Assembly: GCF_021531055.1 (NCBI RefSeq)
Contig: NZ_JADYTL010000005.1
Coordinates: 62,001 to 126,000 of the forward strand
From: Collinsella tanakaei
GTDB lineage: Bacteria; Actinomycetota; Coriobacteriia; Coriobacteriales; Coriobacteriaceae
Reading direction: 5' to 3'
Length of the DNA stretch: 64,000 nucleotides
Both the position numbers and the translations under genes were made by a program. Under the pieces are notes generated by a model. That model searched no databases and was not told where the DNA came from. It worked only from the letters and a program-made list of their open reading frames with translations. Below, one piece after another: positions 1 through 64,000 of the stretch. Every line of letters starts with the position of its first letter. Within the stretch, counting starts at the first letter, position 1.

Positions 1-1473
1 CACGAACGACACGACGCGGTTGGCGGCAAGCAGCACCACGGGCATGACGCACATGGGGTACACGAACAGACCGGTCGCGACGCCTGCCGCCTCGAGCGCG
101 GCGGCGATGACGCCGGAAGCGATCGCCCAGATGAGCAGCCAGTACTGACGGCGCGCGAACCACGAGAACGCATGGATCGACTCGCCGGCGCTGCCCTCGC
201 CGGAACCGACACCGGCGATCTGCAGGTCCTCCTGGTGCTCCTCGGTCATGACCTCCATGGCGTCGTCGACCGTGACGATGCCCAGGATGTGGCGGTTCTC
301 GTCGCAAACCGGCATCGCGGCGAGGTTGTACTTGGACATCTCCTCGGCGACGTCCTCCTGGTCCTCGTCGGGAGCGACCCAGACCACGTCGCGGTACGCG
401 AGGCTGTTCAGGCGCGCATCGCGGTCGGCCACGATCAGCGTCCGCAGCGAGAGCACGCCGGTCAGCGCGCCCGTGGGATCGGTGGTGTACACGTAGTAGA
501 CGCTCTCGAAGTCCTCGTCGAGACCGCGCAGGCCCTCGATCGCATCGGCGACGGTGGCGGTCGCCGGCAGCGCGACGAACTCCGAGGTCATGATACGACC
601 GGCGGTGTTCTCCTCGTATCCCAGCAGGGTGCGGATCGCACGCTCCTCCTTGACGCCCATCAGGCGCAGGAGCTTCTCGGCCTTCTCGTAGTCGAGCTCG
701 TCGATGAGCGCGGCGGCATCGTCGGGGTCCATGAGGGCGAGCATCGAGGACGCATCGCGGTCCGACAGGCCCTCGAGCATCTCGGCGACGAGCTCATCAT
801 CGTCGAACTCCGAGATGGCCTCGGCCGCCTGAGCGGTGTCGAGCTGGGCGAACACCTCGCCGCGCAGGCGCGGATCGAGCTGCTCGATGATGTCGGCGAT
901 GTCGGCGGGGTGCAGCTCGCCGAGCGTCTTGTGCGACACGGAGAGCTTGATGGTCTGCGTGGAGCGTTCGAGCAGGTCCATGTAGGACCACGCGATGATA
1001 TCCTCGGGCAGCGTCTTGCCCATGGCGCGGGCGACCTTGACCACCACATGCTCGAGCACCGGGTGCAGCGTGCGCAGCAGTCCGCGCATACCCACCTCGG
1101 CGCCGAGCAGGCGCAGCTGGTTCTCGCCGGAAGCGGAGAGCTTGATGTCGTTCACGCGGACGACCTTCATGCCCTGCGTGTCGACGATCTGCTTGTTCAT
1201 GATGTCGCGGGCGAGCAGGACCTCGTCGGGCTGCAGATACGAGAAGCGGATGTCGGTCGCGGGAACCTTCAGAAAGACCCCGTCGTCATCGATGCGCTCG
1301 ACGTACTTGCGCCATGAGATCATAAACGGCGTCTTGCCCGGCCCCTGGAAGGCCAAGGACGTCACATGGGGGAAGACCTCGCCGGTGGCGATGCCCAAGT
1401 CGTTGACGATGCCGATCTTCTCGCCGGTCGAATCGACGACAGGAAGCTTGAGCATCTCGGAAAGATAGTTCAT
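1..1473 (-). CDS. MgtE-like magnesium transporter, cut at the window edge
   Basis: Reading leftward from an ATG preceded by AAAGGAG, the frame stays open to the window edge, so the C-terminus is missing. The N-terminal part (about residues 1-75, MNYLSEMLKLPVVDSTGEKI) resembles a PRC-barrel domain. An MgtE N-domain of Asp/Leu-rich helical repeats follows (GELHPADIADIIEQLDP), then a CBS pair (TAGRIMTSEF; HILGIVTVDDAMEVM), then the first hydrophobic segments (WLLIWAIASGVIAAALEAAG). MgtE proteins are Mg2+ channels gated by the cytosolic N and CBS domains. The PRC-barrel in front is an addition to the classical MgtE layout. The transport pore cannot be judged because it lies beyond the window. Confidence 0.85.
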   Translation of the reverse strand, partial: MNYLSEMLKLPVVDSTGEKIGIVNDLGIATGEVFPHVTSLAFQGPGKTPFMISWRKYVERIDDDGVFLKVPATDIRFSYLQPDEVLLARDIMNKQIVDTQGMKVVRVNDIKLSASGENQLRLLGAEVGMRGLLRTLHPVLEHVVVKVARAMGKTLPEDIIAWSYMDLLERSTQTIKLSVSHKTLGELHPADIADIIEQLDPRLRGEVFAQLDTAQAAEAISEFDDDELVAEMLEGLSDRDASSMLALMDPDDAAALIDELDYEKAEKLLRLMGVKEERAIRTLLGYEENTAGRIMTSEFVALPATATVADAIEGLRGLDEDFESVYYVYTTDPTGALTGVLSLRTLIVADRDARLNSLAYRDVVWVAPDEDQEDVAEEMSKYNLAAMPVCDENRHILGIVTVDDAMEVMTEEHQEDLQIAGVGSGEGSAGESIHAFSWFARRQYWLLIWAIASGVIAAALEAAGVATGLFVYPMCVMPVVLLAANRVVSFV

Positions 1474-1688
1474 GGTGCTCCTTTGCGAAAGCTATGGCGA
1501 CGCCACCCCAGCGTGCGCCGGCAAAGGGCACCCGCAGGGGTCAGCTACTGTGTGGTCGAGGTTTGGGTTTCACCTGTATCCTTCTCTCGTGACCCTGCAA
1601 AATAAGAGCCCGACATCCGTCGAGCCCTCATATTCTATAGCATTTTCCGCGTCCCGGGGAAAGGGATGCGAAGCAGAACGAACCGAAA

Positions 1689-1723
1689 GCGCGGGAGACG
1701 GGCGCGCGACCCGTCCCCCGCGC
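1689..1723 (-). terminator. GC-rich hairpin after the polysaccharide deacetylase gene
   Basis: A GCGCGGGAGACGGG arm faces CCCGTCCCCCGCGC just downstream of the minus-strand deacetylase stop. The T tract after it is weak (CTTTCGGTT), so it may be an inefficient terminator. Confidence 0.5.
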
Positions 1724-1753
1724 ACGCGTCACATGTTCGATCCGCGGTACGGG

Positions 1754-3580
1754 CTAAGCCTCGGGCAGCACGGCGCTCTTCGGCATCTTGACGGTACCGT
1801 TGATGACATCCTCGGGGAAACGCCCGTCGAGCTCCATCAGCTCGGACACCGTGACCAGCTCGTAGCCGGCGTCCTGCAGCCCCTCGATGATGTCCGGCAG
1901 CGCCTCGATGTCCTGGGAGCGGTCCCCGCCGCCGTCGTGCATGAGCGCGATGGCACCGTTGAAAGCCTGCGACAGGACCGTATCGGTGATGGCGTCGGCC
2001 CCGGGCAGCTCCCAGTCGAGCGTATCGATGTTCCACAGGACGTTGCAGCTGATCAGGTCGGCGGCGCGCGCCCACTCGACCGTCGTGAACGCACCGTACG
2101 GCGCGCGGATCATCTGCACGCGCTCGCCCGACGCCTCCTCGATCGAGTCGAACGCCGTCGAGATCTCGGAACGAAGTGTATCGCGATCGCACTCGGGCAG
2201 GTTCGCATGGCTGTTGGTATGGCTCGCCATCTCGTGACCGTCCGCGACCACCGTGGCGCTCATCGAGCTCGCGTTCGTGCCCAAGTTGAAGAACGTCGCC
2301 TTCACTCCGTACTCCTTGAGGATGGCCAGGATCTCGGAGGTGTAGGAGCTGGGGCCGTCATCGAAGGTGAGGGCGATGTACTTCTTACCATCCTGGGGGT
2401 TGGGGTTGAGGTAGCTGATCACCATGTTGGTCGGCTCCTCCACGACCTCCTTGTCGACCGTCTCGCCGGACTGCTTGCCGGTCCACACGGTCTTCTTGCC
2501 GTTTTTGCCCCACTGGGAGACGAACTGGATGGCACCGGTGCCCTCCGTCGTGAGCTCAGGGGCGATCTCGACGGTCTTCTCGGTATGCTTCTCGGTCGTA
2601 TCGCCGCCGTCCTTGACGGTGAGCGTCGATCCCTCCTTGATCTCCAGCGAGGCGAAATCCTTGGACGCGACCCTCTCCCCGTTGACCTCGAGGGTGCAGC
2701 GGTCGCCGCCGTCCTTTTCGAGCTCCTTGCCACTCACCGACAGCAGCCTGCCGGGCTTGGCGCCGAAGTAGTCGTTGTCCTCGAGCAGCGTCGCGGCATC
2801 GGTCCTGATATGGACGCTGACCGGCTCCCCGTTGACCGTGATATCGATGTTGCGCCAGAAGAACTGGTAACCGACACCCAACGCGATCGCACCGAGCACC
2901 ACGAGCGCCACGACGGCGGCGATCAGGGGTGTGCGCGGATTGCCGGGCTGATGGCTTTTCGCCGTCGTCGGCGTGCGTCGTGCCGGGGCAACGCCCGCGC
3001 GGTTCACGGGAGTATGGCCGGTGGCGGGGCGCCTCGTCTGCGTGGACGCCCGCTGCGTCTGCGTCGTGGCCTTGCGGGCATGCGGCTGCGTCTGCGACTG
3101 TGCTGTGGTTTTGCGAACCTGCGTCTGCGTCGTGGCCTTGCGCGCATGCGGATGCGCCTGGGTCGACGCCTTTCGGGCTTGCGGATGCGTCTGAGCTTGT
3201 GCCGTGGCCTTGCGGGGATGCGGATGCTCCCGCCCTTGCACCGTCGCCTTGCGCGCCTGCCGGTGTGTCTGCTTTTGGGCCTGAGGCTGAGCGGGCGCTG
3301 ACGACCGGGACGTCACACGCGTCGCGGAGGTCGAGGCGGCAGCGGTGCGCGGGCGAACGGCCCCGCCGGACGCCTTGGTGCCCTTCGTGGCGGAAGAGAC
3401 CCGTGGACGAGCGGCGCCCTCGGACCCCTTGGTCGTCTTCGAAGCGGGGTGATATTGCGGCGGCGTGGTCGGCGCCGTCGCACGAGGCCGTGGGGCTCGG
3501 TTTCCCTGAGCCGACGCAGCCGACTTCTTCGCCGGGGACTGACGAGGCGTTTTGTTCTCGTTTCCGTTCATCATCTTCAT
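1754..3580 (-). CDS. membrane-anchored polysaccharide deacetylase with repetitive cationic N-terminus
   Basis: A 608-residue protein predicted to de-N-acetylate a cell-surface polysaccharide or peptidoglycan. Residues 1-215 are Lys/Arg/Thr/Gln/Pro-rich and of low complexity, with a recurring RKAT core near 110, 123, 137, 148 and 170. One membrane helix spans about 219-241, giving a cytosolic basic tail and an outside catalytic part. A 150-residue linker (ITVNGEPVSV...) follows, with a beta-rich look like DUF348/G5-type domains. The NodB domain carries the full metal and catalytic set: TFDDG (D407, D408), HTNSH (H454, H458), RAPYG (492-496) and LMHDG (H548). The start is uncertain: ATG codons 1, 3 and 4 share a weak AGGA site. 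A degenerate paralogue lies just upstream in the same direction. Confidence 0.85.
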   Translation of the reverse strand: MKMMNGNENKTPRQSPAKKSAASAQGNRAPRPRATAPTTPPQYHPASKTTKGSEGAARPRVSSATKGTKASGGAVRPRTAAASTSATRVTSRSSAPAQPQAQKQTHRQARKATVQGREHPHPRKATAQAQTHPQARKASTQAHPHARKATTQTQVRKTTAQSQTQPHARKATTQTQRASTQTRRPATGHTPVNRAGVAPARRTPTTAKSHQPGNPRTPLIAAVVALVVLGAIALGVGYQFFWRNIDITVNGEPVSVHIRTDAATLLEDNDYFGAKPGRLLSVSGKELEKDGGDRCTLEVNGERVASKDFASLEIKEGSTLTVKDGGDTTEKHTEKTVEIAPELTTEGTGAIQFVSQWGKNGKKTVWTGKQSGETVDKEVVEEPTNMVISYLNPNPQDGKKYIALTFDDGPSSYTSEILAILKEYGVKATFFNLGTNASSMSATVVADGHEMASHTNSHANLPECDRDTLRSEISTAFDSIEEASGERVQMIRAPYGAFTTVEWARAADLISCNVLWNIDTLDWELPGADAITDTVLSQAFNGAIALMHDGGGDRSQDIEALPDIIEGLQDAGYELVTVSELMELDGRFPEDVINGTVKMPKSAVLPEA

Positions 3581-3736
3581 CCGGTCCTAGATCCCGACGC
3601 GCAAGCGACCCCGCACGTCGACGTGGGCAGCCGCACACTTTGAACATATCCGGCAACAGTATGCCGGCAGTTTGTCTAGATTCATCCTACCCCTTCCGGG
3701 AAACGCGACACCCGATTGTAGTCGCTCCCGGCGCCT

Positions 3737-5125
3737 TTATTCGCCCTCCCCTTCATCATCAGCATTTAGTTGAGGCAACACGGCATCCTCGGGCATCTCC
3801 ACTTTCGTGAGGTCGACCGCATCCGCCATCTCCTCGTCGGTCGCGATGAGCTCGGAGAGGGTGACGAGCGTATAGCCTTCATCCTGAAGTTGCTCGATGA
3901 TCTGCGGCAGCGCTTCGAGCAGCTGCTCGCCGGTCGTCTCGCTGTCGGTGAGCAGGATGATGTTGCCGTTTCCGACCGACCCCACCACGTTATCGACGAC
4001 CTGATCGGCACCGGGCAGCAGATAGTCACCCGAATCGAGGTTCCACGTCACCACGGCGCCCACCAGATCCATGGCGTCCGCCCAGTTCTGCTCGGAGAAC
4101 AGCCCGTATGGAGGTCGAAGCGCCGCGGTCGACACCCCGGCGGCACCCTCGACGGCATCGAAGCCCTCGGTGAGCTGCGAGCGCAGATCGTCCGCCGAAA
4201 GCTCGCTCATATCGGTGTCGCTCATGCCGTTCGAGGCGACCTCGCATCCGGCGCCCACGATCGTGGAGGCGGCGGCTCGGTTGTCGAGCAACCGATCACC
4301 CTGCAAGAAGAAGGTCGCCTTCGCGTCGTGCTCGGCAAGGATGCCCAGGATCTCGTTCGTGTAGGAGCTCGGACCCTCGTCGAACGTCAACGCAACATAG
4401 TTGCCCGAATCCGGGGAGACGGAACGTGCGCGCACCACACAGTCCTGAGCTTCCTGCACGACGCCGCGGTCCTCGGTCTTGCCCGACACCTTGCCGGTCC
4501 ACACCTCGGAGCGCCCGGGCACGCCCCATGTCTCGACGTAGGATATGGCACCGCTGCCCTCGACCGTGAGCGACGGTTCGATGGCGGTCGCCTCGATTTC
4601 GTGCTCCTCGTACTCATCGCGTCCGTCGCCGATCTCGACCTCCTCGCCGCCCGTAAGCGTCGTCGTGGCAAGGTCGTCGTTGTCGATCTGCCTGCCGTTC
4701 ACCTTGACGGAATATGCCTCGCCCCCGCGTTTCTCGAGCACGCTGTCGTCGACGGCGAGCAAATCACCGGGACGGACGCTCAGCTCCTGGTCGGTGATGA
4801 GCGTCTCGATGCTCGAGTTGATGCGTACCGAGGCATCCGCCCCGTTGAGGGATACGGTCACGTTGCGGTTGAGGTACCACACGATGCTCGCCACGAACAG
4901 CAGCGCGGCGCACCCGATCGCGATGATCACGTACGGACGGCGCGAATCGCGGCGGCGAGGACCGCGCATGATGCGCTTTGCACGGCCAAATCCCTGCGTA
5001 TGTCGCAGGTAACGCTCGCCCGGTCGACGCGTGCGCTGCTGAGCACGGGACAGCTGCCCCGTCGAAGCGCGGCGTCTATGCGGTTTGCGTCCTTTTGTGG
5101 AGTAGGAGGTGGTGTAGTTAGGCAA
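3737..5125 (-). CDS. catalytically degenerate polysaccharide deacetylase paralogue
   Basis: About 462 residues with the same layout as the downstream gene: basic N-terminus, one membrane helix (about 66-83), beta-rich linker, NodB-like domain. TTG at 5125 is chosen because GGGGAG lies five bases before it; the longer GTG start at 5197 falls inside the terminator hairpin of the gene upstream. The NodB fold landmarks survive (RPPYG, WNLDSGD, LLPGAD), but the metal site does not: TFDDG is TFDEG, the HxxxH pair is N299-G-M-S-D303, and the LxH histidine is T393. The frame is intact, so this looks like a retained pseudo-enzyme, perhaps a glycan-binding or regulatory partner, not a decaying gene. 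The role is inference. Confidence 0.8.
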   Translation of the reverse strand: MPNYTTSYSTKGRKPHRRRASTGQLSRAQQRTRRPGERYLRHTQGFGRAKRIMRGPRRRDSRRPYVIIAIGCAALLFVASIVWYLNRNVTVSLNGADASVRINSSIETLITDQELSVRPGDLLAVDDSVLEKRGGEAYSVKVNGRQIDNDDLATTTLTGGEEVEIGDGRDEYEEHEIEATAIEPSLTVEGSGAISYVETWGVPGRSEVWTGKVSGKTEDRGVVQEAQDCVVRARSVSPDSGNYVALTFDEGPSSYTNEILGILAEHDAKATFFLQGDRLLDNRAAASTIVGAGCEVASNGMSDTDMSELSADDLRSQLTEGFDAVEGAAGVSTAALRPPYGLFSEQNWADAMDLVGAVVTWNLDSGDYLLPGADQVVDNVVGSVGNGNIILLTDSETTGEQLLEALPQIIEQLQDEGYTLVTLSELIATDEEMADAVDLTKVEMPEDAVLPQLNADDEGEGE

Positions 5126-5184
5126 TGGTTCTCCCCAGTCCAAATCGAATCTAGGAAAGACTGTACCACGCCGTGAGGAAGACG

Positions 5185-5233
5185 GCGCCTGCCGCACGCC
5201 CCAAACCCATGAACGGACGGGGGCGGCAGGCGC
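5185..5233 (-). terminator. hairpin after the PRC-barrel gene
   Basis: GCGCCTGCCGC (5185-5195) pairs with GCGGCAGGCGC (5223-5233), three bases after the PRC-barrel stop codon. No strong T run follows. Its position argues against a longer N-terminus for the degenerate deacetylase. Confidence 0.55.
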
Positions 5234-5235
5234 GG

Positions 5236-5991
5236 CTACTTCCTCTTCTTCTTCGCTGGACCTGCGGCCTTGCGATATTCGCTGGCGAACGCCGAGAACA
5301 TGCCACGCGTCTTGCCGAGCTGCTTGCCCAGCGCGCGGCTCCCCTTGTCAAGGGCCTTCGAGCCCTTCTCGTCGATCGTCGCCGCGCCCTTTTTGACCTT
5401 ATCGCCGATCACCACGCTCGCCTCGGCCGCCTTGGCGGCCACGCCACCGGTCAGCTGGAGGTCGAGCGTCTCGTCGGCCACGATCATGGCACCGTCACGG
5501 TAGCCGCGCAGATAGCTTGCCGGTACCTCGAAATTGCCGACGAGCGCCGAGGCAGCCTCCCCCTCGGTGAGCACGAAGTGCTTGACCTTACCGCTGCGGC
5601 TGTCGAACAGGACGTCGGAACAGTAGCCCACGCGCGCGCCGGAGGTCGTCATCGCATCCATGCCCGTCCAGATCAGACAGGCATCCAGGTCGACGTTAAG
5701 CCGCTTGGCCGCAGCGTCGTCGAAATTGCGCTTTTCATCGGTAACCGCAAGGACGCCCTCGTACACATCGAGGGCGTCGAGCGCCACGAATCGATCGGGC
5801 TGCTTGATCATGCCGACCACGTCGGGCAGCTTGACCATGAAGCCGACGACACGTAGGCCATCGGGGGCGAACACCGGAAAATGGATCTTGCCGAGACGCT
5901 TGGGATCGCGCGGCGTGCCGTCCTTGTTCGTCCGCCGGTCTTCGGCGGGCGCGCGGTAGACCCGCACGCCCTGGATATCGGAAACGAGCAT
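5236..5991 (-). CDS. PRC-barrel domain protein
   Basis: A 251-residue protein. The N-terminal half reads as a PRC-barrel-like fold (MLVSDIQGVRVYRAP; KIHFPVFAPDGLRVVGFMVK), and a second related segment may lie near 115-170 (ARVGYCSDVLFDSRSGKVKHF). The C-terminus is a Lys/Ala/Gly-rich helical tail ending in KKKRK. Its ATG abuts the stop codon of the upstream YtxH gene, so the two are probably translated as a coupled pair. PRC-barrels serve as small interaction modules in RNA maturation, photosynthetic centres and membrane-associated proteins. Partner and function are unknown here. Confidence 0.7.
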   Translation of the reverse strand: MLVSDIQGVRVYRAPAEDRRTNKDGTPRDPKRLGKIHFPVFAPDGLRVVGFMVKLPDVVGMIKQPDRFVALDALDVYEGVLAVTDEKRNFDDAAAKRLNVDLDACLIWTGMDAMTTSGARVGYCSDVLFDSRSGKVKHFVLTEGEAASALVGNFEVPASYLRGYRDGAMIVADETLDLQLTGGVAAKAAEASVVIGDKVKKGAATIDEKGSKALDKGSRALGKQLGKTRGMFSAFASEYRKAAGPAKKKRK

Positions 5992-6387
5992 CTACGCCTC
6001 GGCGACCGGCTCAGCGGGATCGGCGGGCGCGGCGTCATCGGCGACGGACTCGACGACCACATCGGCGGCAGGGGTCACGTTGCCGCCGGCGATGGCGTCG
6101 TTCAGCTGCTCGCGCAGCTGGTCCATGCGCTCGCGGGCAAGATCGACCTTGGCGCGCAGCTCATCGGTCTTGGCATCGACCATCGGACCGAAGTCGGTCG
6201 CGGCGGCGCGAGCCTGATCGACACCCTGCTCGTACATGTCGCGAGCGTTGTCCCAGGCGTCATTGGCCATATCGGCGGCCATCGCGCGGGTCTCGGCACC
6301 GGAACGGGGAGCCATGAGGATGCCCGCGATGGTACCGGCTGCGGCGCCGATCACGGCACCTGCGACGAAACTGAATCCCTTACCCAT
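5992..6387 (-). CDS. YtxH-like membrane-associated protein
   Basis: 131 residues starting at MGKGFSFVAGAVIGAAAGTI; the ATG is preceded by GGGAGGAGCAAC, so the longer frame up to 6459 is rejected. One glycine/alanine-rich membrane helix at residues 5-25 runs into the APRSGAETR motif typical of YtxH-family proteins. A long amphipathic helical region follows (about 30-100), then an acidic Ala/Pro/Val-rich tail. YtxH-family proteins are often stress-related and of unknown mechanism. Coupled to the PRC-barrel gene downstream. Confidence 0.75.
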   Translation of the reverse strand: MGKGFSFVAGAVIGAAAGTIAGILMAPRSGAETRAMAADMANDAWDNARDMYEQGVDQARAAATDFGPMVDAKTDELRAKVDLARERMDQLREQLNDAIAGGNVTPAADVVVESVADDAAPADPAEPVAEA

Positions 6388-6507
6388 GTTGCTCCTCCCA
6401 TTCAGAGCCGATAGTTCAGTGGAAACCCCATTATACCCGTGAGCGCCCCTCGGCGACACACGGGTCCGTGCGCGGCTGCGCGCAGGCGCGCCTTCGGGCG
6501 AGACACC

Positions 6508-7221
6508 CTATCGATCCTCGGCCGGGGCATGGGTGGCGTCGCCGCCGAACGCCGCGCCGACATCGGCCACGCGCTTGGCGGGGGCGGCACCCATCTTGGG
6601 CTTCATGCGAAAGCGCTCGGCAAGGCTACGGCGCGGCTGCTCGGGCTGGACCTGCTCCGCAGCCTCGACGGGCGCGGGAGCCTCGGTCTCGGAAGGCTCC
6701 TGTTCGGTGGCATCCCCACCATCGTCAGGCGCCTCGTCGTCCTCGCCGCGCAGGTTCAAGACGAGCTTGCGCAGGGCGGCGACGGTCCCCGCGAAATCCG
6801 GCGACGGGGACTGCGCGTGCAGATACGCCCAGTCCATCATGAAGGCGGCGCTCGAGAGGGCGCCGACGGTCAACGCGTCGTCGGGACAGGACAGCTCGAC
6901 GTCGAACAGGCGCTCGTCACCGGGGATCTGGCGCGTGCGGCCGCAGGAGATCGAGCCGGCGAGCCCGGTCTCGTTCATGATCTCGACCGTGACATGCTCG
7001 AGCAGGTGCGCGAGCTCGGTGTCGCCCATGCACTCCTGGAACTCGCTGCCGGCGTCACCCAGGCACAGGTGCTTGGCGATCGCCGGGGCAAGGTAGTACA
7101 CACGCGCCGTGGCCTCGATGTCCTCGGAGGTCCGAAGCGGCATACCGGGATTGACGAGCACGCGCGCGCAGAGCGTCTCCTTACCGACGGTGATTTTCAG
7201 GATGTTGAACAGCTGCGCCAT
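6508..7221 (-). CDS. protein resembling a stand-alone cyanophycin synthetase N-terminal domain
   Basis: 237 residues; AAGGTGG lies seven bases before the ATG. Residues 45-90 hold a segment with the pattern seen in the N-terminal domain of CphA: CMGDTELAHLLEHVTVEIMN matches the family's W-x-G-H-x-x-E-H-V-A-L-E-L block, and a following FDVELSCPDDALTVGAL matches its Y/F-x-V-x-Y-x-D/E strand. The ATP-grasp and Mur-ligase domains of CphA are absent. The C-terminal third is a Pro/Glu/Ala-rich linker and a short basic tail. No substrate or partner can be named; the family link is from motif reading and is moderate. Confidence 0.55.
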   Translation of the reverse strand: MAQLFNILKITVGKETLCARVLVNPGMPLRTSEDIEATARVYYLAPAIAKHLCLGDAGSEFQECMGDTELAHLLEHVTVEIMNETGLAGSISCGRTRQIPGDERLFDVELSCPDDALTVGALSSAAFMMDWAYLHAQSPSPDFAGTVAALRKLVLNLRGEDDEAPDDGGDATEQEPSETEAPAPVEAAEQVQPEQPRRSLAERFRMKPKMGAAPAKRVADVGAAFGGDATHAPAEDR

Positions 7222-7278
7222 GGTGTATCCACCTTACCTAACGTCTGACCTTCCATGTATGCCGCACGATGCGGGCGC

Positions 7279-8625
7279 TTAGGCGTCCTTGCCCTCGCCC
7301 TTATCGGCACCGTCCCCGTGCTCCCGAGCGACCTGCTCGGGGTCGGGCCCGGTGACGCGGATCAACGAGATGCGCTGCCCGCGCATGGACTGCACCTTGA
7401 ACTTGTACCCGTCCTGCTCGAACACCTCTCCGATATCGGGCACCGAACCGCACAGATCCAAGATCCAGCCGGCCACGGTCTCGTAATCGTCGCTCTCCTC
7501 GATCGGCCATCCGAGCTCGATGGCATCATCACATGAGAAGCGGCCATCGACCAGCCACTCACGACGCGACAGACGCGTGAGGTACTTGTTGTCGGGATCG
7601 AACTCGTCCTCGATCTCGCCCACGAACTCCTCGACGATATCCTCGATGGTGATGATACCGGCCGTACCACCGTACTCGTCCACCACGACGACCATCTGCT
7701 CATGAGCGGTCTGCATCTCGGAGAGCAGCGGCAAGATATCCTTGGTGTCGGGCACGAACGTGGCGTCACGCACGAAGGAGGCGACCATCGCGTCGCCGTG
7801 CCCCGCGAGCACCGGCTCGATCAGGTCCTTGATGTGGGCGATGCCCACGATGCAATCCTGGTCCTCGCGGAAGATCGGCACGCGCGAGAAGCCGGTGTCG
7901 CGCATGATGGCGAGTACCGAGGTGATCTCGTCACTGTCCTCACACATCGTCACGTCGACGCGCGGCACCATGACCTCGCGGGCAACGGCGTCGCCCAAGT
8001 CGAACACCTCGTGGATGATGCGCTTCTCCTCGTCGAGCAGGGTATCCTGCTCGCTGATCATGTACTTGATCTCCTCCTCGGACACGTTCTGGCGGTCGTC
8101 GGCGCTCTTGATGCCGAGCAGCTTGGACAGGCCGTTCGCGGAGGCCTGCGTGAGCCACACGAGCGGCTTGGCGATCTTGCGGAAGGCGCTGATGGGACCG
8201 GCGACGGATTTGGCCATGCCCTCGGCGTCGGACAGGCCGATACGCTTGGGAACGAGCTCGCCGATGACGATGGACAGATAGGACACGATCAGCGTGATGA
8301 TGATCGGCGAGACGACAGGTGCCACCGCGCTGAGCGGTTCGATGTCGAACGACTCGAGCCAGCTGGACAACGGATCGGACAGCGTGTTGGACGAGACGGT
8401 CGCGGAGAAGAAGCCGACGAGCGTGATGGCGACCTGGATGGTAGCCAGAAAGTCGGTCGAGTCGGTCGATAGCTCGAGCGCCTTGGCGGCGCGGCGGTCG
8501 CCCTCCTCGGCGTCATGCTCGAGGCTGGCGCGCTTAGCCGTGGTGAGAGCCATCTCCGACATGGAGAAGTAGCCGTTCAGGATGGTGAGCAACAGGGTGG
8601 CAATGATGGAAATCGCTATGCCCAT
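7279..8625 (-). CDS. CNNM/CorC (hemolysin C) family transporter
   Basis: 448 residues with the usual order: a DUF21 membrane domain (residues 1-190; NGYFSMSEMALTTAKR, then four hydrophobic segments), a CBS pair (about 205-330; VMVPRVDV, DCIVGIAHIKDL, VDEYGGTAGIITIEDIVEE) and a CorC/HlyC C-terminal domain (335-425). Members export Mg2+ or act with CorA-type channels. The acidic-helix and CBS ligand motifs look intact. With the MgtE-like gene at the window start, this is the second likely magnesium-homeostasis gene in the region. The C-terminal Lys/Asp-rich tail (GDGADKGEGKDA) is not conserved in the family. Confidence 0.9.
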   Translation of the reverse strand: MGIAISIIATLLLTILNGYFSMSEMALTTAKRASLEHDAEEGDRRAAKALELSTDSTDFLATIQVAITLVGFFSATVSSNTLSDPLSSWLESFDIEPLSAVAPVVSPIIITLIVSYLSIVIGELVPKRIGLSDAEGMAKSVAGPISAFRKIAKPLVWLTQASANGLSKLLGIKSADDRQNVSEEEIKYMISEQDTLLDEEKRIIHEVFDLGDAVAREVMVPRVDVTMCEDSDEITSVLAIMRDTGFSRVPIFREDQDCIVGIAHIKDLIEPVLAGHGDAMVASFVRDATFVPDTKDILPLLSEMQTAHEQMVVVVDEYGGTAGIITIEDIVEEFVGEIEDEFDPDNKYLTRLSRREWLVDGRFSCDDAIELGWPIEESDDYETVAGWILDLCGSVPDIGEVFEQDGYKFKVQSMRGQRISLIRVTGPDPEQVAREHGDGADKGEGKDA

Positions 8626-8700
8626 AAGATGAGATCGAACCTCCGAGGTCAGGATGCAAAGGACGGGATTTGACGGCGGGCGCCGCCATATACGGCTGGC

Positions 8701-9528
8701 CTAGATCACGAAAAGGATCACCACCATGAAGATGAAGATGCTTCCGGCGAGTACCCACAGGTGCCAGACGCTATGCATGTAGCGGATCTTCTTCATAAGA
8801 TAGAAGGCGCATCCGATGGTGTAGCACAGCCCACCGACCACGAGCAGCGCCAAAGCCAACGGCTCCAGGGCACCCACGAGTTGCGGAAGACGGAAGACGA
8901 CGAGCCACCCCATGATGAGGTAGATGAGGATGGTGACCCAACGGGGCTGACGCTGGCGGCCGATGATCTCGAACGAGATGCCGGCGAACGTGAGCGCCCA
9001 GATGACGACGAACATGACGATGCCGCCGTAGGGCTCGAGCGTGATGAGCAGAAACGGGGTATACGACCCGGCGATGAGCAGGTAGATGCAGCTGTGGTCG
9101 ATGGTGCGGAAGATCCGCTTGGCGGCCGGCACCTGGATGGCGTGGTAGAGCGTGGACGCCAGGTACTCCAGGATGATGGAGACGCCGAACACGATGGCGC
9201 TCGCCATGTGCGCGGGCGCGGCGCCGTCCATGGCGGCCTTGACGATCAGCAGGACGAGTCCGGCGATGCCGAGCAGCACGCCGATGCCGTGCGTGATGGA
9301 ATTTGCGATCTCCTCGCCCACCGTGTAGTGCGGAGGCTCCTTACGGCGATCGTTCACACGCTCCGGACGGGGGAATTTGGGGCACGATTTGCGACGCTTG
9401 GGGCACGTCGCGCACACGTCGACACCCGTCGGCGCAGGGAGGGATTCGTCAGATTGGGGCACCGGGGCGGCCTGAGCGTCCGGCCCCGTGGTACTTCGCG
9501 ATGTGGAACTGTCGCCTGATGCGGACAT
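8701..9528 (-). CDS. hemolysin III (PAQR/YqfA) family membrane protein
   Basis: 275 residues. The C-terminal 210 residues form seven hydrophobic segments with the family landmarks: NSITHGIG, STLYHAIQ, DHSCIYLLIAGSYTPF and HSVWHLWVLAG. The three His and the Asp/Ser that bind zinc in PAQR proteins are present. The first 65 residues are an extra cytosolic extension with a C-x2-C-x6-C cluster (CATCPKRRKSC) not usual for the family; it could bind metal. Function of bacterial members is unclear. GGAGG lies 13 bases before the ATG, a long spacing. Confidence 0.8.
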   Translation of the reverse strand: MSASGDSSTSRSTTGPDAQAAPVPQSDESLPAPTGVDVCATCPKRRKSCPKFPRPERVNDRRKEPPHYTVGEEIANSITHGIGVLLGIAGLVLLIVKAAMDGAAPAHMASAIVFGVSIILEYLASTLYHAIQVPAAKRIFRTIDHSCIYLLIAGSYTPFLLITLEPYGGIVMFVVIWALTFAGISFEIIGRQRQPRWVTILIYLIMGWLVVFRLPQLVGALEPLALALLVVGGLCYTIGCAFYLMKKIRYMHSVWHLWVLAGSIFIFMVVILFVI

Positions 9529-9590
9529 GTTGCTGAGCGATCCTCCAAATATAGACTGCTCAAAATCATAGCAGAATCGCCCAGCCCAGA

Positions 9591-9686
9591 GGCCGACAAG
9601 ATGGTGCCAGGTACAAACTTGTCGCGGGCGGGATGCTCACGCGGCAAGTTTCTGACAAGTTTGTACCTGGCACCATCTTGTCGGCC
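9591..9686. repeat. family B inverted repeat, copy 1
   Basis: Two near-perfect 33-base arms (9591-9623 and 9654-9686) around a 30-base centre. Each arm itself begins GACAAG and ends CTTGTC, with core TGGTGCCAGGTACAAAC. The same unit recurs at five other loci in the window. It sits between the start of the hemolysin III gene and the stop of the DUF362 gene. Confidence 0.85.
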
Positions 9687-9694
9687 CGCCCGGC

Positions 9695-10891
9695 TTACTT
9701 CATGGTGATGAGCTCGTAGCGGCTCGTACCCAGCCCGATCTTCTCGGCATGCTCGATCATCGAGCGCCAGTTGGTGTCCGGGTGCGTCATGTTGAAGTGG
9801 TCGTGCTCGCAGCGCTCGGGGATGCCGCCCTCGGCCTCGAGCTTATCGCGCATGTCGGTGAGCTCGGTGTTGGGCAGCGCCGGCGCGGCGAGTGCAATGT
9901 CGATCGCAGCCTGGTCGATGGCGACCGGGTCGAAGCTCGCGAACATGCCCAGGTCGGGCACGATGGGCGTATCGTTCTCGGGGTGACAGTCGCAATTGGG
10001 CGAGATGTCCATGGCGATGGAGATGTGGAAGTTGGGACGGTCCTGCACCACGGCCTGCGTGTACTCGGCGATCTTGCAGTTGAGCTCGTCGACGGCCGAA
10101 TCATGTCCCGGGACGATGGCGTCCTGGTTGCAGGCGCCGATGCAGCGGCCGCAGCCCACGCAGCGGTCGTGATCGATGTGCGCGACCGGTACGGTCACGG
10201 TCTTGCCGCTCGCAAGTTCGCGCTCGCGCGTCTCCTCGAAGCTGATCGCGCCGTGCGCGCAGATGCGCTCGCAGGCATGGCAGCCGATGCAAGACTCGGT
10301 GTGAACGCTCGGCTTGCCGGCCGCGTGCTGCTCCATCTTGCCGGCGCGGCTACCGCCGCCCATGCCCAGATTCTTCATGGCACCGCCGAATCCGGCCTGC
10401 TCATGACCCTTGAAGTGCGTGAGCGAGATGACGATATCGGCGTCCATGAGGGCGTGGCCGATCTTTGCCTCCTTCACGTACTCGCCGTTCTTGACCGGCA
10501 CGAGCGTCTCGTCGGTGCCCTTGAGACCGTCGGCGATGATCACATGGCAGCCGGTCGCGTACGGTGTGAAGCCGTTTTGGTAGGCGCAGTCGATGTGCTC
10601 GAGCGCGTTTTTGCGGCTGCCGACGTAGAGCGTGTTGCAGTCGGTGAGGAAGGGCTTACCGCCCAGCTCCTTGACCACATCGACGACGGCGCGCGCGTAG
10701 TTGGGGCGCAAAAAGCTCAGGTTGCCCAGCTCGCCGAAGTGGATCTTGATGGCGACGAACTTGTTCTCGAAGTCGATCTGGTCGATTCCGGCCTTCTTGA
10801 TCAGGCGCTTGAGCTTGTCGAGCTGGCTTTCGCGGCCGTGGCTGCGAAGGTCGCAGAAGTAAACCTTAGCGGGCACGGTGTTCTCGGACAT
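9695..10891 (-). CDS. DUF362 / double 4Fe-4S ferredoxin protein
   Basis: 398 residues from MSENTVPAKVYFCD; GAGGGG lies seven bases before this ATG, so the upstream in-frame start is rejected. The DUF362 domain spans residues 1-200 and 290-390 and is interrupted by a bacterial-type ferredoxin insert with two CxxCxxCxxxC motifs (CIGCHACERIC and CVGCGRCIGAC). These proteins occur in strict anaerobes and are presumed to carry electrons; the actual reaction is unknown. A family B repeat follows the stop codon. Confidence 0.85.
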   Translation of the reverse strand: MSENTVPAKVYFCDLRSHGRESQLDKLKRLIKKAGIDQIDFENKFVAIKIHFGELGNLSFLRPNYARAVVDVVKELGGKPFLTDCNTLYVGSRKNALEHIDCAYQNGFTPYATGCHVIIADGLKGTDETLVPVKNGEYVKEAKIGHALMDADIVISLTHFKGHEQAGFGGAMKNLGMGGGSRAGKMEQHAAGKPSVHTESCIGCHACERICAHGAISFEETRERELASGKTVTVPVAHIDHDRCVGCGRCIGACNQDAIVPGHDSAVDELNCKIAEYTQAVVQDRPNFHISIAMDISPNCDCHPENDTPIVPDLGMFASFDPVAIDQAAIDIALAAPALPNTELTDMRDKLEAEGGIPERCEHDHFNMTHPDTNWRSMIEHAEKIGLGTSRYELITMK

Positions 10892-10941
10892 GGCATATCC
10901 CCTCTCTGTCATATTCCATGTATCGATTGTACGCCGGTCAA

Positions 10942-10976
10942 ATGGGTTGGACGGGACACGTCCCCGACTGACCCAT
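10942..10976. repeat. family D short inverted repeat, copy 1
   Basis: ATGGGTT at one end and ACCCAT at the other flank a GGGACACGTCCCC palindrome. The motif recurs near 46.9 kb and 52.3 kb. It lies between the murE stop and the start of the DUF362 gene. Confidence 0.6.
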
Positions 10977-10984
10977 CCGGCCGC

Positions 10985-12511
10985 CTACAGCGTGCCGGCC
11001 TCGAACGCGGCGAGCGCCTCCTGCAGCACCGGACCGTCGGCGCGGCAGGGCACCGAACCGTTCTTGCGCAGCATACGGGTCTCGTGGCCCTTACCGGTCA
11101 CGATGACCACCGACGGACGCGTCGTCTCGCGCACGCAGGTGCGGATCGCCTCCTCGCGGTCGAGGACGATCTGCCAGTTGCCGTTACCCTGCTCCTCCAC
11201 GCGCTTGGCGATCGTCGCGCAGATGTCCGCCGGGTCCTCGGGGCCAGGATCGTCCTCGGTGATCACGATGCGGTCGGCGTACGCGCCGGCGGCGATGCCC
11301 ATGGTGTCGCGGCGATCGACACCCTTGCCGCCCGTCGCGCCGAACACGACGGCGAGCTCGCGATCGGGATAGTTCTCGCGCAGGTCGCGCAGCATGGTCT
11401 CCAAGCTCATGCCGTTATGGGCGAAGTCGACGACGCCGACGATGCGGCCGCTCTCGGTGGGATAGAGCTCCATGCGGCCGGGAACGCGTAGATGCTCGAA
11501 TCCGTGGACGATGGCATCGCGCTCGATGCCCAGCGCCTCGGCGACGGCGATCGCGCCCAGCGCGTTGGAGATGTTGAACTTGACCGGCGTGGCCACGAGC
11601 ACGTCATCGGTGAAGCGCGGGGTGCGCACGCGCGCGACGATGCCGCGGTCGGTATGGGTGAGCTGCTCGGCGAACACGTCGGCGCGCTCGTCCGCGAGCG
11701 AATAGGTCACCACGCGCTCGCAGGCGCGGGCCGCATCGAGCACGCGCTCGACATGGTCCATGTCGAGGTTCACCACCGCCGCATGGCTCTGCGCGAACAG
11801 CTTCAACTTGCTGCTGAAGTAATCCTCGAAGGTGGGGTGCTCGATCGGGGAGATGTGATCCTCGCCGATGTTGGTGAAGGCGCCGACCGCGAACTCGACG
11901 CAGGCGGTGCGGTCGTACTTGAGCGCCTGGCTCGACGCCTCCATCACTACATGCTCGATACCGCTGTTCGCGGCGTTGGCGAGCTGACGCTCGAGCTGGA
12001 ACGACTCGGGCGTGGTGAGCTTGGAGATGCCGGCATCGACGCCATCGTCGAACTCGATGCTCGAGAACAGGCCCGCGGTGTGGCACCCGACCAAACGCGC
12101 ACGCTCGTCCAGCACGCTTTTCAGGTAATACGCGCTCGTCGTCTTACCCTTCGTGCCCGTGAAGGCGCATACCCGCACGCGCCCCGACGGATGGTCGTAG
12201 GCGGTATCGGCGAGCACCGCGAGCGTGCGACGTATATCGTCCACGAGCAGGCAGGGAACATCGACGCCGTAATCGGTCTCGGAAACATACGCGACCGCAC
12301 CCGCCCCGATGGCGCCCACCAGGTACTCGCGCTTGAACGCGGCGCCCTTGCAGACGAACAGCGTCCCGGGAACGGCCGCGCGCGAATCGTCCGTCGCGAA
12401 GTCGATCCGGATCTCGCCCGTATCCTGCGGCGCGCACCGAAGCACGCCGGCTCGATCGAGCACCTCGATATAGTGCGCGAGCGGATAGGTTGTCTGGGTT
12501 GCCTGCGGCAT
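10985..12511 (-). CDS. murE: MurE, UDP-MurNAc-tripeptide synthetase
   Basis: 508 residues from MPQATQTTYPLAHYIEVLDR; AAGGAGGG precedes this ATG, so the 67-residue upstream extension is rejected. MurE adds the third residue of the peptidoglycan stem peptide to UDP-MurNAc-L-Ala-D-Glu using ATP. Visible motifs are the Mur ATP loop TGTKGKTTSAYYL, the substrate segment KLTTPESFQLERQL, MEASSQAL, and the C-terminal domain GATGGKGVDRRDTMG. The specificity loop reads TEDDPGPEDP; the DNPR signature of meso-DAP-adding enzymes is absent, so L-Lys or L-Ornithine is the likelier substrate. It stands alone, away from any mur cluster in the window. Confidence 0.9.
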   Translation of the reverse strand: MPQATQTTYPLAHYIEVLDRAGVLRCAPQDTGEIRIDFATDDSRAAVPGTLFVCKGAAFKREYLVGAIGAGAVAYVSETDYGVDVPCLLVDDIRRTLAVLADTAYDHPSGRVRVCAFTGTKGKTTSAYYLKSVLDERARLVGCHTAGLFSSIEFDDGVDAGISKLTTPESFQLERQLANAANSGIEHVVMEASSQALKYDRTACVEFAVGAFTNIGEDHISPIEHPTFEDYFSSKLKLFAQSHAAVVNLDMDHVERVLDAARACERVVTYSLADERADVFAEQLTHTDRGIVARVRTPRFTDDVLVATPVKFNISNALGAIAVAEALGIERDAIVHGFEHLRVPGRMELYPTESGRIVGVVDFAHNGMSLETMLRDLRENYPDRELAVVFGATGGKGVDRRDTMGIAAGAYADRIVITEDDPGPEDPADICATIAKRVEEQGNGNWQIVLDREEAIRTCVRETTRPSVVIVTGKGHETRMLRKNGSVPCRADGPVLQEALAAFEAGTL

Positions 12512-12728
12512 GAAAGCCCTCCTTGATCGACGCGTACGGCGCGGATGGCGATCGGTCTCGAACATTCGCTCGTGGACATTATGCGCATCGACTCGATGCA
12601 AGCAGCGCAAACGGTGCAAGAACATGAAAAATGGGCAGGATACGCCGCTTTCCGGAATACCGCCGCCCGTCCGCGATGCCCCACAGAGGGCCAACCGACC
12701 TGGCAACGACACTTCACGGGCAACGATC

Positions 12729-12858
12729 GCGTTTACGGTTCGGTTTTGCGAGCACCTGCCGAGTAGACCCGGAAGTCGATACCCTCGCTACCTGCTATTT
12801 TATTGCGTGTCGATGCTCGTCTACTTGTACATCCCACGCATAACCGAACCGTAAACGC
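12729..12858. repeat. family A MITE-like element, copy 1
   Basis: 130 bp with 22-base terminal inverted repeats matching at 21 positions (left GCGTTTACGGTTCGGTT, right its reverse complement). Inside are GTAGAC, CTACCTGCT and GTCTACTTG motifs shared with copies 2 and 3. It occupies the middle of the 500-base divergent gap between murE and the solute-binding-protein/permease gene. The rest of that gap shows no gene. Confidence 0.8.
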
Positions 12859-13011
12859 AAATCGCCGCTTTCGAGGCGCAGCGACCGTCACCTGCACCTC
12901 GAAAGCGCCTTTCCCCTGTTGCGACTCGGCGCAGACCTTATGCAAAAGACGCCCTCGCGCGCGAGCGTGTTATTCTTCTTGTACCGTATGTCGCCGGACG
13001 AAGGGCTTTCC

Positions 13012-15042
13012 ATGCCTTATCTATACCAGGCCCTGCAACCTCGCCATCGAATCGCGCGTCTGCTCGGCGCAGCGATCCTGCTCGTCGCCTGCCTGCTCGG
13101 CGGGTGCTCCTCCTCGGATGCCTCGACCCATGAGTTCGAGCTCGTCGAGAACGGCAAACTCACCGTGGCCAGCGACCTTGCCACACCGCCGTTCGAGTAC
13201 ACCGACGACGCAGGCAACCCGCAGGGGTTCACCTACGACCTCATGGGCATGATCGCCGAGGAGCTCGGCCTCGAGCTCAACTACCTGCCCGCGCAGAAAT
13301 TCGACAGCATCATCCCGATGACCAAGCAGGCCGTCAAAACCGATGTCGGCGCCTGCAACATCACCATCAACGACGAGCGCCTGGAAGAGGTCGATTTCAC
13401 CGATCCCTATATGGATTCGAACCAGGGCATCGCCACCGTCAAAGACGGCGGATACGACACCGTCGAGTCGCTCAACGCCGCAGGTGTCCGCATCGCCGTG
13501 CAGGCAGGCACGACATCCGAGGAATGGGCGATCGAACATCTGCCGAACGCCCAGACGGTGAATTTCGACGACTGGACCGCCGCGTTCACCGCGGTCATGA
13601 GCGGCCAGTGCCAGGGCGTGGTCTGCGACCTGCCCGTCGAGCAGTGGATGGTCTCGAACTCCTTCACCAGCATGCAGATCATCGAGGAGGTTCCCACCGG
13701 CGAGCAGTTCGGCATCGCCGTGAGCAAGGACAATCCCGAGCTGACCGAAGCCATCAACGCGGCGCTGGCCGATATCCGCGCCGACGGGCGCTACGACAAG
13801 CTGTACGAGGAGTGGTTCGGCGTGGCGCCGAGCAGCTCGAGCAGCACCGAGCAAGATGACGGATCCGAGACGGCGAAGATCCCCGACGCGCTCACCGTCA
13901 CCAAGGCGAGCGCCCAGTCCAACGAGGACGGCGGCACGGCAGTGCTCGGCGGCATCGCGACGCGCCTGACCTGGGAGGCCACGGTCGGCGCCGACGCCGA
14001 GGTATCGCAGCTGACGCTCACCCTGCCCGAGGGCGGCTCCTTCGAGGACTCCGGCGCCACGGTGTACGCCGTGGAGGACCTGACCCGTACCGAGCTCGCC
14101 TGCACCTCGCATATCGACGACTCCGCCCTCGTCATCGACTTCGATAAGGCCGTCGCCGCCGGCACGCAGCTGACCGTCGAGGTCGAGGGCGTGCTGTTCC
14201 CCAGCACCGCCGGCGCCTATGCGGTGGGCGGTACGTACACCTCCGCCGACGGCGAGGTGCGCGACCTGCCCGACAGTCCCACCATCGCGGTGAGCGAGAG
14301 CACGGCCGTCCAGTCCATCGTGAGCTGGCTCGACGATCAGGCGTGGGTGCAGGCGTGGAACGCGAACCCGTTTTTGGGAATGTTCCTGCGCCCGCAGTAC
14401 ATCGTGACCTCGATCGCATCGCTTTCCCAGGGATGGGGCGCCGCCCTGCTCGTCACGGCGATCGGCTTCCCGCTCGCCGTGCCGCTCGCGCTGCTGATCA
14501 CCTTCATGAAGATCAGCCGTTACAAGCCGCTGCGCGCCATCGCCATCACCTACATCAACGTGCTGCGCGGCACGCCGCTGTTCCTGCAGATCTACATCGC
14601 GTTCTTCGGCTTCCCCATGCTGGGGCTGAACCTGCCCAACCTGCCGCTCGGCATCGGCGTGCTCGCCATCAACTGCTCGGCGTACCTCGCCGAGATCTTC
14701 CGTGCGGGCATCCAGTCCATCCCGCGCGGACAGTTCGAGGCCGCCCGGTCGCAGGGCTTCGGTTTCATGAGCACCATGTGGCTCATCATCCTGCCGCAGA
14801 CGTTCCGCCGCGTGATCCCCACCATGACCAGCGAACTCGTCATGCTCTACAAGGACACCTCCCTGCTGTCGAGCGTGGGCGTCATGGAGCTCATGATGTT
14901 CTCCAAGAACCTCACCGCGGTAACCGGCAACATCACGCCCTACATCGTGGCCGCCCTGTACTACCTGGTCGTGACCATCCCGCTGATCCACGTGATCACC
15001 AACGTCGAGAAGAAGATGGCGGCGGGCGAGGGTCGCCGCTAG
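13012..15042 (+). CDS. fused solute-binding protein and permease of a polar amino-acid ABC transporter
   Basis: 676 residues; AAGGG lies six bases before the ATG. It begins with a lipoprotein signal (hydrophobic stretch 15-29, lipobox LGGC with C32). Residues 40-275 are a family 3 solute-binding domain (LTVASDLATPPFEYTDDAG). A linker of about 150 residues (290-440) looks beta-rich and extracellular (LTLTLPEGGSFEDSGATVYAV). From about 470 a HisM/GlnP-type permease follows, with a clear EAA loop (EAARSQGFGFMSTMWLIILP). The fusion layout is known in Gram-positives. Normally a GlnQ-type ATPase gene sits beside it, but here a terminator follows and the next genes run the other way, so the ATPase must be elsewhere. 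Confidence 0.9.
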   Translation: MPYLYQALQPRHRIARLLGAAILLVACLLGGCSSSDASTHEFELVENGKLTVASDLATPPFEYTDDAGNPQGFTYDLMGMIAEELGLELNYLPAQKFDSIIPMTKQAVKTDVGACNITINDERLEEVDFTDPYMDSNQGIATVKDGGYDTVESLNAAGVRIAVQAGTTSEEWAIEHLPNAQTVNFDDWTAAFTAVMSGQCQGVVCDLPVEQWMVSNSFTSMQIIEEVPTGEQFGIAVSKDNPELTEAINAALADIRADGRYDKLYEEWFGVAPSSSSSTEQDDGSETAKIPDALTVTKASAQSNEDGGTAVLGGIATRLTWEATVGADAEVSQLTLTLPEGGSFEDSGATVYAVEDLTRTELACTSHIDDSALVIDFDKAVAAGTQLTVEVEGVLFPSTAGAYAVGGTYTSADGEVRDLPDSPTIAVSESTAVQSIVSWLDDQAWVQAWNANPFLGMFLRPQYIVTSIASLSQGWGAALLVTAIGFPLAVPLALLITFMKISRYKPLRAIAITYINVLRGTPLFLQIYIAFFGFPMLGLNLPNLPLGIGVLAINCSAYLAEIFRAGIQSIPRGQFEAARSQGFGFMSTMWLIILPQTFRRVIPTMTSELVMLYKDTSLLSSVGVMELMMFSKNLTAVTGNITPYIVAALYYLVVTIPLIHVITNVEKKMAAGEGRR

Positions 15043-15090
15043 TCCGGGGAATCCGGAGCACGGCAGCCCGCCTGCCCCCACGTTCACACG

Positions 15091-15127
15091 AAAGCGCCCG
15101 TCGACCTGCGCGGTCGGCGGGCGCTTT
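15091..15127 (+). terminator. bidirectional terminator
   Basis: AAAGCGCCCGTCGACC (15091-15106) pairs with GGTCGGCGGGCGCTTT (15112-15127). A- and T-rich ends on both sides fit termination of the permease gene on plus and of the hydrogenase operon on minus. Confidence 0.75.
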
Positions 15128-15160
15128 ATCGTAGAGCGACCTTTGCGCGTGCCTACGGTC

Positions 15161-15661
15161 CTACTCGGACGTCTCCGCCTCGGCGGCGGCCTTGGCGGCC
15201 TTCTTGGCAGCCGCGGCCTTGCGGGCAGCCTCGACACGGGCCTGCTGCTCGGGCGTCAGCTCGCGCTTGGGCTTGGCGGCGGCACCGGCGGCCTTGGCGG
15301 CGGGTTTGGCCGGCATGTCCTTATGCTCGGTCACCGTATGGAGCTCCGTGGTGGGCTCGGTGTTGTACACGTCCATGCTGAGGCAGTGCTTGGGACAGTC
15401 GTTCACGCACGAGGAACACTGGATGCAGCGGTACGGGTCGATCGTCCAGTCGCCGGCCTTGCGGTCGACGGTGATCGCATCGGCCGGGCACACGCGGGCG
15501 CACATGCCGCACATGATGCAGTTCTCGACGTCGTTCACCACGTGCCCGCGCATATGCGGGAACAGTCCGGGGATGTCGCGCTTCTCGTACGGGTAGCGCA
15601 CCGTCGCGGGCTTCTTGAACAGCGACCCGAACGTCATCTTGGCAAGATTGAAAGATCCCAT
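15161..15661 (-). CDS. Ech-type hydrogenase ferredoxin subunit (EchF/NuoI-like)
   Basis: 166 residues, last gene of the hydrogenase operon. Two 4Fe-4S motifs are visible (CIMCGMCARVCP about 48-59; CIQCSSCVNDCP about 79-90), as in EchF, HyfH and NuoI. These pass electrons from reduced ferredoxin to the small subunit. The last 48 residues are an Ala/Lys-rich helical tail (AKAAGAAAKPKRELTPEQQA), which the family lacks; the EchD-like subunit carries a similar, longer tail. The gap to the large-subunit stop is seven bases. Confidence 0.9.
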   Translation of the reverse strand: MGSFNLAKMTFGSLFKKPATVRYPYEKRDIPGLFPHMRGHVVNDVENCIMCGMCARVCPADAITVDRKAGDWTIDPYRCIQCSSCVNDCPKHCLSMDVYNTEPTTELHTVTEHKDMPAKPAAKAAGAAAKPKRELTPEQQARVEAARKAAAAKKAAKAAAEAETSE

Positions 15662-15668
15662 CCGGCAC

Positions 15669-16763
15669 CTACCTTTCCGTGCAGCTGATGCACGGGTCGA
15701 TCGTCAGGATGATCATGGGCACGTCGGCCAGGTCCACACCCTGCAGCGCGCGCACCATGCCGGCGAGGTTCTGCGAGGTCGGGGTGCGCAGACGGAAGCG
15801 GTCGAGGAACTTGGTGCCGTTGCCGCGCACGTAGTAGAACGCCTCACCGCGGGGCTGCTCGATGAGCACATGCGCGCGGCTGTTCTCGGGAGGGAGCACC
15901 TTGGGACCCGGCTTGCCGCCGATGCCGTCGTGCGGGATCTTGGCGACGAGCTCCTTGATGATATCGATGGCCTGGTATACCTCCTCGCAGCGCACCTTGC
16001 AGCGAGCGTAGCAATCGCCCTCGGTGGCGATGATCGGCTGGAAGTGCTCCAGATCGCCGTAGGCGCCGAAGCCCGTCGAGCGCATGTCGTGCTCGATACC
16101 CGAACCCTTGGCGAACGGGCCGACCATCGACAGCTCGAGCGCGTCCTCGAACGAGATGTAGCCCACGCCGCACAGACGGCTGCGCACGGAGCTGTCGTTC
16201 AGCATGGTGTCGACGATAATCTTGTACTCACGGCGCAGACCGTCGAGCTCGTCGCACACCTCGCGCAGCATCGCGTCGTCGATGTCGTGCGCCATGCCGC
16301 CCACGATGCAGATCGACAGGATGATGCGACCGCCGCAGGTCTTCTGGAAGATATCCAAGATGGTCTCGCGCAGGCGCCAGCAGTGGTTGAACAAGCTCTC
16401 GAAGCCGAAGCCGTCGGCGAGCAGCCCCAGCCACAGCAGGTGCGAATGGATGCGCGAGAGCTCCTCGAGGATGGCACGCAGATAGTCCACGCGGCGCGGG
16501 ACCTCGATGCCGAGCAGCTTCTCGGTCGCGGCGGCGTAGCCATACCCATGACCGAAGCTGCAGATGCCGCAGACGCGCTCGGCGACGTAGACGAACTGGT
16601 TGTAGTCGCGCTTCTGGACGAGCTTCTCCAGACCGCGATGGACGAATCCGATCTGCGGGATGGCCTCGACCACGCGCTCGTCCTCGACCACGAGGTCCAG
16701 GTGCACCGGCTCGGGCAGCACCGGATGCTGCGGACCGAACGGGATGACGGAACGTGTTGCCAT
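15669..16763 (-). CDS. group 4 [NiFe] hydrogenase large subunit (EchE-like)
   Basis: 364 residues holding the catalytic Ni-Fe centre. Both Cys pairs are intact: ERVCGICSF near residues 63-71 and DPCISCTER at the very end. Active hydrogenases need all four Cys, so this is predicted to be a true hydrogenase rather than a NuoD-type subunit. The protein stops right after the second pair, with no C-terminal peptide for a maturation protease to remove, as in other Ech enzymes. FGHGYGYAAATEKLLGIEVP and EELSRIHSHLLWLG match the family. Maturation (hyp) genes are not in the window. Confidence 0.92.
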   Translation of the reverse strand: MATRSVIPFGPQHPVLPEPVHLDLVVEDERVVEAIPQIGFVHRGLEKLVQKRDYNQFVYVAERVCGICSFGHGYGYAAATEKLLGIEVPRRVDYLRAILEELSRIHSHLLWLGLLADGFGFESLFNHCWRLRETILDIFQKTCGGRIILSICIVGGMAHDIDDAMLREVCDELDGLRREYKIIVDTMLNDSSVRSRLCGVGYISFEDALELSMVGPFAKGSGIEHDMRSTGFGAYGDLEHFQPIIATEGDCYARCKVRCEEVYQAIDIIKELVAKIPHDGIGGKPGPKVLPPENSRAHVLIEQPRGEAFYYVRGNGTKFLDRFRLRTPTSQNLAGMVRALQGVDLADVPMIILTIDPCISCTER

Positions 16764-16764
16764 G

Positions 16765-17469
16765 CTACTCCCCTTCCTTGGCGGTATCGGCAGCCGGCGT
16801 CTCGGCGGCGGCGCGGGCGGCGTCCTTGGCCTTCTTGGCCTCGAGCACGGCGCGGACCTTGGCCGCCTTCTCGGGATCCATGTTCGCGAGCTTGGCCTCC
16901 ATCATGGCGGCGCGCTCCTCCTCGCTCGGCTTGGCGGCCTTCGCGGCAGGCGCCATCTCGTTCACCGCGGCGACGGCGGCCGCATCGGCGGCGGCACGGT
17001 CCTCGGTGAGAGCGCGCTCGGCGCTCTTGGCCTCGGCGGCCTCGCGGGCGGCCTTGGCCTCCTTGGCGGCCTTCGCGGCGCGCAGCTTGGCGGCCTTCTC
17101 ACGCTCGGCCTTCATCTCGGGTGTGATGACCGTCATGGGCGAGGTCTCGGCGAGACTGAAGAAGTGCCCGCCGAAGTCGAGCTTCATGTTGATGAAGTTC
17201 ACGCCGAACAGATCGTGGGCCTCGTTCTCGTAAGAGAACGCCGCGAAGTACAGGCCTTGGATCGAGGGTACCTCGGCGCCCTCGGGCACGCTCACGCACA
17301 GGTTGAGCGCGTTGTCGCGCGTCTCGTCGTAGAACGTGTACACCAGATCGATCCCGCTCTCGGGGAACTCGGCGCACAGCTGGACGAAGCGCATGCCCTC
17401 GTGCTTCAGGCTCTGAACGCGCTGGAGCAGCTCGATCAGCGGCACGTCGACGAACTCGGTCGTATACAT
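16765..17469 (-). CDS. Ech-type hydrogenase subunit D (NuoC-like) with long charged tail
   Basis: 234 residues. The first 115 form the NuoC/EchD domain (RFVQLCAEFPESGIDLVYTF; SYENEAHDLFGVNF), which caps the interface with the small subunit. Residues 115-234 are an Ala/Lys/Glu-rich, probably helical extension (EREKAAKLRAAKAAKEAKAA), nearly as long as the domain itself and not found in typical EchD. The EchF-like subunit has a shorter tail of similar make-up. The start codon abuts the stop of the small-subunit gene. Confidence 0.85.
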   Translation of the reverse strand: MYTTEFVDVPLIELLQRVQSLKHEGMRFVQLCAEFPESGIDLVYTFYDETRDNALNLCVSVPEGAEVPSIQGLYFAAFSYENEAHDLFGVNFINMKLDFGGHFFSLAETSPMTVITPEMKAEREKAAKLRAAKAAKEAKAAREAAEAKSAERALTEDRAAADAAAVAAVNEMAPAAKAAKPSEEERAAMMEAKLANMDPEKAAKVRAVLEAKKAKDAARAAAETPAADTAKEGE

Positions 17470-17982
17470 CTAGTCCTCCCTCGCCTTCATGGCCTTGAGA
17501 CGGGCGTTGACCGCCTCGTCGTCCAGCAGGTCCGCAGGTTCCTGCAGGGTCTCGCCGGCGGCGAGGCGACGGGCCTTCTCGTCCAGGATCTCGACGCCCT
17601 TCAGAACGGCGTCGATGATGGTCTCGGGGCGCACGGCGCAGCCCGGGGCGTACACATCGACCGGGATCGCCTTGTCCACGCCGCCGATCACGTTGTAGCA
17701 GTCGCGGAACACGCCGCCCGTGCACGCGCAGATGCCGCAGGCCACGACGACCTTGGGCTCGAGCATCTGGCTGTAGATGTGGCGCACCACGCGGATGTTC
17801 TGCGCGTTGATGGAGCCGGTCACCAAGAAGATGTCGGCGTGCTTGGGGTTACCGGTGTTGATGATGCCGAATCGCTCGATATCGTAGAGCGGCATGAGGG
17901 AATCGAGCACCTCGATGTCGCAGCCGTTGCAGCTCGAGCCGTCGTAGTGGATGAGCCACGGCGATTTGGAGTTGTATGCCAT
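17470..17982 (-). CDS. group 4 [NiFe] hydrogenase small subunit (EchC/NuoB-like)
   Basis: 170 residues with the proximal 4Fe-4S cluster motif CxxC...C...C: SSCNGCDIEVLD near residue 17, ACGICACTGG near 92, and APGCAVRPE near 128. It carries electrons to the Ni-Fe site of the EchE-like subunit. Start at MAYNSKSPWLIHYDG. Located 12 bases after the membrane-subunit stop and directly before the EchD-like gene. Confidence 0.92.
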   Translation of the reverse strand: MAYNSKSPWLIHYDGSSCNGCDIEVLDSLMPLYDIERFGIINTGNPKHADIFLVTGSINAQNIRVVRHIYSQMLEPKVVVACGICACTGGVFRDCYNVIGGVDKAIPVDVYAPGCAVRPETIIDAVLKGVEILDEKARRLAAGETLQEPADLLDDEAVNARLKAMKARED

Positions 17983-17994
17983 ATCCCTCGCTCC

Positions 17995-20868
17995 TTAGAT
18001 GAACGGCGTGATGAGCACATAGAACAGGTTGACGATGCCCACCACGAGCGCGACGAGCCATGCCAGCTTGAGGCAGTTCTGCCACTTGGTGCGTGCGAAG
18101 TTGTTGTCAATCGCGACCTCGAAGAACCAGGTGAGCGCCACCACGGCGATGGCGACGACGATCGAGACCGGCGAATCCCAGATGAAGAACATGCCGACCC
18201 ACATGAGGAACAGCACGCTCTCGCACCAGTGCATGATCTCGATCTTGGCGAGCGTGCGGCCGGTCATCTCGGTCGTGATGCCCTTGAGCAGCTCCTGGTG
18301 CGCATGGTGGCTGTAGGACAGGTCGAACGGCGACTTGCGCAGCTTGATGGTGAGGATGAACAGCAAACCGATGAAGATCGGGATAAGCGTCACGATGATG
18401 GGCTGCTCGAGCGAGAACAGACGCGCGATGTCGAACGACTGGGTCGCGGTGAAGAAACCCACCGTCATGATGAGCAGCATGGGCTCATAGGACATGACCT
18501 GCAGGCACTCGCGATCCGCGCCGGCGTCGGCCCACGGGGAGCGCGAGGAGTACGCGGCGATGATCACGAACAGCGTGGCGAGCGTCACGAGGAACACGCA
18601 CAGCAGCAGGTTGGAGCCGGAGATGAACATGCCGCCGGCCAGGATGCAGAAGATGAGCGCGCAGGTGACGTAGGTCTCGTCGATGGCGTTGACGCTCGTC
18701 TGCTCCTTGGACAGCAGCTTGCGCACGTCGTAGTAGGGCTGCAAAAGGCGCGGTCCCACGCGACCCTGCATGTGGGCGCTCACCTTGCGGTCCAGACCGT
18801 CGAGCAGGCAACCCAGGAAGGGCGCCGCGATGGCGAAGACCACGCAGCCGGCCGCGATGCCGAGCAGGCCCGGACCGACGAGCATGACCTCGCGCTCGAC
18901 GAGGAACGTGCCGCCGGCGAGCAGGTCGGTGTGGAAGATGAAGCAGGCGGCGAAGGCCATGAGCATGCCGGCGCCGCAGATGATCTGGCCGACGAGGGTG
19001 AGCAGGTGCTCCGGGAAGACGTCGGCGAGATACCAGTTGCGCTTGGTGGAGCGCATCGTGCGGCCCATGGAACCCAGATAGGTGCGCGAGTCGGCGTCAA
19101 GGCACACGCCCGACAGGTACACGTGCTGACGCGCCTTGGAGAAGCGGCCCCACGGCGTGAGCAGCACGATGGCGATGAACAGCACGATGACGACCATGAT
19201 GAGCATGTTGTCGAGGTCGATGAGGCGCGGGACCTTGTTGTAGGTGACCTCGAGGTAGGGCCCGATCACGAACTGCGAGATGACAGGCAGCAGCATGCAG
19301 CACAAGACGAGCAGGGCGGAGATGAAGCCGATCGCGGTCCACTCGCTCTTGTGCACGCCACCCTCGACGTTCTCGGCCTTCTGCGACACGCCGGCGAGCT
19401 TACCGAGCCACTTGGCCCAGAAGAAGAACGTGGCGGCTGAGCCGAAGGCGAGCAGGATCAAGAAGAGCACGTTGCCCGTCTCGGCGAACGACACGAGCGT
19501 GGCCCACTTGGAGACGAGCATGCCGAACGGCGCCACGAACATGCCCATGATGCCGAGCATCATGAAGCGCGTGAGGCGCGGCAGGCGGCTGAACAGCCCG
19601 TCCATGTCCTCGATGTTGCGGCTCCCGATACGGTGCTCGACGGTGCCCACGCACAGGAACAGCACCGACTTGGACACGGTGTGGAAGATGATGAGGAAGA
19701 TGGCAGCCCACACGGCCTCGGAGGTACCCACGCCCGCGCAGGCGGAGATGAGGCCGAGGTTGGCGATCGTGGAGTACGCGAGCACGCGCTTGGCGTTGCT
19801 CTGCGAGATGGCCATGAACGAGCAGAGCACGAACGTCACGCCGCCGACGGCGACGACCATGGCCGAGGCCATGGGGTACACCAGGTAGAGCGGGGCGAGC
19901 TTGACGAGCAGGAACACGCCGGCCTTGACCATGGTGGACGAGTGCAGAAGGGCGCTCGTGGGGGTCGGGGCGACCATGGCGCCGAGGAGCCACTGGTGGA
20001 ACGGCATCTGCGCGGCCTTGGTGAGACCGGCCACCGACAGCAGCATGAGCGGCATGATGAGCATATCGGCCTGGGCGCCGGCGGCGACCTCGACCATGCC
20101 GTTGATGGACAGCGGCACGCCGGTGGTGTGCATGACGACGAGCGCCACGTGGAACGCGAGACCACCGACCATGTTGAGGTTGATCTGCAGGATGGCGCTC
20201 TTCTTGGCCTCGGCCGTACGCGTGTAGCCGATCATGAGGAAGGAGCACACGGTCGTGATCTCCCAGCCCGCGACGAGCCAGTCGAAGTTATCGGAGGTCA
20301 CGATGATGAACATCGCCGACAGGAACAGGAACATGAGGGCGATGAACTGATGGCGACGGTCGATCGCCTTCGTCCCCGCACGGCGGGCCGCCTCATCCTC
20401 ATGATGCTGGAAATCCTTCATGTAGCCGAGCGCGTAGATGCAGATGGCACTACCGACCAGGCCGACGATGAGCACCATGATCACCGACAGCGTGTCGATG
20501 TACATGGGCTCGGCCATGGCATCCTCGGGATGCAGGGCAAACGAACCGCACCAGATCGAGACGGCGAGCTGGACGGCGGAAAGTAGGAACATCACCGTGT
20601 TCCGATACCGGATCGCCATGACGAACACGAAACCGCACAGGAACAGATCGACGGCGACCGCCACGTAGTTACCCGCAAGCGAAAGGTCGGGCGGCATGGC
20701 GAACGTCGTCGGATTGCCCATATACGTGACGGCGGTGACGATGCTGGCAATGGCGATGACCACCGCGGACCCGACCACGATCGGATCGCGCTGCGCGTCA
20801 CCTTTGAACAGCATCAATGCGATCGCGACGACCAAGGGAAAGGCGATCAGGAACCCCAGTAAAGCCAT
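17995..20868 (-). CDS. fused NuoL-like / NuoH-like hydrogenase membrane subunit (EchA-EchB fusion)
   Basis: 957 residues from MALLGFLIAFPLVV; AAGGGG lies five bases before this ATG. The first 640 residues form an antiporter-like NuoL/EchA domain with many membrane helices and the family block PTPTSALLHSSTMVKAGVFL. From about 650 the sequence becomes NuoH/EchB-like (DRKVSAHMQGRVGPRLLQPY near 690; PFDLSYSHHAHQELLKGI). In characterised Ech complexes these are two proteins. The first part should move H+ or Na+ and the second couples the redox module to it. First gene of the operon. A TATAAT box lies 43 bases upstream. Confidence 0.88.
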   Translation of the reverse strand: MALLGFLIAFPLVVAIALMLFKGDAQRDPIVVGSAVVIAIASIVTAVTYMGNPTTFAMPPDLSLAGNYVAVAVDLFLCGFVFVMAIRYRNTVMFLLSAVQLAVSIWCGSFALHPEDAMAEPMYIDTLSVIMVLIVGLVGSAICIYALGYMKDFQHHEDEAARRAGTKAIDRRHQFIALMFLFLSAMFIIVTSDNFDWLVAGWEITTVCSFLMIGYTRTAEAKKSAILQINLNMVGGLAFHVALVVMHTTGVPLSINGMVEVAAGAQADMLIMPLMLLSVAGLTKAAQMPFHQWLLGAMVAPTPTSALLHSSTMVKAGVFLLVKLAPLYLVYPMASAMVVAVGGVTFVLCSFMAISQSNAKRVLAYSTIANLGLISACAGVGTSEAVWAAIFLIIFHTVSKSVLFLCVGTVEHRIGSRNIEDMDGLFSRLPRLTRFMMLGIMGMFVAPFGMLVSKWATLVSFAETGNVLFLILLAFGSAATFFFWAKWLGKLAGVSQKAENVEGGVHKSEWTAIGFISALLVLCCMLLPVISQFVIGPYLEVTYNKVPRLIDLDNMLIMVVIVLFIAIVLLTPWGRFSKARQHVYLSGVCLDADSRTYLGSMGRTMRSTKRNWYLADVFPEHLLTLVGQIICGAGMLMAFAACFIFHTDLLAGGTFLVEREVMLVGPGLLGIAAGCVVFAIAAPFLGCLLDGLDRKVSAHMQGRVGPRLLQPYYDVRKLLSKEQTSVNAIDETYVTCALIFCILAGGMFISGSNLLLCVFLVTLATLFVIIAAYSSRSPWADAGADRECLQVMSYEPMLLIMTVGFFTATQSFDIARLFSLEQPIIVTLIPIFIGLLFILTIKLRKSPFDLSYSHHAHQELLKGITTEMTGRTLAKIEIMHWCESVLFLMWVGMFFIWDSPVSIVVAIAVVALTWFFEVAIDNNFARTKWQNCLKLAWLVALVVGIVNLFYVLITPFI

Positions 20869-20910
20869 AGGCACCCCTTTTTGCACGAAGCTTCACATAA
20901 ACAACGCTTC

Positions 20911-20916
20911 ATTATA
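20911..20916 (-). promoter_or_regulatory. -10 box of the hydrogenase operon
   Basis: A consensus TATAAT (ATTATA on plus) lies 43 bases before the operon's first ATG. No consensus -35 is seen 16-18 bases upstream. Confidence 0.5.
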
Positions 20917-20987
20917 GTGCAGAAGCACCCCGATGCCGCATGGGCTTCACCGACGGATAAGCGAACGTGAGGTCGGCGCGATTCAAC

Positions 20988-21041
20988 GAAAAAGCCGGTG
21001 CCGTGCAGGCGGGACGCGTGTCCCACCCGCACGGCACCGGC
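20988..21041 (-). terminator. terminator of the flavodiiron gene
   Basis: GCCGGTGCCGTGC (20994-21006) pairs with GCACGGCACCGGC (21029-21041), and the inner bases pair partly too. On minus it is followed by five T, a good rho-independent terminator 60 bases past the stop. Confidence 0.8.
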
Positions 21042-21103
21042 CTATGTCCCGTTTTTCTCCTGGCCCCTTTTGGGACACCTTTTGGGACAGGGGTGGGCGT
21101 CGT

Positions 21104-22288
21104 TTAGGCCTGGGCGGCCTCGATCATCTTGCAGACGGTGTCCTGCAGCTCGGCCAGGTTCTCGGCCGAGGGGATCCACTGCTGCGCCACCACGGGCACG
21201 GGCAGCTGGAACTTGGCGTTCTCGAGCTCGGCGTAGACCTGCTTGGGACCGAGCGGCGCCCAGCCGTAGGAGCCGAAGGCCAGACCGATGCGCTGCGCGT
21301 TGTTAGGCGACAGGCCGCGCATGTAGGTCAGGAAGCCGGCAACCGTCGGCATCATGTTGGAATTGAGGGTCGGCGAACCCACGGCGACGTACTTGGCGTC
21401 GCACAGCTCGAGCATGATGTCCGAGATGTGCGTGTGCTTGACGTCGATCAGCTCGGCGGGGATGCCCTCCTTGATGAAGGCGTCGGTGATCTCGCGGGCC
21501 ATGGACTCGGTCGAGTGCCACATGGAGTCGTAGACCACGACGGCCTTGTCGACCGTCTGATAGGTGGTCCACGCCTCGTACTTGTCGAGGATGTCGGCGA
21601 TGTGACTGCGCCAGATCACGCCGTGGCTCGGGCAGATCATGTTCAGATCGAGCGTCTTGACCACGTCGAGGGCCTTGTGGGCCTGCATGCCGTAGGGCCA
21701 CACGATGTTGGCGTAGTACTTCTTGGCCTGCTTGTAGACCTCGCACAGATCGTTTTCGTCATCGAAGCGCTTGGTGGAGGCGAAGTGCTGGCCGAAGGCG
21801 TCGTTGGAGAACAGGATCTTGTCGACGTCGGAGTAGGTGACCATGTTGTCGGGCCAGTGGACCATAGGCGTGGTCACGAAGGTGAGGGTGCGCTCGCCGA
21901 TGTTCAGGGTCTCGCCGGACTTGACGGGCGTGGCCTCGATACCGAAATGCGCTCGGACCTCGTTGACGCCGGCACCGGCCGACGCGTAGATCGTGGCGTT
22001 GGGGGCGACCTTGTGGATGGCCGGCAGCGAGCCGGAGTGGTCCATCTCCACATGGTTGGTGATCACGATATCGATCTTGGAGGGATCGACGACCTGCGAG
22101 ATGCGCTGCAGGAACTCATCGGTGAAGGTCGCCTTGGCCGTGTCGATGAGGGTGACCTTCTCGTCCATGATCAGATAGGCGTTGTAGGTGATGCCCTTCT
22201 CGGTGGTATAGCCATGGAACGAGCGCTCGTTCCAGTCGATGCCGCCGACCCACCAGACCTTGGGCGAGATCTCGATAGCGTTGAGCAT
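21104..22288 (-). CDS. FprA-type flavodiiron protein
   Basis: 394 residues. The metallo-beta-lactamase-like half has the complete diiron ligand set, including H79-V-E81-M-D83-H84, a His in TPMVHWPDN, an Asp in FSNDAFG and a His in CPSHGVIW. From about 255 a flavodoxin domain binds FMN (AVVVYDSMWHSTESMAREI). Flavodiiron proteins reduce O2 to water or NO to N2O and protect anaerobes; with a complete metal site it should be active. AAAGGA precedes the ATG. It lies upstream of the hydrogenase operon but is separated from it by a terminator. Confidence 0.93.
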   Translation of the reverse strand: MLNAIEISPKVWWVGGIDWNERSFHGYTTEKGITYNAYLIMDEKVTLIDTAKATFTDEFLQRISQVVDPSKIDIVITNHVEMDHSGSLPAIHKVAPNATIYASAGAGVNEVRAHFGIEATPVKSGETLNIGERTLTFVTTPMVHWPDNMVTYSDVDKILFSNDAFGQHFASTKRFDDENDLCEVYKQAKKYYANIVWPYGMQAHKALDVVKTLDLNMICPSHGVIWRSHIADILDKYEAWTTYQTVDKAVVVYDSMWHSTESMAREITDAFIKEGIPAELIDVKHTHISDIMLELCDAKYVAVGSPTLNSNMMPTVAGFLTYMRGLSPNNAQRIGLAFGSYGWAPLGPKQVYAELENAKFQLPVPVVAQQWIPSAENLAELQDTVCKMIEAAQA

Positions 22289-22424
22289 GGGTGTTCCTTT
22301 CCTGAGATGAATCCGTCTCGGATTCGGTTACCTGTGATAGTACCACGCAGGCGTGATGATAGACGCCCTGCCTCGGCGAGTCTTTAATTGCTATAAAATT
22401 AGATTCAATTTACACACGACGAAA

Positions 22425-22456
22425 GCGGGGCGGACACCTTCCGGCATCCGCCCCGC
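22425..22456 (-). terminator. terminator of the orphan HTH gene
   Basis: GCGGGGCGGA pairs with TCCGCCCCGC around a 12-base loop, 40 bases after the stop. A short T run (CTTTCG) follows on minus. Confidence 0.65.
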
Positions 22457-22495
22457 CCGTATCCGCAGATTCGCCATGCGTCCGCTTACACGCCC

Positions 22496-22891
22496 TTAGC
22501 TGAGCTTGCGGACCTTCGGCTTGCGACCGCGCTGCTTGTTGACGAGCGCCTCCGGACCGCCCTCGCGATATTGACGGCACCACGTCTTGACCGACGACTC
22601 GCTCGGAACGCCGTGCTTGACCATCACCTCACGCACCGACATGCCGTGGTCGATACGATCGTGCACGACCGACAGCTTCAGATCGTACGGGTACACGCGA
22701 TGCGTGGACCCCGCGTTCATGACGGCCGCGGAGCCACCGACCGCGTAGGCGCGTGCCCACTGGCGGGCGGTCGCCTCCGGGATACCGAGTTCGACGGCGA
22801 GGGTGCGATGCCCGACGCCGGTGGATAGGACCTTGACCGCGCGACGCCGTACCTTGGCATCGTACTTCGTACCTCTTTTGTTCTCAACCAT
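22496..22891 (-). CDS. orphan IS3/IS150 OrfA-like helix-turn-helix protein
   Basis: 131 residues with two HTH units: RRAVKVLSTGVGHRTLAVEL...ATARQWARAY (about 17-50) and MSVREVMVKHGVPSESSVKT (about 83-103). This resembles the N-terminal OrfA of IS150/IS3-type elements. There is no DDE-transposase OrfB next to it, no inverted-repeat ends are recognisable, and it has its own terminator. It may be a relic or a recruited DNA-binding protein. A TGCTATGAT extended -10 lies about 60 bases upstream. The 377-base gap on its right holds this promoter region and the EF-G terminator, with no gene seen. Confidence 0.65.
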   Translation of the reverse strand: MVENKRGTKYDAKVRRRAVKVLSTGVGHRTLAVELGIPEATARQWARAYAVGGSAAVMNAGSTHRVYPYDLKLSVVHDRIDHGMSVREVMVKHGVPSESSVKTWCRQYREGGPEALVNKQRGRKPKVRKLS

Positions 22892-23212
22892 GGCAACCTA
22901 CTTAGATGGCACGAGGGGATAGAAAAAGTGCGTTGTACCGAGCAAATTGCATCATAGCATGCAAACGTCTGCCTTCCTACAACATATCTTGGGAAAGATG
23001 GTGCACTTGACCTACCTCTTGCCCTGAGCGGCGAGGGAATATCGCACTCCATGACACGCACACATATTCCTATACATTTCATAGGATTTATTTGCACCCC
23101 GTTCCCTGCGGTAACGGCGGTGGGTGCGGGGAAGAACGCTGCCCCGGAGAAGAGTCGGTCAAAGCGGTCGTAATGTATATATCGGAATCACACGCGCGAA
23201 GGCCCCGACGAA

Positions 23213-23247
23213 AAAAGCGGTCGGCCCGCATGCAGGCCGACCGCTCA
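23213..23247 (-). terminator. terminator of the EF-G-like gene
   Basis: AGCGGTCGGCC (23218-23228) pairs with GGCCGACCGCT (23237-23247). Six T follow on minus: a strong rho-independent terminator. Confidence 0.85.
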
Positions 23248-23268
23248 CATCCATACGCTACAGGATGG

Positions 23269-25335
23269 TTACCTACCCTGGGCGCGCGACTCCTCGTAGA
23301 ACTCGACGAGGTGCTTCTGCACGTCGTAGGGAACCTGCTCGTAGCCGGCCGCCTCCATCGTGAAGTCGCCGGTGCCGCGGGTGAGCGAGCGCAGGCGCGT
23401 GGCGTAATCCACGAGCTCGGCGTAGGGTACGGTGGCGGTGACCACGGTGTTGCCGCGATCGTCGGTATCCATGCCGGTCACACGGCCGCGGCTGGCGGAC
23501 ACGTCGCCCATCACCGCGCCGGCGTAGCTCTCGGGGATGGTGACCGTGATGTTCTCCATGGGCTCGAGCACCACCGGATCGGCCTCGGCGCACGCCTTCT
23601 TGAGCGCGATACGCGCGGCGGCACGGAAGGCCATCTCGTTGGAGTCGACCGGGTGATACGAACCGTCGTAGCACGCCACGCGGATACCCGTGAGCGGGTA
23701 GCCCGCGATGACGCCTTCCTTCATGGTCTCCTGGACACCCTTGTCGACCGCGGGGATGAGGGCGCGCGGGATGCGGCCGCCCACGACCTCGTCGACGAAC
23801 TCGTAGTCGGTACCGTCCATGAGCGGCTCGACACGCAGGTAGCAATCGCCGAACTGGCCGGCACCGCCGGTCTGCTTCTTGTGGCGTCCCTGCGCACTCG
23901 CCACGCGGCGGATGGTCTCGCGATACGGGATGCGGATGGGCACGATGTGCGCCTCGACGCGGGTGCGCTCCTCGAGGCGGTTGAGCAGGACGGACACCTG
24001 CGCCTCGCCCACGGCGGAGATGATGGTCTGGCCCGTCTCCTCATCGCGCTCGATCTTCATGGTCGGATCGGCCTCGCACGCCTTGTCGATGAAGGTGAAG
24101 AGCTTGTCCTCCTCGCTGCGGTTGACGGCCTCGATGGCGATGCGGTACTGGCTGTTGGGGAACTTGAACGCCGCAGCCTCGACCTTGCCGGAGACGGACA
24201 GCGTGTCGCCGGTATCGGCGGAGATCTTGGTGGTGACGATGACGTCGCCGGCCTCGGCCATGCCGACGTCGGTCATCTCGCGACCGCACATGACGTACAG
24301 GTGCGCGAGGCGCTCGCTTTTACGCGTGCGGGCGTTGATGAGCTCGATACCGGGGGTGAGCGTGCCGGTCAGGACCTTGAGGAAGGAGATGCGGCCCTGC
24401 TGGGCGTCGTTCAGGGTCTTGAAGACGAAGGCGACGGGGCGCTCGTCCTCGGCCGAGATCTTGAGGGTATCGCCGTCCATGAGAGGCATCTCGCCGTAGT
24501 CGGTCGGCGCGGGGAAGTACGTGGCGATGTCGTCCATGACGGAGTGGATGCCCAGCTCCTTGGTGCACGAACCCACGAACACGGGCACGAACAGGCGCTC
24601 GGCGATGGCCTTGGAAAGCAGGCTCTCGACCTCGTCCTGGGTGAGCTGCTCGCCCTCGAGGTACTTCATCATGAGCTCGTCGTCGGCCTCGGCGACGGCC
24701 TCGCACAGCTGCTCGCGCGCGGCCTCGGCGGCCGCCTTGTACTCGTCGGGAATATCGTACTCGGTCTGCGTGGTGCCCTCGCAGTGGCGCGCCTTCATGC
24801 GCACGACGTCGATGACGCCCTCGAAGGCCTCGCCCGTGCCCCACGGCAGGGTGACCGCGCCCAGACGCATGCCGAAACGCTCGCGCAGCTGCTCCATGCA
24901 GGCGTCGTAGTCGGCGGTCTCCTTGTCGATGCGGTTGATGAACACGGCGCGCGCCAGGCGCAGGTCCTCGGCGGCGTACCACAGCTTCACGGTCGTGGGC
25001 TGCGGACCCTCGGAGGCGTCGACCACGAACAGCGCCGTCTCGCTGACGGCCATGGCCGCGTACGCGTCGCCGATGAAATCGGGGTAGCAGGGGGCATCCA
25101 GCACGTTGATGCGGGTGCCCTTCCAGTCGATGGGGGCGATGGAGGTGGAGATGGAGACACCGCGCTTGACTTCCTCGGTGTCGTAATCGAGCGTGGGCTT
25201 GGTGCCCGCGTGACCGCCCAGACGGGTGGTCTTGCCTGAAAGATGCAGCATCGATTCCGCCAGGGAGGTCTTTCCTACTCCTCCCTGGCCGACCAAGACG
25301 ACGTTCCTCACATTGCCGGTTTTAGGAGCACCCAT
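23269..25335 (-). CDS. EF-G-like translation-factor paralogue (EF-G2 type)
   Basis: 688 residues from MGAPKTGNVRNVVLVGQGG, with AAGGAAGG upstream. Domains follow EF-G order: GTPase, domain II, III, IV (GRHKKQTGGAGQFGD) and V. The P-loop GQGGVGKTS is intact, but the G3 motif DTPGH reads DAPCY, so the His that activates GTP hydrolysis is Tyr, and G4 reads NRID in place of NKxD. Mycobacterial EF-G2 has the same His-to-Tyr change and lacks ribosome-stimulated GTPase. This is therefore probably not the main EF-G. It may act as a ribosome-associated or tetracycline-resistance-like factor; the role is unknown. Confidence 0.85.
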   Translation of the reverse strand: MGAPKTGNVRNVVLVGQGGVGKTSLAESMLHLSGKTTRLGGHAGTKPTLDYDTEEVKRGVSISTSIAPIDWKGTRINVLDAPCYPDFIGDAYAAMAVSETALFVVDASEGPQPTTVKLWYAAEDLRLARAVFINRIDKETADYDACMEQLRERFGMRLGAVTLPWGTGEAFEGVIDVVRMKARHCEGTTQTEYDIPDEYKAAAEAAREQLCEAVAEADDELMMKYLEGEQLTQDEVESLLSKAIAERLFVPVFVGSCTKELGIHSVMDDIATYFPAPTDYGEMPLMDGDTLKISAEDERPVAFVFKTLNDAQQGRISFLKVLTGTLTPGIELINARTRKSERLAHLYVMCGREMTDVGMAEAGDVIVTTKISADTGDTLSVSGKVEAAAFKFPNSQYRIAIEAVNRSEEDKLFTFIDKACEADPTMKIERDEETGQTIISAVGEAQVSVLLNRLEERTRVEAHIVPIRIPYRETIRRVASAQGRHKKQTGGAGQFGDCYLRVEPLMDGTDYEFVDEVVGGRIPRALIPAVDKGVQETMKEGVIAGYPLTGIRVACYDGSYHPVDSNEMAFRAAARIALKKACAEADPVVLEPMENITVTIPESYAGAVMGDVSASRGRVTGMDTDDRGNTVVTATVPYAELVDYATRLRSLTRGTGDFTMEAAGYEQVPYDVQKHLVEFYEESRAQGR

Positions 25336-25570
25336 GATGACCTTCCTTTCTGCGGCGCACACGCCGCCGAAGCGGGACGAGGCGATGCGGCCGCCTCGAA
25401 TTTAGCCGTATGCGTTGAGCCTACCCCCGCGCGATATGGTCATACCTGACATATCGCCGGACGGCATACTGCGGTGCGCTAAAGGGCCCTCGGGTGCGCA
25501 TGGTGCGCCCGCGCCACGTTGCCGATTCTCGCCAGACACGGCCCGCCTCCTTTTGGTTACCGCGGCATGC

Positions 25571-25576
25571 TACAAT
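25571..25576 (+). promoter_or_regulatory. extended -10 promoter of the cobalamin locus
   Basis: TACAAT is preceded by TGC, giving an extended -10 (TGnTACAAT). It lies just upstream of the riboswitch. No good -35 is seen. Confidence 0.55.
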
Positions 25577-25594
25577 CGGCGATGCATCGATATA

Positions 25595-25762
25595 TGGCCA
25601 GATGGATGGTGCGCAGACGCACGGCGGCGGCCAAGCCGACGCCAGGGGAACGGGGTGCGAAGCCCCGGCTGTACCAGCAACCGTGAATCCGGAACCGCAT
25701 GCGCGCGGTACCTCCGGACAAGCCGGATCGCCTCTCCATCACATGGGCCCTGGAGAGAAAGG
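25595..25762 (+). promoter_or_regulatory. cobalamin (adenosylcobalamin-type) riboswitch
   Basis: The conserved B12-box core is clear: GGGGAACGGGGTGCGAAGCC, then CCGGCTGTACCAGCAACCGT, matching the family's GGGAA...GGTG.GAA..CC and CTG.CC.GCAACYGT order. Downstream, CTCTCCA (25732-25738) can pair with TGGAGAG (25751-25757), which overlaps the Shine-Dalgarno AGAGAAAGG (25754-25762) of the next gene. This predicts translational repression when cobalamin is bound. Boundaries are approximate. Confidence 0.9.
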
Positions 25763-25769
25763 CATACCT

Positions 25770-26279
25770 ATGCGCAACCGAATCACCCAACCCGAAGCCC
25801 GCACGTCGCGTCGCCTGCTCGCGTCCCTCGTCCTGGCGCTCGCGCTCGCCGTGGGCGTCCTCGGCGGATGCACCCAGACCACCGCGTCGACCGACGACGG
25901 CTCCGCTGCCGGCTCCACCGTCGCGGCCCCTGCTGGCTCCGCGTCGACCGATGCGCCCGCCACAAGCGATGACGCGCAGATTTCCGTCCAGGTCGTCGTC
26001 GACTCCAGCGCCGCCGACGGCAGCGTGAGCTACGACGGCACCGTCGAGCTCGCCGAGGGCGCCACTGTTCTGGACGCCATCGAGGCGACCGGCCTTGAGC
26101 TCGACGTGCAGGATTCCGACTACGGTGCGTTCGTGAACGCCATCGACGGTCTTGCCACCGGCGACGCCGGCGACTCGAGCGGTTGGGGCTACGACCTCAA
26201 CGGCGAGATGGTCATGGAGTCCGCCGATGTGGCGACCGTGGCCGACGGCGACGTCCTCACCTGGACCTACCTGGTCTAA
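25770..26279 (+). CDS. DUF4430 (transcobalamin-like) lipoprotein
   Basis: 169 residues starting at MRNRITQPEARTSRRLLASL; AGAAAGG lies seven bases upstream. It has a signal peptide with lipobox LGGC (C about 37), a Ser/Thr/Ala-rich spacer (40-75), and a C-terminal domain of about 90 residues (VQVVVDSSAADGSVSYDGTV; EGATVLDAIEATGLELDV; SSGWGYDLNGEMV). This matches DUF4430, the fold also found as the C-terminal domain of animal transcobalamin and intrinsic factor. Placed behind a cobalamin riboswitch and before ECF transporter genes, it is probably an extracellular cobalamin- or corrinoid-binding partner. The substrate is inferred from context. Confidence 0.8.
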   Translation: MRNRITQPEARTSRRLLASLVLALALAVGVLGGCTQTTASTDDGSAAGSTVAAPAGSASTDAPATSDDAQISVQVVVDSSAADGSVSYDGTVELAEGATVLDAIEATGLELDVQDSDYGAFVNAIDGLATGDAGDSSGWGYDLNGEMVMESADVATVADGDVLTWTYLV

Positions 26280-26312
26280 TTGGGAAAATAGGGACTGTCC
26301 CTATTTTCCCAA
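26280..26312. repeat. family C perfect palindrome, copy 1
   Basis: TGGGAAAATAGGGAC and its exact complement around one T. It begins at the DUF4430 stop codon and ends 28 bases before ecfT. The same palindrome occurs at 31.9 kb. As RNA it would form a 15-bp hairpin that could lower read-through or protect the lipoprotein message. Confidence 0.85.
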
Positions 26313-26339
26313 TTCCGTTGTTTCTCACCGGATCTTCCC

Positions 26340-27209
26340 ATGGACCGCACGCCGCATAACCCGTTTTCCGCATACCATCCCGTCGTGGCCCTCACCTACC
26401 TGACGTGCGCCGCCGCGTTCGCCATGGCCGCCATGCAGCCGGTCTACGCCGCCCTTTCGCTCGTCGGCGCACTCGCATGCGCCGCGTGCACGCGGGGTGC
26501 GGGGAGCTTGCGGCACATGGCATGGCTTGTGGTCGTCGTGTTGGTGGTCGCCGGGGCGAACGTGCTGTTCGTCGGAGAGGGGGCGACCGTCCTGCTCTCC
26601 TGGGGGACGCGCGCGTTCACCCTCGAGGCGCTGCTATACGGCCTATGCTCCGGCATCATGCTCGCAGCGGTCTTCATCTGGATGATGAGCTGGTCGGCAT
26701 GCTTGGACAGCGCGTCGATCACGGCGCTGCTGGGACACGCCGCGCCCACCGTGTCGCTCATGATCTCTCAGGTCATGAGGCTCGTTCCGCAGTTTGCGCG
26801 GCGTGGGCGCACCGTGACCTCGGCGCTGGCAGCCACACCCGCTGCCGCTCCGCGAAACACGAACGAGTGCACCGCGGATGGCCTCCGCACGGTCTCGGTC
26901 CTCATGGGCTGGGGCCTCGAGGACAGCCTCGTCCGCGCGGACGCCATGCACGCCCGCGGATACGCGTGCGGAGCCGTGCGGACCACGTACCGGCGCTATC
27001 GGATCAAGCGGACCGACATCGCCGCACTTGCGATCATCGTCGCGTTCGTGCTGGCAAACGTGCCCCTCGTATCCATCGCCTGCTCGCAGTACGCCTTCTA
27101 CCCCACCCCGCCGCGCCTCGTGGCGTGGTGGGGCTACCTGCCGTACGCCGCGTTCGTGCTGTATCCCGTGGCGCTCACCTTCCGGGAGTGGTGGCTATGG
27201 CGCGCGTAG
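26340..27209 (+). CDS. ecfT: EcfT transmembrane coupling subunit of an ECF transporter
   Basis: 289 residues with five to six hydrophobic segments (for example YLTCAAAFAMAAMQPVYAAL; IAALAIIVAFVLANVPLVS). The two cytosolic coupling helices carry the ARG-type motifs that dock on EcfA ATPases: VPQFARRGR (about 150) and DAMHARGYA (about 205). Preceded by the riboswitch-controlled lipoprotein gene. The 3' end overlaps the start of the fusion gene by 13 bases, so translation is probably coupled. Confidence 0.85.
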   Translation: MDRTPHNPFSAYHPVVALTYLTCAAAFAMAAMQPVYAALSLVGALACAACTRGAGSLRHMAWLVVVVLVVAGANVLFVGEGATVLLSWGTRAFTLEALLYGLCSGIMLAAVFIWMMSWSACLDSASITALLGHAAPTVSLMISQVMRLVPQFARRGRTVTSALAATPAAAPRNTNECTADGLRTVSVLMGWGLEDSLVRADAMHARGYACGAVRTTYRRYRIKRTDIAALAIIVAFVLANVPLVSIACSQYAFYPTPPRLVAWWGYLPYAAFVLYPVALTFREWWLWRA

Positions 27210-29545
27210 GGAACATCGACGTGGGTCGCGCCGTCGAGCAGGCGACAGCAGGCGAGACGCCCGTCGTGCGCATCCGCGGATTCTCCTTCTCCTACGCCGG
27301 CGGCGAGGACGCACCCGTGATCGACGACGTCTCGCTCGATGTGGCGCCGGGATCGTTCTGTGTCATCACCGGACCCACCGGCTGCGGCAAGACCACGCTG
27401 CTGCGCTGCCTTAAGCCCGAACTCGCGCCCGCCGGCATCCGGCATGGCGGCATCGAGGTGCTCGGCTACGAGCTGGCGGCGGGCGGCGGCCAAGCCGGCG
27501 CCATGGATCCGCGCCGTTCCGCCACCGACATCGGCTTCGTCATGCAGGACCCCGCTGCGCAGATCGTATGCGACACCGTCTGGCACGAACTCGCCTTCGG
27601 GCTCGAGAACATCGGCATGCCGCAAGCCGAGATGCGCCGCCGTATCGCGGAGGTCGCGCATTTCTTCGGCATCGAGCCGATCATGCACGCCGCGACCGAC
27701 ACGTTGTCCGGCGGCCAGCAACAGCTCGTCAACCTCGCCGCCGTGCTGGCGCTGCGTCCACGCCTCATCGTGCTCGACGAGCCCACCGCGCAGCTCGATC
27801 CCAACGCGCGCCGCCAATTCCTCTTCCTGCTGGAACGCGTGAGGCGCGAGCTGGCCATCACGGTCATCATGTCGACGCATCTTCTCGAGGAAACGGAGGC
27901 GTACGCCACGCAGACGCTCGAGCTCGGAAATCCCGTTCCCGCCGCGACGCGCGCCGAGCTGGAAACCCTGCTCGCCGGACACTGGGACGCGTGGGAGGAG
28001 CGGGCGGTCCGCACGGATGCGCCCGCGCTCACCGCTCGGGACCTGCACCTTCGATACGACCGCTTTGGGGCGGAGGTCCTTCGCGGGGCGGATATCGCCA
28101 TCGCGCGCGCCAGCGTCCACGCGATCGTGGGCGGCAACGGATGCGGCAAGTCCACGCTGCTCAAGGCCCTTGCCGGCATCCTTCGCCCGCAACGGGGACG
28201 TGTGGAGAACGCCTCTGCGGAACAACAGGCGTACCTGCCGCAGGATCCCAAAGCCCTGCTGGTGTGCGACACCGTGGCCGACGAGCTCGCCGAGTGGCAG
28301 GATCGCTGCGGCTATGGTGCGGCCGACGTGCAGCGCATCGTCTGCAAGCTCGGTCTCGACGGGCTCGAGGATCGCCATCCCTTCGACCTCTCCGGCGGCC
28401 AGCAGCAGAAGCTCGCACTGGCGAAACTGCTGCTCACCGACCCCGACCTGCTCTTTTTGGATGAGCCGACCAAGGGCCTGGACCCCGCCGGCACGGCGGA
28501 GGTCATCCGTATCCTGTGCGGCCTTGCGCGCGAGGGGCGCTCCGTGGTGCTCGTGACCCACGATCTCGACGTCGCATTCGCCGTGGCCGATGAGGTGTCG
28601 CTGCTCTTCGACGGCGAGGTCGCCTGCACCGAGCCCGCACGCGTTTTCTTCGAGCGCAGCCTGCTCTATCGTCCCCACGACCGCGCGCGCCTCTATGGGG
28701 AGTTACTCGCCCAAGATGATGGTGAAAAGGCTCCGGATGCACCGGATTGCGACGATTCGCGCCCCTTGTACGTCGCCGAGACTCCCGCGGATGACCCCGC
28801 GCCCGAACGCTGCGACGCGGTTTGTCCCAAACTGCGATCCCACCACTCCCCCTTTGTGGAAACCCTGGCGCTACTCATCGTCCCCATCGTGCTCGTCGCC
28901 TCCGGGCTCATCGGGTTCTCGCAGACTGCTCTGCTGTCGTTTGCCGTGGTTATCGCCGCGATCGCCGTCTTTTTCTCCTCGTACGAGCGCGGCGGGGCAC
29001 GCCTGCGCGAAATCATGCCCACCGTGGTGCTCGCGGCGCTCGCCGCTGCCGGCCGCATCCTGTTCGCCGCCGTCCCGAGCGTCAAGCCGGTCAGCGCCAT
29101 CGCCATCATCGCGGGCGTTGCCCTGGGCCGTCGCGCAGGCTTCATGGTCGGCGCGCTCGCAGCTTTGGTCTCGAATTTCTTCTTCGGACAGGGACCCTGG
29201 ACACCCTGGCAGATGTACGCCTGGGGCCTCGTGGGCTACGGTGCGGGTGTGCTCGCCAGGACAGGGCTGTTCGGGGGCGAAGGATCCCAGCTTCGCGACC
29301 GCCTCGGCGGCGTCGCTCTTCTGGCATACGGCTTCCTCTCGTCGGTCGCGTACGGATGGATCCTGAACGCCTGGTCGATCCTGGGCTTTCTCCACACGGG
29401 CCTGGGATTCAACCTGCTGGCGGTCTACGCCGCGTCGCTTCCCTTCGACATCGCCCACGGTGCGGCGACCGTCGTCTTCCTCGCCGCCCTCTACGTCCCC
29501 TGGCGCCGCAAGCTCGCGCGCATCATCCGCCGCTACGGCATCTGA
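27197..29545 (+). CDS. EcfA-EcfA-S triple fusion of an ECF transporter
   Basis: 782 residues from MARVGNIDVGRAVEQATAGE; the longer open frame up to 26405 overlaps ecfT and is rejected. Two complete ABC domains come first: Walker A GPTGCGKT (59-66) and GGNGCGKS (about 312-320), signature LSGGQQQ in both (about 170 and 398), Walker B LIVLDEP and LLFLDEP, switch His in MSTHLL and VTHDLD. After a linker (about 500-550), six hydrophobic segments form an S component (RILFAAVPSVKPVSAIAIIA; GFMVGALAALVSNFFFGQGP). In known ECF systems the S component is usually a separate protein. With the riboswitch and DUF4430 partner, cobalamin or a precursor is the likely substrate. Confidence 0.88.
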   Translation: MARVGNIDVGRAVEQATAGETPVVRIRGFSFSYAGGEDAPVIDDVSLDVAPGSFCVITGPTGCGKTTLLRCLKPELAPAGIRHGGIEVLGYELAAGGGQAGAMDPRRSATDIGFVMQDPAAQIVCDTVWHELAFGLENIGMPQAEMRRRIAEVAHFFGIEPIMHAATDTLSGGQQQLVNLAAVLALRPRLIVLDEPTAQLDPNARRQFLFLLERVRRELAITVIMSTHLLEETEAYATQTLELGNPVPAATRAELETLLAGHWDAWEERAVRTDAPALTARDLHLRYDRFGAEVLRGADIAIARASVHAIVGGNGCGKSTLLKALAGILRPQRGRVENASAEQQAYLPQDPKALLVCDTVADELAEWQDRCGYGAADVQRIVCKLGLDGLEDRHPFDLSGGQQQKLALAKLLLTDPDLLFLDEPTKGLDPAGTAEVIRILCGLAREGRSVVLVTHDLDVAFAVADEVSLLFDGEVACTEPARVFFERSLLYRPHDRARLYGELLAQDDGEKAPDAPDCDDSRPLYVAETPADDPAPERCDAVCPKLRSHHSPFVETLALLIVPIVLVASGLIGFSQTALLSFAVVIAAIAVFFSSYERGGARLREIMPTVVLAALAAAGRILFAAVPSVKPVSAIAIIAGVALGRRAGFMVGALAALVSNFFFGQGPWTPWQMYAWGLVGYGAGVLARTGLFGGEGSQLRDRLGGVALLAYGFLSSVAYGWILNAWSILGFLHTGLGFNLLAVYAASLPFDIAHGAATVVFLAALYVPWRRKLARIIRRYGI

Positions 29546-29546
29546 T

Positions 29547-29664
29547 CCGACAACTTGGGGCCAGGTGCAAACTTGTCGCCCTGGCACCAAAAAAGGGCGG
29601 ATTCCGTCGATTGAACGGAATCCGCCCCTAGGCGACAAGTTTGCACCTGTCCCCAAGTTGTCGG
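29547..29664. repeat. family B inverted repeat, copy 2, enclosing a terminator
   Basis: Arms at 29547-29580 and 29631-29664 share the family B ends (CGACAACTTGGGGCCAGGTG and complement with a few mismatches). A partial third arm (GGCCCCAAGTTGTC) follows to 29676 and touches the fabT stop. The centre holds the fab operon terminator. Confidence 0.8.
29589..29628 (-). terminator. terminator of the fatty-acid operon
   Basis: GGGCGGATTCCGT (29595-29607) pairs with ACGGAATCCGCCC (29615-29627), followed on minus by six T. It lies 47 bases past the fabT stop and also faces the end of the ECF locus. Confidence 0.85.
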
Positions 29665-29674
29665 CCCCAAGTTG

Positions 29675-30136
29675 TCAGACGGTGACCTCGGGCATGAGCT
29701 CCTCGCTCATCACCGAGAGCATCTCCTCGAACTTTGCAAGGTCATCCTCGGAGAAACGCTCCTTGATGCGCGTCATGACATCGTGGATGTAATGCGAGCT
29801 GATGCTGTAGTAGTCGAGGTACTTCTGGGTCGGACGCAGATGGTATTCGCGGCCGTCGCTTTCCGATTGGACCTTCTCCACATAACCCTTGCGGATCAGG
29901 CTGCCGATCTTATACGCCGCGTTCGAGGATGAGATGCGCATGAAGTCGGCGAACTCGTGCACGGTGGGCGAACCCAACGCGTGAATCGCCTCCATCGCGA
30001 ACGCCTCCACCGTGGTGAGACTCGCCTCGCGGTTTTGGAACCGGGCGAACGTCTCCTGGTAGAAGTGGAGTTTGAACTTGTCGTACACGCTCTCGAACAT
30101 CTCTTCCAACTTTTGATGATCCTCGGCGGCACTCAT
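29675..30136 (-). CDS. fabT: FabT-like MarR-family regulator
   Basis: 153 residues. A winged helix-turn-helix is visible: SPTVHEFADFMRISSSNAAY (about 56-75) as HTH and SDGREYHLRPTQ (about 92-103) as wing, with helices on both ends for dimerisation. FabT of streptococci and lactococci represses fab genes with acyl-ACP as corepressor. There it is the first gene of the cluster; here it is the last, 13 bases after fabZ, so it is made in proportion to the whole operon. Candidate operators lie upstream of acpP, 10 kb away. Confidence 0.8.
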   Translation of the reverse strand: MSAAEDHQKLEEMFESVYDKFKLHFYQETFARFQNREASLTTVEAFAMEAIHALGSPTVHEFADFMRISSSNAAYKIGSLIRKGYVEKVQSESDGREYHLRPTQKYLDYYSISSHYIHDVMTRIKERFSEDDLAKFEEMLSVMSEELMPEVTV

Positions 30137-30149
30137 CTGAGCGCCCCCG

Positions 30150-30590
30150 CTACTGGTTGTCGGCGGAACCGAGCGCGAGCGTCAGCGTCGCGCTGCAGGC
30201 CACCTTACCGTCCACGCGGGCCTCGGCATCCACAAATGCGAACGAGCCGCGCACGCGGGTGATGCGGCTCTCGAGCTCGAGTACGTCGCCGGGACGCACC
30301 TGGGCGCGGAACTTGGCGTCCTTGATGGCGGCGAAGAAGCCGAGCTTGCCGCGGTTCTCGGGCAGCGACAGCATGGCCACGGCGGCAACCTGGGCGAGCG
30401 CCTCGACGATCAGCACGCCGGGCAGCACGTGGTACTGCGGGAAGTGACCGCAGAACACCGGGCTCATGTTGCTCACGCACAGGCGGCCGCGGGCCCAGGA
30501 GCCCTCCTCGCCGTCCTCGATGCGGTCGACGAGCGCGAACGGATAGCGGTGCGGCAGGATCTCGGCGATCTGATTCGAATCAAGCTGCAT
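30150..30590 (-). CDS. fabZ: 3-hydroxyacyl-ACP dehydratase FabZ
   Basis: 146 residues, hot-dog fold. It removes water from 3-hydroxyacyl-ACP in each elongation round. The catalytic His and Glu lie in GHFPQYHVLPGVLIVEALAQ (about 48-67). N-terminal ILPHRYPFALVDRI is typical of the family. It follows fabF by nine bases. There is no fabA, fabN or fabM in the operon, so the origin of unsaturated chains cannot be told from here. Confidence 0.95.
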   Translation of the reverse strand: MQLDSNQIAEILPHRYPFALVDRIEDGEEGSWARGRLCVSNMSPVFCGHFPQYHVLPGVLIVEALAQVAAVAMLSLPENRGKLGFFAAIKDAKFRAQVRPGDVLELESRITRVRGSFAFVDAEARVDGKVACSATLTLALGSADNQ

Positions 30591-30599
30591 GGTGTTCTC

Positions 30600-31844
30600 C
30601 TAACCCTTCCACGCCTTGAGCAGCACGCAGGCGTTGTGGCCACCGAAACCGAGCGAGTTGGACAGCGCGTACTCGACGTCGGCCGCACGTCCCTCGTTGG
30701 GCACGCAATCCAGATCGCACGCCGGGTCGGGCTCGACGTAACCGATGGTCGGAGGCAGGAACTGGTCACGCAGCGAAAGCGCGGTGAAGATGGCCTCGAC
30801 CGCACCGGCGGCGCCCAGCATGTGGCCGGTCATGGACTTGGTGGACGAGACGGCCATGTCGTAGGCGTGCTCACCGAAGACCGTCTTGATGGCCGCGGTC
30901 TCGCCCTTGTCGTTCAGGGGCGTGGAGGTGCCGTGCGCGTTGATGTAGCCCACGGCCTCGGGCGCGACGTCACCGGCATCGGCGAGCGCCTGGGCCATGG
31001 CGCGGGCACCGCCCTCGCCGTCGGGCGCGGGCGCCGTGATGTGGTACGCATCGCAGGTCACGCCGTAGCCGACGACCTCGGCGATGATGTCGGCGCCGCG
31101 AGCCTGAGCGTGCTCGAGCTCCTCGAGCACGAGCATGCCGGCGCCCTCGCCCATCACGAAACCGCTGCGGCGGGCGTCGAAGGGCACGGAGGCAGCCTGG
31201 GGATCGTCACCCACGTGCAGGGCGCGCATGGTGGTGAAGCCGCCGATGGACAGCGGGGTGATGGCGGCCTCGGTGCCGCCGGTGAGCATGATGTCGGCAT
31301 AGCCGTCGCGGATGTGGCGGAACGCGTCGCCCACGGCGTTGGAGCCGCCGGCGCACGCGGTGACCGGGCAGGTGCACATGCCCTTGAAGCCGAACTCGAT
31401 GGCGACCTCGCCGGCAGCCATGTTGGAGATGCCCATGGGGATGTAGAAGGGCGAGCAGCGGTCGAAGCCGCGCTTGAGGCAGCTTGTCTGCTGCGTCTCG
31501 GTCTCGCGGACGCCGCCGATACCGGAGGACACGATCACACCGGCGCGGGTGAGGTCCTCGGCCTCGAGGTCAAGGCCGCTCTGGGCGATGGCCTCGCGGG
31601 CGGACACGATCGCGAACTGCGTGAAGCGGGACTTGTGCTTGGCCTCGGGCGCGCTGAAGTGGTCCTTGGGCTCGAAACCCTTGACCTCGGCGGCGAGCTT
31701 GACCTTCTGGGCGCTCGCGTCGAACTGCGTGATGGTGTCGATACCGAGCTTGCCGGCGCGGGCGGCATCCCAGCTCTCGGTCGCGGTGTTGCCGATGGGC
31801 GTCAACGCGCCCACGCCGGTGATGACGACTCTGCGTTTGGACAT
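30600..31844 (-). CDS. fabF: 3-oxoacyl-ACP synthase II FabF
   Basis: 414 residues from MSKRRVVITGVGALTPIGNT, with AAAGGA eight bases upstream; an earlier in-frame start at 31877 is rejected. Condensing enzyme with the Cys-His-His triad: TACAGGS (Cys near 165), NAHGTSTPLND and KSMTGHMLGAAGA. It elongates acyl-ACP with malonyl-ACP. A gap of 187 bases separates it from fabG and holds a family C palindrome and a large hairpin. Confidence 0.95.
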   Translation of the reverse strand: MSKRRVVITGVGALTPIGNTATESWDAARAGKLGIDTITQFDASAQKVKLAAEVKGFEPKDHFSAPEAKHKSRFTQFAIVSAREAIAQSGLDLEAEDLTRAGVIVSSGIGGVRETETQQTSCLKRGFDRCSPFYIPMGISNMAAGEVAIEFGFKGMCTCPVTACAGGSNAVGDAFRHIRDGYADIMLTGGTEAAITPLSIGGFTTMRALHVGDDPQAASVPFDARRSGFVMGEGAGMLVLEELEHAQARGADIIAEVVGYGVTCDAYHITAPAPDGEGGARAMAQALADAGDVAPEAVGYINAHGTSTPLNDKGETAAIKTVFGEHAYDMAVSSTKSMTGHMLGAAGAVEAIFTALSLRDQFLPPTIGYVEPDPACDLDCVPNEGRAADVEYALSNSLGFGGHNACVLLKAWKG

Positions 31845-31887
31845 AGTGTTCATCCTTTCAAAGGAGGGCGGGAACAAAGGAACAAGC

Positions 31888-31916
31888 GGAAAAATAGGGA
31901 CAGTCCCTATTTTCCC
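31888..31916. repeat. family C palindrome, copy 2
   Basis: AAAATAGGGAC and GTCCCTATTTT around one A, flanked by GGA and TCCC. Same core as the palindrome between the DUF4430 and ecfT genes. Here it lies 44 bases before the fabF ATG. Confidence 0.8.
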
Positions 31917-31930
31917 AGGCAGCTGCGAAA

Positions 31931-32029
31931 GCGGCTAGCTGGCGAGGCGAGGTGCCCCGAAAGAGGAGCGCCGCGTGCTTAAGGCACGCAAGCGACGAAT
32001 GAGGGGCAGATCGCCCGCCAGATAGCCGC
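31931..32029 (-). other. large structured hairpin between fabG and fabF
   Basis: A 99-base element that folds on itself through four stacked helices: GCGGCTA/TAGCCGC, CTGGCG/CGCCAG, GGCGA/TCGCC and TGCCCC/GGGGCA, topped by GCGTGC-TTAAG-GCACGC. It starts two bases after the fabG stop codon and has no T run, so it is not a simple terminator. It could be an RNA processing or stabilising element within the operon, or a mobile hairpin element. Strand is given as that of the operon transcript. Confidence 0.6.
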
Positions 32030-32031
32030 GG

Positions 32032-32772
32032 CTACATGGCCATGCCGCCGTCGACGGCCAGCACCTGCCCGGTGATGTAGGCGGCCTCGTCGGACACCAG
32101 GAAGGCGACGGCATGGGCCACATCCTCGGGCTTGCCGGCGCGAGCCGCCGGGATCGCGGAGCACATAGCCTGCTGTGCGGCCTCGGGCATCGCGGCGGTC
32201 ATATCGGTCTCGATGTATCCGGGAGCGACGGCGTTCACGCGGATGCCGATGCTCGCGACCTCGCGGGCGATCGACTTGGTCATGCCGATGAGGCCGGCCT
32301 TGCTCGCGGCGTAGTTCGCCTGGCCGGCGTTGCCCATGATGCCGACGACGCTCGCCATGTTCACGATCGCGCCGCTCTTGGCGCGCATCATCGGGCGCAG
32401 CACGGCCTTGGTCATGAGGAACGCACCCTTGAGGTTCGTGGCGATCACCGCATCGAAGTCCTCCTCGCTCATGCGGGCGGCCAGCTTGTCGCGGGTGATG
32501 CCGGCATTGTTGACGAGGATGTCCACGCCGCCGAGCTCCTTGGCGGCATCGACGAGCTCCTTGGCCGCGTCGGCGCAGGTCACGTCACCCTGGACGGCAC
32601 GCGCGGTCGCGCCCGTCTGCTCGACGAGCTCGACGGTCTCCTGTGCGGCGGCGGCGTTACCGGCGTAGGAGAACGCGACGTTGGCGCCGCGGCGGGCGAG
32701 CTCGAGGCAGATGGCGCGGCCGATGCCGCGGCTGCCGCCGGTGACGATGGCGGTCTTGCCGGTCAGATCCAT
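32032..32772 (-). CDS. fabG: 3-oxoacyl-ACP reductase FabG
   Basis: 246 residues, short-chain dehydrogenase. NADPH-binding GGSRGIGRA (about 12-20), NNAG (about 87-90), catalytic Ser in MASVVGIMGN and the Tyr-Lys pair in YAASKAG (about 153-159). It reduces 3-oxoacyl-ACP. Three bases separate it from fabD. Confidence 0.95.
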   Translation of the reverse strand: MDLTGKTAIVTGGSRGIGRAICLELARRGANVAFSYAGNAAAAQETVELVEQTGATARAVQGDVTCADAAKELVDAAKELGGVDILVNNAGITRDKLAARMSEEDFDAVIATNLKGAFLMTKAVLRPMMRAKSGAIVNMASVVGIMGNAGQANYAASKAGLIGMTKSIAREVASIGIRVNAVAPGYIETDMTAAMPEAAQQAMCSAIPAARAGKPEDVAHAVAFLVSDEAAYITGQVLAVDGGMAM

Positions 32773-32775
32773 GGG

Positions 32776-33720
32776 TTATCCCTCCTGGGTTTCGGTCAGC
32801 TTTTGCAGGTCGGCGACGGTCTCGACGGGCGTGCAGGAGATCTCCTTGGCGGTCTTGCGCACCAGACCGGAGAGCACCTTGCCCGGACCGATCTCGATCA
32901 CGTGGTCGACACCCAGCTCGGCCAGGCGACGGATGGTGTCCTCCATGCGCACGGAGGACTGCACCTGGCGCTCGAGCAGGCTCACGATGTCGTCGTCCTC
33001 GCCCATCTCGTGACCGAGCGTGTTGAACAGCACGGGCACGCGCATCTCGCCGAGCTCCAGGCCGGAAAGGCGCTCCCGCAGGGCGTCGCCGGCGGGCTTG
33101 AGCAGCGAGGTATGGAAGGGGCCGCTCACCTTGAGCGGGATGCAGCGGCGGGCGCCGGCCTCCTTGGCGGCGGCCGCGGCGGCCTCGACGGGCACGCGGT
33201 CGCCGGCGATCACGATCTGGCCGGGACAGTTGTAGTTGGAGACCTCGACGGTCGTGCCCTCGGCGGCATCCGCGGCGGCGGCAGCCACGACGGACTCCAC
33301 GGTCTCGCGGTCCAGGCCCAGAATGGAGATCATCGCCGTGTCGCGACCGGCAGCGGCGCTCGCCATGGCGGCACCGCGGAACGCCGCGAGCTCGACAGCC
33401 TTGCGGGCATCGAACACGCCGGCGGCAGCCAACGCCGAATACTCGCCGAGCGAGAGGCCGGCCACGTAATCGGGCTCGATGCCCTGCTCGCGCAGGATCG
33501 CGGTCACACCGCAGGCGAAGGCGACCATGCACGGCTGGGTGTACTCGGTCAGGCTCAGTTGATCGTCGGGACCCTCGAACATCAGGGTCTTGAGGTCGAA
33601 ATCGACCGCCTCGGCGGCCTCATCGATCACCGCGGAAAACGCGGGATAGGCCTCGTACAGGTCCGCACCCATGCCCGCATGCTGCGAGCCCTGGCCGGCA
33701 TACAGAAACGCGGTAGCCAT
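32776..33720 (-). CDS. fabD: malonyl-CoA:ACP transacylase FabD
   Basis: 314 residues from MATAFLYAGQGSQHAGMGAD. Its ATG overlaps the fabK stop by one base (TAATG), so the 35-residue longer frame is rejected. The nucleophile motif is GLSLGEYSALAA, with Leu where E. coli FabD has His. The catalytic His lies in SGPFHTSLL. It charges ACP with malonyl groups made by the AccABCD complex encoded upstream. Confidence 0.95.
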   Translation of the reverse strand: MATAFLYAGQGSQHAGMGADLYEAYPAFSAVIDEAAEAVDFDLKTLMFEGPDDQLSLTEYTQPCMVAFACGVTAILREQGIEPDYVAGLSLGEYSALAAAGVFDARKAVELAAFRGAAMASAAAGRDTAMISILGLDRETVESVVAAAAADAAEGTTVEVSNYNCPGQIVIAGDRVPVEAAAAAAKEAGARRCIPLKVSGPFHTSLLKPAGDALRERLSGLELGEMRVPVLFNTLGHEMGEDDDIVSLLERQVQSSVRMEDTIRRLAELGVDHVIEIGPGKVLSGLVRKTAKEISCTPVETVADLQKLTETQEG

Positions 33721-34649
33721 TATGCGCTCAACCCCTCGATCGTGCTCTTGCAACCGGCCATCATGTCCTCGAAGATCGCGCGCAGCGGGCGGACCTCGTG
33801 CACCATGCCGGCGATCTGGCCGCACATGAAGCTACCGGTGTCCACATCGCCGTCGAGCACGGCGCGGCGCAGGGAACCGAGGGTGAGGGCCTCGAGCTCG
33901 TCGCGCTTGGTGCCCTCCTGCTCGAGCTCCAGATACTTCTTGGTCATCTTGTTCTTAAGGCAGCGGACCGGCGCGCCGGCGGGACGACCGGTCACGACGG
34001 TGTCGTTCACGCCCGCCTTGACGACCTTCTCCTTGTAGTTGGCATGGATGGGGCACTCCTCGCTCGCGAGCAGGCAGGTGCCCACCTGGACGCCGCAGGC
34101 GCCCAGCGCGAAGGCGGCCGCCATGCCGCGACCGTCGGCGATGCCGCCGGCGGCGATCACGGGCAGGTCGACGGCGTCGACAACCGCGGGAACGAGCGCC
34201 ATCGTGGTCGCCTCGCCCACGTGTCCGCCGGACTCGGTGCCCTCGGCGATGATGCCGTCGATGTCCAGGCGCGCGAGGCGCTTGGCGAGAATCGGGGCGG
34301 CGACCACCGGGAAGATGCGGATGCCGGCCTCCTTCCAGGCGGCGACGTACTTGGCGGGGTTGCCGGCACCGGTGGTGACAACCTTCACGCCCTCCTCGAC
34401 GACCACGCGGGCGCAATCATCGATGTTGGGGTTCATGAGCATGAGGTTCACGCCGAAGGGCTTGTCGGTGAGCTCCTTGGCGCGGCGGATCTGCGCGCGC
34501 AGGCTCTCGCCGTCCAGGCCGCCGCCGGCCACGAGGCCGAGCGCACCGGCGTTGGAGCAGGCGGCGGCGAACTCGCCGGTGGCGATGTTGGCCATACCGC
34601 CCTGGATGATGGGGAACTCGGTCCCCAGGATCTCGTTCAGCTTCTTCAT
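33720..34649 (-). CDS. fabK: enoyl-ACP reductase II FabK
   Basis: 309 residues from MKKLNEILGTEFPIIQGGMA; AAAGGA lies nine bases before the ATG. FMN-dependent TIM-barrel enzyme of the nitronate-monooxygenase family; GTESGGHVG and GGGLDGESLRAQI fit FabK. It does the last reduction of each elongation round. No FabI is encoded in the window, so FabK, which is insensitive to triclosan, is probably the operon's only enoyl reductase. Confidence 0.92.
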   Translation of the reverse strand: MKKLNEILGTEFPIIQGGMANIATGEFAAACSNAGALGLVAGGGLDGESLRAQIRRAKELTDKPFGVNLMLMNPNIDDCARVVVEEGVKVVTTGAGNPAKYVAAWKEAGIRIFPVVAAPILAKRLARLDIDGIIAEGTESGGHVGEATTMALVPAVVDAVDLPVIAAGGIADGRGMAAAFALGACGVQVGTCLLASEECPIHANYKEKVVKAGVNDTVVTGRPAGAPVRCLKNKMTKKYLELEQEGTKRDELEALTLGSLRRAVLDGDVDTGSFMCGQIAGMVHEVRPLRAIFEDMMAGCKSTIEGLSA

Positions 34650-34670
34650 ATCTTCATGTCCTTTCTCAAG

Positions 34671-34745
34671 CGACAAGATGGTGCCAGGTACAAAGTTGTC
34701 GGATGACAAGTTGGCGACAAGTTTGTACCTGGCACCAACTTGTCG
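34671..34745. repeat. family B inverted repeat, copy 3
   Basis: Arms 34671-34701 and 34715-34745 carry the family core (GGTGCCAGGTACAAA and complement) and GACAAG/CTTGTC ends. It fills most of the 106-base gap between fabH and fabK, inside the operon. Confidence 0.85.
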
Positions 34746-34755
34746 CTGCACGTCT

Positions 34756-35712
34756 CTAGGCGAATTCGGCCAGGACGCCGGCCCAGGTGAGGCCCGCACC
34801 GAAGCCGGCCATGAGCACCCGGTTTCCCGAGGTGATCTTGCCGGCGCGCACGAGCTCGTCGAGCAGGATGGGCACGCTGCCGGCCGAGGTGTTACCGGTG
34901 TGGTCGATGTTCCCCTCGCACTTGACCGGATCGAGCCCCAGCTTCTTGACCGCGAAGTCGACGATGCGCTTGTTGGCCTGGTGGTACACGAAGCGATCGA
35001 CCTCGTCCGCCGAGACCTGTGCCGCCGTGAGCACCTCGGTGGTGCAGCGCGGCATGACCTCGGTGGCGAAGCGGAAGACCGCGCGGCCATCCATATGCAG
35101 ATACGACGGCTCATCGCAGCCCACGCCGGGGGCGACGAGCGACGAGTCGTCGCCGCGCGACCCCCAGACGGCATGCAGCTCGGGGTAGCCCTCGCGGCAC
35201 TCGAGCACCGCGGCGCCCGCGCCGTCGCCGAACAGCACGCAGGTGGTACGGTCCTCGAAATCCATCACGCGCGAGAGCGTGTCGGCACCGACCACGAGCG
35301 CATAGGGGCGCGTGGCGCCGGGAAGCAGGCACTCGGCCACATGCAGGCCGTACACGAAGCCGGCGCAGGCGGCGTTGAGGTCCAGGCACAGCGTGTCCTC
35401 GGGCATGCCCAGATCCGCCTGCAGCAGACAGGCGGCCGACGGCGTGCAGGTGTCGGCCGTGAAGGTCGCGACGAGGCACACACCGACCTGCTCGGGTGCG
35501 ATCCCGGCGGCGTCGAGCGAACGAGCCGCGGCATCGCGCACCAGGCTGCGATGGCTCTCCCCCGCCCGCGTATCGCAATAGCAGCGCGAGCGGATGCCCG
35601 TGCGGGTGGAGATCCACTCGTCGGAGGTATCCACGATCTTGGCCATGTCGTCGTTGGTCATAACACGGCTCGGAAGCGCCGAACCGGTCCCGACGATCTT
35701 GACGCCCCTCAT
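34756..35712 (-). CDS. fabH: 3-oxoacyl-ACP synthase III FabH
   Basis: 318 residues. Starts fatty-acid synthesis by condensing acyl-CoA with malonyl-ACP. The Cys-His-Asn triad is present: NAACAGFVYG (Cys near 112), YHQANKRIVD and IDHTGNTSAGSVP. The ATG overlaps the accA stop (ATGA). Chain-start preference cannot be read from the sequence with confidence. Confidence 0.95.
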   Translation of the reverse strand: MRGVKIVGTGSALPSRVMTNDDMAKIVDTSDEWISTRTGIRSRCYCDTRAGESHRSLVRDAAARSLDAAGIAPEQVGVCLVATFTADTCTPSAACLLQADLGMPEDTLCLDLNAACAGFVYGLHVAECLLPGATRPYALVVGADTLSRVMDFEDRTTCVLFGDGAGAAVLECREGYPELHAVWGSRGDDSSLVAPGVGCDEPSYLHMDGRAVFRFATEVMPRCTTEVLTAAQVSADEVDRFVYHQANKRIVDFAVKKLGLDPVKCEGNIDHTGNTSAGSVPILLDELVRAGKITSGNRVLMAGFGAGLTWAGVLAEFA

Positions 35713-36551
35713 CGGCGGCCTCGCTTCACGGCCGTGGAGCCCATGGCGCGGAACTTCCGGTAGCGGTCGTTGGCGAGCGCGGTCGGGCTCATCTTGGACA
35801 GCGCCTCGAGCTCACGCGTGAGCTGCGTGTCCAAGATCTGGAACAGGGCGGCGGGATTCTCGTGCGCCCCGCCGGCGGGCTCGGGGATGATGCCGTCGAT
35901 GACACCGAGCTCGAGCAGGTCGTCGGCGGTGAGCTTCATGACCTCGCACGCCTCGTCGGCGCGGCTCGAATCCTTCCACAGGATGCTCGCGAAGCCCTCG
36001 GGCGACAGCACGGAGTACACGGCGTTCTCGAGCATGATGACGCGGTTGCCCACGGCGAGCGCCAGCGCGCCGCCGCTGCCGCCCTCGCCGCAGATCACGC
36101 AGATCACGGGGACGGTGAGCGAGCTCATGAGCTCGATGGATCGGGCGATCGCCTCGCCCTGGCCGTGCTCCTCGGCCTCGAGGCCGGGATAGGCGCCGGA
36201 GGTGTCGACGAAGGTGAAGATGGGACGGCCGAACTTCTCGGCGGCGCGCATGATGCGCTGTGCCTTGCGGTAACCCTCGGGCGAGGCCATACCGAAGTTG
36301 CACGCGACGCGCTCCTCGATATCGGACCCCTTGCGGTTGCCCAGCACGGTCACCGGGCGGCCGTGGAACAGGGCGATGCCGCCCATGATGCTCGGGTCGT
36401 CCTTGGACGAAAGGTCGCCGCGCTGCTCGAAGAAGTCGGTGAACAGGGCGTCGACGATCTCGGCCACGCCGGGGCGCCCGGGACGACGCGCGATCGCGAC
36501 GCGCTGAGCGGCCGTGAGGACGTCCACGGTTGCAGGCAGGTTATCCGACAT
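35709..36551 (-). CDS. accA: acetyl-CoA carboxylase carboxyltransferase alpha subunit
   Basis: 280 residues from MSDNLPATVDVLTAAQRVAI; GGAGG lies eight bases upstream, inside the accD end, and the genes overlap by 11 bases. Carboxyltransferase crotonase fold with TFVDTSGAYPG and EGGSGGALALAVGN (oxyanion-hole glycines). Somewhat shorter than E. coli AccA, as in streptococcal-type operons. Pairs with AccD. Confidence 0.95.
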   Translation of the reverse strand: MSDNLPATVDVLTAAQRVAIARRPGRPGVAEIVDALFTDFFEQRGDLSSKDDPSIMGGIALFHGRPVTVLGNRKGSDIEERVACNFGMASPEGYRKAQRIMRAAEKFGRPIFTFVDTSGAYPGLEAEEHGQGEAIARSIELMSSLTVPVICVICGEGGSGGALALAVGNRVIMLENAVYSVLSPEGFASILWKDSSRADEACEVMKLTADDLLELGVIDGIIPEPAGGAHENPAALFQILDTQLTRELEALSKMSPTALANDRYRKFRAMGSTAVKRGRR

Positions 36552-37407
36552 GCTCGGCACCTCCCTTTCCATGAAGCATGAGAAGACGGATCAACGTGGA
36601 GCGCATACGGGCGCGCGGCACGACGGCGTCGATGAAGCCGTGCTCGAGCTGAAACTCGGCGCTCTGGAAGCCCTCGGGAAGCTTCTCGCCGATCGTCTGC
36701 TCGATGACGCGCGGACCCGCGAAACCCACGAGTGCGCCGGGCTCGGCCAGATGGATGTCGCCCAGGCTCGCGAAGCTCGCGGTCACGCCGCCGGTCGTAG
36801 GGTTGGTGAACACCGAGATGTACAGCCCTCCCTTATCGGAGAAGCGCTGGATGGCAGCGGAGGTCTTGGCCATCTGCATGAGCGAGATGATGCCCTCCTG
36901 CATGCGCGCACCACCGCTGGCGGAAAACACGATGAGCGGCAGGTGCTGTTTGGTCGCGCGCTCGACGAGGCGCGTCAAGCGCTCGCCGACGACGGCGCCC
37001 ATGCTCGCCATGAGGAAACGCGTGTCGAGCGCCGCGATCGCGACGCGCACGCCGCCGATCTTGGCGATGGCGGTCACGATGGCGTCGTTGCCATGCGTCT
37101 TGGCGCGCAGCTGCGCGAGCTTGTCGGTATAACCCGGGAAGTCGAGCGGATCGTTGGAAACCAGCGCCGAATCCAGCTCGCGGAACTGCCCGTCGTCGGC
37201 GATCATCGCGATGCGGTCGCGCGCCGGCACGGCGAAATGATGACCGCAGTAGGGACACACGAGCTGGTTGGATGCCAGGTCGTCATCGTTCAAGACGCGC
37301 TCGCAATGCGGACAGGTCTTCTCCTCGACGGTCGGTGCGGTGCCCTGCTGGCGCATCTTCTTGAGGGCGAGCAGCCTATTGCGGCGCTCGGCGAGGATAC
37401 CGGCCAT
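36541..37407 (-). CDS. accD: acetyl-CoA carboxylase carboxyltransferase beta subunit
   Basis: 288 residues. The N-terminal zinc ribbon is complete: CPHCERVL and CPYCGHHF (about 38-64). The carboxyltransferase core has VFSASGGARMQEGI and TTGGVTASFASLGDI. It transfers CO2 from carboxybiotin to acetyl-CoA together with AccA. Three bases after accC. Confidence 0.95.
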   Translation of the reverse strand: MAGILAERRNRLLALKKMRQQGTAPTVEEKTCPHCERVLNDDDLASNQLVCPYCGHHFAVPARDRIAMIADDGQFRELDSALVSNDPLDFPGYTDKLAQLRAKTHGNDAIVTAIAKIGGVRVAIAALDTRFLMASMGAVVGERLTRLVERATKQHLPLIVFSASGGARMQEGIISLMQMAKTSAAIQRFSDKGGLYISVFTNPTTGGVTASFASLGDIHLAEPGALVGFAGPRVIEQTIGEKLPEGFQSAEFQLEHGFIDAVVPRARMRSTLIRLLMLHGKGGAEHVG

Positions 37408-37410
37408 GCG

Positions 37411-38799
37411 TTACGCCTCCTTCGCAGGTTCGTCGGCGGCGTTCGTCCAGGCAAGCAGCGTGTCCATATTCTCATCGATGAACGACGTGTTATAGCTTGC
37501 GCGGATGAAGCCGGGATGGTACATGATCTGATGGAGGATGTCGATGTTGGTCGTGGGACCGTCGATCAAGAACTCCTCGAGGCAGCGGCGCATGCGGCGC
37601 AGCGCCTCCAAACGCGTCGGCGCCCAGACGATGAGCTTGGCGGCAAGCGAGTCGTAATAGGGAGGCAGCTCGCAGCCGGCGTATAGGCCGGTGTCCACAC
37701 GCACGCCGTAGCCGCCGGGGATGTGGACGAAGTCGACCATGCCCGGCGAGGGCATGAAGCCGTGCGCGGGGTCCTCGGCGTTGATGCGGCACTCGATCGC
37801 ATGCCCACGCAGCTGGATGTCGTCCTGCGTGAACGACAGGGTGAGGCCGGAGGCCACACGCAGCTGCTCACGTACCAGGTCGATGCCCGTCACGCACTCG
37901 GTGATGGGATGCTCCACCTGGATACGGGTGTTCATCTCGATGAAGTAGAACTCACCGGAGGGATCGAGCACGAACTCGATGGTGCCGGCGTTGACGTACC
38001 CGGCGGCGCGTGCCGCGGCCACCGCGGCGTCGCCCATGCGCTGGCGAAGCTCGGGCGTGAGCACGCGGGCGGGCGTCTCCTCGATCATCTTCTGACCGCG
38101 ACGCTGGATGGAGCAGTCGCGCTCGCCGAGCTGGACGACGTTGCCCTGCGCATCGGCCATGATCTGAAACTCGATATGATGCGGGTTGAGCACGAGTTTC
38201 TCGAGGTACATCTCGTCATCGTTGAAGCAGGCGCGGGCCTCGGCGCGGGCCTCCTCGAACAGGTCCTCGAACTGCTCGGGATCGAACACCTTGCGCATAC
38301 CGCGGCCGCCACCGCCTGCGGCGGCCTTGATGAGCACCGGGTAGCCGATCTCGTCGGCGATGCGCTTGGCGTCGGCGACGTCCTTCACGGAACCGTCGGA
38401 ACCGGGAACGACCGGCACGCCGGCGCTCTTCATGAGCTCGCGCGCGGCGGCCTTATTGCCCATCGTGCGGATCACGTCGCCGGACGGACCGATCCAGGTG
38501 ATGCCGTTCTTCTCGCATTCATCGGCGAACTCGGCGTTCTCGGACAAAAAGCCGTAGCCCGGGTGGATGGCGTCGCAGTGGGCGGCCTTCGCGACGGTGA
38601 GGATGGCATCGGTGTTGAGGTAGCTTTGCGCGGAGGACGCCGGGCCGATGCAGTACGCATGCTCGGCGAGCTGCACGTGCAGCGCCTCGCGGTCGGCCTC
38701 GGAGTAGACGACCACCGGCTCGATATCGAGCTCGCGGCAGGCGCGGAACACGCGGACGGCGATCTCCCCGCGGTTGGCGATCAGGATACGCTTGAACAT
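37411..38799 (-). CDS. accC: biotin carboxylase AccC
   Basis: 462 residues. N-terminal MFKRILIANRGEIAVRVFRA, ATP-grasp glycine loop KAAAGGGGRGMRK, and EMNTRIQVEHPITE around the catalytic Arg and Glu. Carboxylates the biotin on AccB using ATP and bicarbonate. AAGGAAG precedes the ATG; 21 bases after accB. Confidence 0.96.
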   Translation of the reverse strand: MFKRILIANRGEIAVRVFRACRELDIEPVVVYSEADREALHVQLAEHAYCIGPASSAQSYLNTDAILTVAKAAHCDAIHPGYGFLSENAEFADECEKNGITWIGPSGDVIRTMGNKAAARELMKSAGVPVVPGSDGSVKDVADAKRIADEIGYPVLIKAAAGGGGRGMRKVFDPEQFEDLFEEARAEARACFNDDEMYLEKLVLNPHHIEFQIMADAQGNVVQLGERDCSIQRRGQKMIEETPARVLTPELRQRMGDAAVAAARAAGYVNAGTIEFVLDPSGEFYFIEMNTRIQVEHPITECVTGIDLVREQLRVASGLTLSFTQDDIQLRGHAIECRINAEDPAHGFMPSPGMVDFVHIPGGYGVRVDTGLYAGCELPPYYDSLAAKLIVWAPTRLEALRRMRRCLEEFLIDGPTTNIDILHQIMYHPGFIRASYNTSFIDENMDTLLAWTNAADEPAKEA

Positions 38800-38820
38800 G
38801 ACGTCACGCTTCCTTAGAAC

Positions 38821-39312
38821 TTAGGCTTCGTGGTAGCGGATCAGCGGAGCGCCGAACGACACGAGCTCGCCGTCGGCGGCCATGATCTCATCGATCACGC
38901 AATCGCACGGAGCGGTGACCTCGCTCATCATCTTCATGGCCTCGAGCAGGCAGACGGTGTCGCCCTTCTTGACGTGGTCGCCGGGCTGGACGTAGGGGTC
39001 CTTGTCGGGCGACGGGGCGACGTAGAAGGTGCCCACGAGCGGGGCGGTGATGCAGGGGCCGTCGGCCGCAGGGGCCTCGTCGGCAACCGGCTCGGCCGCA
39101 GGCACGGCGGGTGCGGCAGCGGCGGGCGCGGCGGGAACCGCCACGGGGGCGACCGCGGGCGCAGGAGCGCCGGCGGGCATCGGCGGCACGGGGACGCAGC
39201 CGGGCTTCTCGAGCTCGATGGTGGTGTCGCCGCTCGTGACCTTCATGCGGCCGATGCCGCTCGCATCGAAGCGGCCCATGAGATCGAGGATGTCCTGAGT
39301 CTTCATAGCCAT
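38821..39312 (-). CDS. accB: biotin carboxyl carrier protein AccB
   Basis: 163 residues from MAMKTQDILDLMGRFDASGI, with GGAGG eight bases upstream; the TTG start at 39327 is rejected because it lies inside the ribosome site. An Ala/Pro/Val-rich flexible linker (about 50-90) joins the N-terminal part to the biotinyl domain, whose biotin-accepting Lys sits in EAMKMMSEV. Carries carboxybiotin between AccC and AccAD. Confidence 0.95.
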   Translation of the reverse strand: MAMKTQDILDLMGRFDASGIGRMKVTSGDTTIELEKPGCVPVPPMPAGAPAPAVAPVAVPAAPAAAAPAVPAAEPVADEAPAADGPCITAPLVGTFYVAPSPDKDPYVQPGDHVKKGDTVCLLEAMKMMSEVTAPCDCVIDEIMAADGELVSFGAPLIRYHEA

Positions 39313-39338
39313 AGGTATGACCTCCAAGGTATTCGAAT

Positions 39339-39402
39339 TGACAAGTTGGGGCCAGGTTCAATCTTGTCGCGTGACAAGATTGAACCCGTCCCCAACTTGT
39401 CA
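39339..39402. repeat. family B inverted repeat, copy 4
   Basis: Two arms with almost no spacer: TGACAAGTTGGGGCCAGGTT side and its mirror ending CCCCAACTTGTCA. Core is CAGGTTCAATCTTGTC. Lies between acpP and accB. Confidence 0.8.
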
Positions 39403-39419
39403 CTCGGCACATAAAGAGA

Positions 39420-39450
39420 AGCCGGGCAGGACGCGCGGCCCTGCCCGGCT
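39420..39450 (-). terminator. hairpin after acpP, probable partial terminator
   Basis: AGCCGGGCAGG pairs with CCTGCCCGGCT, 15 bases past the acpP stop, followed on minus by a pyrimidine-rich CTTCTCTTTA. Partial termination here would make acpP more abundant than the rest of the operon. Confidence 0.6.
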
Positions 39451-39465
39451 GTCGGCTCGGATACG

Positions 39466-39696
39466 TTACTGAGCCTTGTTCTCCAGGTAGTCAGCCAGGT
39501 CGCCGACGGTCTTGAACTGATCGAGCTCGGCGTCGTCGATCTCGCAGTCGAAGGCCTCCTCGAGCGCCATGACGAGCTCCATGGCGGCCAGGGAGTCGGC
39601 GCCGAGATCCTCCTCGAGCTTGGCCTCGCGGGTGACCTTCTCAAGGTCGCAACCGACGGTCTCGGAGATAACCTCGCGCATCTTCTCGAAATCCAT
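39466..39696 (-). CDS. acpP: acyl carrier protein
   Basis: 76 residues, acidic. The phosphopantetheine Ser is in LGADSLAAMELVMALEE (Ser near 36). First gene of the fatty-acid operon. GAAAGGAGC lies directly before the ATG. An extra hairpin and a family B repeat separate it from accB, in line with differential expression. Confidence 0.96.
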   Translation of the reverse strand: MDFEKMREVISETVGCDLEKVTREAKLEEDLGADSLAAMELVMALEEAFDCEIDDAELDQFKTVGDLADYLENKAQ

Positions 39697-39791
39697 GACA
39701 GCTCCTTTCCCGGCGTGCGCACACGCCCTTCGGCCGATGCTGTGGTGTCGTGCATCGGAGTTCGGCGCAACCGGTCGGCACGCCTTCCCGT

Positions 39792-39848
39792 AAAACTAGC
39801 TAAAGCATTTTAGTTAAAAGTTTTGAGATGTTGACGACGTAACATCTC
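39792..39848 (-). promoter_or_regulatory. AT-rich double dyad upstream of acpP, candidate FabT operator
   Basis: Two adjoining inverted repeats in an otherwise GC-rich genome. The first is imperfect: AAAACT...CTAAA-gcat-TTTAG...AGTTTT (39792-39824). The second is GAGATGTT-N8-AACATCTC (39825-39848), with ACG/CGT also pairing in its centre. They lie about 95-150 bases before the acpP ATG. Streptococcal FabT boxes are also AT-rich dyads, so FabT binding is plausible but unproven. Confidence 0.5.
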
Positions 39849-39884
39849 TTCGCAGGAACTGCACAAACGGCAAAATGGCAGTTC

Positions 39885-39890
39885 GTTATA
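39885..39890 (-). promoter_or_regulatory. possible -10 box for the fatty-acid operon
   Basis: Minus-strand TGCTATAAC gives an extended -10 (TATAAC). A transcript from here would run through both dyads before acpP, so a bound repressor would block elongation. A TAAAAT inside the first dyad is an alternative -10. Confidence 0.4.
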
Positions 39891-39908
39891 GCAATGAGAC
39901 AGGTTCGA

Positions 39909-40020
39909 CCGACAAGGTGGGGCCGGCAGGACAAATGGGGCCGGGTTCAAACTTGTCGCCTGGCAAGTTTGAACCCGGCCCCACCTTTTCGGCCAGATCG
40001 AACCTAGCCTCAACTTGTCA
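39909..40020. repeat. family B inverted repeat, copy 5 (compound)
   Basis: CGACAAGGTGGGGCC and GGGCCGGGTTCAAACTTGTC on the left face TTTGAACCCGGCCCCACCTT on the right, with extra partial units on both flanks. It looks like two or three overlapping family B units between the acpP promoter region and the ABC exporter gene. Confidence 0.7.
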
Positions 40021-40022
40021 CG

Positions 40023-42698
40023 CTACTCGGTGCGCAAAGCGGTGACGGGGTCCTTCTTGGCGGCCATGCGGCTCGGCGCAAGGCCGGCGATCAGCGAGAG
40101 CACGACCGAGATCGCCACGAGGACCGCTCCGGCGCCCGCGGGCACGGCGGCCAGGTCGCGCACGCCCGACACCTGCTCGATGATCATGTTGGCGGGAATG
40201 TCGAGCAGCACGGTCACGAGGATGCCGAGCACGCCGGAGACGAATCCGATGATGAAGGTCTCCGCCGTGAAGATGCGGCTCACGTCGCGCTTGCTCGCGC
40301 CGATGGAGCGCAGGATACCGATCTCCTTGGTGCGCTCGAGCACGCTGATATAGGTGATGATGCCGATCATGATGGAGCTCACCACGAGCGAGATCGCCAC
40401 GAACGAGATGAGGATGTAGGTGAGCGAGTTCACGATATCGGTCACGCTCGACATCATGGTGCCCACGATATCGGTGTACTGGATCTCGGTCCCCTCACCA
40501 TCGGCTCTGATTTGGGCGTTGTAATCGTCGATGAGCCCGTCGATGTACTCCTTGGCCTCGAAATCGATCGGGTAGATGCTGATGGAGTACGGGTCGTCGA
40601 GGTCGGCGACGCCGAGTTTTTCGAGGTTGCCCTCGTAGGTCGCATTATCGGTCTGGTTCGACAGCTGCCGCGAAAACGCGCTGGCGATCGCCTCGTCGCT
40701 CATGCCCTCATCGCGCAGCTCGTCGATGTAGGCGCGGAGCTCGTCGCCCTGGGAGGCGGGCATCTGCTCGATCATGGCGTCGATAGCATCCATGTCGAGC
40801 TCGACCTCGGTATCGTCGGGAAACGTCACGCCGGTGAAGATGTCGACCGACGGGTTGTCGCGCTGCGCCGCCACGGCCGCGCTCGCATCGACCTCGCCGA
40901 TCAGATGCTCCATGAGTTCGGGAGTATACAGGACCGCACCCCAGTTGCTCCCGACCTCGTTGTCCTCGCTCGGCCGCACGATGCCCACGACGCGGATCTC
41001 GTCGGCATCGTCGACCACCTCGCGCATGTAAGCGGTATCCTCGCTCATATCCTGCCAGACACCCTCGTCGTCCTCGGCGTATTTGGAGCTCTCGGGCACG
41101 ATCTTGAACGTGAGGTCGAGCAGGTCGTCATAGGTGTAGGAGGTCTTCTCGTGTGCTTCGACCTTCTCGCCCGCCAGCACGTCGCTCATCATACCGCGCA
41201 GCTCATCTTGGTCGAGCAGGCCGAGCGCGTACAGCGTGTAGTCCGAGATCCGGTCGTTTTTATCCACGTAGACCACGACCTCGTTCCAGCTCTCCGGCAT
41301 GCGCCCCGCCACGACGTCGTAGTCGCGCTCCCACGTCTCCTTGTTGGCGAGCAGCGGCGTCCACACATCGTAGGCCGACCCGCTGCCGCCCGACATGCTC
41401 GAGAGCATCTCGGTCTGGGTCGAACCGCTCATCGAGAAGCCGAGCGCGTCCATGACGGTCGCGGGGTTGACCTGCACCACGCCATCGCTCGTATCGGACT
41501 TGAACACATTGAGCGGCGAGTCGTAGGAGTACTGGATATCCGTCACATAGTCCTGGATGTCGCCGGGGTTGCCGTCGAGCCATGCCTTGATGGCCTCCAT
41601 GTCGTTTTCGGTCGCCCCGTTGGCCACGCCCGACACCATGTCGGTCACGAGGTCCTTGGATTCCACCTCGCCGGAGGTGTTCGCCGAGCTCACCTCGTCG
41701 CTCGTCCCCATCATGGCGGTCATCATGCTCGCCATGTCCATGGAGGTCTGCTGGATGGTCAGCGGATAGCTCCCCATCGTGGACTCCTCGGTGTCTGCGA
41801 TGTAGTTTTGCGCGCCATCGGACAGTGACAGGATGAGGGCGATACCGATAATGCCGATCGAGCCGGCGAAGGCCGTGAGGAGGGTGCGGCCTTTCTTGGT
41901 CATGAGGTTGTTGAAGGACAGGCCGATCGCAGACAGATAGCTCATGCCGCGCTTGCCCTTGCGGACGTCGGCGACCGCATGCTGCTGGATCTGCTCGGCG
42001 GACAGACGCTCGCGCTCCGGATCGACGGGGTCGGTGTCGCTCGTGATCAAGCCATCCTGGATGCGCACGATGCGATCGGAATACGCTTCGGCGAGCTGCG
42101 GGTTGTGCGTGACCATGATGACCAGGCGATCGCGCGACAGACGCTTGAGGATCTCCATGACCTCGACGGAGGTATCGGTGTCGAGGGCACCGGTCGGTTC
42201 GTCGGCCAAGATGATCTCGGGATCGTTGACGATGGCGCGGGCGATGGCGACGCGCTGCATCTGGCCGCCCGAGAGCTGGTTGGGCTTCTTGTGGATATGG
42301 TCGGCGAGTCCGACCTGCGCCAGCGCCTCCTCGGCACGGCGGCGGCGCTCGGACGCGGGTGCGCCCGAGAGCAGCAACGCCATCTCGACATTCGCGATGA
42401 CGCTCTGGTGCGGAATGAGGTTGTAACTTTGGAACACGAAGCCCACCGAATGGTTGCGGTAGGTGTCCCAATCGCGGTCCAGATAGCTTTTCGTGGAGCG
42501 GCCGTTGATCACCAGGTCGCCGCGTGTGTACTGGTCAAGGCCGCCGATGATGTTGAGCAGCGTGGTCTTGCCGCAACCCGATTGGCCGAGGATGCTGACG
42601 AACTCCCGGTCGCGGAAGGTGACGGATATACCCTTGAGCGCATGGACGACGGTATCGCCCGACGGATAATCCTTGGTGATGCCTTTGAGTTCGAGCAC
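40023..42698 (-). CDS. MacB-type fused ABC ATPase/permease
   Basis: 891 residues. Residues 1-225 are a LolD/MacB-type ATPase (Walker A GQSGCGKTT about 39-47, signature LSGGQMQRVAIARA, Walker B IILADEPTGALD). A membrane helix near 270 (LTAFAGSIGIIGIALILS) opens the FtsX-like part, then a large outer domain (about 300-740), then three C-terminal helices (ILISFVAISLVVSSIMIGII). MacB-like proteins act by mechanotransmission: export of peptides or lipoproteins, or antibiotic sensing. No accessory MacA-type gene is adjacent. Substrate unknown. Confidence 0.88.
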   Translation of the reverse strand: MLELKGITKDYPSGDTVVHALKGISVTFRDREFVSILGQSGCGKTTLLNIIGGLDQYTRGDLVINGRSTKSYLDRDWDTYRNHSVGFVFQSYNLIPHQSVIANVEMALLLSGAPASERRRRAEEALAQVGLADHIHKKPNQLSGGQMQRVAIARAIVNDPEIILADEPTGALDTDTSVEVMEILKRLSRDRLVIMVTHNPQLAEAYSDRIVRIQDGLITSDTDPVDPERERLSAEQIQQHAVADVRKGKRGMSYLSAIGLSFNNLMTKKGRTLLTAFAGSIGIIGIALILSLSDGAQNYIADTEESTMGSYPLTIQQTSMDMASMMTAMMGTSDEVSSANTSGEVESKDLVTDMVSGVANGATENDMEAIKAWLDGNPGDIQDYVTDIQYSYDSPLNVFKSDTSDGVVQVNPATVMDALGFSMSGSTQTEMLSSMSGGSGSAYDVWTPLLANKETWERDYDVVAGRMPESWNEVVVYVDKNDRISDYTLYALGLLDQDELRGMMSDVLAGEKVEAHEKTSYTYDDLLDLTFKIVPESSKYAEDDEGVWQDMSEDTAYMREVVDDADEIRVVGIVRPSEDNEVGSNWGAVLYTPELMEHLIGEVDASAAVAAQRDNPSVDIFTGVTFPDDTEVELDMDAIDAMIEQMPASQGDELRAYIDELRDEGMSDEAIASAFSRQLSNQTDNATYEGNLEKLGVADLDDPYSISIYPIDFEAKEYIDGLIDDYNAQIRADGEGTEIQYTDIVGTMMSSVTDIVNSLTYILISFVAISLVVSSIMIGIITYISVLERTKEIGILRSIGASKRDVSRIFTAETFIIGFVSGVLGILVTVLLDIPANMIIEQVSGVRDLAAVPAGAGAVLVAISVVLSLIAGLAPSRMAAKKDPVTALRTE

Positions 42699-42796
42699 GG
42701 ACGCCTTCTTCTGTATCGCCGGCGCGCACGATGCGCGCGAATCGTTTCCAATGAGCCTATCCTACCCGTTCGGGACGGCGCAATACGACATGCCTT

Positions 42797-42923
42797 CGTT
42801 TACGGTTCGGTTTTATGGTGCCCCGTCAAGTAGACCGAATCTGCGCGCTTCGTCTACCTGCTGGTTTCTCGCGCCGAAAGGCTTGTCTACTCGGCACCCC
42901 CTTCCAAAACCGAACCGTAAACG
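42797..42923. repeat. family A MITE-like element, copy 2
   Basis: 127 bp with perfect 18-base terminal inverted repeats (CGTTTACGGTTCGGTTTT and complement). Inside: GTAGACC, GTCTACCTGCT, GTCTACTCGGCAC. It sits upstream of the ABC exporter gene and of the divergent methyltransferase gene. Confidence 0.85.
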
Positions 42924-43078
42924 GCAGGTCGTATCCCGTCGGCCCGTCGACATGCGGACGGCACGAGAAAACCGCAGGTCGCCGCTGATTGTGTGCAGCG
43001 CCGATGGCGATGGCGCACGATCAGACCCGCGTAACCCCGGTCGCTATACTAGATGACACCCGAAAACCGAGGAGCACC

Positions 43079-44386
43079 ATGTCACCTGCGCCCGACACCA
43101 GGCATACCGACAACAAACATCCGCGCAGGCAGGCGAGCCGACCTGCCGCCGCACCGAAGCCGAGCAAAAACGACCGCGGCGACGGTCCCTGTCCCGTCAT
43201 GCGCTCCTGCGGCGGCTGCACTTGGCTGGGCCTTCCCTACCACAAGCAGCTCTCACGCAAACAGCAGGCAGTCGAGGAGCTGTTCGCGCCGCTCATCTCC
43301 CGTCACCGCTGGGACACGGTCATCGAACCCGTATACGGCATGGGCGGATGCGCCGGGGACGGCCCACTCCCCCGACCGACCGGCTTTCGGTATAAGGCCG
43401 TGACGCCGTTTTCGCCCGGTCGCCACGGGGCGGTCCGCTGCGGATTCTTCGCACGGGGAACGCATAGCATCGTACCGATCTCCGACTGCCTGGTGGAGAC
43501 CCCGGGAGCACGCCGCATCCTGAACGAGGTGGCCGCGTGCGCCGAGCGGTTACGCATCCCCGCCTACGATGAGGATCGGGGATGCGGACTGTTGCGCTAC
43601 GCGGTGCTGCGCCTTGGGTGGAAACGCGACGAGGGCATCCTCACCCTGGTGACCGCGCAGCGCGAAATCCCACGGTTCCGCGCGCTGCTCGGCGAGCTCA
43701 GGCGTATCGACCCGCGCATCACCACGATCGCCCAGAACATCAACGGCCGGACGACCAACGCGATCCTGGGCAGCACGACCACGGTGCTCGCAGGTCCCAA
43801 ACGCATGCGCGACGAGCTGCTGGGGTGCACGTTCGAGATCTCGCCGACGGCGTTCTACCAGACCAACCCCGCTCAGACCGAGACCCTCTACCGTCTCGCC
43901 ATCGACGGCATGGCCCTGCAGGATGGAGACACGCTGCTCGACGCCTATTGCGGCAGCGGAACGATCGGGCTGTGCGCCGTGCGCGACGCGGCGGCGAACA
44001 GCCTCGATGTCCATCTGCTCGGCGTCGAGCGCAATGCGGCGGGTATCGCCGACGCGCAGCGCAACGCCCGTATCAACGATCTTCAGGATCGCAGCGACTT
44101 CATCGCGGAGGATGCCACCGCGTACCTGAAGCGCGCGGCATCGCGGGGGGCGCGCATCGATATCGTGTCCATGGATCCGCCGCGCGCGGGCTCGACTCCG
44201 CAGTTCATCGACGCCGTATGCTCCATCGGCCCGCGTCGGGTCGTCTATGTGAGCTGCAACCCCGTCACGCAGGTGCGCGACCTCGATCGCTTCGCCGCCT
44301 GCGGCTACCGGCTCAGGAGCCTGGCACCCGTCGACATGTTCCCCCACACCGACCACATCGAGACGGTCGCGGTGCTCGAACGCTAA
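43079..44386 (+). CDS. RlmD/RumA-type 23S rRNA uracil-5-methyltransferase
   Basis: 435 residues from MSPAPDTRHTDNKH; GAGGAG lies four bases upstream. N-terminal Fe-S cluster motif CPVMRSCGGC (about 38-47). SAM-binding DAYCGSGTIGLCA, VERNAAGIADAQRNA, then DPPRAG and the catalytic-Cys motif YVSCNPVTQ. Such enzymes methylate U747/U1939 of 23S rRNA or U54 of tRNA; the exact base cannot be read here. The N-terminal 30 residues are disordered and basic; no TRAM domain is recognisable. A TATACT box lies 29 bases before the ATG. Confidence 0.85.
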   Translation: MSPAPDTRHTDNKHPRRQASRPAAAPKPSKNDRGDGPCPVMRSCGGCTWLGLPYHKQLSRKQQAVEELFAPLISRHRWDTVIEPVYGMGGCAGDGPLPRPTGFRYKAVTPFSPGRHGAVRCGFFARGTHSIVPISDCLVETPGARRILNEVAACAERLRIPAYDEDRGCGLLRYAVLRLGWKRDEGILTLVTAQREIPRFRALLGELRRIDPRITTIAQNINGRTTNAILGSTTTVLAGPKRMRDELLGCTFEISPTAFYQTNPAQTETLYRLAIDGMALQDGDTLLDAYCGSGTIGLCAVRDAAANSLDVHLLGVERNAAGIADAQRNARINDLQDRSDFIAEDATAYLKRAASRGARIDIVSMDPPRAGSTPQFIDAVCSIGPRRVVYVSCNPVTQVRDLDRFAACGYRLRSLAPVDMFPHTDHIETVAVLER

Positions 44387-44424
44387 CCCATCCGAGCCTT
44401 CGAGCGGGACGGGATGTCGACCGA

Positions 44425-45264
44425 TCAGTCCTCGTAATCCGCCAGGTCGGCAAGCTCGGTGAGGTTGCAGATCCCCGCGTCGTCGAGCGCCTGCAAAAAC
44501 GTGCGGCGGTCGCGGTTCATGATCAGCTCTTCGGGGAAATCGATCGACTCGAGCATGCCCATGGCATGATGGAAGCGCCCGATCGTCGGCGCGACGTGGG
44601 CGTCCGTCGACACGACGATGCCCACGCCCAGCTCGGCGCAGCGCTGCGCGATGTTCGAGCATACGCTATGGAACCATCCGCGCGAATCGATCTCGAGGCT
44701 GTGCTCGTTGATCTCGATGCACTTGCCCTTCTCGCGCGCGACGGCGAGCACCTCGTCGTAATCGAACGGCACGCCCGAGCGACCGGTATGACCGAGGATG
44801 AACACATGCGGGTTCTCGAGGGCGCGCACGTACATGTTCGTGGTGCGTGCGATCGGCGCGCCCTTGGTGAACTCGCCGTTGTGCACGCTCGCGATCAGGT
44901 AGTCCAAGCTCCCCGTCACGCGATCGAACAGACTGCCGTCGGCGGCGTAACGCCGACCGACGATGGTGTCGGGCACATCGATATCCTGCCCGAACAGATC
45001 GCCGTCGAGCGAGACGATATCGACCTCGGCTCCACGCAGAAGCACGACGCCGTCCCAAACGCGCGGCCAGGCGGTCTGGTTGAGGAAATACTGGAAGTTG
45101 CGCAGATGCTGCTCGGGAAAGAGCATCTCGCTGAAATGGTCGGTCGAGCCGAGCAGCTCGACGCCCATCTCGCGGCAGGCGGCGATGTTCTCGGCGATCG
45201 TGGAATACGCGTGGCGCGAGAACAGGGTATGCGTATGGACGTCGCACGCGATCTGATACGACAT
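44425..45264 (-). CDS. PHP-domain metal-dependent hydrolase (YcdX-like)
   Basis: 279 residues. PHP ligands are visible: CDVHTHTLFSRHAYST (N-terminal HxH), GSTDHFSEM, LRGAEVDI, IASVHNGEF, LGHTGRSG, EINEHSLE and VSTDAHVA. YcdX/histidinol-phosphatase-like proteins bind a trinuclear metal centre and hydrolyse phosphate esters. No his genes are nearby, so the substrate is open. Confidence 0.85.
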   Translation of the reverse strand: MSYQIACDVHTHTLFSRHAYSTIAENIAACREMGVELLGSTDHFSEMLFPEQHLRNFQYFLNQTAWPRVWDGVVLLRGAEVDIVSLDGDLFGQDIDVPDTIVGRRYAADGSLFDRVTGSLDYLIASVHNGEFTKGAPIARTTNMYVRALENPHVFILGHTGRSGVPFDYDEVLAVAREKGKCIEINEHSLEIDSRGWFHSVCSNIAQRCAELGVGIVVSTDAHVAPTIGRFHHAMGMLESIDFPEELIMNRDRRTFLQALDDAGICNLTELADLADYED

Positions 45265-45335
45265 GGGCGAACCTCCCCGTTAAGAAAACCCTTCGATATC
45301 GACGGCGCCGGCGATGCGCTGCGAACTTGACCGTG

Positions 45336-46517
45336 TTATACCCGATACTCGTCGGCAAGCTGCTTCCATGCGGGCAAAGATCGCTCGATCACCCGGTAAT
45401 CGATGCAATATCCCAAGCGGAACCAGCCGGGGACCCCGAAGCTGTTCGACGGGACCGGCAGCAGCTCATGGGCCTTCGCACGCTCGCAAAACGCCTCGGC
45501 ATCGTCCTCGAGTGCCTTGACCCACAGGTAAAAGGCGCCATCGGGCTCGACATAGGTGTAGCCGTACTCGGTGAGCGCCGAGCAGAGCAGCTCGCGGTTG
45601 CGCGCGTAGGCCGCCACGTCGGACGGCTCGTCGACGCAGTCGGCCACGACGCGCTGGAACAGCGCCGGGGCGCACACGAAACCGAGCGCGCGGGCGGCAC
45701 CGGCGACGGCGGCCATCACGCGCGGGGCGAGCGGCATCGCGTTGGGCACGAGCACCCAACCGACACGTTCGCCGGGCAGCGACAGCGATTTGGAATACGA
45801 ATAGCACACGATCGTGTGCTCGTAGATCGACGGCACCCAAGGGACCTCGGCGCCGTAGACGATCTCGCGGTACGGCTCGTCCGAGATCAAAAAGATGGGC
45901 TGCTCACGCGTTTCGTTCGCCGCGCGCAGCACGTCCGCGAGGGCGCCGAGCGTCTCGCGCGTATAGACGGCCCCGGTCGGGTTGTTGGGCGAATCGATGA
46001 TCACCGCCGCGGTACGCGGTGTGATGGCCGCCGCGATGGCATCGGCGTCGATCTGGAACGCTTCTTGGTCGGCGAGCACCTCGACGCAGGTCGCCTGGGC
46101 GTTCTCGATCCAGACCGCATACTCGGGAAAATACGGGGCGATCACGATCACCTCGTCGCCGGGCGTGGTCACGGCATGCAACGACATGGACACCGAGGCC
46201 GCCGCGCCGACGGTCATGAACACATCGGCCATCGTATAGGCGGTGCCGAAGCGGCGGTTGAGCGACTCCGCGACCGCCGTGCGCACCTCGGGCAGGCCGG
46301 GCGCGGGCGTGTAGCCGTGGAGCTGGTCGGACGGCAGCTCGAGGGAGCGCTCGATGGAGGCGCGCACGGCCTGCGGTGCGGGAACGCTCGGATTTCCCAG
46401 GGAGTAGTCGAACACGTTCTCGGCGCCGATCTGCGCCTTGCGCTCCAGCCCGTAGGAAAAGATCTCGCGGATAACCGAGCTCTCGGCGCCGCGGGCATAC
46501 ATCGTCTCGTTGATCAT
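45336..46517 (-). CDS. class I/II PLP-dependent aminotransferase
   Basis: 393 residues. Fold-type I aspartate-aminotransferase family: NSPNNPTGAVY, FLISDEPYREIVYG and the PLP-binding Lys in SYSKSLSLPGERVG. C-terminal substrate Arg in VPGWFRLGYCI. Sequence resembles Gram-positive aminotransferases annotated as aspartate/aromatic type. Substrate not decidable. Transcribed toward the PHP gene with a 71-base gap. Confidence 0.88.
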   Translation of the reverse strand: MINETMYARGAESSVIREIFSYGLERKAQIGAENVFDYSLGNPSVPAPQAVRASIERSLELPSDQLHGYTPAPGLPEVRTAVAESLNRRFGTAYTMADVFMTVGAAASVSMSLHAVTTPGDEVIVIAPYFPEYAVWIENAQATCVEVLADQEAFQIDADAIAAAITPRTAAVIIDSPNNPTGAVYTRETLGALADVLRAANETREQPIFLISDEPYREIVYGAEVPWVPSIYEHTIVCYSYSKSLSLPGERVGWVLVPNAMPLAPRVMAAVAGAARALGFVCAPALFQRVVADCVDEPSDVAAYARNRELLCSALTEYGYTYVEPDGAFYLWVKALEDDAEAFCERAKAHELLPVPSNSFGVPGWFRLGYCIDYRVIERSLPAWKQLADEYRV

Positions 46518-46689
46518 GATTGCCTCCCTTGTACCGTTTGAGTCATTGTACTCGCCTTCGGTAAGGCGTCGGCAAGCAAGGCGTGCCGTTTCGGCATGGT
46601 AACAAGCGCCGCGGGCGCGCCCGGGCGCGGTCCCGACAGGTTTGCACCCGGCAGCACCCTATCGCGAGGGGGCCTTGGGGCGCTACCCC

Positions 46690-46816
46690 CGTTTACGGTT
46701 CGGTTTCGACGGGACCCGCCGGGTAAACGCGAAAGCCGCGACCTCTCTACCTGCATCTTTGCCGGACCGAACGACCCTTCTACTCGGATCACCACTCCAA
46801 AACCGAACCGTAAACG
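46690..46816. repeat. family A MITE-like element, copy 3
   Basis: 127 bp with terminal inverted repeats CGTTTACGGTTCGGTTT and complement. Internal TCTACCTGC and TTCTACTCGGATCACC match the other copies. Same length as copy 2. It lies in the 530-base gap between the aminotransferase and ftsH, which holds only repeats and a terminator. Confidence 0.85.
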
Positions 46817-46925
46817 GGTTAGATGGAACATGTCCCCAATCACTCCAGGAGGTTCTGAGCGAGGGGGGGGCAGCCCGCCTCGTTGCGAATGGGTTGGAGG
46901 GAACACGTCTCCATCCGACCCATCC
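46817..46925. repeat. family D repeats between two family A ends
   Basis: GGTTAGATGGAACATGTCCCC and AATGGGTTGGAGGGAACACG...CGACCCATCC are two degenerate family D units. They separate family A copy 3 from an extra single family A end. Confidence 0.55.
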
Positions 46926-46940
46926 TTCACCGCCCCGCAT

Positions 46941-46958
46941 AAAACCGAACCGTAAACG
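46941..46958. repeat. solitary family A end
   Basis: AAAACCGAACCGTAAACG, the exact right end of family A, without its own left end. The left end of copy 3 could pair with it, giving a longer composite of about 270 bp. Confidence 0.75.
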
Positions 46959-46960
46959 AG

Positions 46961-46995
46961 AAACCGGGCTGGAAGCCCGTGCTCCAGCCCGGTTT
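46961..46995 (-). terminator. terminator after ftsH
   Basis: AAACCGGGCTGGA (46961-46973) pairs with TCCAGCCCGGTTT (46983-46995), about 55 bases past the ftsH stop. Confidence 0.7.
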
Positions 46996-47048
46996 TCTGC
47001 ACACCCTAGCAACCATAACGGGGTGGGCGCATTGTCAGACGCGCCACA

Positions 47049-49211
<2,163 letters not shown>

Positions 49212-49760
49212 CTACGAGTAAACCTCCGGTTTGAGTACCCCGATATAGGGGAGATTGCGGTAGCGTTCGGCGAAGTCCAAGCCGTAGCCGACGACGAAGT
49301 CATCCGGGCAGTGGGTTCCCACGTACTTCGGATCGACGGCGGCCTGCTTGCCCGCCACGTCCTTCCACAGGAAGGTCGCGACCTCGAGCGAGGCGGGGTG
49401 ACGGCTCGAAAGGTTCTTCATGAGGTAGTTGAGGGTGAGGCCGGAATCGAGCACGTCCTCGACGATCAGCACGTCACGGCCCTTGATGTCGATGTCGAGA
49501 TCCTTGATGATGCGAACGATGCCCGAGGACTTCGCCCGGTCGCCATAGCTCGAGACCGCCATGAAATCGATGGCGAGCGGCAGGTCGATGGCGCGCATGA
49601 GGTCGCCCATGAACACGACGGCACCGCGCAGCACCGCGATGAGCACCAGATCCTTCCCCTGGTAGTCGCGGGTGATCTCATCGCCCATCCGCTTGACGAT
49701 GTCGGCGATGTGCTCCTGGTCGAACAGGACCCGTTCGATATCGGGATGCAGCGCTTCCAT
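49212..49760 (-). CDS. hpt: hypoxanthine phosphoribosyltransferase
   Basis: 182 residues from MEALHPDIERVLFDQEHIAD; AAAGG lies eight bases upstream, so the longer frame reaching into tilS is rejected. PRPP-binding motif VLIVEDVLDSGLT (about 104-116). Salvages hypoxanthine/guanine to IMP/GMP. In Bacillus and relatives Hpt and TilS can act together on ftsH transcription; whether that holds here is unknown. Confidence 0.94.
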   Translation of the reverse strand: MEALHPDIERVLFDQEHIADIVKRMGDEITRDYQGKDLVLIAVLRGAVVFMGDLMRAIDLPLAIDFMAVSSYGDRAKSSGIVRIIKDLDIDIKGRDVLIVEDVLDSGLTLNYLMKNLSSRHPASLEVATFLWKDVAGKQAAVDPKYVGTHCPDDFVVGYGLDFAERYRNLPYIGVLKPEVYS

Positions 49761-49801
49761 GGCAGAGACCTTTCTCTCCGACGTTCCCTGAACTCCCGGC
49801 A

Positions 49802-51385
49802 TCACAGATGAGCTGCGGGAGCGTGAATGCTTAATTCTATCAGCAGCCTGCTTGAGGCCGTGCACTTGAACCGTTCATCCAAGCGAATACCGCCAACCCA
49901 CACAACGGCACCGCCCGGCGACGTCCTCACGACCGGAACGCCCGCGCGCTCCGCCACCGGAACACGTGCCTCGCCCAGAAGGTCGGAAAGCTTCTTGGAG
50001 CGGCCGTGCATGCCCAGCGGACACATGATATCACCTGCGGCGGGAGCATCCACCCACAGGCGCGCATGCAACACCTCCGCCGGCACGCCACCGTCTTGGT
50101 CGAGCAGCGCCGGATCCGCCTCCGCGTAGCCGAGCGCCGCAGCGTCGATATACACGACGACATAGTCGGCGCGATCGGGCGACGACGCCGTCTCAGTCGG
50201 TAGCGGCTCCAGACCCTCCCGGGCGATGCGGACCGGATCGTCTCCCCGGGGAACGCGGACCAAGCGCGACTCGATCACCATCTGGTTGGCAAGCGGCATC
50301 GTCCCCGGAACCGTCAACCACCCGGCGACGAGCTGCTCGCGGGCGGCGACGGTGCGCAGGGTCAGCGTGTTGAACTCCAGGCGCGCGTCCACACCGGCTG
50401 GCAAAGTGAGCGACCCCTCCCCTCGCGCCACGCAGGCGAGCACCGCCTCGACATGGCGCATTTCCAGCCGCTCGTCAGGCGCGAGCTGCTTGTAGGCGAG
50501 CCGGACCATGCGACGGGCGATGGCGAGCTCTGAGGATGCCAGGCGTGCGGCATCGAGGACGACCAGACCGTCCTGCGAGCGACGCACGCAGGTCCGCAGG
50601 GCGCGCGCGGCGAGTTGCGCCATGAAGGCATCCTCGTCCCCGAGAATGTCGCAGGTCGCCCCGATCGCACGCTCGAGGTGCGCGTTGCGCTCGGCAGCGA
50701 CGGGCACCACGCGATGGCGGATAAAGTTGCGCAGGTAGGACGTATCATCGTTCGTCTCATCCTCGCGCCATCCGATACCGGCGAGCTCGAGATAGCGGGT
50801 CAGCTCTGCATGGGTTCTGTCGATGAGCGGTCGGACGATGATGTTCCGGCGGCGCGGGATGCTCGAAAGCCCCGCCGGGCCCGAGCCTTTGATCGCATTC
50901 ATGAAGAACGTCTCGGTGCGGTCGCTCGCCGTATGCGCGGTCAGGATGCGGGCCGCCGAGCGCGCAGCTCCCGTCTGCCGGCAGAGCTCCCGCACATAAC
51001 GGCGGGCAGCGGCATAGCGCACCTCGCGGGCGGCCGCCTCGAGGTTCCTGCCGCCGAGATCCGAGAACGATGCGTGCTCGACACATAGCGGCAGACCGTA
51101 GCGATCGCACAGGTCCCGCACGAAGCGCTCGTCGGCATCCGACGCCGCCCCGCGCAGGTGATGATTCACGTGAAGCACGTGCAGGCGCTCGCGGGCGATG
51201 CGCGCCGCCCCCCTGCCGTCACCGATATCCAGTTTCGATGTGCAGGCCATCACGAGCAGCGCCGTCGAGTCCGCGCCGCCTGATACCATGAGCACCACCG
51301 GCGCGGCAGGTCGCGAACCATCCTCGGACGCCGGCTGGGATACCGGGAACCCGCGTTGGACGAAATGTTGTGCGACTGTGGGCAT
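49802..51385 (-). CDS. tilS: tRNA(Ile)-lysidine synthase TilS
   Basis: 527 residues from MPTVAQHFVQRGFPVSQPAS; AAGGAGG precedes the ATG. N-type ATP pyrophosphatase loop SGGADS (35-40), LHVNHHLRG, and the substrate segment GWREDETNDDTSYLRNFIRH. C-terminal domains end about residue 520 with AGVPVVRTSPGGAVVWVGG. Converts C34 of tRNA-Ile(CAU) to lysidine, making it read AUA. First gene of tilS-hpt-ftsH. Confidence 0.93.
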   Translation of the reverse strand: MPTVAQHFVQRGFPVSQPASEDGSRPAAPVVLMVSGGADSTALLVMACTSKLDIGDGRGAARIARERLHVLHVNHHLRGAASDADERFVRDLCDRYGLPLCVEHASFSDLGGRNLEAAAREVRYAAARRYVRELCRQTGAARSAARILTAHTASDRTETFFMNAIKGSGPAGLSSIPRRRNIIVRPLIDRTHAELTRYLELAGIGWREDETNDDTSYLRNFIRHRVVPVAAERNAHLERAIGATCDILGDEDAFMAQLAARALRTCVRRSQDGLVVLDAARLASSELAIARRMVRLAYKQLAPDERLEMRHVEAVLACVARGEGSLTLPAGVDARLEFNTLTLRTVAAREQLVAGWLTVPGTMPLANQMVIESRLVRVPRGDDPVRIAREGLEPLPTETASSPDRADYVVVYIDAAALGYAEADPALLDQDGGVPAEVLHARLWVDAPAAGDIMCPLGMHGRSKKLSDLLGEARVPVAERAGVPVVRTSPGGAVVWVGGIRLDERFKCTASSRLLIELSIHAPAAHL

Positions 51386-51427
51386 GCGACCTCCTTGAAC
51401 CGTTTTATTGTAGCTATAGGAGCACCT
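51386..51427. promoter_or_regulatory. 42-base divergent promoter region
   Basis: Between tilS (minus) and the VicX-like gene (plus). Minus-strand TACAAT (51411-51416) is a possible tilS -10. ATAGGAG on plus is the ribosome site of the VicX-like gene. Any -35 boxes must lie inside the opposite genes. Confidence 0.45.
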
Positions 51428-52264
51428 GTGGGCTTTTCCGATCTTTCCGACAACACGCTCGGACTCCATATCCTCGGCAGTGGGTCGAAGGGCAACTGCG
51501 CTTTGGTCGAAGGCCCCGAGGGCCTCATCATGATCGACAACGGCTTTTCACGGCGCGAGGTGCTCAAGCGCATGCACGAGCTCGATCTGGACGAACATGA
51601 CGTGCGAGCGCTCATCCTCACCCACGAGCACACCGACCATGTGAGCGGCATCAGCGTGTGGTGTCGCGCGTTCGATGTCGAACTGTACGCGAGCGTCGGT
51701 ACACCAGAAACCCGACGCTACCTTGATGAGCTGCCGTTTTGCGAGTTTTTGCCCGGACTGAGCTTCGAAGTCGCCGGCATCTCGGTGCGCACGTTCGCGA
51801 CATCGCACGACGTGGTGAATCCGGTCGGCTTTCGATTCGACTGTGCGGGAGACTCGATCGGATACGCCACCGATACCGGTGAGCTGTCCGAGGATGCGCT
51901 GGACGCTTTAGACGATGTACGTCTTCTTGCGCTTGAGAGCAACCACGATGTTCCCATGCTGCGATGCGGTCCGTACCCGCGCTACCTGCAGGATCGCATT
52001 CTTTCCTCGCGCGGCCACCTTTCGAACGCACAAGCTGCCGACGCCGCGACACGAGTCGTCGGCCCGCATACCGAGCAGCTGGTCGCCATGCACATCTCGC
52101 AGGAAAACAACCGGCCGAGTCTGGCGGTGCGCTCCTTTGCCGCCGCGTTGGGTGCGCGCTTGGATGACGAACTTGGCAGTACCGCCACGCTCGCGCGCGA
52201 CGGCAATGGTCCCGACCTGCACATTCGCGCCGCCGGTCAGAACCGCCCGATCACCATTTCCTAG
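51428..52264 (+). CDS. YycJ/VicX-like metallo-beta-lactamase-fold hydrolase
   Basis: 278 residues; GTG start chosen because TAGGAG lies five bases before it and no in-frame ATG has a site. LHILGSGSKGNCALVE, then the metal motif LTHEHTDHVSGI, GYATDTGELSED and LESNHDVPML are typical of YycJ/VicX, an exonuclease-like family. In Firmicutes vicX belongs to the WalRK operon; here no two-component genes are nearby. Confidence 0.88.
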   Translation: MGFSDLSDNTLGLHILGSGSKGNCALVEGPEGLIMIDNGFSRREVLKRMHELDLDEHDVRALILTHEHTDHVSGISVWCRAFDVELYASVGTPETRRYLDELPFCEFLPGLSFEVAGISVRTFATSHDVVNPVGFRFDCAGDSIGYATDTGELSEDALDALDDVRLLALESNHDVPMLRCGPYPRYLQDRILSSRGHLSNAQAADAATRVVGPHTEQLVAMHISQENNRPSLAVRSFAAALGARLDDELGSTATLARDGNGPDLHIRAAGQNRPITIS

Positions 52265-52274
52265 CCGCGCTCGA

Positions 52275-52354
52275 TGGGTTGGTTGGGGACGTGTTCGCTT
52301 CAACCCATTCAAATCCCTGAATGGGTTGAAGCGAACACGTCCCCAACCAACCCA
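52275..52354. repeat. family D inverted repeat, copy with perfect 35-base arms
   Basis: Arms 52275-52309 and 52320-52354 are exact reverse complements (TGGGTTGGTTGGGGACGTGT... and mirror) around a 10-base loop. Perfect arms suggest recent origin or selection. It lies between the convergent VicX-like gene and hsp20. Confidence 0.9.
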
Positions 52355-52391
52355 AAAAGGAAGGGTCCGAGGTGAAACCCCGAACCCTTCC
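52354..52391 (-). terminator. terminator of hsp20
   Basis: GGAAGGGT (52359-52366) pairs with ACCCTTCC (52384-52391), then five T on minus. It abuts the family D repeat. Confidence 0.75.
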
Positions 52392-52415
52392 CATGCTTCG
52401 TATGCGCTGGTAAAA

Positions 52416-52844
52416 CTAGTCGATCGAAATCTTGGTAACGTTCTTCTTCTCGACGATCTTGGGGACGGTGACGGTCAGGATGCCGTCGGCGTAGCGGGCG
52501 GACAAGCCCTCGGAAGCAGCGTCCTTCAGATACACGCCGCGGGTTGCGCTGTAGGAGGTGAACTCCTTCTGCAGGTAGTTCTTATCCTTGTCCTCCTCCT
52601 TCTCCTCAACCTTGACCGAGATGGAAAGACGACCCTCGTTGAGCTCGACATCGATGTCGTCCTTGCTCACGCCGGTAAGGTACGCCTTGATCTCGTAGCC
52701 ATCTCCGGTGTCCTCGACGTCGATCGGGAACGCCTTGCTCGACAGCGGGGTGGACGCGAGATCCATCATGTCATCGAACGCATCGAACAGCGACGTTGCA
52801 GGACGAAGACCGAAAACCGAACGATAAGGAACCATGCTTGCCAT
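52416..52844 (-). CDS. Hsp20 / alpha-crystallin small heat-shock protein
   Basis: 142 residues from MASMVPYRSVFGLRPATSLF; GAGGGAG precedes the ATG, so the 34-residue longer frame is rejected. The alpha-crystallin domain spans about 42-135 (DTGDGYEIKAYLTGVSKDDI; KEFTSYSATRGVYL; GLSARYADGILTVTVPK). ATP-independent holdase. A C-terminal IxI-like tail (TKISID) is present. No HAIR or CIRCE element is seen upstream. Confidence 0.93.
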   Translation of the reverse strand: MASMVPYRSVFGLRPATSLFDAFDDMMDLASTPLSSKAFPIDVEDTGDGYEIKAYLTGVSKDDIDVELNEGRLSISVKVEEKEEDKDKNYLQKEFTSYSATRGVYLKDAASEGLSARYADGILTVTVPKIVEKKNVTKISID

Positions 52845-53072
52845 ATCTATCACTCCCTCGTGATATGCCGCGCTCCCCTCTTTGGGGTGCGAGGACTTCT
52901 TTGGTCGCCTATCGTTATTCCCTCGCCCCGTGAATCTAAACGTCATTGCGCAATCTTTTTAAGCGTCACAGTATCATCAAATCTAAGTGTGTATGACTGA
53001 GATTACTGCATCCTTAGGCCTATCTTCCGATGTGACACATATGGATAGATTGTCCGAAACGGGGCGGTATAT

Positions 53073-53093
53073 CCACGATTTCTTAAATCGTGG
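53073..53093. promoter_or_regulatory. perfect 9-base dyad in the hsp20 / tail-anchored gene gap
   Basis: CCACGATTT-ctt-AAATCGTGG, symmetric and AT-containing, 79 bases before the plus-strand gene's ATG. A TACAAT box lies at 53115-53120 just after it. Could be an operator or a small hairpin. The remaining 327-base gap shows nothing else clear. Confidence 0.4.
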
Positions 53094-53171
53094 CACACGA
53101 CGGAAGACCGTACGTACAATACAGGTGTCGGCAGACTCCACCGGATTCCACGAACGGACGGCCACAAGCCT

Positions 53172-53615
53172 ATGACCTCTCACTTGGAAGATTTCGATAT
53201 CCCCGTGAACGCGAACCGCCCGCAGGAGCAGGTCGACGCGAACCCCGGCTCGCCTGCCACGACCCAAAACTCCCCTATCGTCGACCCCGACAGCACGGCG
53301 TCGGGGGCGCGGCAACCGTTTGTCCCTCGCTCGCATCGCCCCCGCAAACACATGGGAACCGCAACCAGCGATCCGGACTACCTGCCACCGGTGACGCACG
53401 GCGTCTCAGTGCGGGAACAGGGACCGTCGGTCCAACCCGCCCGACAGCACCATGGGCAACCGGTCAACTACGCCCGCTACCTTGAGGTGCCCAAATCGAA
53501 GAGCGTCATCTTCACCCGGCGCGAGCGCGCTCAACGCCGGACCCATCTGCTGATCGCACTTGCCGTCGCGGTTATCATCCTCATCGTGCTCCTCTGGCTG
53601 TTCGTGCTCCGTTGA
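53172..53615 (+). CDS. uncharacterised tail-anchored protein
   Basis: 147 residues, not recognised. Residues 1-110 are Pro/Asp/Gln/Ser-rich and look disordered (VNANRPQEQVDANPGSPATT). A conserved-looking basic patch (SKSVIFTRRERAQRRTH, about 107-125) leads into one C-terminal membrane helix (LLIALAVAVIILIVLLWLFV). The positive patch puts the N-terminus in the cytosol. No enzymatic motif is visible. Convergent with pgm across a bidirectional terminator. Confidence 0.6.
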   Translation: MTSHLEDFDIPVNANRPQEQVDANPGSPATTQNSPIVDPDSTASGARQPFVPRSHRPRKHMGTATSDPDYLPPVTHGVSVREQGPSVQPARQHHGQPVNYARYLEVPKSKSVIFTRRERAQRRTHLLIALAVAVIILIVLLWLFVLR

Positions 53616-53650
53616 TACACGGCGCGACGACGATCCCCCTTGATACGGGG

Positions 53651-53680
53651 AGGGGCCATCCGAACGAACGGATGGCCCCT
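53651..53680. terminator. bidirectional terminator
   Basis: AGGGGCCATCCG (53651-53662) pairs with CGGATGGCCCCT (53669-53680) between the convergent tail-anchored gene and pgm. Confidence 0.75.
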
Positions 53681-53706
53681 CTTTCATATCGGTGTGTGCG
53701 ATGTCG

Positions 53707-55401
53707 CTAGCTCAGCAGTTTGCGACCGCTCTCCTCGATCGCATCGAGCTGAGCATCGGCCGCGGCGGCGTCCGCGCCCTTGGCGAAGATGTAGAGCTTG
53801 ATCTTGGGCTCCGTGCCGGACGGACGGACGATCGCCTTGTCGCCGCCGGCCAGATCGAATTCGATCACATTGGCCTTAGGCAGTCCGTTCACGCCGGTTT
53901 CGTAATCCACAACCGCCTCGACCTTCGCACCGGCGATCTCGGCCGGTGCGGTCGCACGCAGGTCGGCCATGATACCGGCCATCTTAGCGGCACCGTCCGC
54001 ACCGGGATAGGACAGCGAGATGGTGCGGTTGTGGTAGTAGCCGTACTTCTCGTACAGGGCACGCATCGCCTGAACGAGATTGATACCCTGCAGCTTGTAG
54101 TACTGCGCCATCTGGCAGATGAGCATCGAGGCGTTGACGGCATCCTTGTCGCGCACATGGTCGCCGGACAGGTAGCCGTAGCTCTCCTCGAAGCCGAAGA
54201 TGAAGCGATCGACCTCGCCGGCGTCGGACAGGCCGGTGATGATGTCGCCGATGTACTTGAAGCCGGTCAGGCAACGGCGGAGCTCGAAGCCGTACTCCTC
54301 TGCCAGCGCATCGACCATGGCGGAGGACACGATGGTGGTGACGGCGACCTTGCGGGACAGGTCCTCACCGCGGGCGGCGCGCATCTTGCAGATGTAATCG
54401 AGCAGCAAAACGCCCATCTCGTTACCGGTCAGCAGCGTGTAATCGTCGCCGTCGGCGCAGGCGACGCCCACACGGTCGGCATCCGGGTCGGTCGCCAGCA
54501 GCAGGTCGGGCTTGACCTCCTGGCACAGGTCGATACCCTTCTGCATGGCCTCGCGGATCTCGGGGTTCGGATACGGGCACGTCGGAAAGTCACCATCGGG
54601 GTCCTTCTGCTCGGGCACGATCGTGATGTCGGTGATGCCGACCTTGTTGAGCACCGTGGTGACCGGGATGAGGCCGGTACCGTTGAGCGGCGTGTACACG
54701 AGCTTGAGCGGAGCCTCGGCGACCTGCTCGGGCGTGAGGTTGCTCACGGACTTGTCCACGACCGCGTCATAGTACGCATCGAGGACCGAGTCATCGATCC
54801 ATTTGACGAGTCCCTGCTCGACCGCCTCGTCGAAATCCATCGTCTTGACGTCGGTGAAGGGATCGGTCGCCTCCATAGCGGCGGAGATGGCGGCCGCAGC
54901 CTCGCTGGTGATCTGGCATCCATCCGGACCGTAGGCCTTGTAGCCGTTGTAGGGCGCGGGATTGTGCGACGCGGTCATGCAGATGCCACCGGAGCACTTG
55001 AGGTAACGCGTCGCCCAAGAAAGGGTGGGCACCGGGGAGATCTTGGGATACACGTAGGCCACGACGCCGTTGGCGGCGAGGATCGCCGCGGTGGTCTTGA
55101 CGAACAGCTCGCCCTTGTTGCGGCTGTCGCGTGCGATGGCGACCGTGGGGTTCTCGAACGTGGCGTTGAGGTAGTTGGCGAAACCCTGCGTGGCGCGTCC
55201 GACCGTGTAGATGTTCATGCGGTTGGTTCCCGCGCCGATCGTTCCACGCAGACCGGCCGTGCCGAACGCCAGATCCTGGAAGAACGCGTCGGTGATCGCA
55301 TCCTCATCGCCGGCGTCCTTCATCGCGGTCAGCTCGGCGAGGAGTTCTTCGTCGGTGACATTGGCAAGCCAGGTGTCGAGCAACTCATGTACGTCAACCA
55401 T
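53707..55401 (-). CDS. phosphoglucomutase/phosphomannomutase (alpha-D-phosphohexomutase family)
   Basis: 564 residues from MVDVHELLDTWLANVTDEEL; GGGAAAGG lies upstream, so the 60-residue extension is rejected. Active-site Ser in TASHNPAPYNGYKAYG (about 142-157), metal loop DPDADRVG, sugar loop GFEESYGYLSG, phosphate loop RPSGTEPKIK. The TFGTAGLRG-type N-terminus and length match PgcA-like enzymes. Interconverts hexose 1- and 6-phosphates for cell-envelope precursors. Confidence 0.93.
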   Translation of the reverse strand: MVDVHELLDTWLANVTDEELLAELTAMKDAGDEDAITDAFFQDLAFGTAGLRGTIGAGTNRMNIYTVGRATQGFANYLNATFENPTVAIARDSRNKGELFVKTTAAILAANGVVAYVYPKISPVPTLSWATRYLKCSGGICMTASHNPAPYNGYKAYGPDGCQITSEAAAAISAAMEATDPFTDVKTMDFDEAVEQGLVKWIDDSVLDAYYDAVVDKSVSNLTPEQVAEAPLKLVYTPLNGTGLIPVTTVLNKVGITDITIVPEQKDPDGDFPTCPYPNPEIREAMQKGIDLCQEVKPDLLLATDPDADRVGVACADGDDYTLLTGNEMGVLLLDYICKMRAARGEDLSRKVAVTTIVSSAMVDALAEEYGFELRRCLTGFKYIGDIITGLSDAGEVDRFIFGFEESYGYLSGDHVRDKDAVNASMLICQMAQYYKLQGINLVQAMRALYEKYGYYHNRTISLSYPGADGAAKMAGIMADLRATAPAEIAGAKVEAVVDYETGVNGLPKANVIEFDLAGGDKAIVRPSGTEPKIKLYIFAKGADAAAADAQLDAIEESGRKLLS

Positions 55402-55588
55402 GTGAGGACCTTTCCCTAGGTGTATGACCAGCATATTCCCCGCATGCCCGCAGGGAGGGCTCGCAAAATGTGCGGACCCACTCGCATGGTACGCCATTTC
55501 GCTAAAGTGTGGCGTGACATACCGACCGGTGGACGATTTGGCCGGTGGATGTACCGCACGGATCGGACGGCGACTGATCATGCTGTGC

Positions 55589-55757
55589 GATTCAGTCTGA
55601 TTCGGTCAGGTGCACATATCCACCATGACTCGATCAACTGAATCATATGGTGCGTTGTTCCTTTTGCACACAACCGCATCACCTTATTCGATTTGGTGCA
55701 TTCCCTGTGGTTCGATTCGGTATACTCGGATGCAGTGATTCAGTGTGAACCGATTCG
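55589..55757 (+). promoter_or_regulatory. cluster of GATTC(A/G)GT repeats around the promoter of the HTH/coiled-coil gene
   Basis: Copies: GATTCAGT 55589, GATTCGGT 55599, ACTGAATC (inverted) 55637, GATTTGGT 55690, GATTCGGT 55714, GATTCAGT 55737, and GATTCG 55752. The copy at 55714 overlaps the -10 box TATACT (55721-55726). The arrangement fits sites for the protein encoded just downstream, either for autoregulation or as a centromere-like array. The rest of the 374-base gap to pgm holds no gene. Confidence 0.55.
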
Positions 55758-55775
55758 CCGGAGGTGCGATAGCAT

Positions 55776-56285
55776 ATGCCGACCATCAAGGAGATCGCCG
55801 ATGCGACCGGTAGGGGAAAGTCGACCGTCAGTCGCGCAGTCAAGGAGCTCGGTTTACGCGAGGACGGCCACGCCAAGCCCGATGGAGCCCGTGGAGCCCT
55901 GATCATCGACGCCGAAGGCGCCTCGCTGCTCGCCGATTACCTGACCAAAAACGTCGAGAACAAACCAGGTGCCACCACAGGCACCGACGACAGAACGGAG
56001 GGCAACACGGCAGCTGCCCCATCTGTCGATATCGACGCGATCGTCAGCGTATACAAGGAGCGCATCGACGACCTGAAGGCACAGATCGAAACCCTGCACG
56101 CGCAGCTCGCCGCCAAGGACGCGCAGATTCACGAACTCGCGACCGCACTCGACCACGCACAGGACGCCGCAAAGGAAGCTCAGGACGAAACAAGGCGCTC
56201 GCACGACCGCGTGCTGCTCATGGCGAGCGCGGGCGTCTGGGAACGCCTGACGGGCTTTAAGGGCCTGCTGGAGTCGGGAGAGTGA
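55776..56285 (+). CDS. HTH/coiled-coil DNA-binding protein (Par/RocS-like)
   Basis: 169 residues. N-terminal HTH MPTIKEIADATGRGKSTVSR...VKELGL (1-27), then a small wing-like region (ALIIDAEGASLLADYL), a linker (65-90), and a coiled coil of about 55 residues (YKERIDDLKAQIETLHAQLA; KDAQIHELATALDHAQDA). The end (VWERLTGFKGLLESGE) could be a short amphipathic helix. This layout matches plasmid pSK1 Par/DUF536 proteins and the streptococcal chromosome-segregation protein RocS. GGAGG precedes the ATG by about 14 bases. A repeat cluster lies upstream. Assignment is by architecture, not close sequence identity. Confidence 0.6.
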   Translation: MPTIKEIADATGRGKSTVSRAVKELGLREDGHAKPDGARGALIIDAEGASLLADYLTKNVENKPGATTGTDDRTEGNTAAAPSVDIDAIVSVYKERIDDLKAQIETLHAQLAAKDAQIHELATALDHAQDAAKEAQDETRRSHDRVLLMASAGVWERLTGFKGLLESGE

Positions 56286-56317
56286 ATGTAAAATAACCCC
56301 TGGGGTTATTTTACATT
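56285..56317. repeat. family E perfect palindrome, copy 1
   Basis: AATGTAAAATAACCCC-t-GGGGTTATTTTACATT, starting on the last base of the stop codon of the HTH/coiled-coil gene. A related pair flanks a 31-base spacer at 58.3 kb. Confidence 0.85.
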
Positions 56318-56328
56318 CGAGGATCCTC

Positions 56329-56390
56329 GATAAGAAAAAACCTCGCCGTGGCGAGGTTAAATGATCCTATGGTGGAGGTTAGGGGGATCG
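56329..56390 (-). pseudogene. duplicated tRNA-Ala 3' end plus terminator
   Basis: About 62 bases nearly identical to 56511-56574: the last 23 bases of tRNA-Ala with CCA, the spacer, and the CCTCGCC/GGCGAGG terminator hairpin with its T run. The rest of a tRNA is missing; about 120 unrelated bases follow, ending in a CGATCCCCC piece that mirrors the T-arm. It looks like a tRNA remnant or an attachment-site scar. Confidence 0.7.
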
Positions 56391-56513
56391 CGTCCGGCTG
56401 CGCCGTCCGCAGCTTCGGGCGCTGGCGCGCCCTCGCACGCTCGCTGGCAAACGCTCACGCGTTTGCACAGTCTCGCGACCTCATCGGTTCGATCCCCCCG
56501 CACGGTCCCCAGA

Positions 56514-56542
56514 TAAGAAAAAAACCTCGCCCTGGCGAGGTT
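56514..56542 (-). terminator. terminator of tRNA-Ala
   Basis: AACCTCGCC pairs with GGCGAGGTT, followed on minus by seven T. Strong rho-independent terminator 12 bases past the tRNA. Confidence 0.85.
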
Positions 56543-56553
56543 AAATGATCTTA

Positions 56554-56629
56554 TGGTGGAGGTTAGGGGGATCGAACCCCTGACCTCAGGCTTGCAAAGC
56601 CCGCGCTCTCCCAGCTGAGCTAAACCCCC
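56554..56629 (-). tRNA. tRNA-Ala (anticodon TGC)
   Basis: 76 bases including encoded CCA. Acceptor stem GGGGGTT/AACCTCC (one G-U), D-arm GCTC...GAGC, anticodon stem CGGGC/GCCTG with loop TTTGCAA (anticodon TGC), T-arm AGGGGTTCGATCCCCCT. Confidence 0.95.
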
Positions 56630-56637
56630 ATGTAGTA

Positions 56638-56680
56638 ATAAACACCCCAGCGGCGACTCGGCTCTCGCTGGGGTGTTTAT
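56638..56680 (-). terminator. hairpin between tRNA-Ile and tRNA-Ala
   Basis: ATAAACACCCCAGC pairs perfectly with GCTGGGGTGTTTAT (14 bp). It lies just past tRNA-Ile, so the two tRNAs may be separate units or processed apart. Confidence 0.7.
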
Positions 56681-56692
56681 TGCGAAAGAAGG

Positions 56693-56769
56693 TGGTGGAC
56701 CTGACAAGATTCGAACTTGTGACCTCCCGGTTATCAGCCGGACGCTCTAACCAACTGAGCTACAGGTCC
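56693..56769 (-). tRNA. tRNA-Ile (anticodon GAT)
   Basis: 77 bases including encoded CCA. Acceptor GGACCTG/CAGGTCC, anticodon stem TCCGG/CCGGG with loop CTGATAA (anticodon GAT), T-arm ACAAGTTCGAATCTTGT. No rRNA flanks it, although Ile(GAT)-Ala(TGC) is the usual rRNA-spacer pair. Confidence 0.95.
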
Positions 56770-56945
56770 ATCGCGCTAGGAAATAATAGCCCAGAGCGGG
56801 TCCGCGCGTCAACATCTTTTTTCGAAGAATTCCAACATCGTGAAGAGAACGTGCAAAACCGCATGTCATCGATATTTTGGGTACTATAACGTACCGGATT
56901 TGCGCGATTGTCTCGCATGTACTTGCACATCGAGGAGGTGCCACG

Positions 56946-57446
56946 ATGATTCGCGTCGATATCGAAACCATTATCATGGCCGCCGGTCCCGTCCCATCCG
57001 TCATCGTGCTGCGCGAGCGTGGCAACGACGACGCCTCGGATGCCCCTTTGCGCGCCCTCTCCATCCAGACGGGTTCGTACGAAGCCGCTGCGATCGGACG
57101 CGGCGTCGACGGGGACGACGGCTCGCGCCCCATCACCCATGACCTCATGGTCGACACGATCCGCGAGCTCGGCGGCAAACTGGAACGCGTCGAGATCAAT
57201 CGCGTGGACGCTCCGATTTTCTACGCAACGGTCGTCCTCGCCGACCAGGATTCCCACGAGAAGCGCGTCGACGCTCGCCCCAGCGATGCGCTCGCGCTCG
57301 CCGTCCGCTCCAACGCCCCCATCTACGTCGAAGACGATGTCATGAACCGCGCCGGAAACGTCTCGTACCGTGGGGAAGAAGACAGCGAGAAGGAGCTTGA
57401 GCGTTTCGACGAGTTCGCACGCTCCGTCTCGCCTGACGACTTCTAA
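56946..57446 (+). CDS. bifunctional nuclease (BFN/DUF151) family protein
   Basis: 166 residues from MIRVDIETIIMAAGPVPSVI; GAGGAGG lies eight bases upstream. Family features: VIVLRERG, LSIQTGSYEAAAIGRG, HDLMVDTIRELGGKLERVEI, DARPSDALALAVRSNAPIYV. Plant and mycobacterial members have been described as DNase/RNase; most bacterial ones are untested. The acidic C-terminus (EEDSEKELERFDEF) is typical. Confidence 0.88.
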   Translation: MIRVDIETIIMAAGPVPSVIVLRERGNDDASDAPLRALSIQTGSYEAAAIGRGVDGDDGSRPITHDLMVDTIRELGGKLERVEINRVDAPIFYATVVLADQDSHEKRVDARPSDALALAVRSNAPIYVEDDVMNRAGNVSYRGEEDSEKELERFDEFARSVSPDDF

Positions 57447-57471
57447 CGGACCGAACCGCGACGCAAACGTA

Positions 57472-57515
57472 AGCGTGCCCGGCTTCGCACGATGACGCGA
57501 AGCCGGGCACGCTTT
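57472..57515. terminator. bidirectional terminator
   Basis: GCGTGCCCGGCTTCGC (57472-57487) pairs with GCGAAGCCGGGCACGC (57496-57511) followed by TTTT. Serves the BFN gene on plus and faces the XRE gene on minus. Confidence 0.85.
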
Positions 57516-57542
57516 TCTAGGGAGGCCATGTTAGCCCCTTCG

Positions 57543-58172
57543 TCAACCGAACAGCGCGGCGATGGCACCCGAGACGCAGAAACCAAAGGCTGCTCCGACA
57601 GCCAGGGCGATAATGGCCCACCCGATAGTTCGAATCGTCTTCATCCACGAAGGAATAGCACGCTCGCGGCGACCGCGCTCGGTGTTGCGATCGACCGGCT
57701 CGCCGCGCCAATAGGACAGAATCTCTTTATAGGTGATTAAGTCATGCTGCTTCTTGATGCGATCAACCCAGATTGCCGCAAACATGGAGATGCCCCACAT
57801 CACCAGCGCGATAACTATGGTGGGAATCGCATGGTCTAGAGGCCAATCCCACACGGCAACTTGAAAGGTGAACCAACCGCACGCGAGAATCGTGAGGATG
57901 AGAAACACCAGCATCACGTTCCCCAACCGCTTCATGGTGCGGACGTCTGAATCAACCGTCCTCGTCATGGCTTCCACATCTCCTTTGATCAGGCTGTCCA
58001 CAGACACATCGAAGGTCTCGGAAAGAAGCAGCAGACTCTGGACATCGGGATAGGTCTTGTTGTTTTCCCACGAGCTGATCGTCTGGCGCGAAACGTAGAT
58101 ACGTGCCGCCAAGTCATCCTGAGACATACCGGCATCCGCTCGGCAACCCTTGATACGATTCCCGATCTCCAT
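57543..58172 (-). CDS. XRE-family regulator with membrane segments
   Basis: 209 residues from MEIGNRIKGCRADAGMSQDD; AAAGGAGGG precedes the ATG. N-terminal Cro/C1 HTH (about 1-55: MSQDDLAARIYVSRQTISSW). Three hydrophobic segments follow: VMLVFLILTILACGWFTFQV, AIPTIVIALVMWGISMFAAI and IIALAVGAAFGFCVSGAIAA. The DNA-binding domain faces the cytosol. Membrane-tethered XRE regulators are common in Gram-positives; signal and targets are unknown. Confidence 0.8.
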   Translation of the reverse strand: MEIGNRIKGCRADAGMSQDDLAARIYVSRQTISSWENNKTYPDVQSLLLLSETFDVSVDSLIKGDVEAMTRTVDSDVRTMKRLGNVMLVFLILTILACGWFTFQVAVWDWPLDHAIPTIVIALVMWGISMFAAIWVDRIKKQHDLITYKEILSYWRGEPVDRNTERGRRERAIPSWMKTIRTIGWAIIALAVGAAFGFCVSGAIAALFG

Positions 58173-58266
58173 GACCCTCCTTTCCCGTCGACCACGATGT
58201 GTCCCGTACACCATCGACGTTGCCATGACGCGCCGCATCGTACCATCAAAGGGTGCTGACACGAGG

Positions 58267-58326
58267 GCACGGAGGGCTCGATCGCACCGTCAAATGTTTT
58301 TGACGGTGCGATCGAGCCCTCCGTGC
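58267..58326. repeat. perfect 28-bp inverted repeat
   Basis: Arms 58267-58294 and 58299-58326 are exact complements (GCACGGAGGGCTCGATCGCA...) around a four-base loop. It lies upstream of the XRE gene and downstream of gyrA. No T run follows the stem on either strand. Confidence 0.9.
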
Positions 58327-58338
58327 AGTGACCTGCGC

Positions 58339-58403
58339 AAAATAACCCCTGGGGTATTGTTACGCAATGCGTCTCGATGTAGAAAAACCCCAGGGGTTAT
58401 TTT
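58339..58403. repeat. family E inverted repeat, copy 2
   Basis: AAAATAACCCCTGGGGT (58339-58355) and its exact complement (58387-58403) around 31 bases. Each arm holds the same CCCCTGGGG palindrome as copy 1. The rest of the 470-base gap between XRE and gyrA has no gene; a few GATTC-type words near 58.45-58.55 kb recall the cluster at 55.6 kb. Confidence 0.85.
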
Positions 58404-58572
58404 ACGCGACTGCACCGAACCACAGAACATTGCGTTCGATTCATCGAATGGAGAGCATCGCATCATTGACTCGGTCGTGTTCGCGGCTCGACGAGCGCAC
58501 CATACCGCACCGGAGTATCGAACCAGCGCTCCTCTGATTCGATCAGCATGACATCGACCGCACCGAACAAAA

Positions 58573-58620
58573 GAGGGGAGGGGCGTTTCCGGTTCGAACC
58601 ACCGAAAACGCCCCTCCCCG
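58573..58620 (-). terminator. terminator of gyrA
   Basis: GGGGAGGGGCGTTTCCGGT pairs with ACCGAAAACGCCCCTCCCC (one mismatch), followed on minus by TCTTTTG, 25 bases past the gyrA stop. Confidence 0.85.
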
Positions 58621-58645
58621 ATACGGAAACCGGATTTGAAAGCCG

Positions 58646-61429
58646 TTACTCGTCCATCAGATCCTCGAGCGCCTCATCGCCGCTGCCGATGTCGACGTGA
58701 TAGTCATCGCGCGGGGCCTCCATGGCGCCGGCGGCGGCGAGGTCGAGCGATTCCTGACCCTCGGCGACAGCCGGGGCCTTGGCCTTCTTCTTCGCGCTCG
58801 TCATACGCGCCACGGCGGTCACGCGATCGCCGTCGGACACGGACATCATCTTGACGCCCTGGGTAGCGCGGCCGGTCTTGGAGATCTCGTCGGTCTTCAC
58901 GCGGATGACCGTCGCACCTTCAGTGATGATGAACAGCTCATGCTGTGGGCCGACCGTCTTCATCGCCGCCAGATTGCCCTTCTTCTCGGTCATCTGGATG
59001 GTGTAGACGCCCTGGCCGCCACGGTTCTGCTCGGGATAGTCGGCAACGGGGGTGCGCTTGCCGTATCCGCGCTCGGTGATCACGAACAGGTCGCCGCGGC
59101 CGTTGGAGATCTCCATGCCCAGGACCTTCGTGTCGCCCTTCATGGTGATACCGCGCACGCCGCTCGTATCGCGCCCGGTCGCGCGCACCTGCTCCTCGTT
59201 GAACATGATCGCCTTGCCGGCGGTGGTGGCAAGGATCACCTTGTCGTTCTCGCGTACGCGGCGTACGTCGAGCAAGTTATCGCCCGCTTTGAGGTTGATC
59301 GCGATGATACCGTCGCGACGGCTGCGGTCGTACGCGCTCATGACGGTCTTCTTGACCATGCCGCTCGCCGTGGCGAACATGAGGTACTCGTTATCGGGGA
59401 ACTCGCGGCAGGAGATGACGCTCGCGATCTTCTCGCCGTCCTCGAAGGGCAGCAGGTTCACGATCGCGGTGCCGCGCGCCTGGCGCGTACCGACCGGCAG
59501 CTCGTGCACCTTCAGACGGTAGACCTTGCCGCGGTTGGAGAAGAACAGCACGTACTCATGGGTGCTTGCGATGAACATCTCCTCGATGACATCGTCTTCC
59601 TTGAGGTTCGCGCCGGTCACGCCCTTGCCGCCGCGCTTCTGCGCGCGGTAGGCGGCGACCGGGATGCGCTTGACGTAGCCGGTGTGCGTGATCGTGACGA
59701 CCATATCCTCATCGGCGATGAGGTCCTCGACGTCCAGATCCTTTTCGGCAGCGCAGATCTCGGTGCGGCGCTTGTCACCGTACTTGCGGGCGACCTCGCG
59801 CATCTCATCCTTGATGACTGCGAGGATCTTCTCCTCGTGGGCCAGCAGGTCCTCGTAGTAGGCGATGGCGCGGCGCAAGCCGTCCAGCTCCTCCTCGATC
59901 TTGTCGCGCTCCAAGCCGGTCAGACGGCGCAGCTTCATCTCGAGGATGGCCGAGGTCTGCTCGGGCGTGAACCCGAAACGCTCGATCAGGCGCTCGCTCG
60001 CCTCGGCGTCGGTACGAGAGGAGCGGATGATCGAGATGACCTCGTCGATATGGTCGAGGGCGATCAGGTAGCCCTCGAGGATATGTGCGCGCGCCTGGGC
60101 CTTCTTGAGGTCGAAGCGGGTGCGACGGGTGACCACGTCGACCTGATGGTCGATATAGCAGCGCAGCATCTCGCGCAGCGATAGGCACTTGGGCACGCCG
60201 CCCACGAGCGCAAGGTTGTTCACGCCGAAGGTGTTCTGCAGCGATGTGTACTTGTACAGGTTGTTGAGCACGACCTGCGGGATGACGCCCTTCTTGAGCT
60301 CGATGACGAGGCGGATGCCCTTCTGCGTGGACTCGTCGCGCATGTCCGAGATACCCTCGATGCGCTTCTCGTTGACGAGCTGGGCGATCTTCTCCTGCAG
60401 CGTACCCTTGTTGACCTGATAGGGGATCTCGGTGAACACGAGGCGGTTGCGCCCGGTCTTGGTGGACTCCACATGCGCCTTGGCGCGGACGGTGATCGAA
60501 CCGCGGCCGGTCTCATATGCCTGACGGATGCCGTCCGAACCCATGATCTGCGCACCGGTGGGGAAGTCCGGACCGGGCATCGCGGTCATGAGCTCGTCGA
60601 CGGTGGCGTCGGGATTGTCGATGAGCATGCAGGTGGCCTCGATGGCCTCGCCGAGGTTGTGCGGTGGGATGTTCGTGGCCATGCCGACCGCGATGCCCGA
60701 CGAACCGTTGACGAGCAGGTTGGGGAAACGCGCCGGGAGCACCTGGGGCTCGGCGAGCGACTCGTCGTAGTTGGGCTGCCAGTCGACGGTATCCTTCTGC
60801 AGGTCGCGCAGCAGCTCCATGGCGGGCTTGGCCAGGCGACTCTCGGTGTAGCGCATGGCGGCCGCGGAGTCGCCGTCGATGTTGCCGAAGTTGCCGTGGC
60901 CGTCGATCAGCGGGGTGCGCATGGAGAACCACTGCGCCAGACGGACCATGGTGTCGTACACCGCGGAGTCGCCGTGGGGGTGGTACTTGCCGATAACCTC
61001 GCCGACCGTCCAGGCCGACTTCTTGTGCGGGCGGTTGGGGTAGATGCCCGACTCGTTCATGGCGTAGAGGATGCGGCGGTGCACGGGCTTCAAGCCGTCG
61101 CGCACATCCGGCAGGGCGCGGGCGGTGATGACCGACATCGAGTACTCGATGAAGGACTGCTTCATCTCGCGACCGAACTCCGATACCTGGAGCTGGCCAC
61201 CGTTGATGTCCTCGCCGGCGGCCTCACCGCGGTCGACCGTCCCGAAGCTCTCCTCGAGCTCGCCCTCGTCATCGGCTTCCTCGTCCTCGTCGACGGCGTC
61301 GGGGTCATAACCCACGGTCTCGCCGTCCTCGTTTTGCGTCTCCGCGCGCGCGAGCAGGCGCTTCAGGTCATCGGGCAGACCCTCGCCGCCATCGCCGGCG
61401 CCCGGCGTGTTGTTCATATCTTCGGCCAC
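58646..61429 (-). CDS. gyrA: DNA gyrase subunit A
   Basis: 927 residues; GTG start with AGGAGG six bases upstream. Catalytic Tyr in [12 protein letters not shown]; quinolone region [17 protein letters not shown] keeps the sensitive-type Ser and Asp. The GyrA box QKRGGKG marks it as GyrA and not ParC, and C-terminal beta-pinwheel blades follow. An acidic N-terminal extension of about 75 residues ([20 protein letters not shown]) precedes the usual start. Introduces negative supercoils with GyrB. Confidence 0.97.
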
Positions 61430-61480
61430 GTACTACCTCCTGTGGTTCGGTCGCGGTTCAGTGCATTCATCGACAAGAAG

Positions 61481-61511
61481 CGACAAGTTTGTACCTGGCA
61501 CCATCTTGTCG
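61481..61511. repeat. solitary family B arm (copy 6)
   Basis: CGACAAGTTTGTACCTGGCA...CTTGTCG, a single family B arm in the gyrB-gyrA gap, preceded by one more CGACAAG. No mirrored second arm. Confidence 0.75.
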
Positions 61512-61535
61512 TTCGGGTCTCCCGGGTACCCGAAG

Positions 61536-63575
<2,040 letters not shown>

Positions 63576-63674
63576 TCAAGAAATGTCCTTAACCTTCGAT
63601 ATTTTAGTTGATTGGGGAGGGTATGTTCCCACCATTCGCATACCCCTACAAGACCATCAGATGCCCTTAAACGC

Positions 63675-64000
63675 CTAGTTGCGACCATCCTTGGTTATTT
63701 TGTGCTCAAGACTCGCTTTCATCGCCTTTTTGAGCGCATCGCGCAAACGCGCGTCCTCGATGGGCGCGACCGTGGCGTCGAGCCTGCGGTCGGCGGACTC
63801 GCTCAAGGGATGCCGGGGCGCAGGACCCTTCTTGGCGGGGCGGGACGGTCCGGATGACGAGGTTTTCGTCGAAGGGGTCGATGCCGTGTAGCCGGGCTTG
63901 GTGAGCTGCACCTTGATCTGGGCGATATCGACGCCGAGCCGGTACATCCGAGCGCGGATGATCTCGCGCATCATGGAAAGCTCCGCCACCCATGCCGAAC
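63675..64000 (-). CDS. dciA: DciA/DUF721-family protein, cut at the window edge
   Basis: The frame is open to the window edge, so the true start is outside. Visible residues begin SAWVAELSMMREIIRARMYR, matching the DUF721 block with its conserved S-x-W-x-x-E-L and following helix, then a strand (IAQIKVQL). A Ser/Pro/Lys-rich linker and a basic helical C-terminus (DARLRDALKKAMKASLEHKI) complete it. DciA loads the replicative helicase in bacteria lacking DnaC/DnaI. The order dciA-gyrB-gyrA places oriC close by on the right. Confidence 0.8.
   Translation of the reverse strand, partial: SAWVAELSMMREIIRARMYRLGVDIAQIKVQLTKPGYTASTPSTKTSSSGPSRPAKKGPAPRHPLSESADRRLDATVAPIEDARLRDALKKAMKASLEHKITKDGRN

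Follow-up and report, generated by a model that had tools for sequence, protein, structure and literature searches.

We find that an operon in a 64,000-nucleotide stretch of the Collinsella tanakaei genome (hereafter, the window) joins the two ATPase domains and the S component of an ECF transporter in a single 782-residue protein, and that this operon is, very probably, a dedicated cobalamin/cobinamide importer of the CbrT type, with cobinamide probably serving as a further cargo. The kind of transporter is already known; the novelty is the EcfA–EcfA'–S (A-A-S) fusion.

Operon layout and kinship of the S component with CbrT

The four parts named in a preliminary description of this DNA (a riboswitch, a lipoprotein, EcfT and an A-A-S protein) were all found in place on the forward strand. 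The putative cobalamin riboswitch leader (25595–25769) is followed by the genes for a 169-residue lipoprotein (25770–26279), a divergent EcfT of 289 residues (26340–27209) and the fusion protein (27197–29545), the last two reading frames overlapping by 13 nucleotides. The operon thus encodes the two ATPases, the EcfT and the membrane S component that define an ECF (type III ABC) transporter, and the S gene is linked to A and T genes of its own, a conserved linkage that places the transporter in group I (dedicated). The ECF class was reportedly defined by Rodionov in 2009. The gene set is presumably the one that appears under the SEED annotation names CbrTUV and “additional lipoprotein component”, in which case the fusion would join CbrU and CbrT.

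The preliminary assignment of EcfT holds, as a family profile matches solved EcfT chains with an E-value of 1.5e-16; Pfam CbiQ gave no match to the window’s EcfT alone, and the EcfT of some relatives does match this family (PF02361). Domain searches likewise bear out the two ABC domains and the S component of the A-A-S protein, with the first ABC domain at residues ~22–245, the second at ~275–490, a linker at ~495–548 and the S component at ~546–782.

A profile of the S component, built from 46 sequences, was compared with solved structures and ranks CbrT above other S components (6FNP_A, E 1.3e-18), the second match being RibU (E 0.018). 6FNP is ECF-CbrT, a B12 transporter characterised in 2018 (PMC5997447). 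The family of no other vitamin was preferred, and this result supports the earlier proposal of a self-contained cobalamin or corrinoid importer that brings its own lipoprotein for capture at the surface. A riboflavin S component was considered and dropped, the Pfam ECF-ribofla_trS match of 28.7 bits being read as a general match to the S fold. The AF2 model of the S component (pLDDT 92.6; all structure predictions were of single chains) adopts the ECF S fold, with a Z score of 15.3 to 4hzu_S. 6FNP is absent from the listed matches of the structure search with this model, and the link to CbrT therefore rests on sequence profiles.

The closest solved relative of the S component, ECF-CbrT of Lactobacillus delbrueckii (6FNP; eLife 2018, PMC5997447), imports cobalamin and cobinamide, but it belongs to group II, with CbrT a separate 182-residue protein on an ECF module common to other S components. 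In contrast, the Collinsella S component is dedicated, is fused to two ATPase domains and carries two extra N-terminal membrane helices, whose sequence is also present in unfused relatives. Since the number of added helices is even, the S core would keep the orientation usual for it, and the fused ATPase would lie on the cytosolic side. Within the S core we also note a conserved motif, GQGPWTPWQM.

A cobalamin riboswitch leader supported by comparison

The AdoCbl-II-type core of the leader lies at 25645–25696, where RF01689 matches with 29.7 bits (E 5.5e-5 in a search of 501 bases), below the Rfam gathering score of 36.5 bits. Consequently, a gathering scan of the whole window missed the riboswitch, and E-value mode together with comparative models was needed. 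In the 2.23-Mb genome (98.5% complete), this segment is the sole match to RF01689 (E 5.8e-5 genome-wide) or RF00174.

An alignment of seven related Collinsella leaders reveals conservation over ~190 nucleotides, with long invariant stretches. We built a model of the riboswitch core (66 positions, from 16 loci) and ran it on 84 sources (967 kb), obtaining 35 matches, all on the operon strand; 34 of them precede the operon and one, in L088, follows it, and ~20 fall outside the loci on which the model was trained. In five relatives (L019, L066, L074, L086 and L089), cobalamin riboswitches above the Rfam cut-offs precede the operon, with an RF01689 score of 37.3 bits in L019. The relatives and the core model together support reading the leader as a homologous cobalamin riboswitch. 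The “clear” B12 riboswitch of the preliminary description is therefore upheld as to its presence, by comparative evidence, but not as to its clarity, given a score below the curated cut-off.

Just 5' of the ATG, CTCTCCA (25732–25738) and TGGAGAG (25751–25757) form the perfect arms of a hairpin, the 3' arm of which falls within a purine-rich sequence resembling a ribosome site. In the Collinsella leader alignment, where most pairs are invariant, the TCCATC strand is predicted to pair also with an upstream GATGGA. This suggests that two pairings alternate and that translation is the step controlled. Folding of the single leader sequence was not significant (z −1.2) and the covariation term of the alignment was slightly unfavourable, so that the predicted leader structure rests on homology.

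A lipoprotein with the fold of the B12-binding beta domain

The lipoprotein comprises a signal sequence with a lipobox (LGGC, C34), a stalk of low complexity and a single DUF4430 domain (PF14478; 47.1 bits against a cut-off of 23.8, E 3.2e-12). Its AF2 model (pLDDT 96) matches haptocorrin (Z 16.1), intrinsic factor (15.5) and transcobalamin (14.3–15.2), in each case through their B12-binding beta domain, as well as the Ruminococcus protein 3U7Z (14.2), while the best unrelated structure after these reaches 8.7. Identity to the beta domains of 4KKI, 3KQ4 and 2BB5 is 12–22%, at Z scores of 14.6–16.1, and by sequence alone the link to haptocorrin is weak (E 0.05). The model also contains a beta-hairpin after a helix (helix 32–38, strands 43–48 and 51–57), a feature that the accessible part of Burroughs et al. 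(PMC1796856) gives as defining the transcobalamin clade. The profile match and the model Z scores of 14–16 confirm that DUF4430 shares the fold of the transcobalamin/intrinsic factor domain, as had been proposed.

In haptocorrin, intrinsic factor and transcobalamin (4KKI, 3KQ4, 2BB5), this beta domain is accompanied by an alpha/alpha toroid, whereas the Collinsella protein is a lone beta domain on a lipid anchor. The mammalian carriers use the toroid too, which counts against the importer reading of a beta-only lipoprotein. The closest bacterial solved homologue, 3U7Z, is moreover annotated as a “putative metal binding protein”, and the lipoprotein could accordingly act in sensing or as an accessory protein that binds metal. 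We consider this unlikely, as B12-binding beta domains match the fold far better than other beta-grasp proteins do, the lipoprotein is found together with cobalamin riboswitches, and in relatives a toroid-like region is joined to DUF4430, as in intrinsic factor. A capture protein remains our preferred reading. BtuG and BtuH of Bacteroides (PMC6143338, PMC8941943) are likewise surface lipoproteins that catch B12 for an importer, but BtuG is a beta-propeller and both serve the outer-membrane, TonB-dependent BtuB, while the Collinsella lipoprotein would serve a Gram-positive ECF transporter.

A transcobalamin-like protein beside ECF genes is not new. The accessible part of Burroughs et al. 2007 (PMC1796856) describes transcobalamin-like proteins on the surface of bacteria, some standing alone and others joined to toroids or propellers, in CbiO/CbiQ-like operons, and predicts that they are likely B12 scavengers. 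As in the present system, these transcobalamin-like SLBB proteins are extracellular beta-grasp proteins whose genes accompany those for an ECF ATPase and T protein; an A-A-S fusion, a CbrT identity and a riboswitch are not among the features described in that part of the paper. With the operon described here, a bacterial transcobalamin-type domain that stands alone is connected to a defined B12 transporter of gut Collinsella.

Cargo and genomic context

Substrates diverge among S components, and the cargo could instead be cobinamide alone, a corrinoid with a variant lower ligand, haem, some other tetrapyrrole or a different ligand, not cobalamin itself; for some archaeal members, the accessible part of Burroughs 2007 (PMC1796856) raises scavenging of other metabolites as a possibility, and a haem ECF transporter is reported in PMC7299338. 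Any such cargo seems to us quite improbable, considering that CbrT is by far the closest solved relative of the S component and takes cobalamin and cobinamide but refuses hemin (PMC5997447), that cobalamin riboswitches occur in the same operons, and that the lipoprotein has the transcobalamin beta-domain fold.

Cobalamin as cargo also agrees with the rest of the genome, where the presence of the B12-dependent methionine synthase MetH (L099) and the lack of any GATase_3 match (CbiA/CobQ type) over the cut-off are consistent with B12 scavenging. No BtuCDF-type FecCD permease or Peripla_BP_2 binding protein is encoded within the operon. The suggestion that the importer replaces BtuCDF was nevertheless not borne out, since one FecCD/Peripla_BP_2/ATPase operon, without a B12 riboswitch, is present elsewhere in the genome. 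In a FecCD operon at L098 (5945–9338, minus strand), the ATPase bears a C-terminal extension of ~130 residues.

Conservation of gene order among relatives

We compared gene order in 80 genome-contig loci. The T-AA-S order is found in nearly all of those with enough sequence, mostly with the lipoprotein in front, and loci with lipoprotein-T-AA-S range from Coriobacteriia to Bacillales. The fusion is absent from most relatives. By locus comparison and tree, the closest relatives of the operon are from Collinsella.

Five aerofaciens-type Collinsella loci (L107 and L109–L112; species assignment inferred) keep T-AA-S, and neither a lipoprotein nor a riboswitch was detected near T-AA-S in these or in the fused L118 and L120. 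The riboswitch and the lipoprotein are therefore not indispensable. Other relatives have gained a component, with an extra large surface protein encoded between the riboswitch and the lipoprotein gene, and the operon in the window is a minimal form among those of its relatives. In L033, L039, L066 and L089 the extra protein is toroid-like (Pfam matches partly weak), and in L031, L051, L065, L067, L074 and L087 it is a PQQ-type beta-propeller; DUF4430 is attached in some members of both types, and LPXTG in some of the toroid-like ones. Such large secreted propeller proteins in B12-riboswitch operons of other Coriobacteriia and of Bacillota resemble Bacteroides BtuG in plan. One Bacillus protein (L089, 1270–3249), encoded directly 3' of a strong cobalamin riboswitch, carries LPXTG, a toroid-like region with a weak match and two copies of DUF4430; its domains form a set like that of intrinsic factor on a protein of the bacterial wall.

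The A-A-S fusion is genuine and arose at least twice

The A-A-S reading frame (27197–29545) contains no internal stop. The AA and S parts share one frame in L010–L014, L021, L022, L085 and L019. All other loci have them as separate genes, most of which overlap or lie next to each other; those of Atopobiaceae are at least several hundred bases apart. A Gordonibacter locus (L079) containing a run of N was left out as a fused case. In the tree, nine fused rows of the Collinsella clade, including the window, form one fully supported group in which all nine fusions are intact. The fused L019 stands apart from this clade, among unfused rows, which argues for at least two origins of the fusion. In a survey of the family, the S domain was present in 63 of 67 genomes, in a majority as a short frame and in about a dozen within a long fused frame.

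A sequencing or assembly error that deleted a stop codon, which the separate, adjacent or overlapping AA and S genes of most relatives might bring to mind, is hardly credible, because independent assemblies, namely the nine clade rows, the separately fused L019 and other fused genomes, all keep the junction frame open. The fusion of the preliminary description is therefore real. A separate start for the S component is also unlikely, as there is no in-frame ATG between residues 471 and 606, though GTG and TTG codons are present.

The S component presumably cannot be swapped onto a shared module. It was probably dedicated before the fusion, given that in relatives without the fusion its gene is placed in the same way, next to partners of its own. 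ECF subunits are “sometimes” fused in multidomain proteins according to the literature, and our literature search, which took in subscription journals only in small part, found no description of an A-A-S fusion of CbrT.

Proposed transport by a tethered S component

When intracellular cobalamin is low, the leader would leave the ribosome site open and the operon would be expressed. The lipoprotein would then catch a corrinoid on the outside of the membrane via its transcobalamin-type beta domain and hand it to the S component, which would topple against EcfT and let the cargo go on the inner side; the two fused ATPase domains would then use ATP to reset the S component. The S component would remain tethered to the second ATPase domain via the ~50-residue linker and the two extra membrane helices. 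Owing to this covalent tether, the S component would move at most a short distance from the motor between cycles and could neither diffuse away nor be replaced.

Full expulsion of the S component is thought to be integral to ECF transport. A tentative proposal, which we hold to be possible but doubtful, is that the fused CbrT completes cobalamin transport while staying at its motor throughout, the linker and the two extra helices forming a hinge for toppling in place; if true, it would show that full expulsion is dispensable. Nature has in this fusion set up a test of whether the S component needs to leave the motor during transport, and the fused CbrT-type protein and its unfused sisters, whose S domains share ~55–60% identity with the fused one, provide a ready comparison.

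Repeats within and downstream of the operon

A consensus promoter scan gave no match. Between the lipoprotein and EcfT genes lies a palindrome with perfect 18-bp arms (26278–26314, AATTGGGAAAATAGGGAC-T-GTCCCTATTTTCCCAATT), a copy of a genome-wide repeat with a further site in the window at 31893–31911. Its core occurs at ~27 genome sites with at most two mismatches and at none in a reversed control. The palindrome is thus a small dispersed repeat, possibly with a terminator-like role. Downstream of the operon, at 29547–29664, a 34-nucleotide inverted repeat (97% complementary) encloses a nested 13-bp hairpin at 29595–29627.
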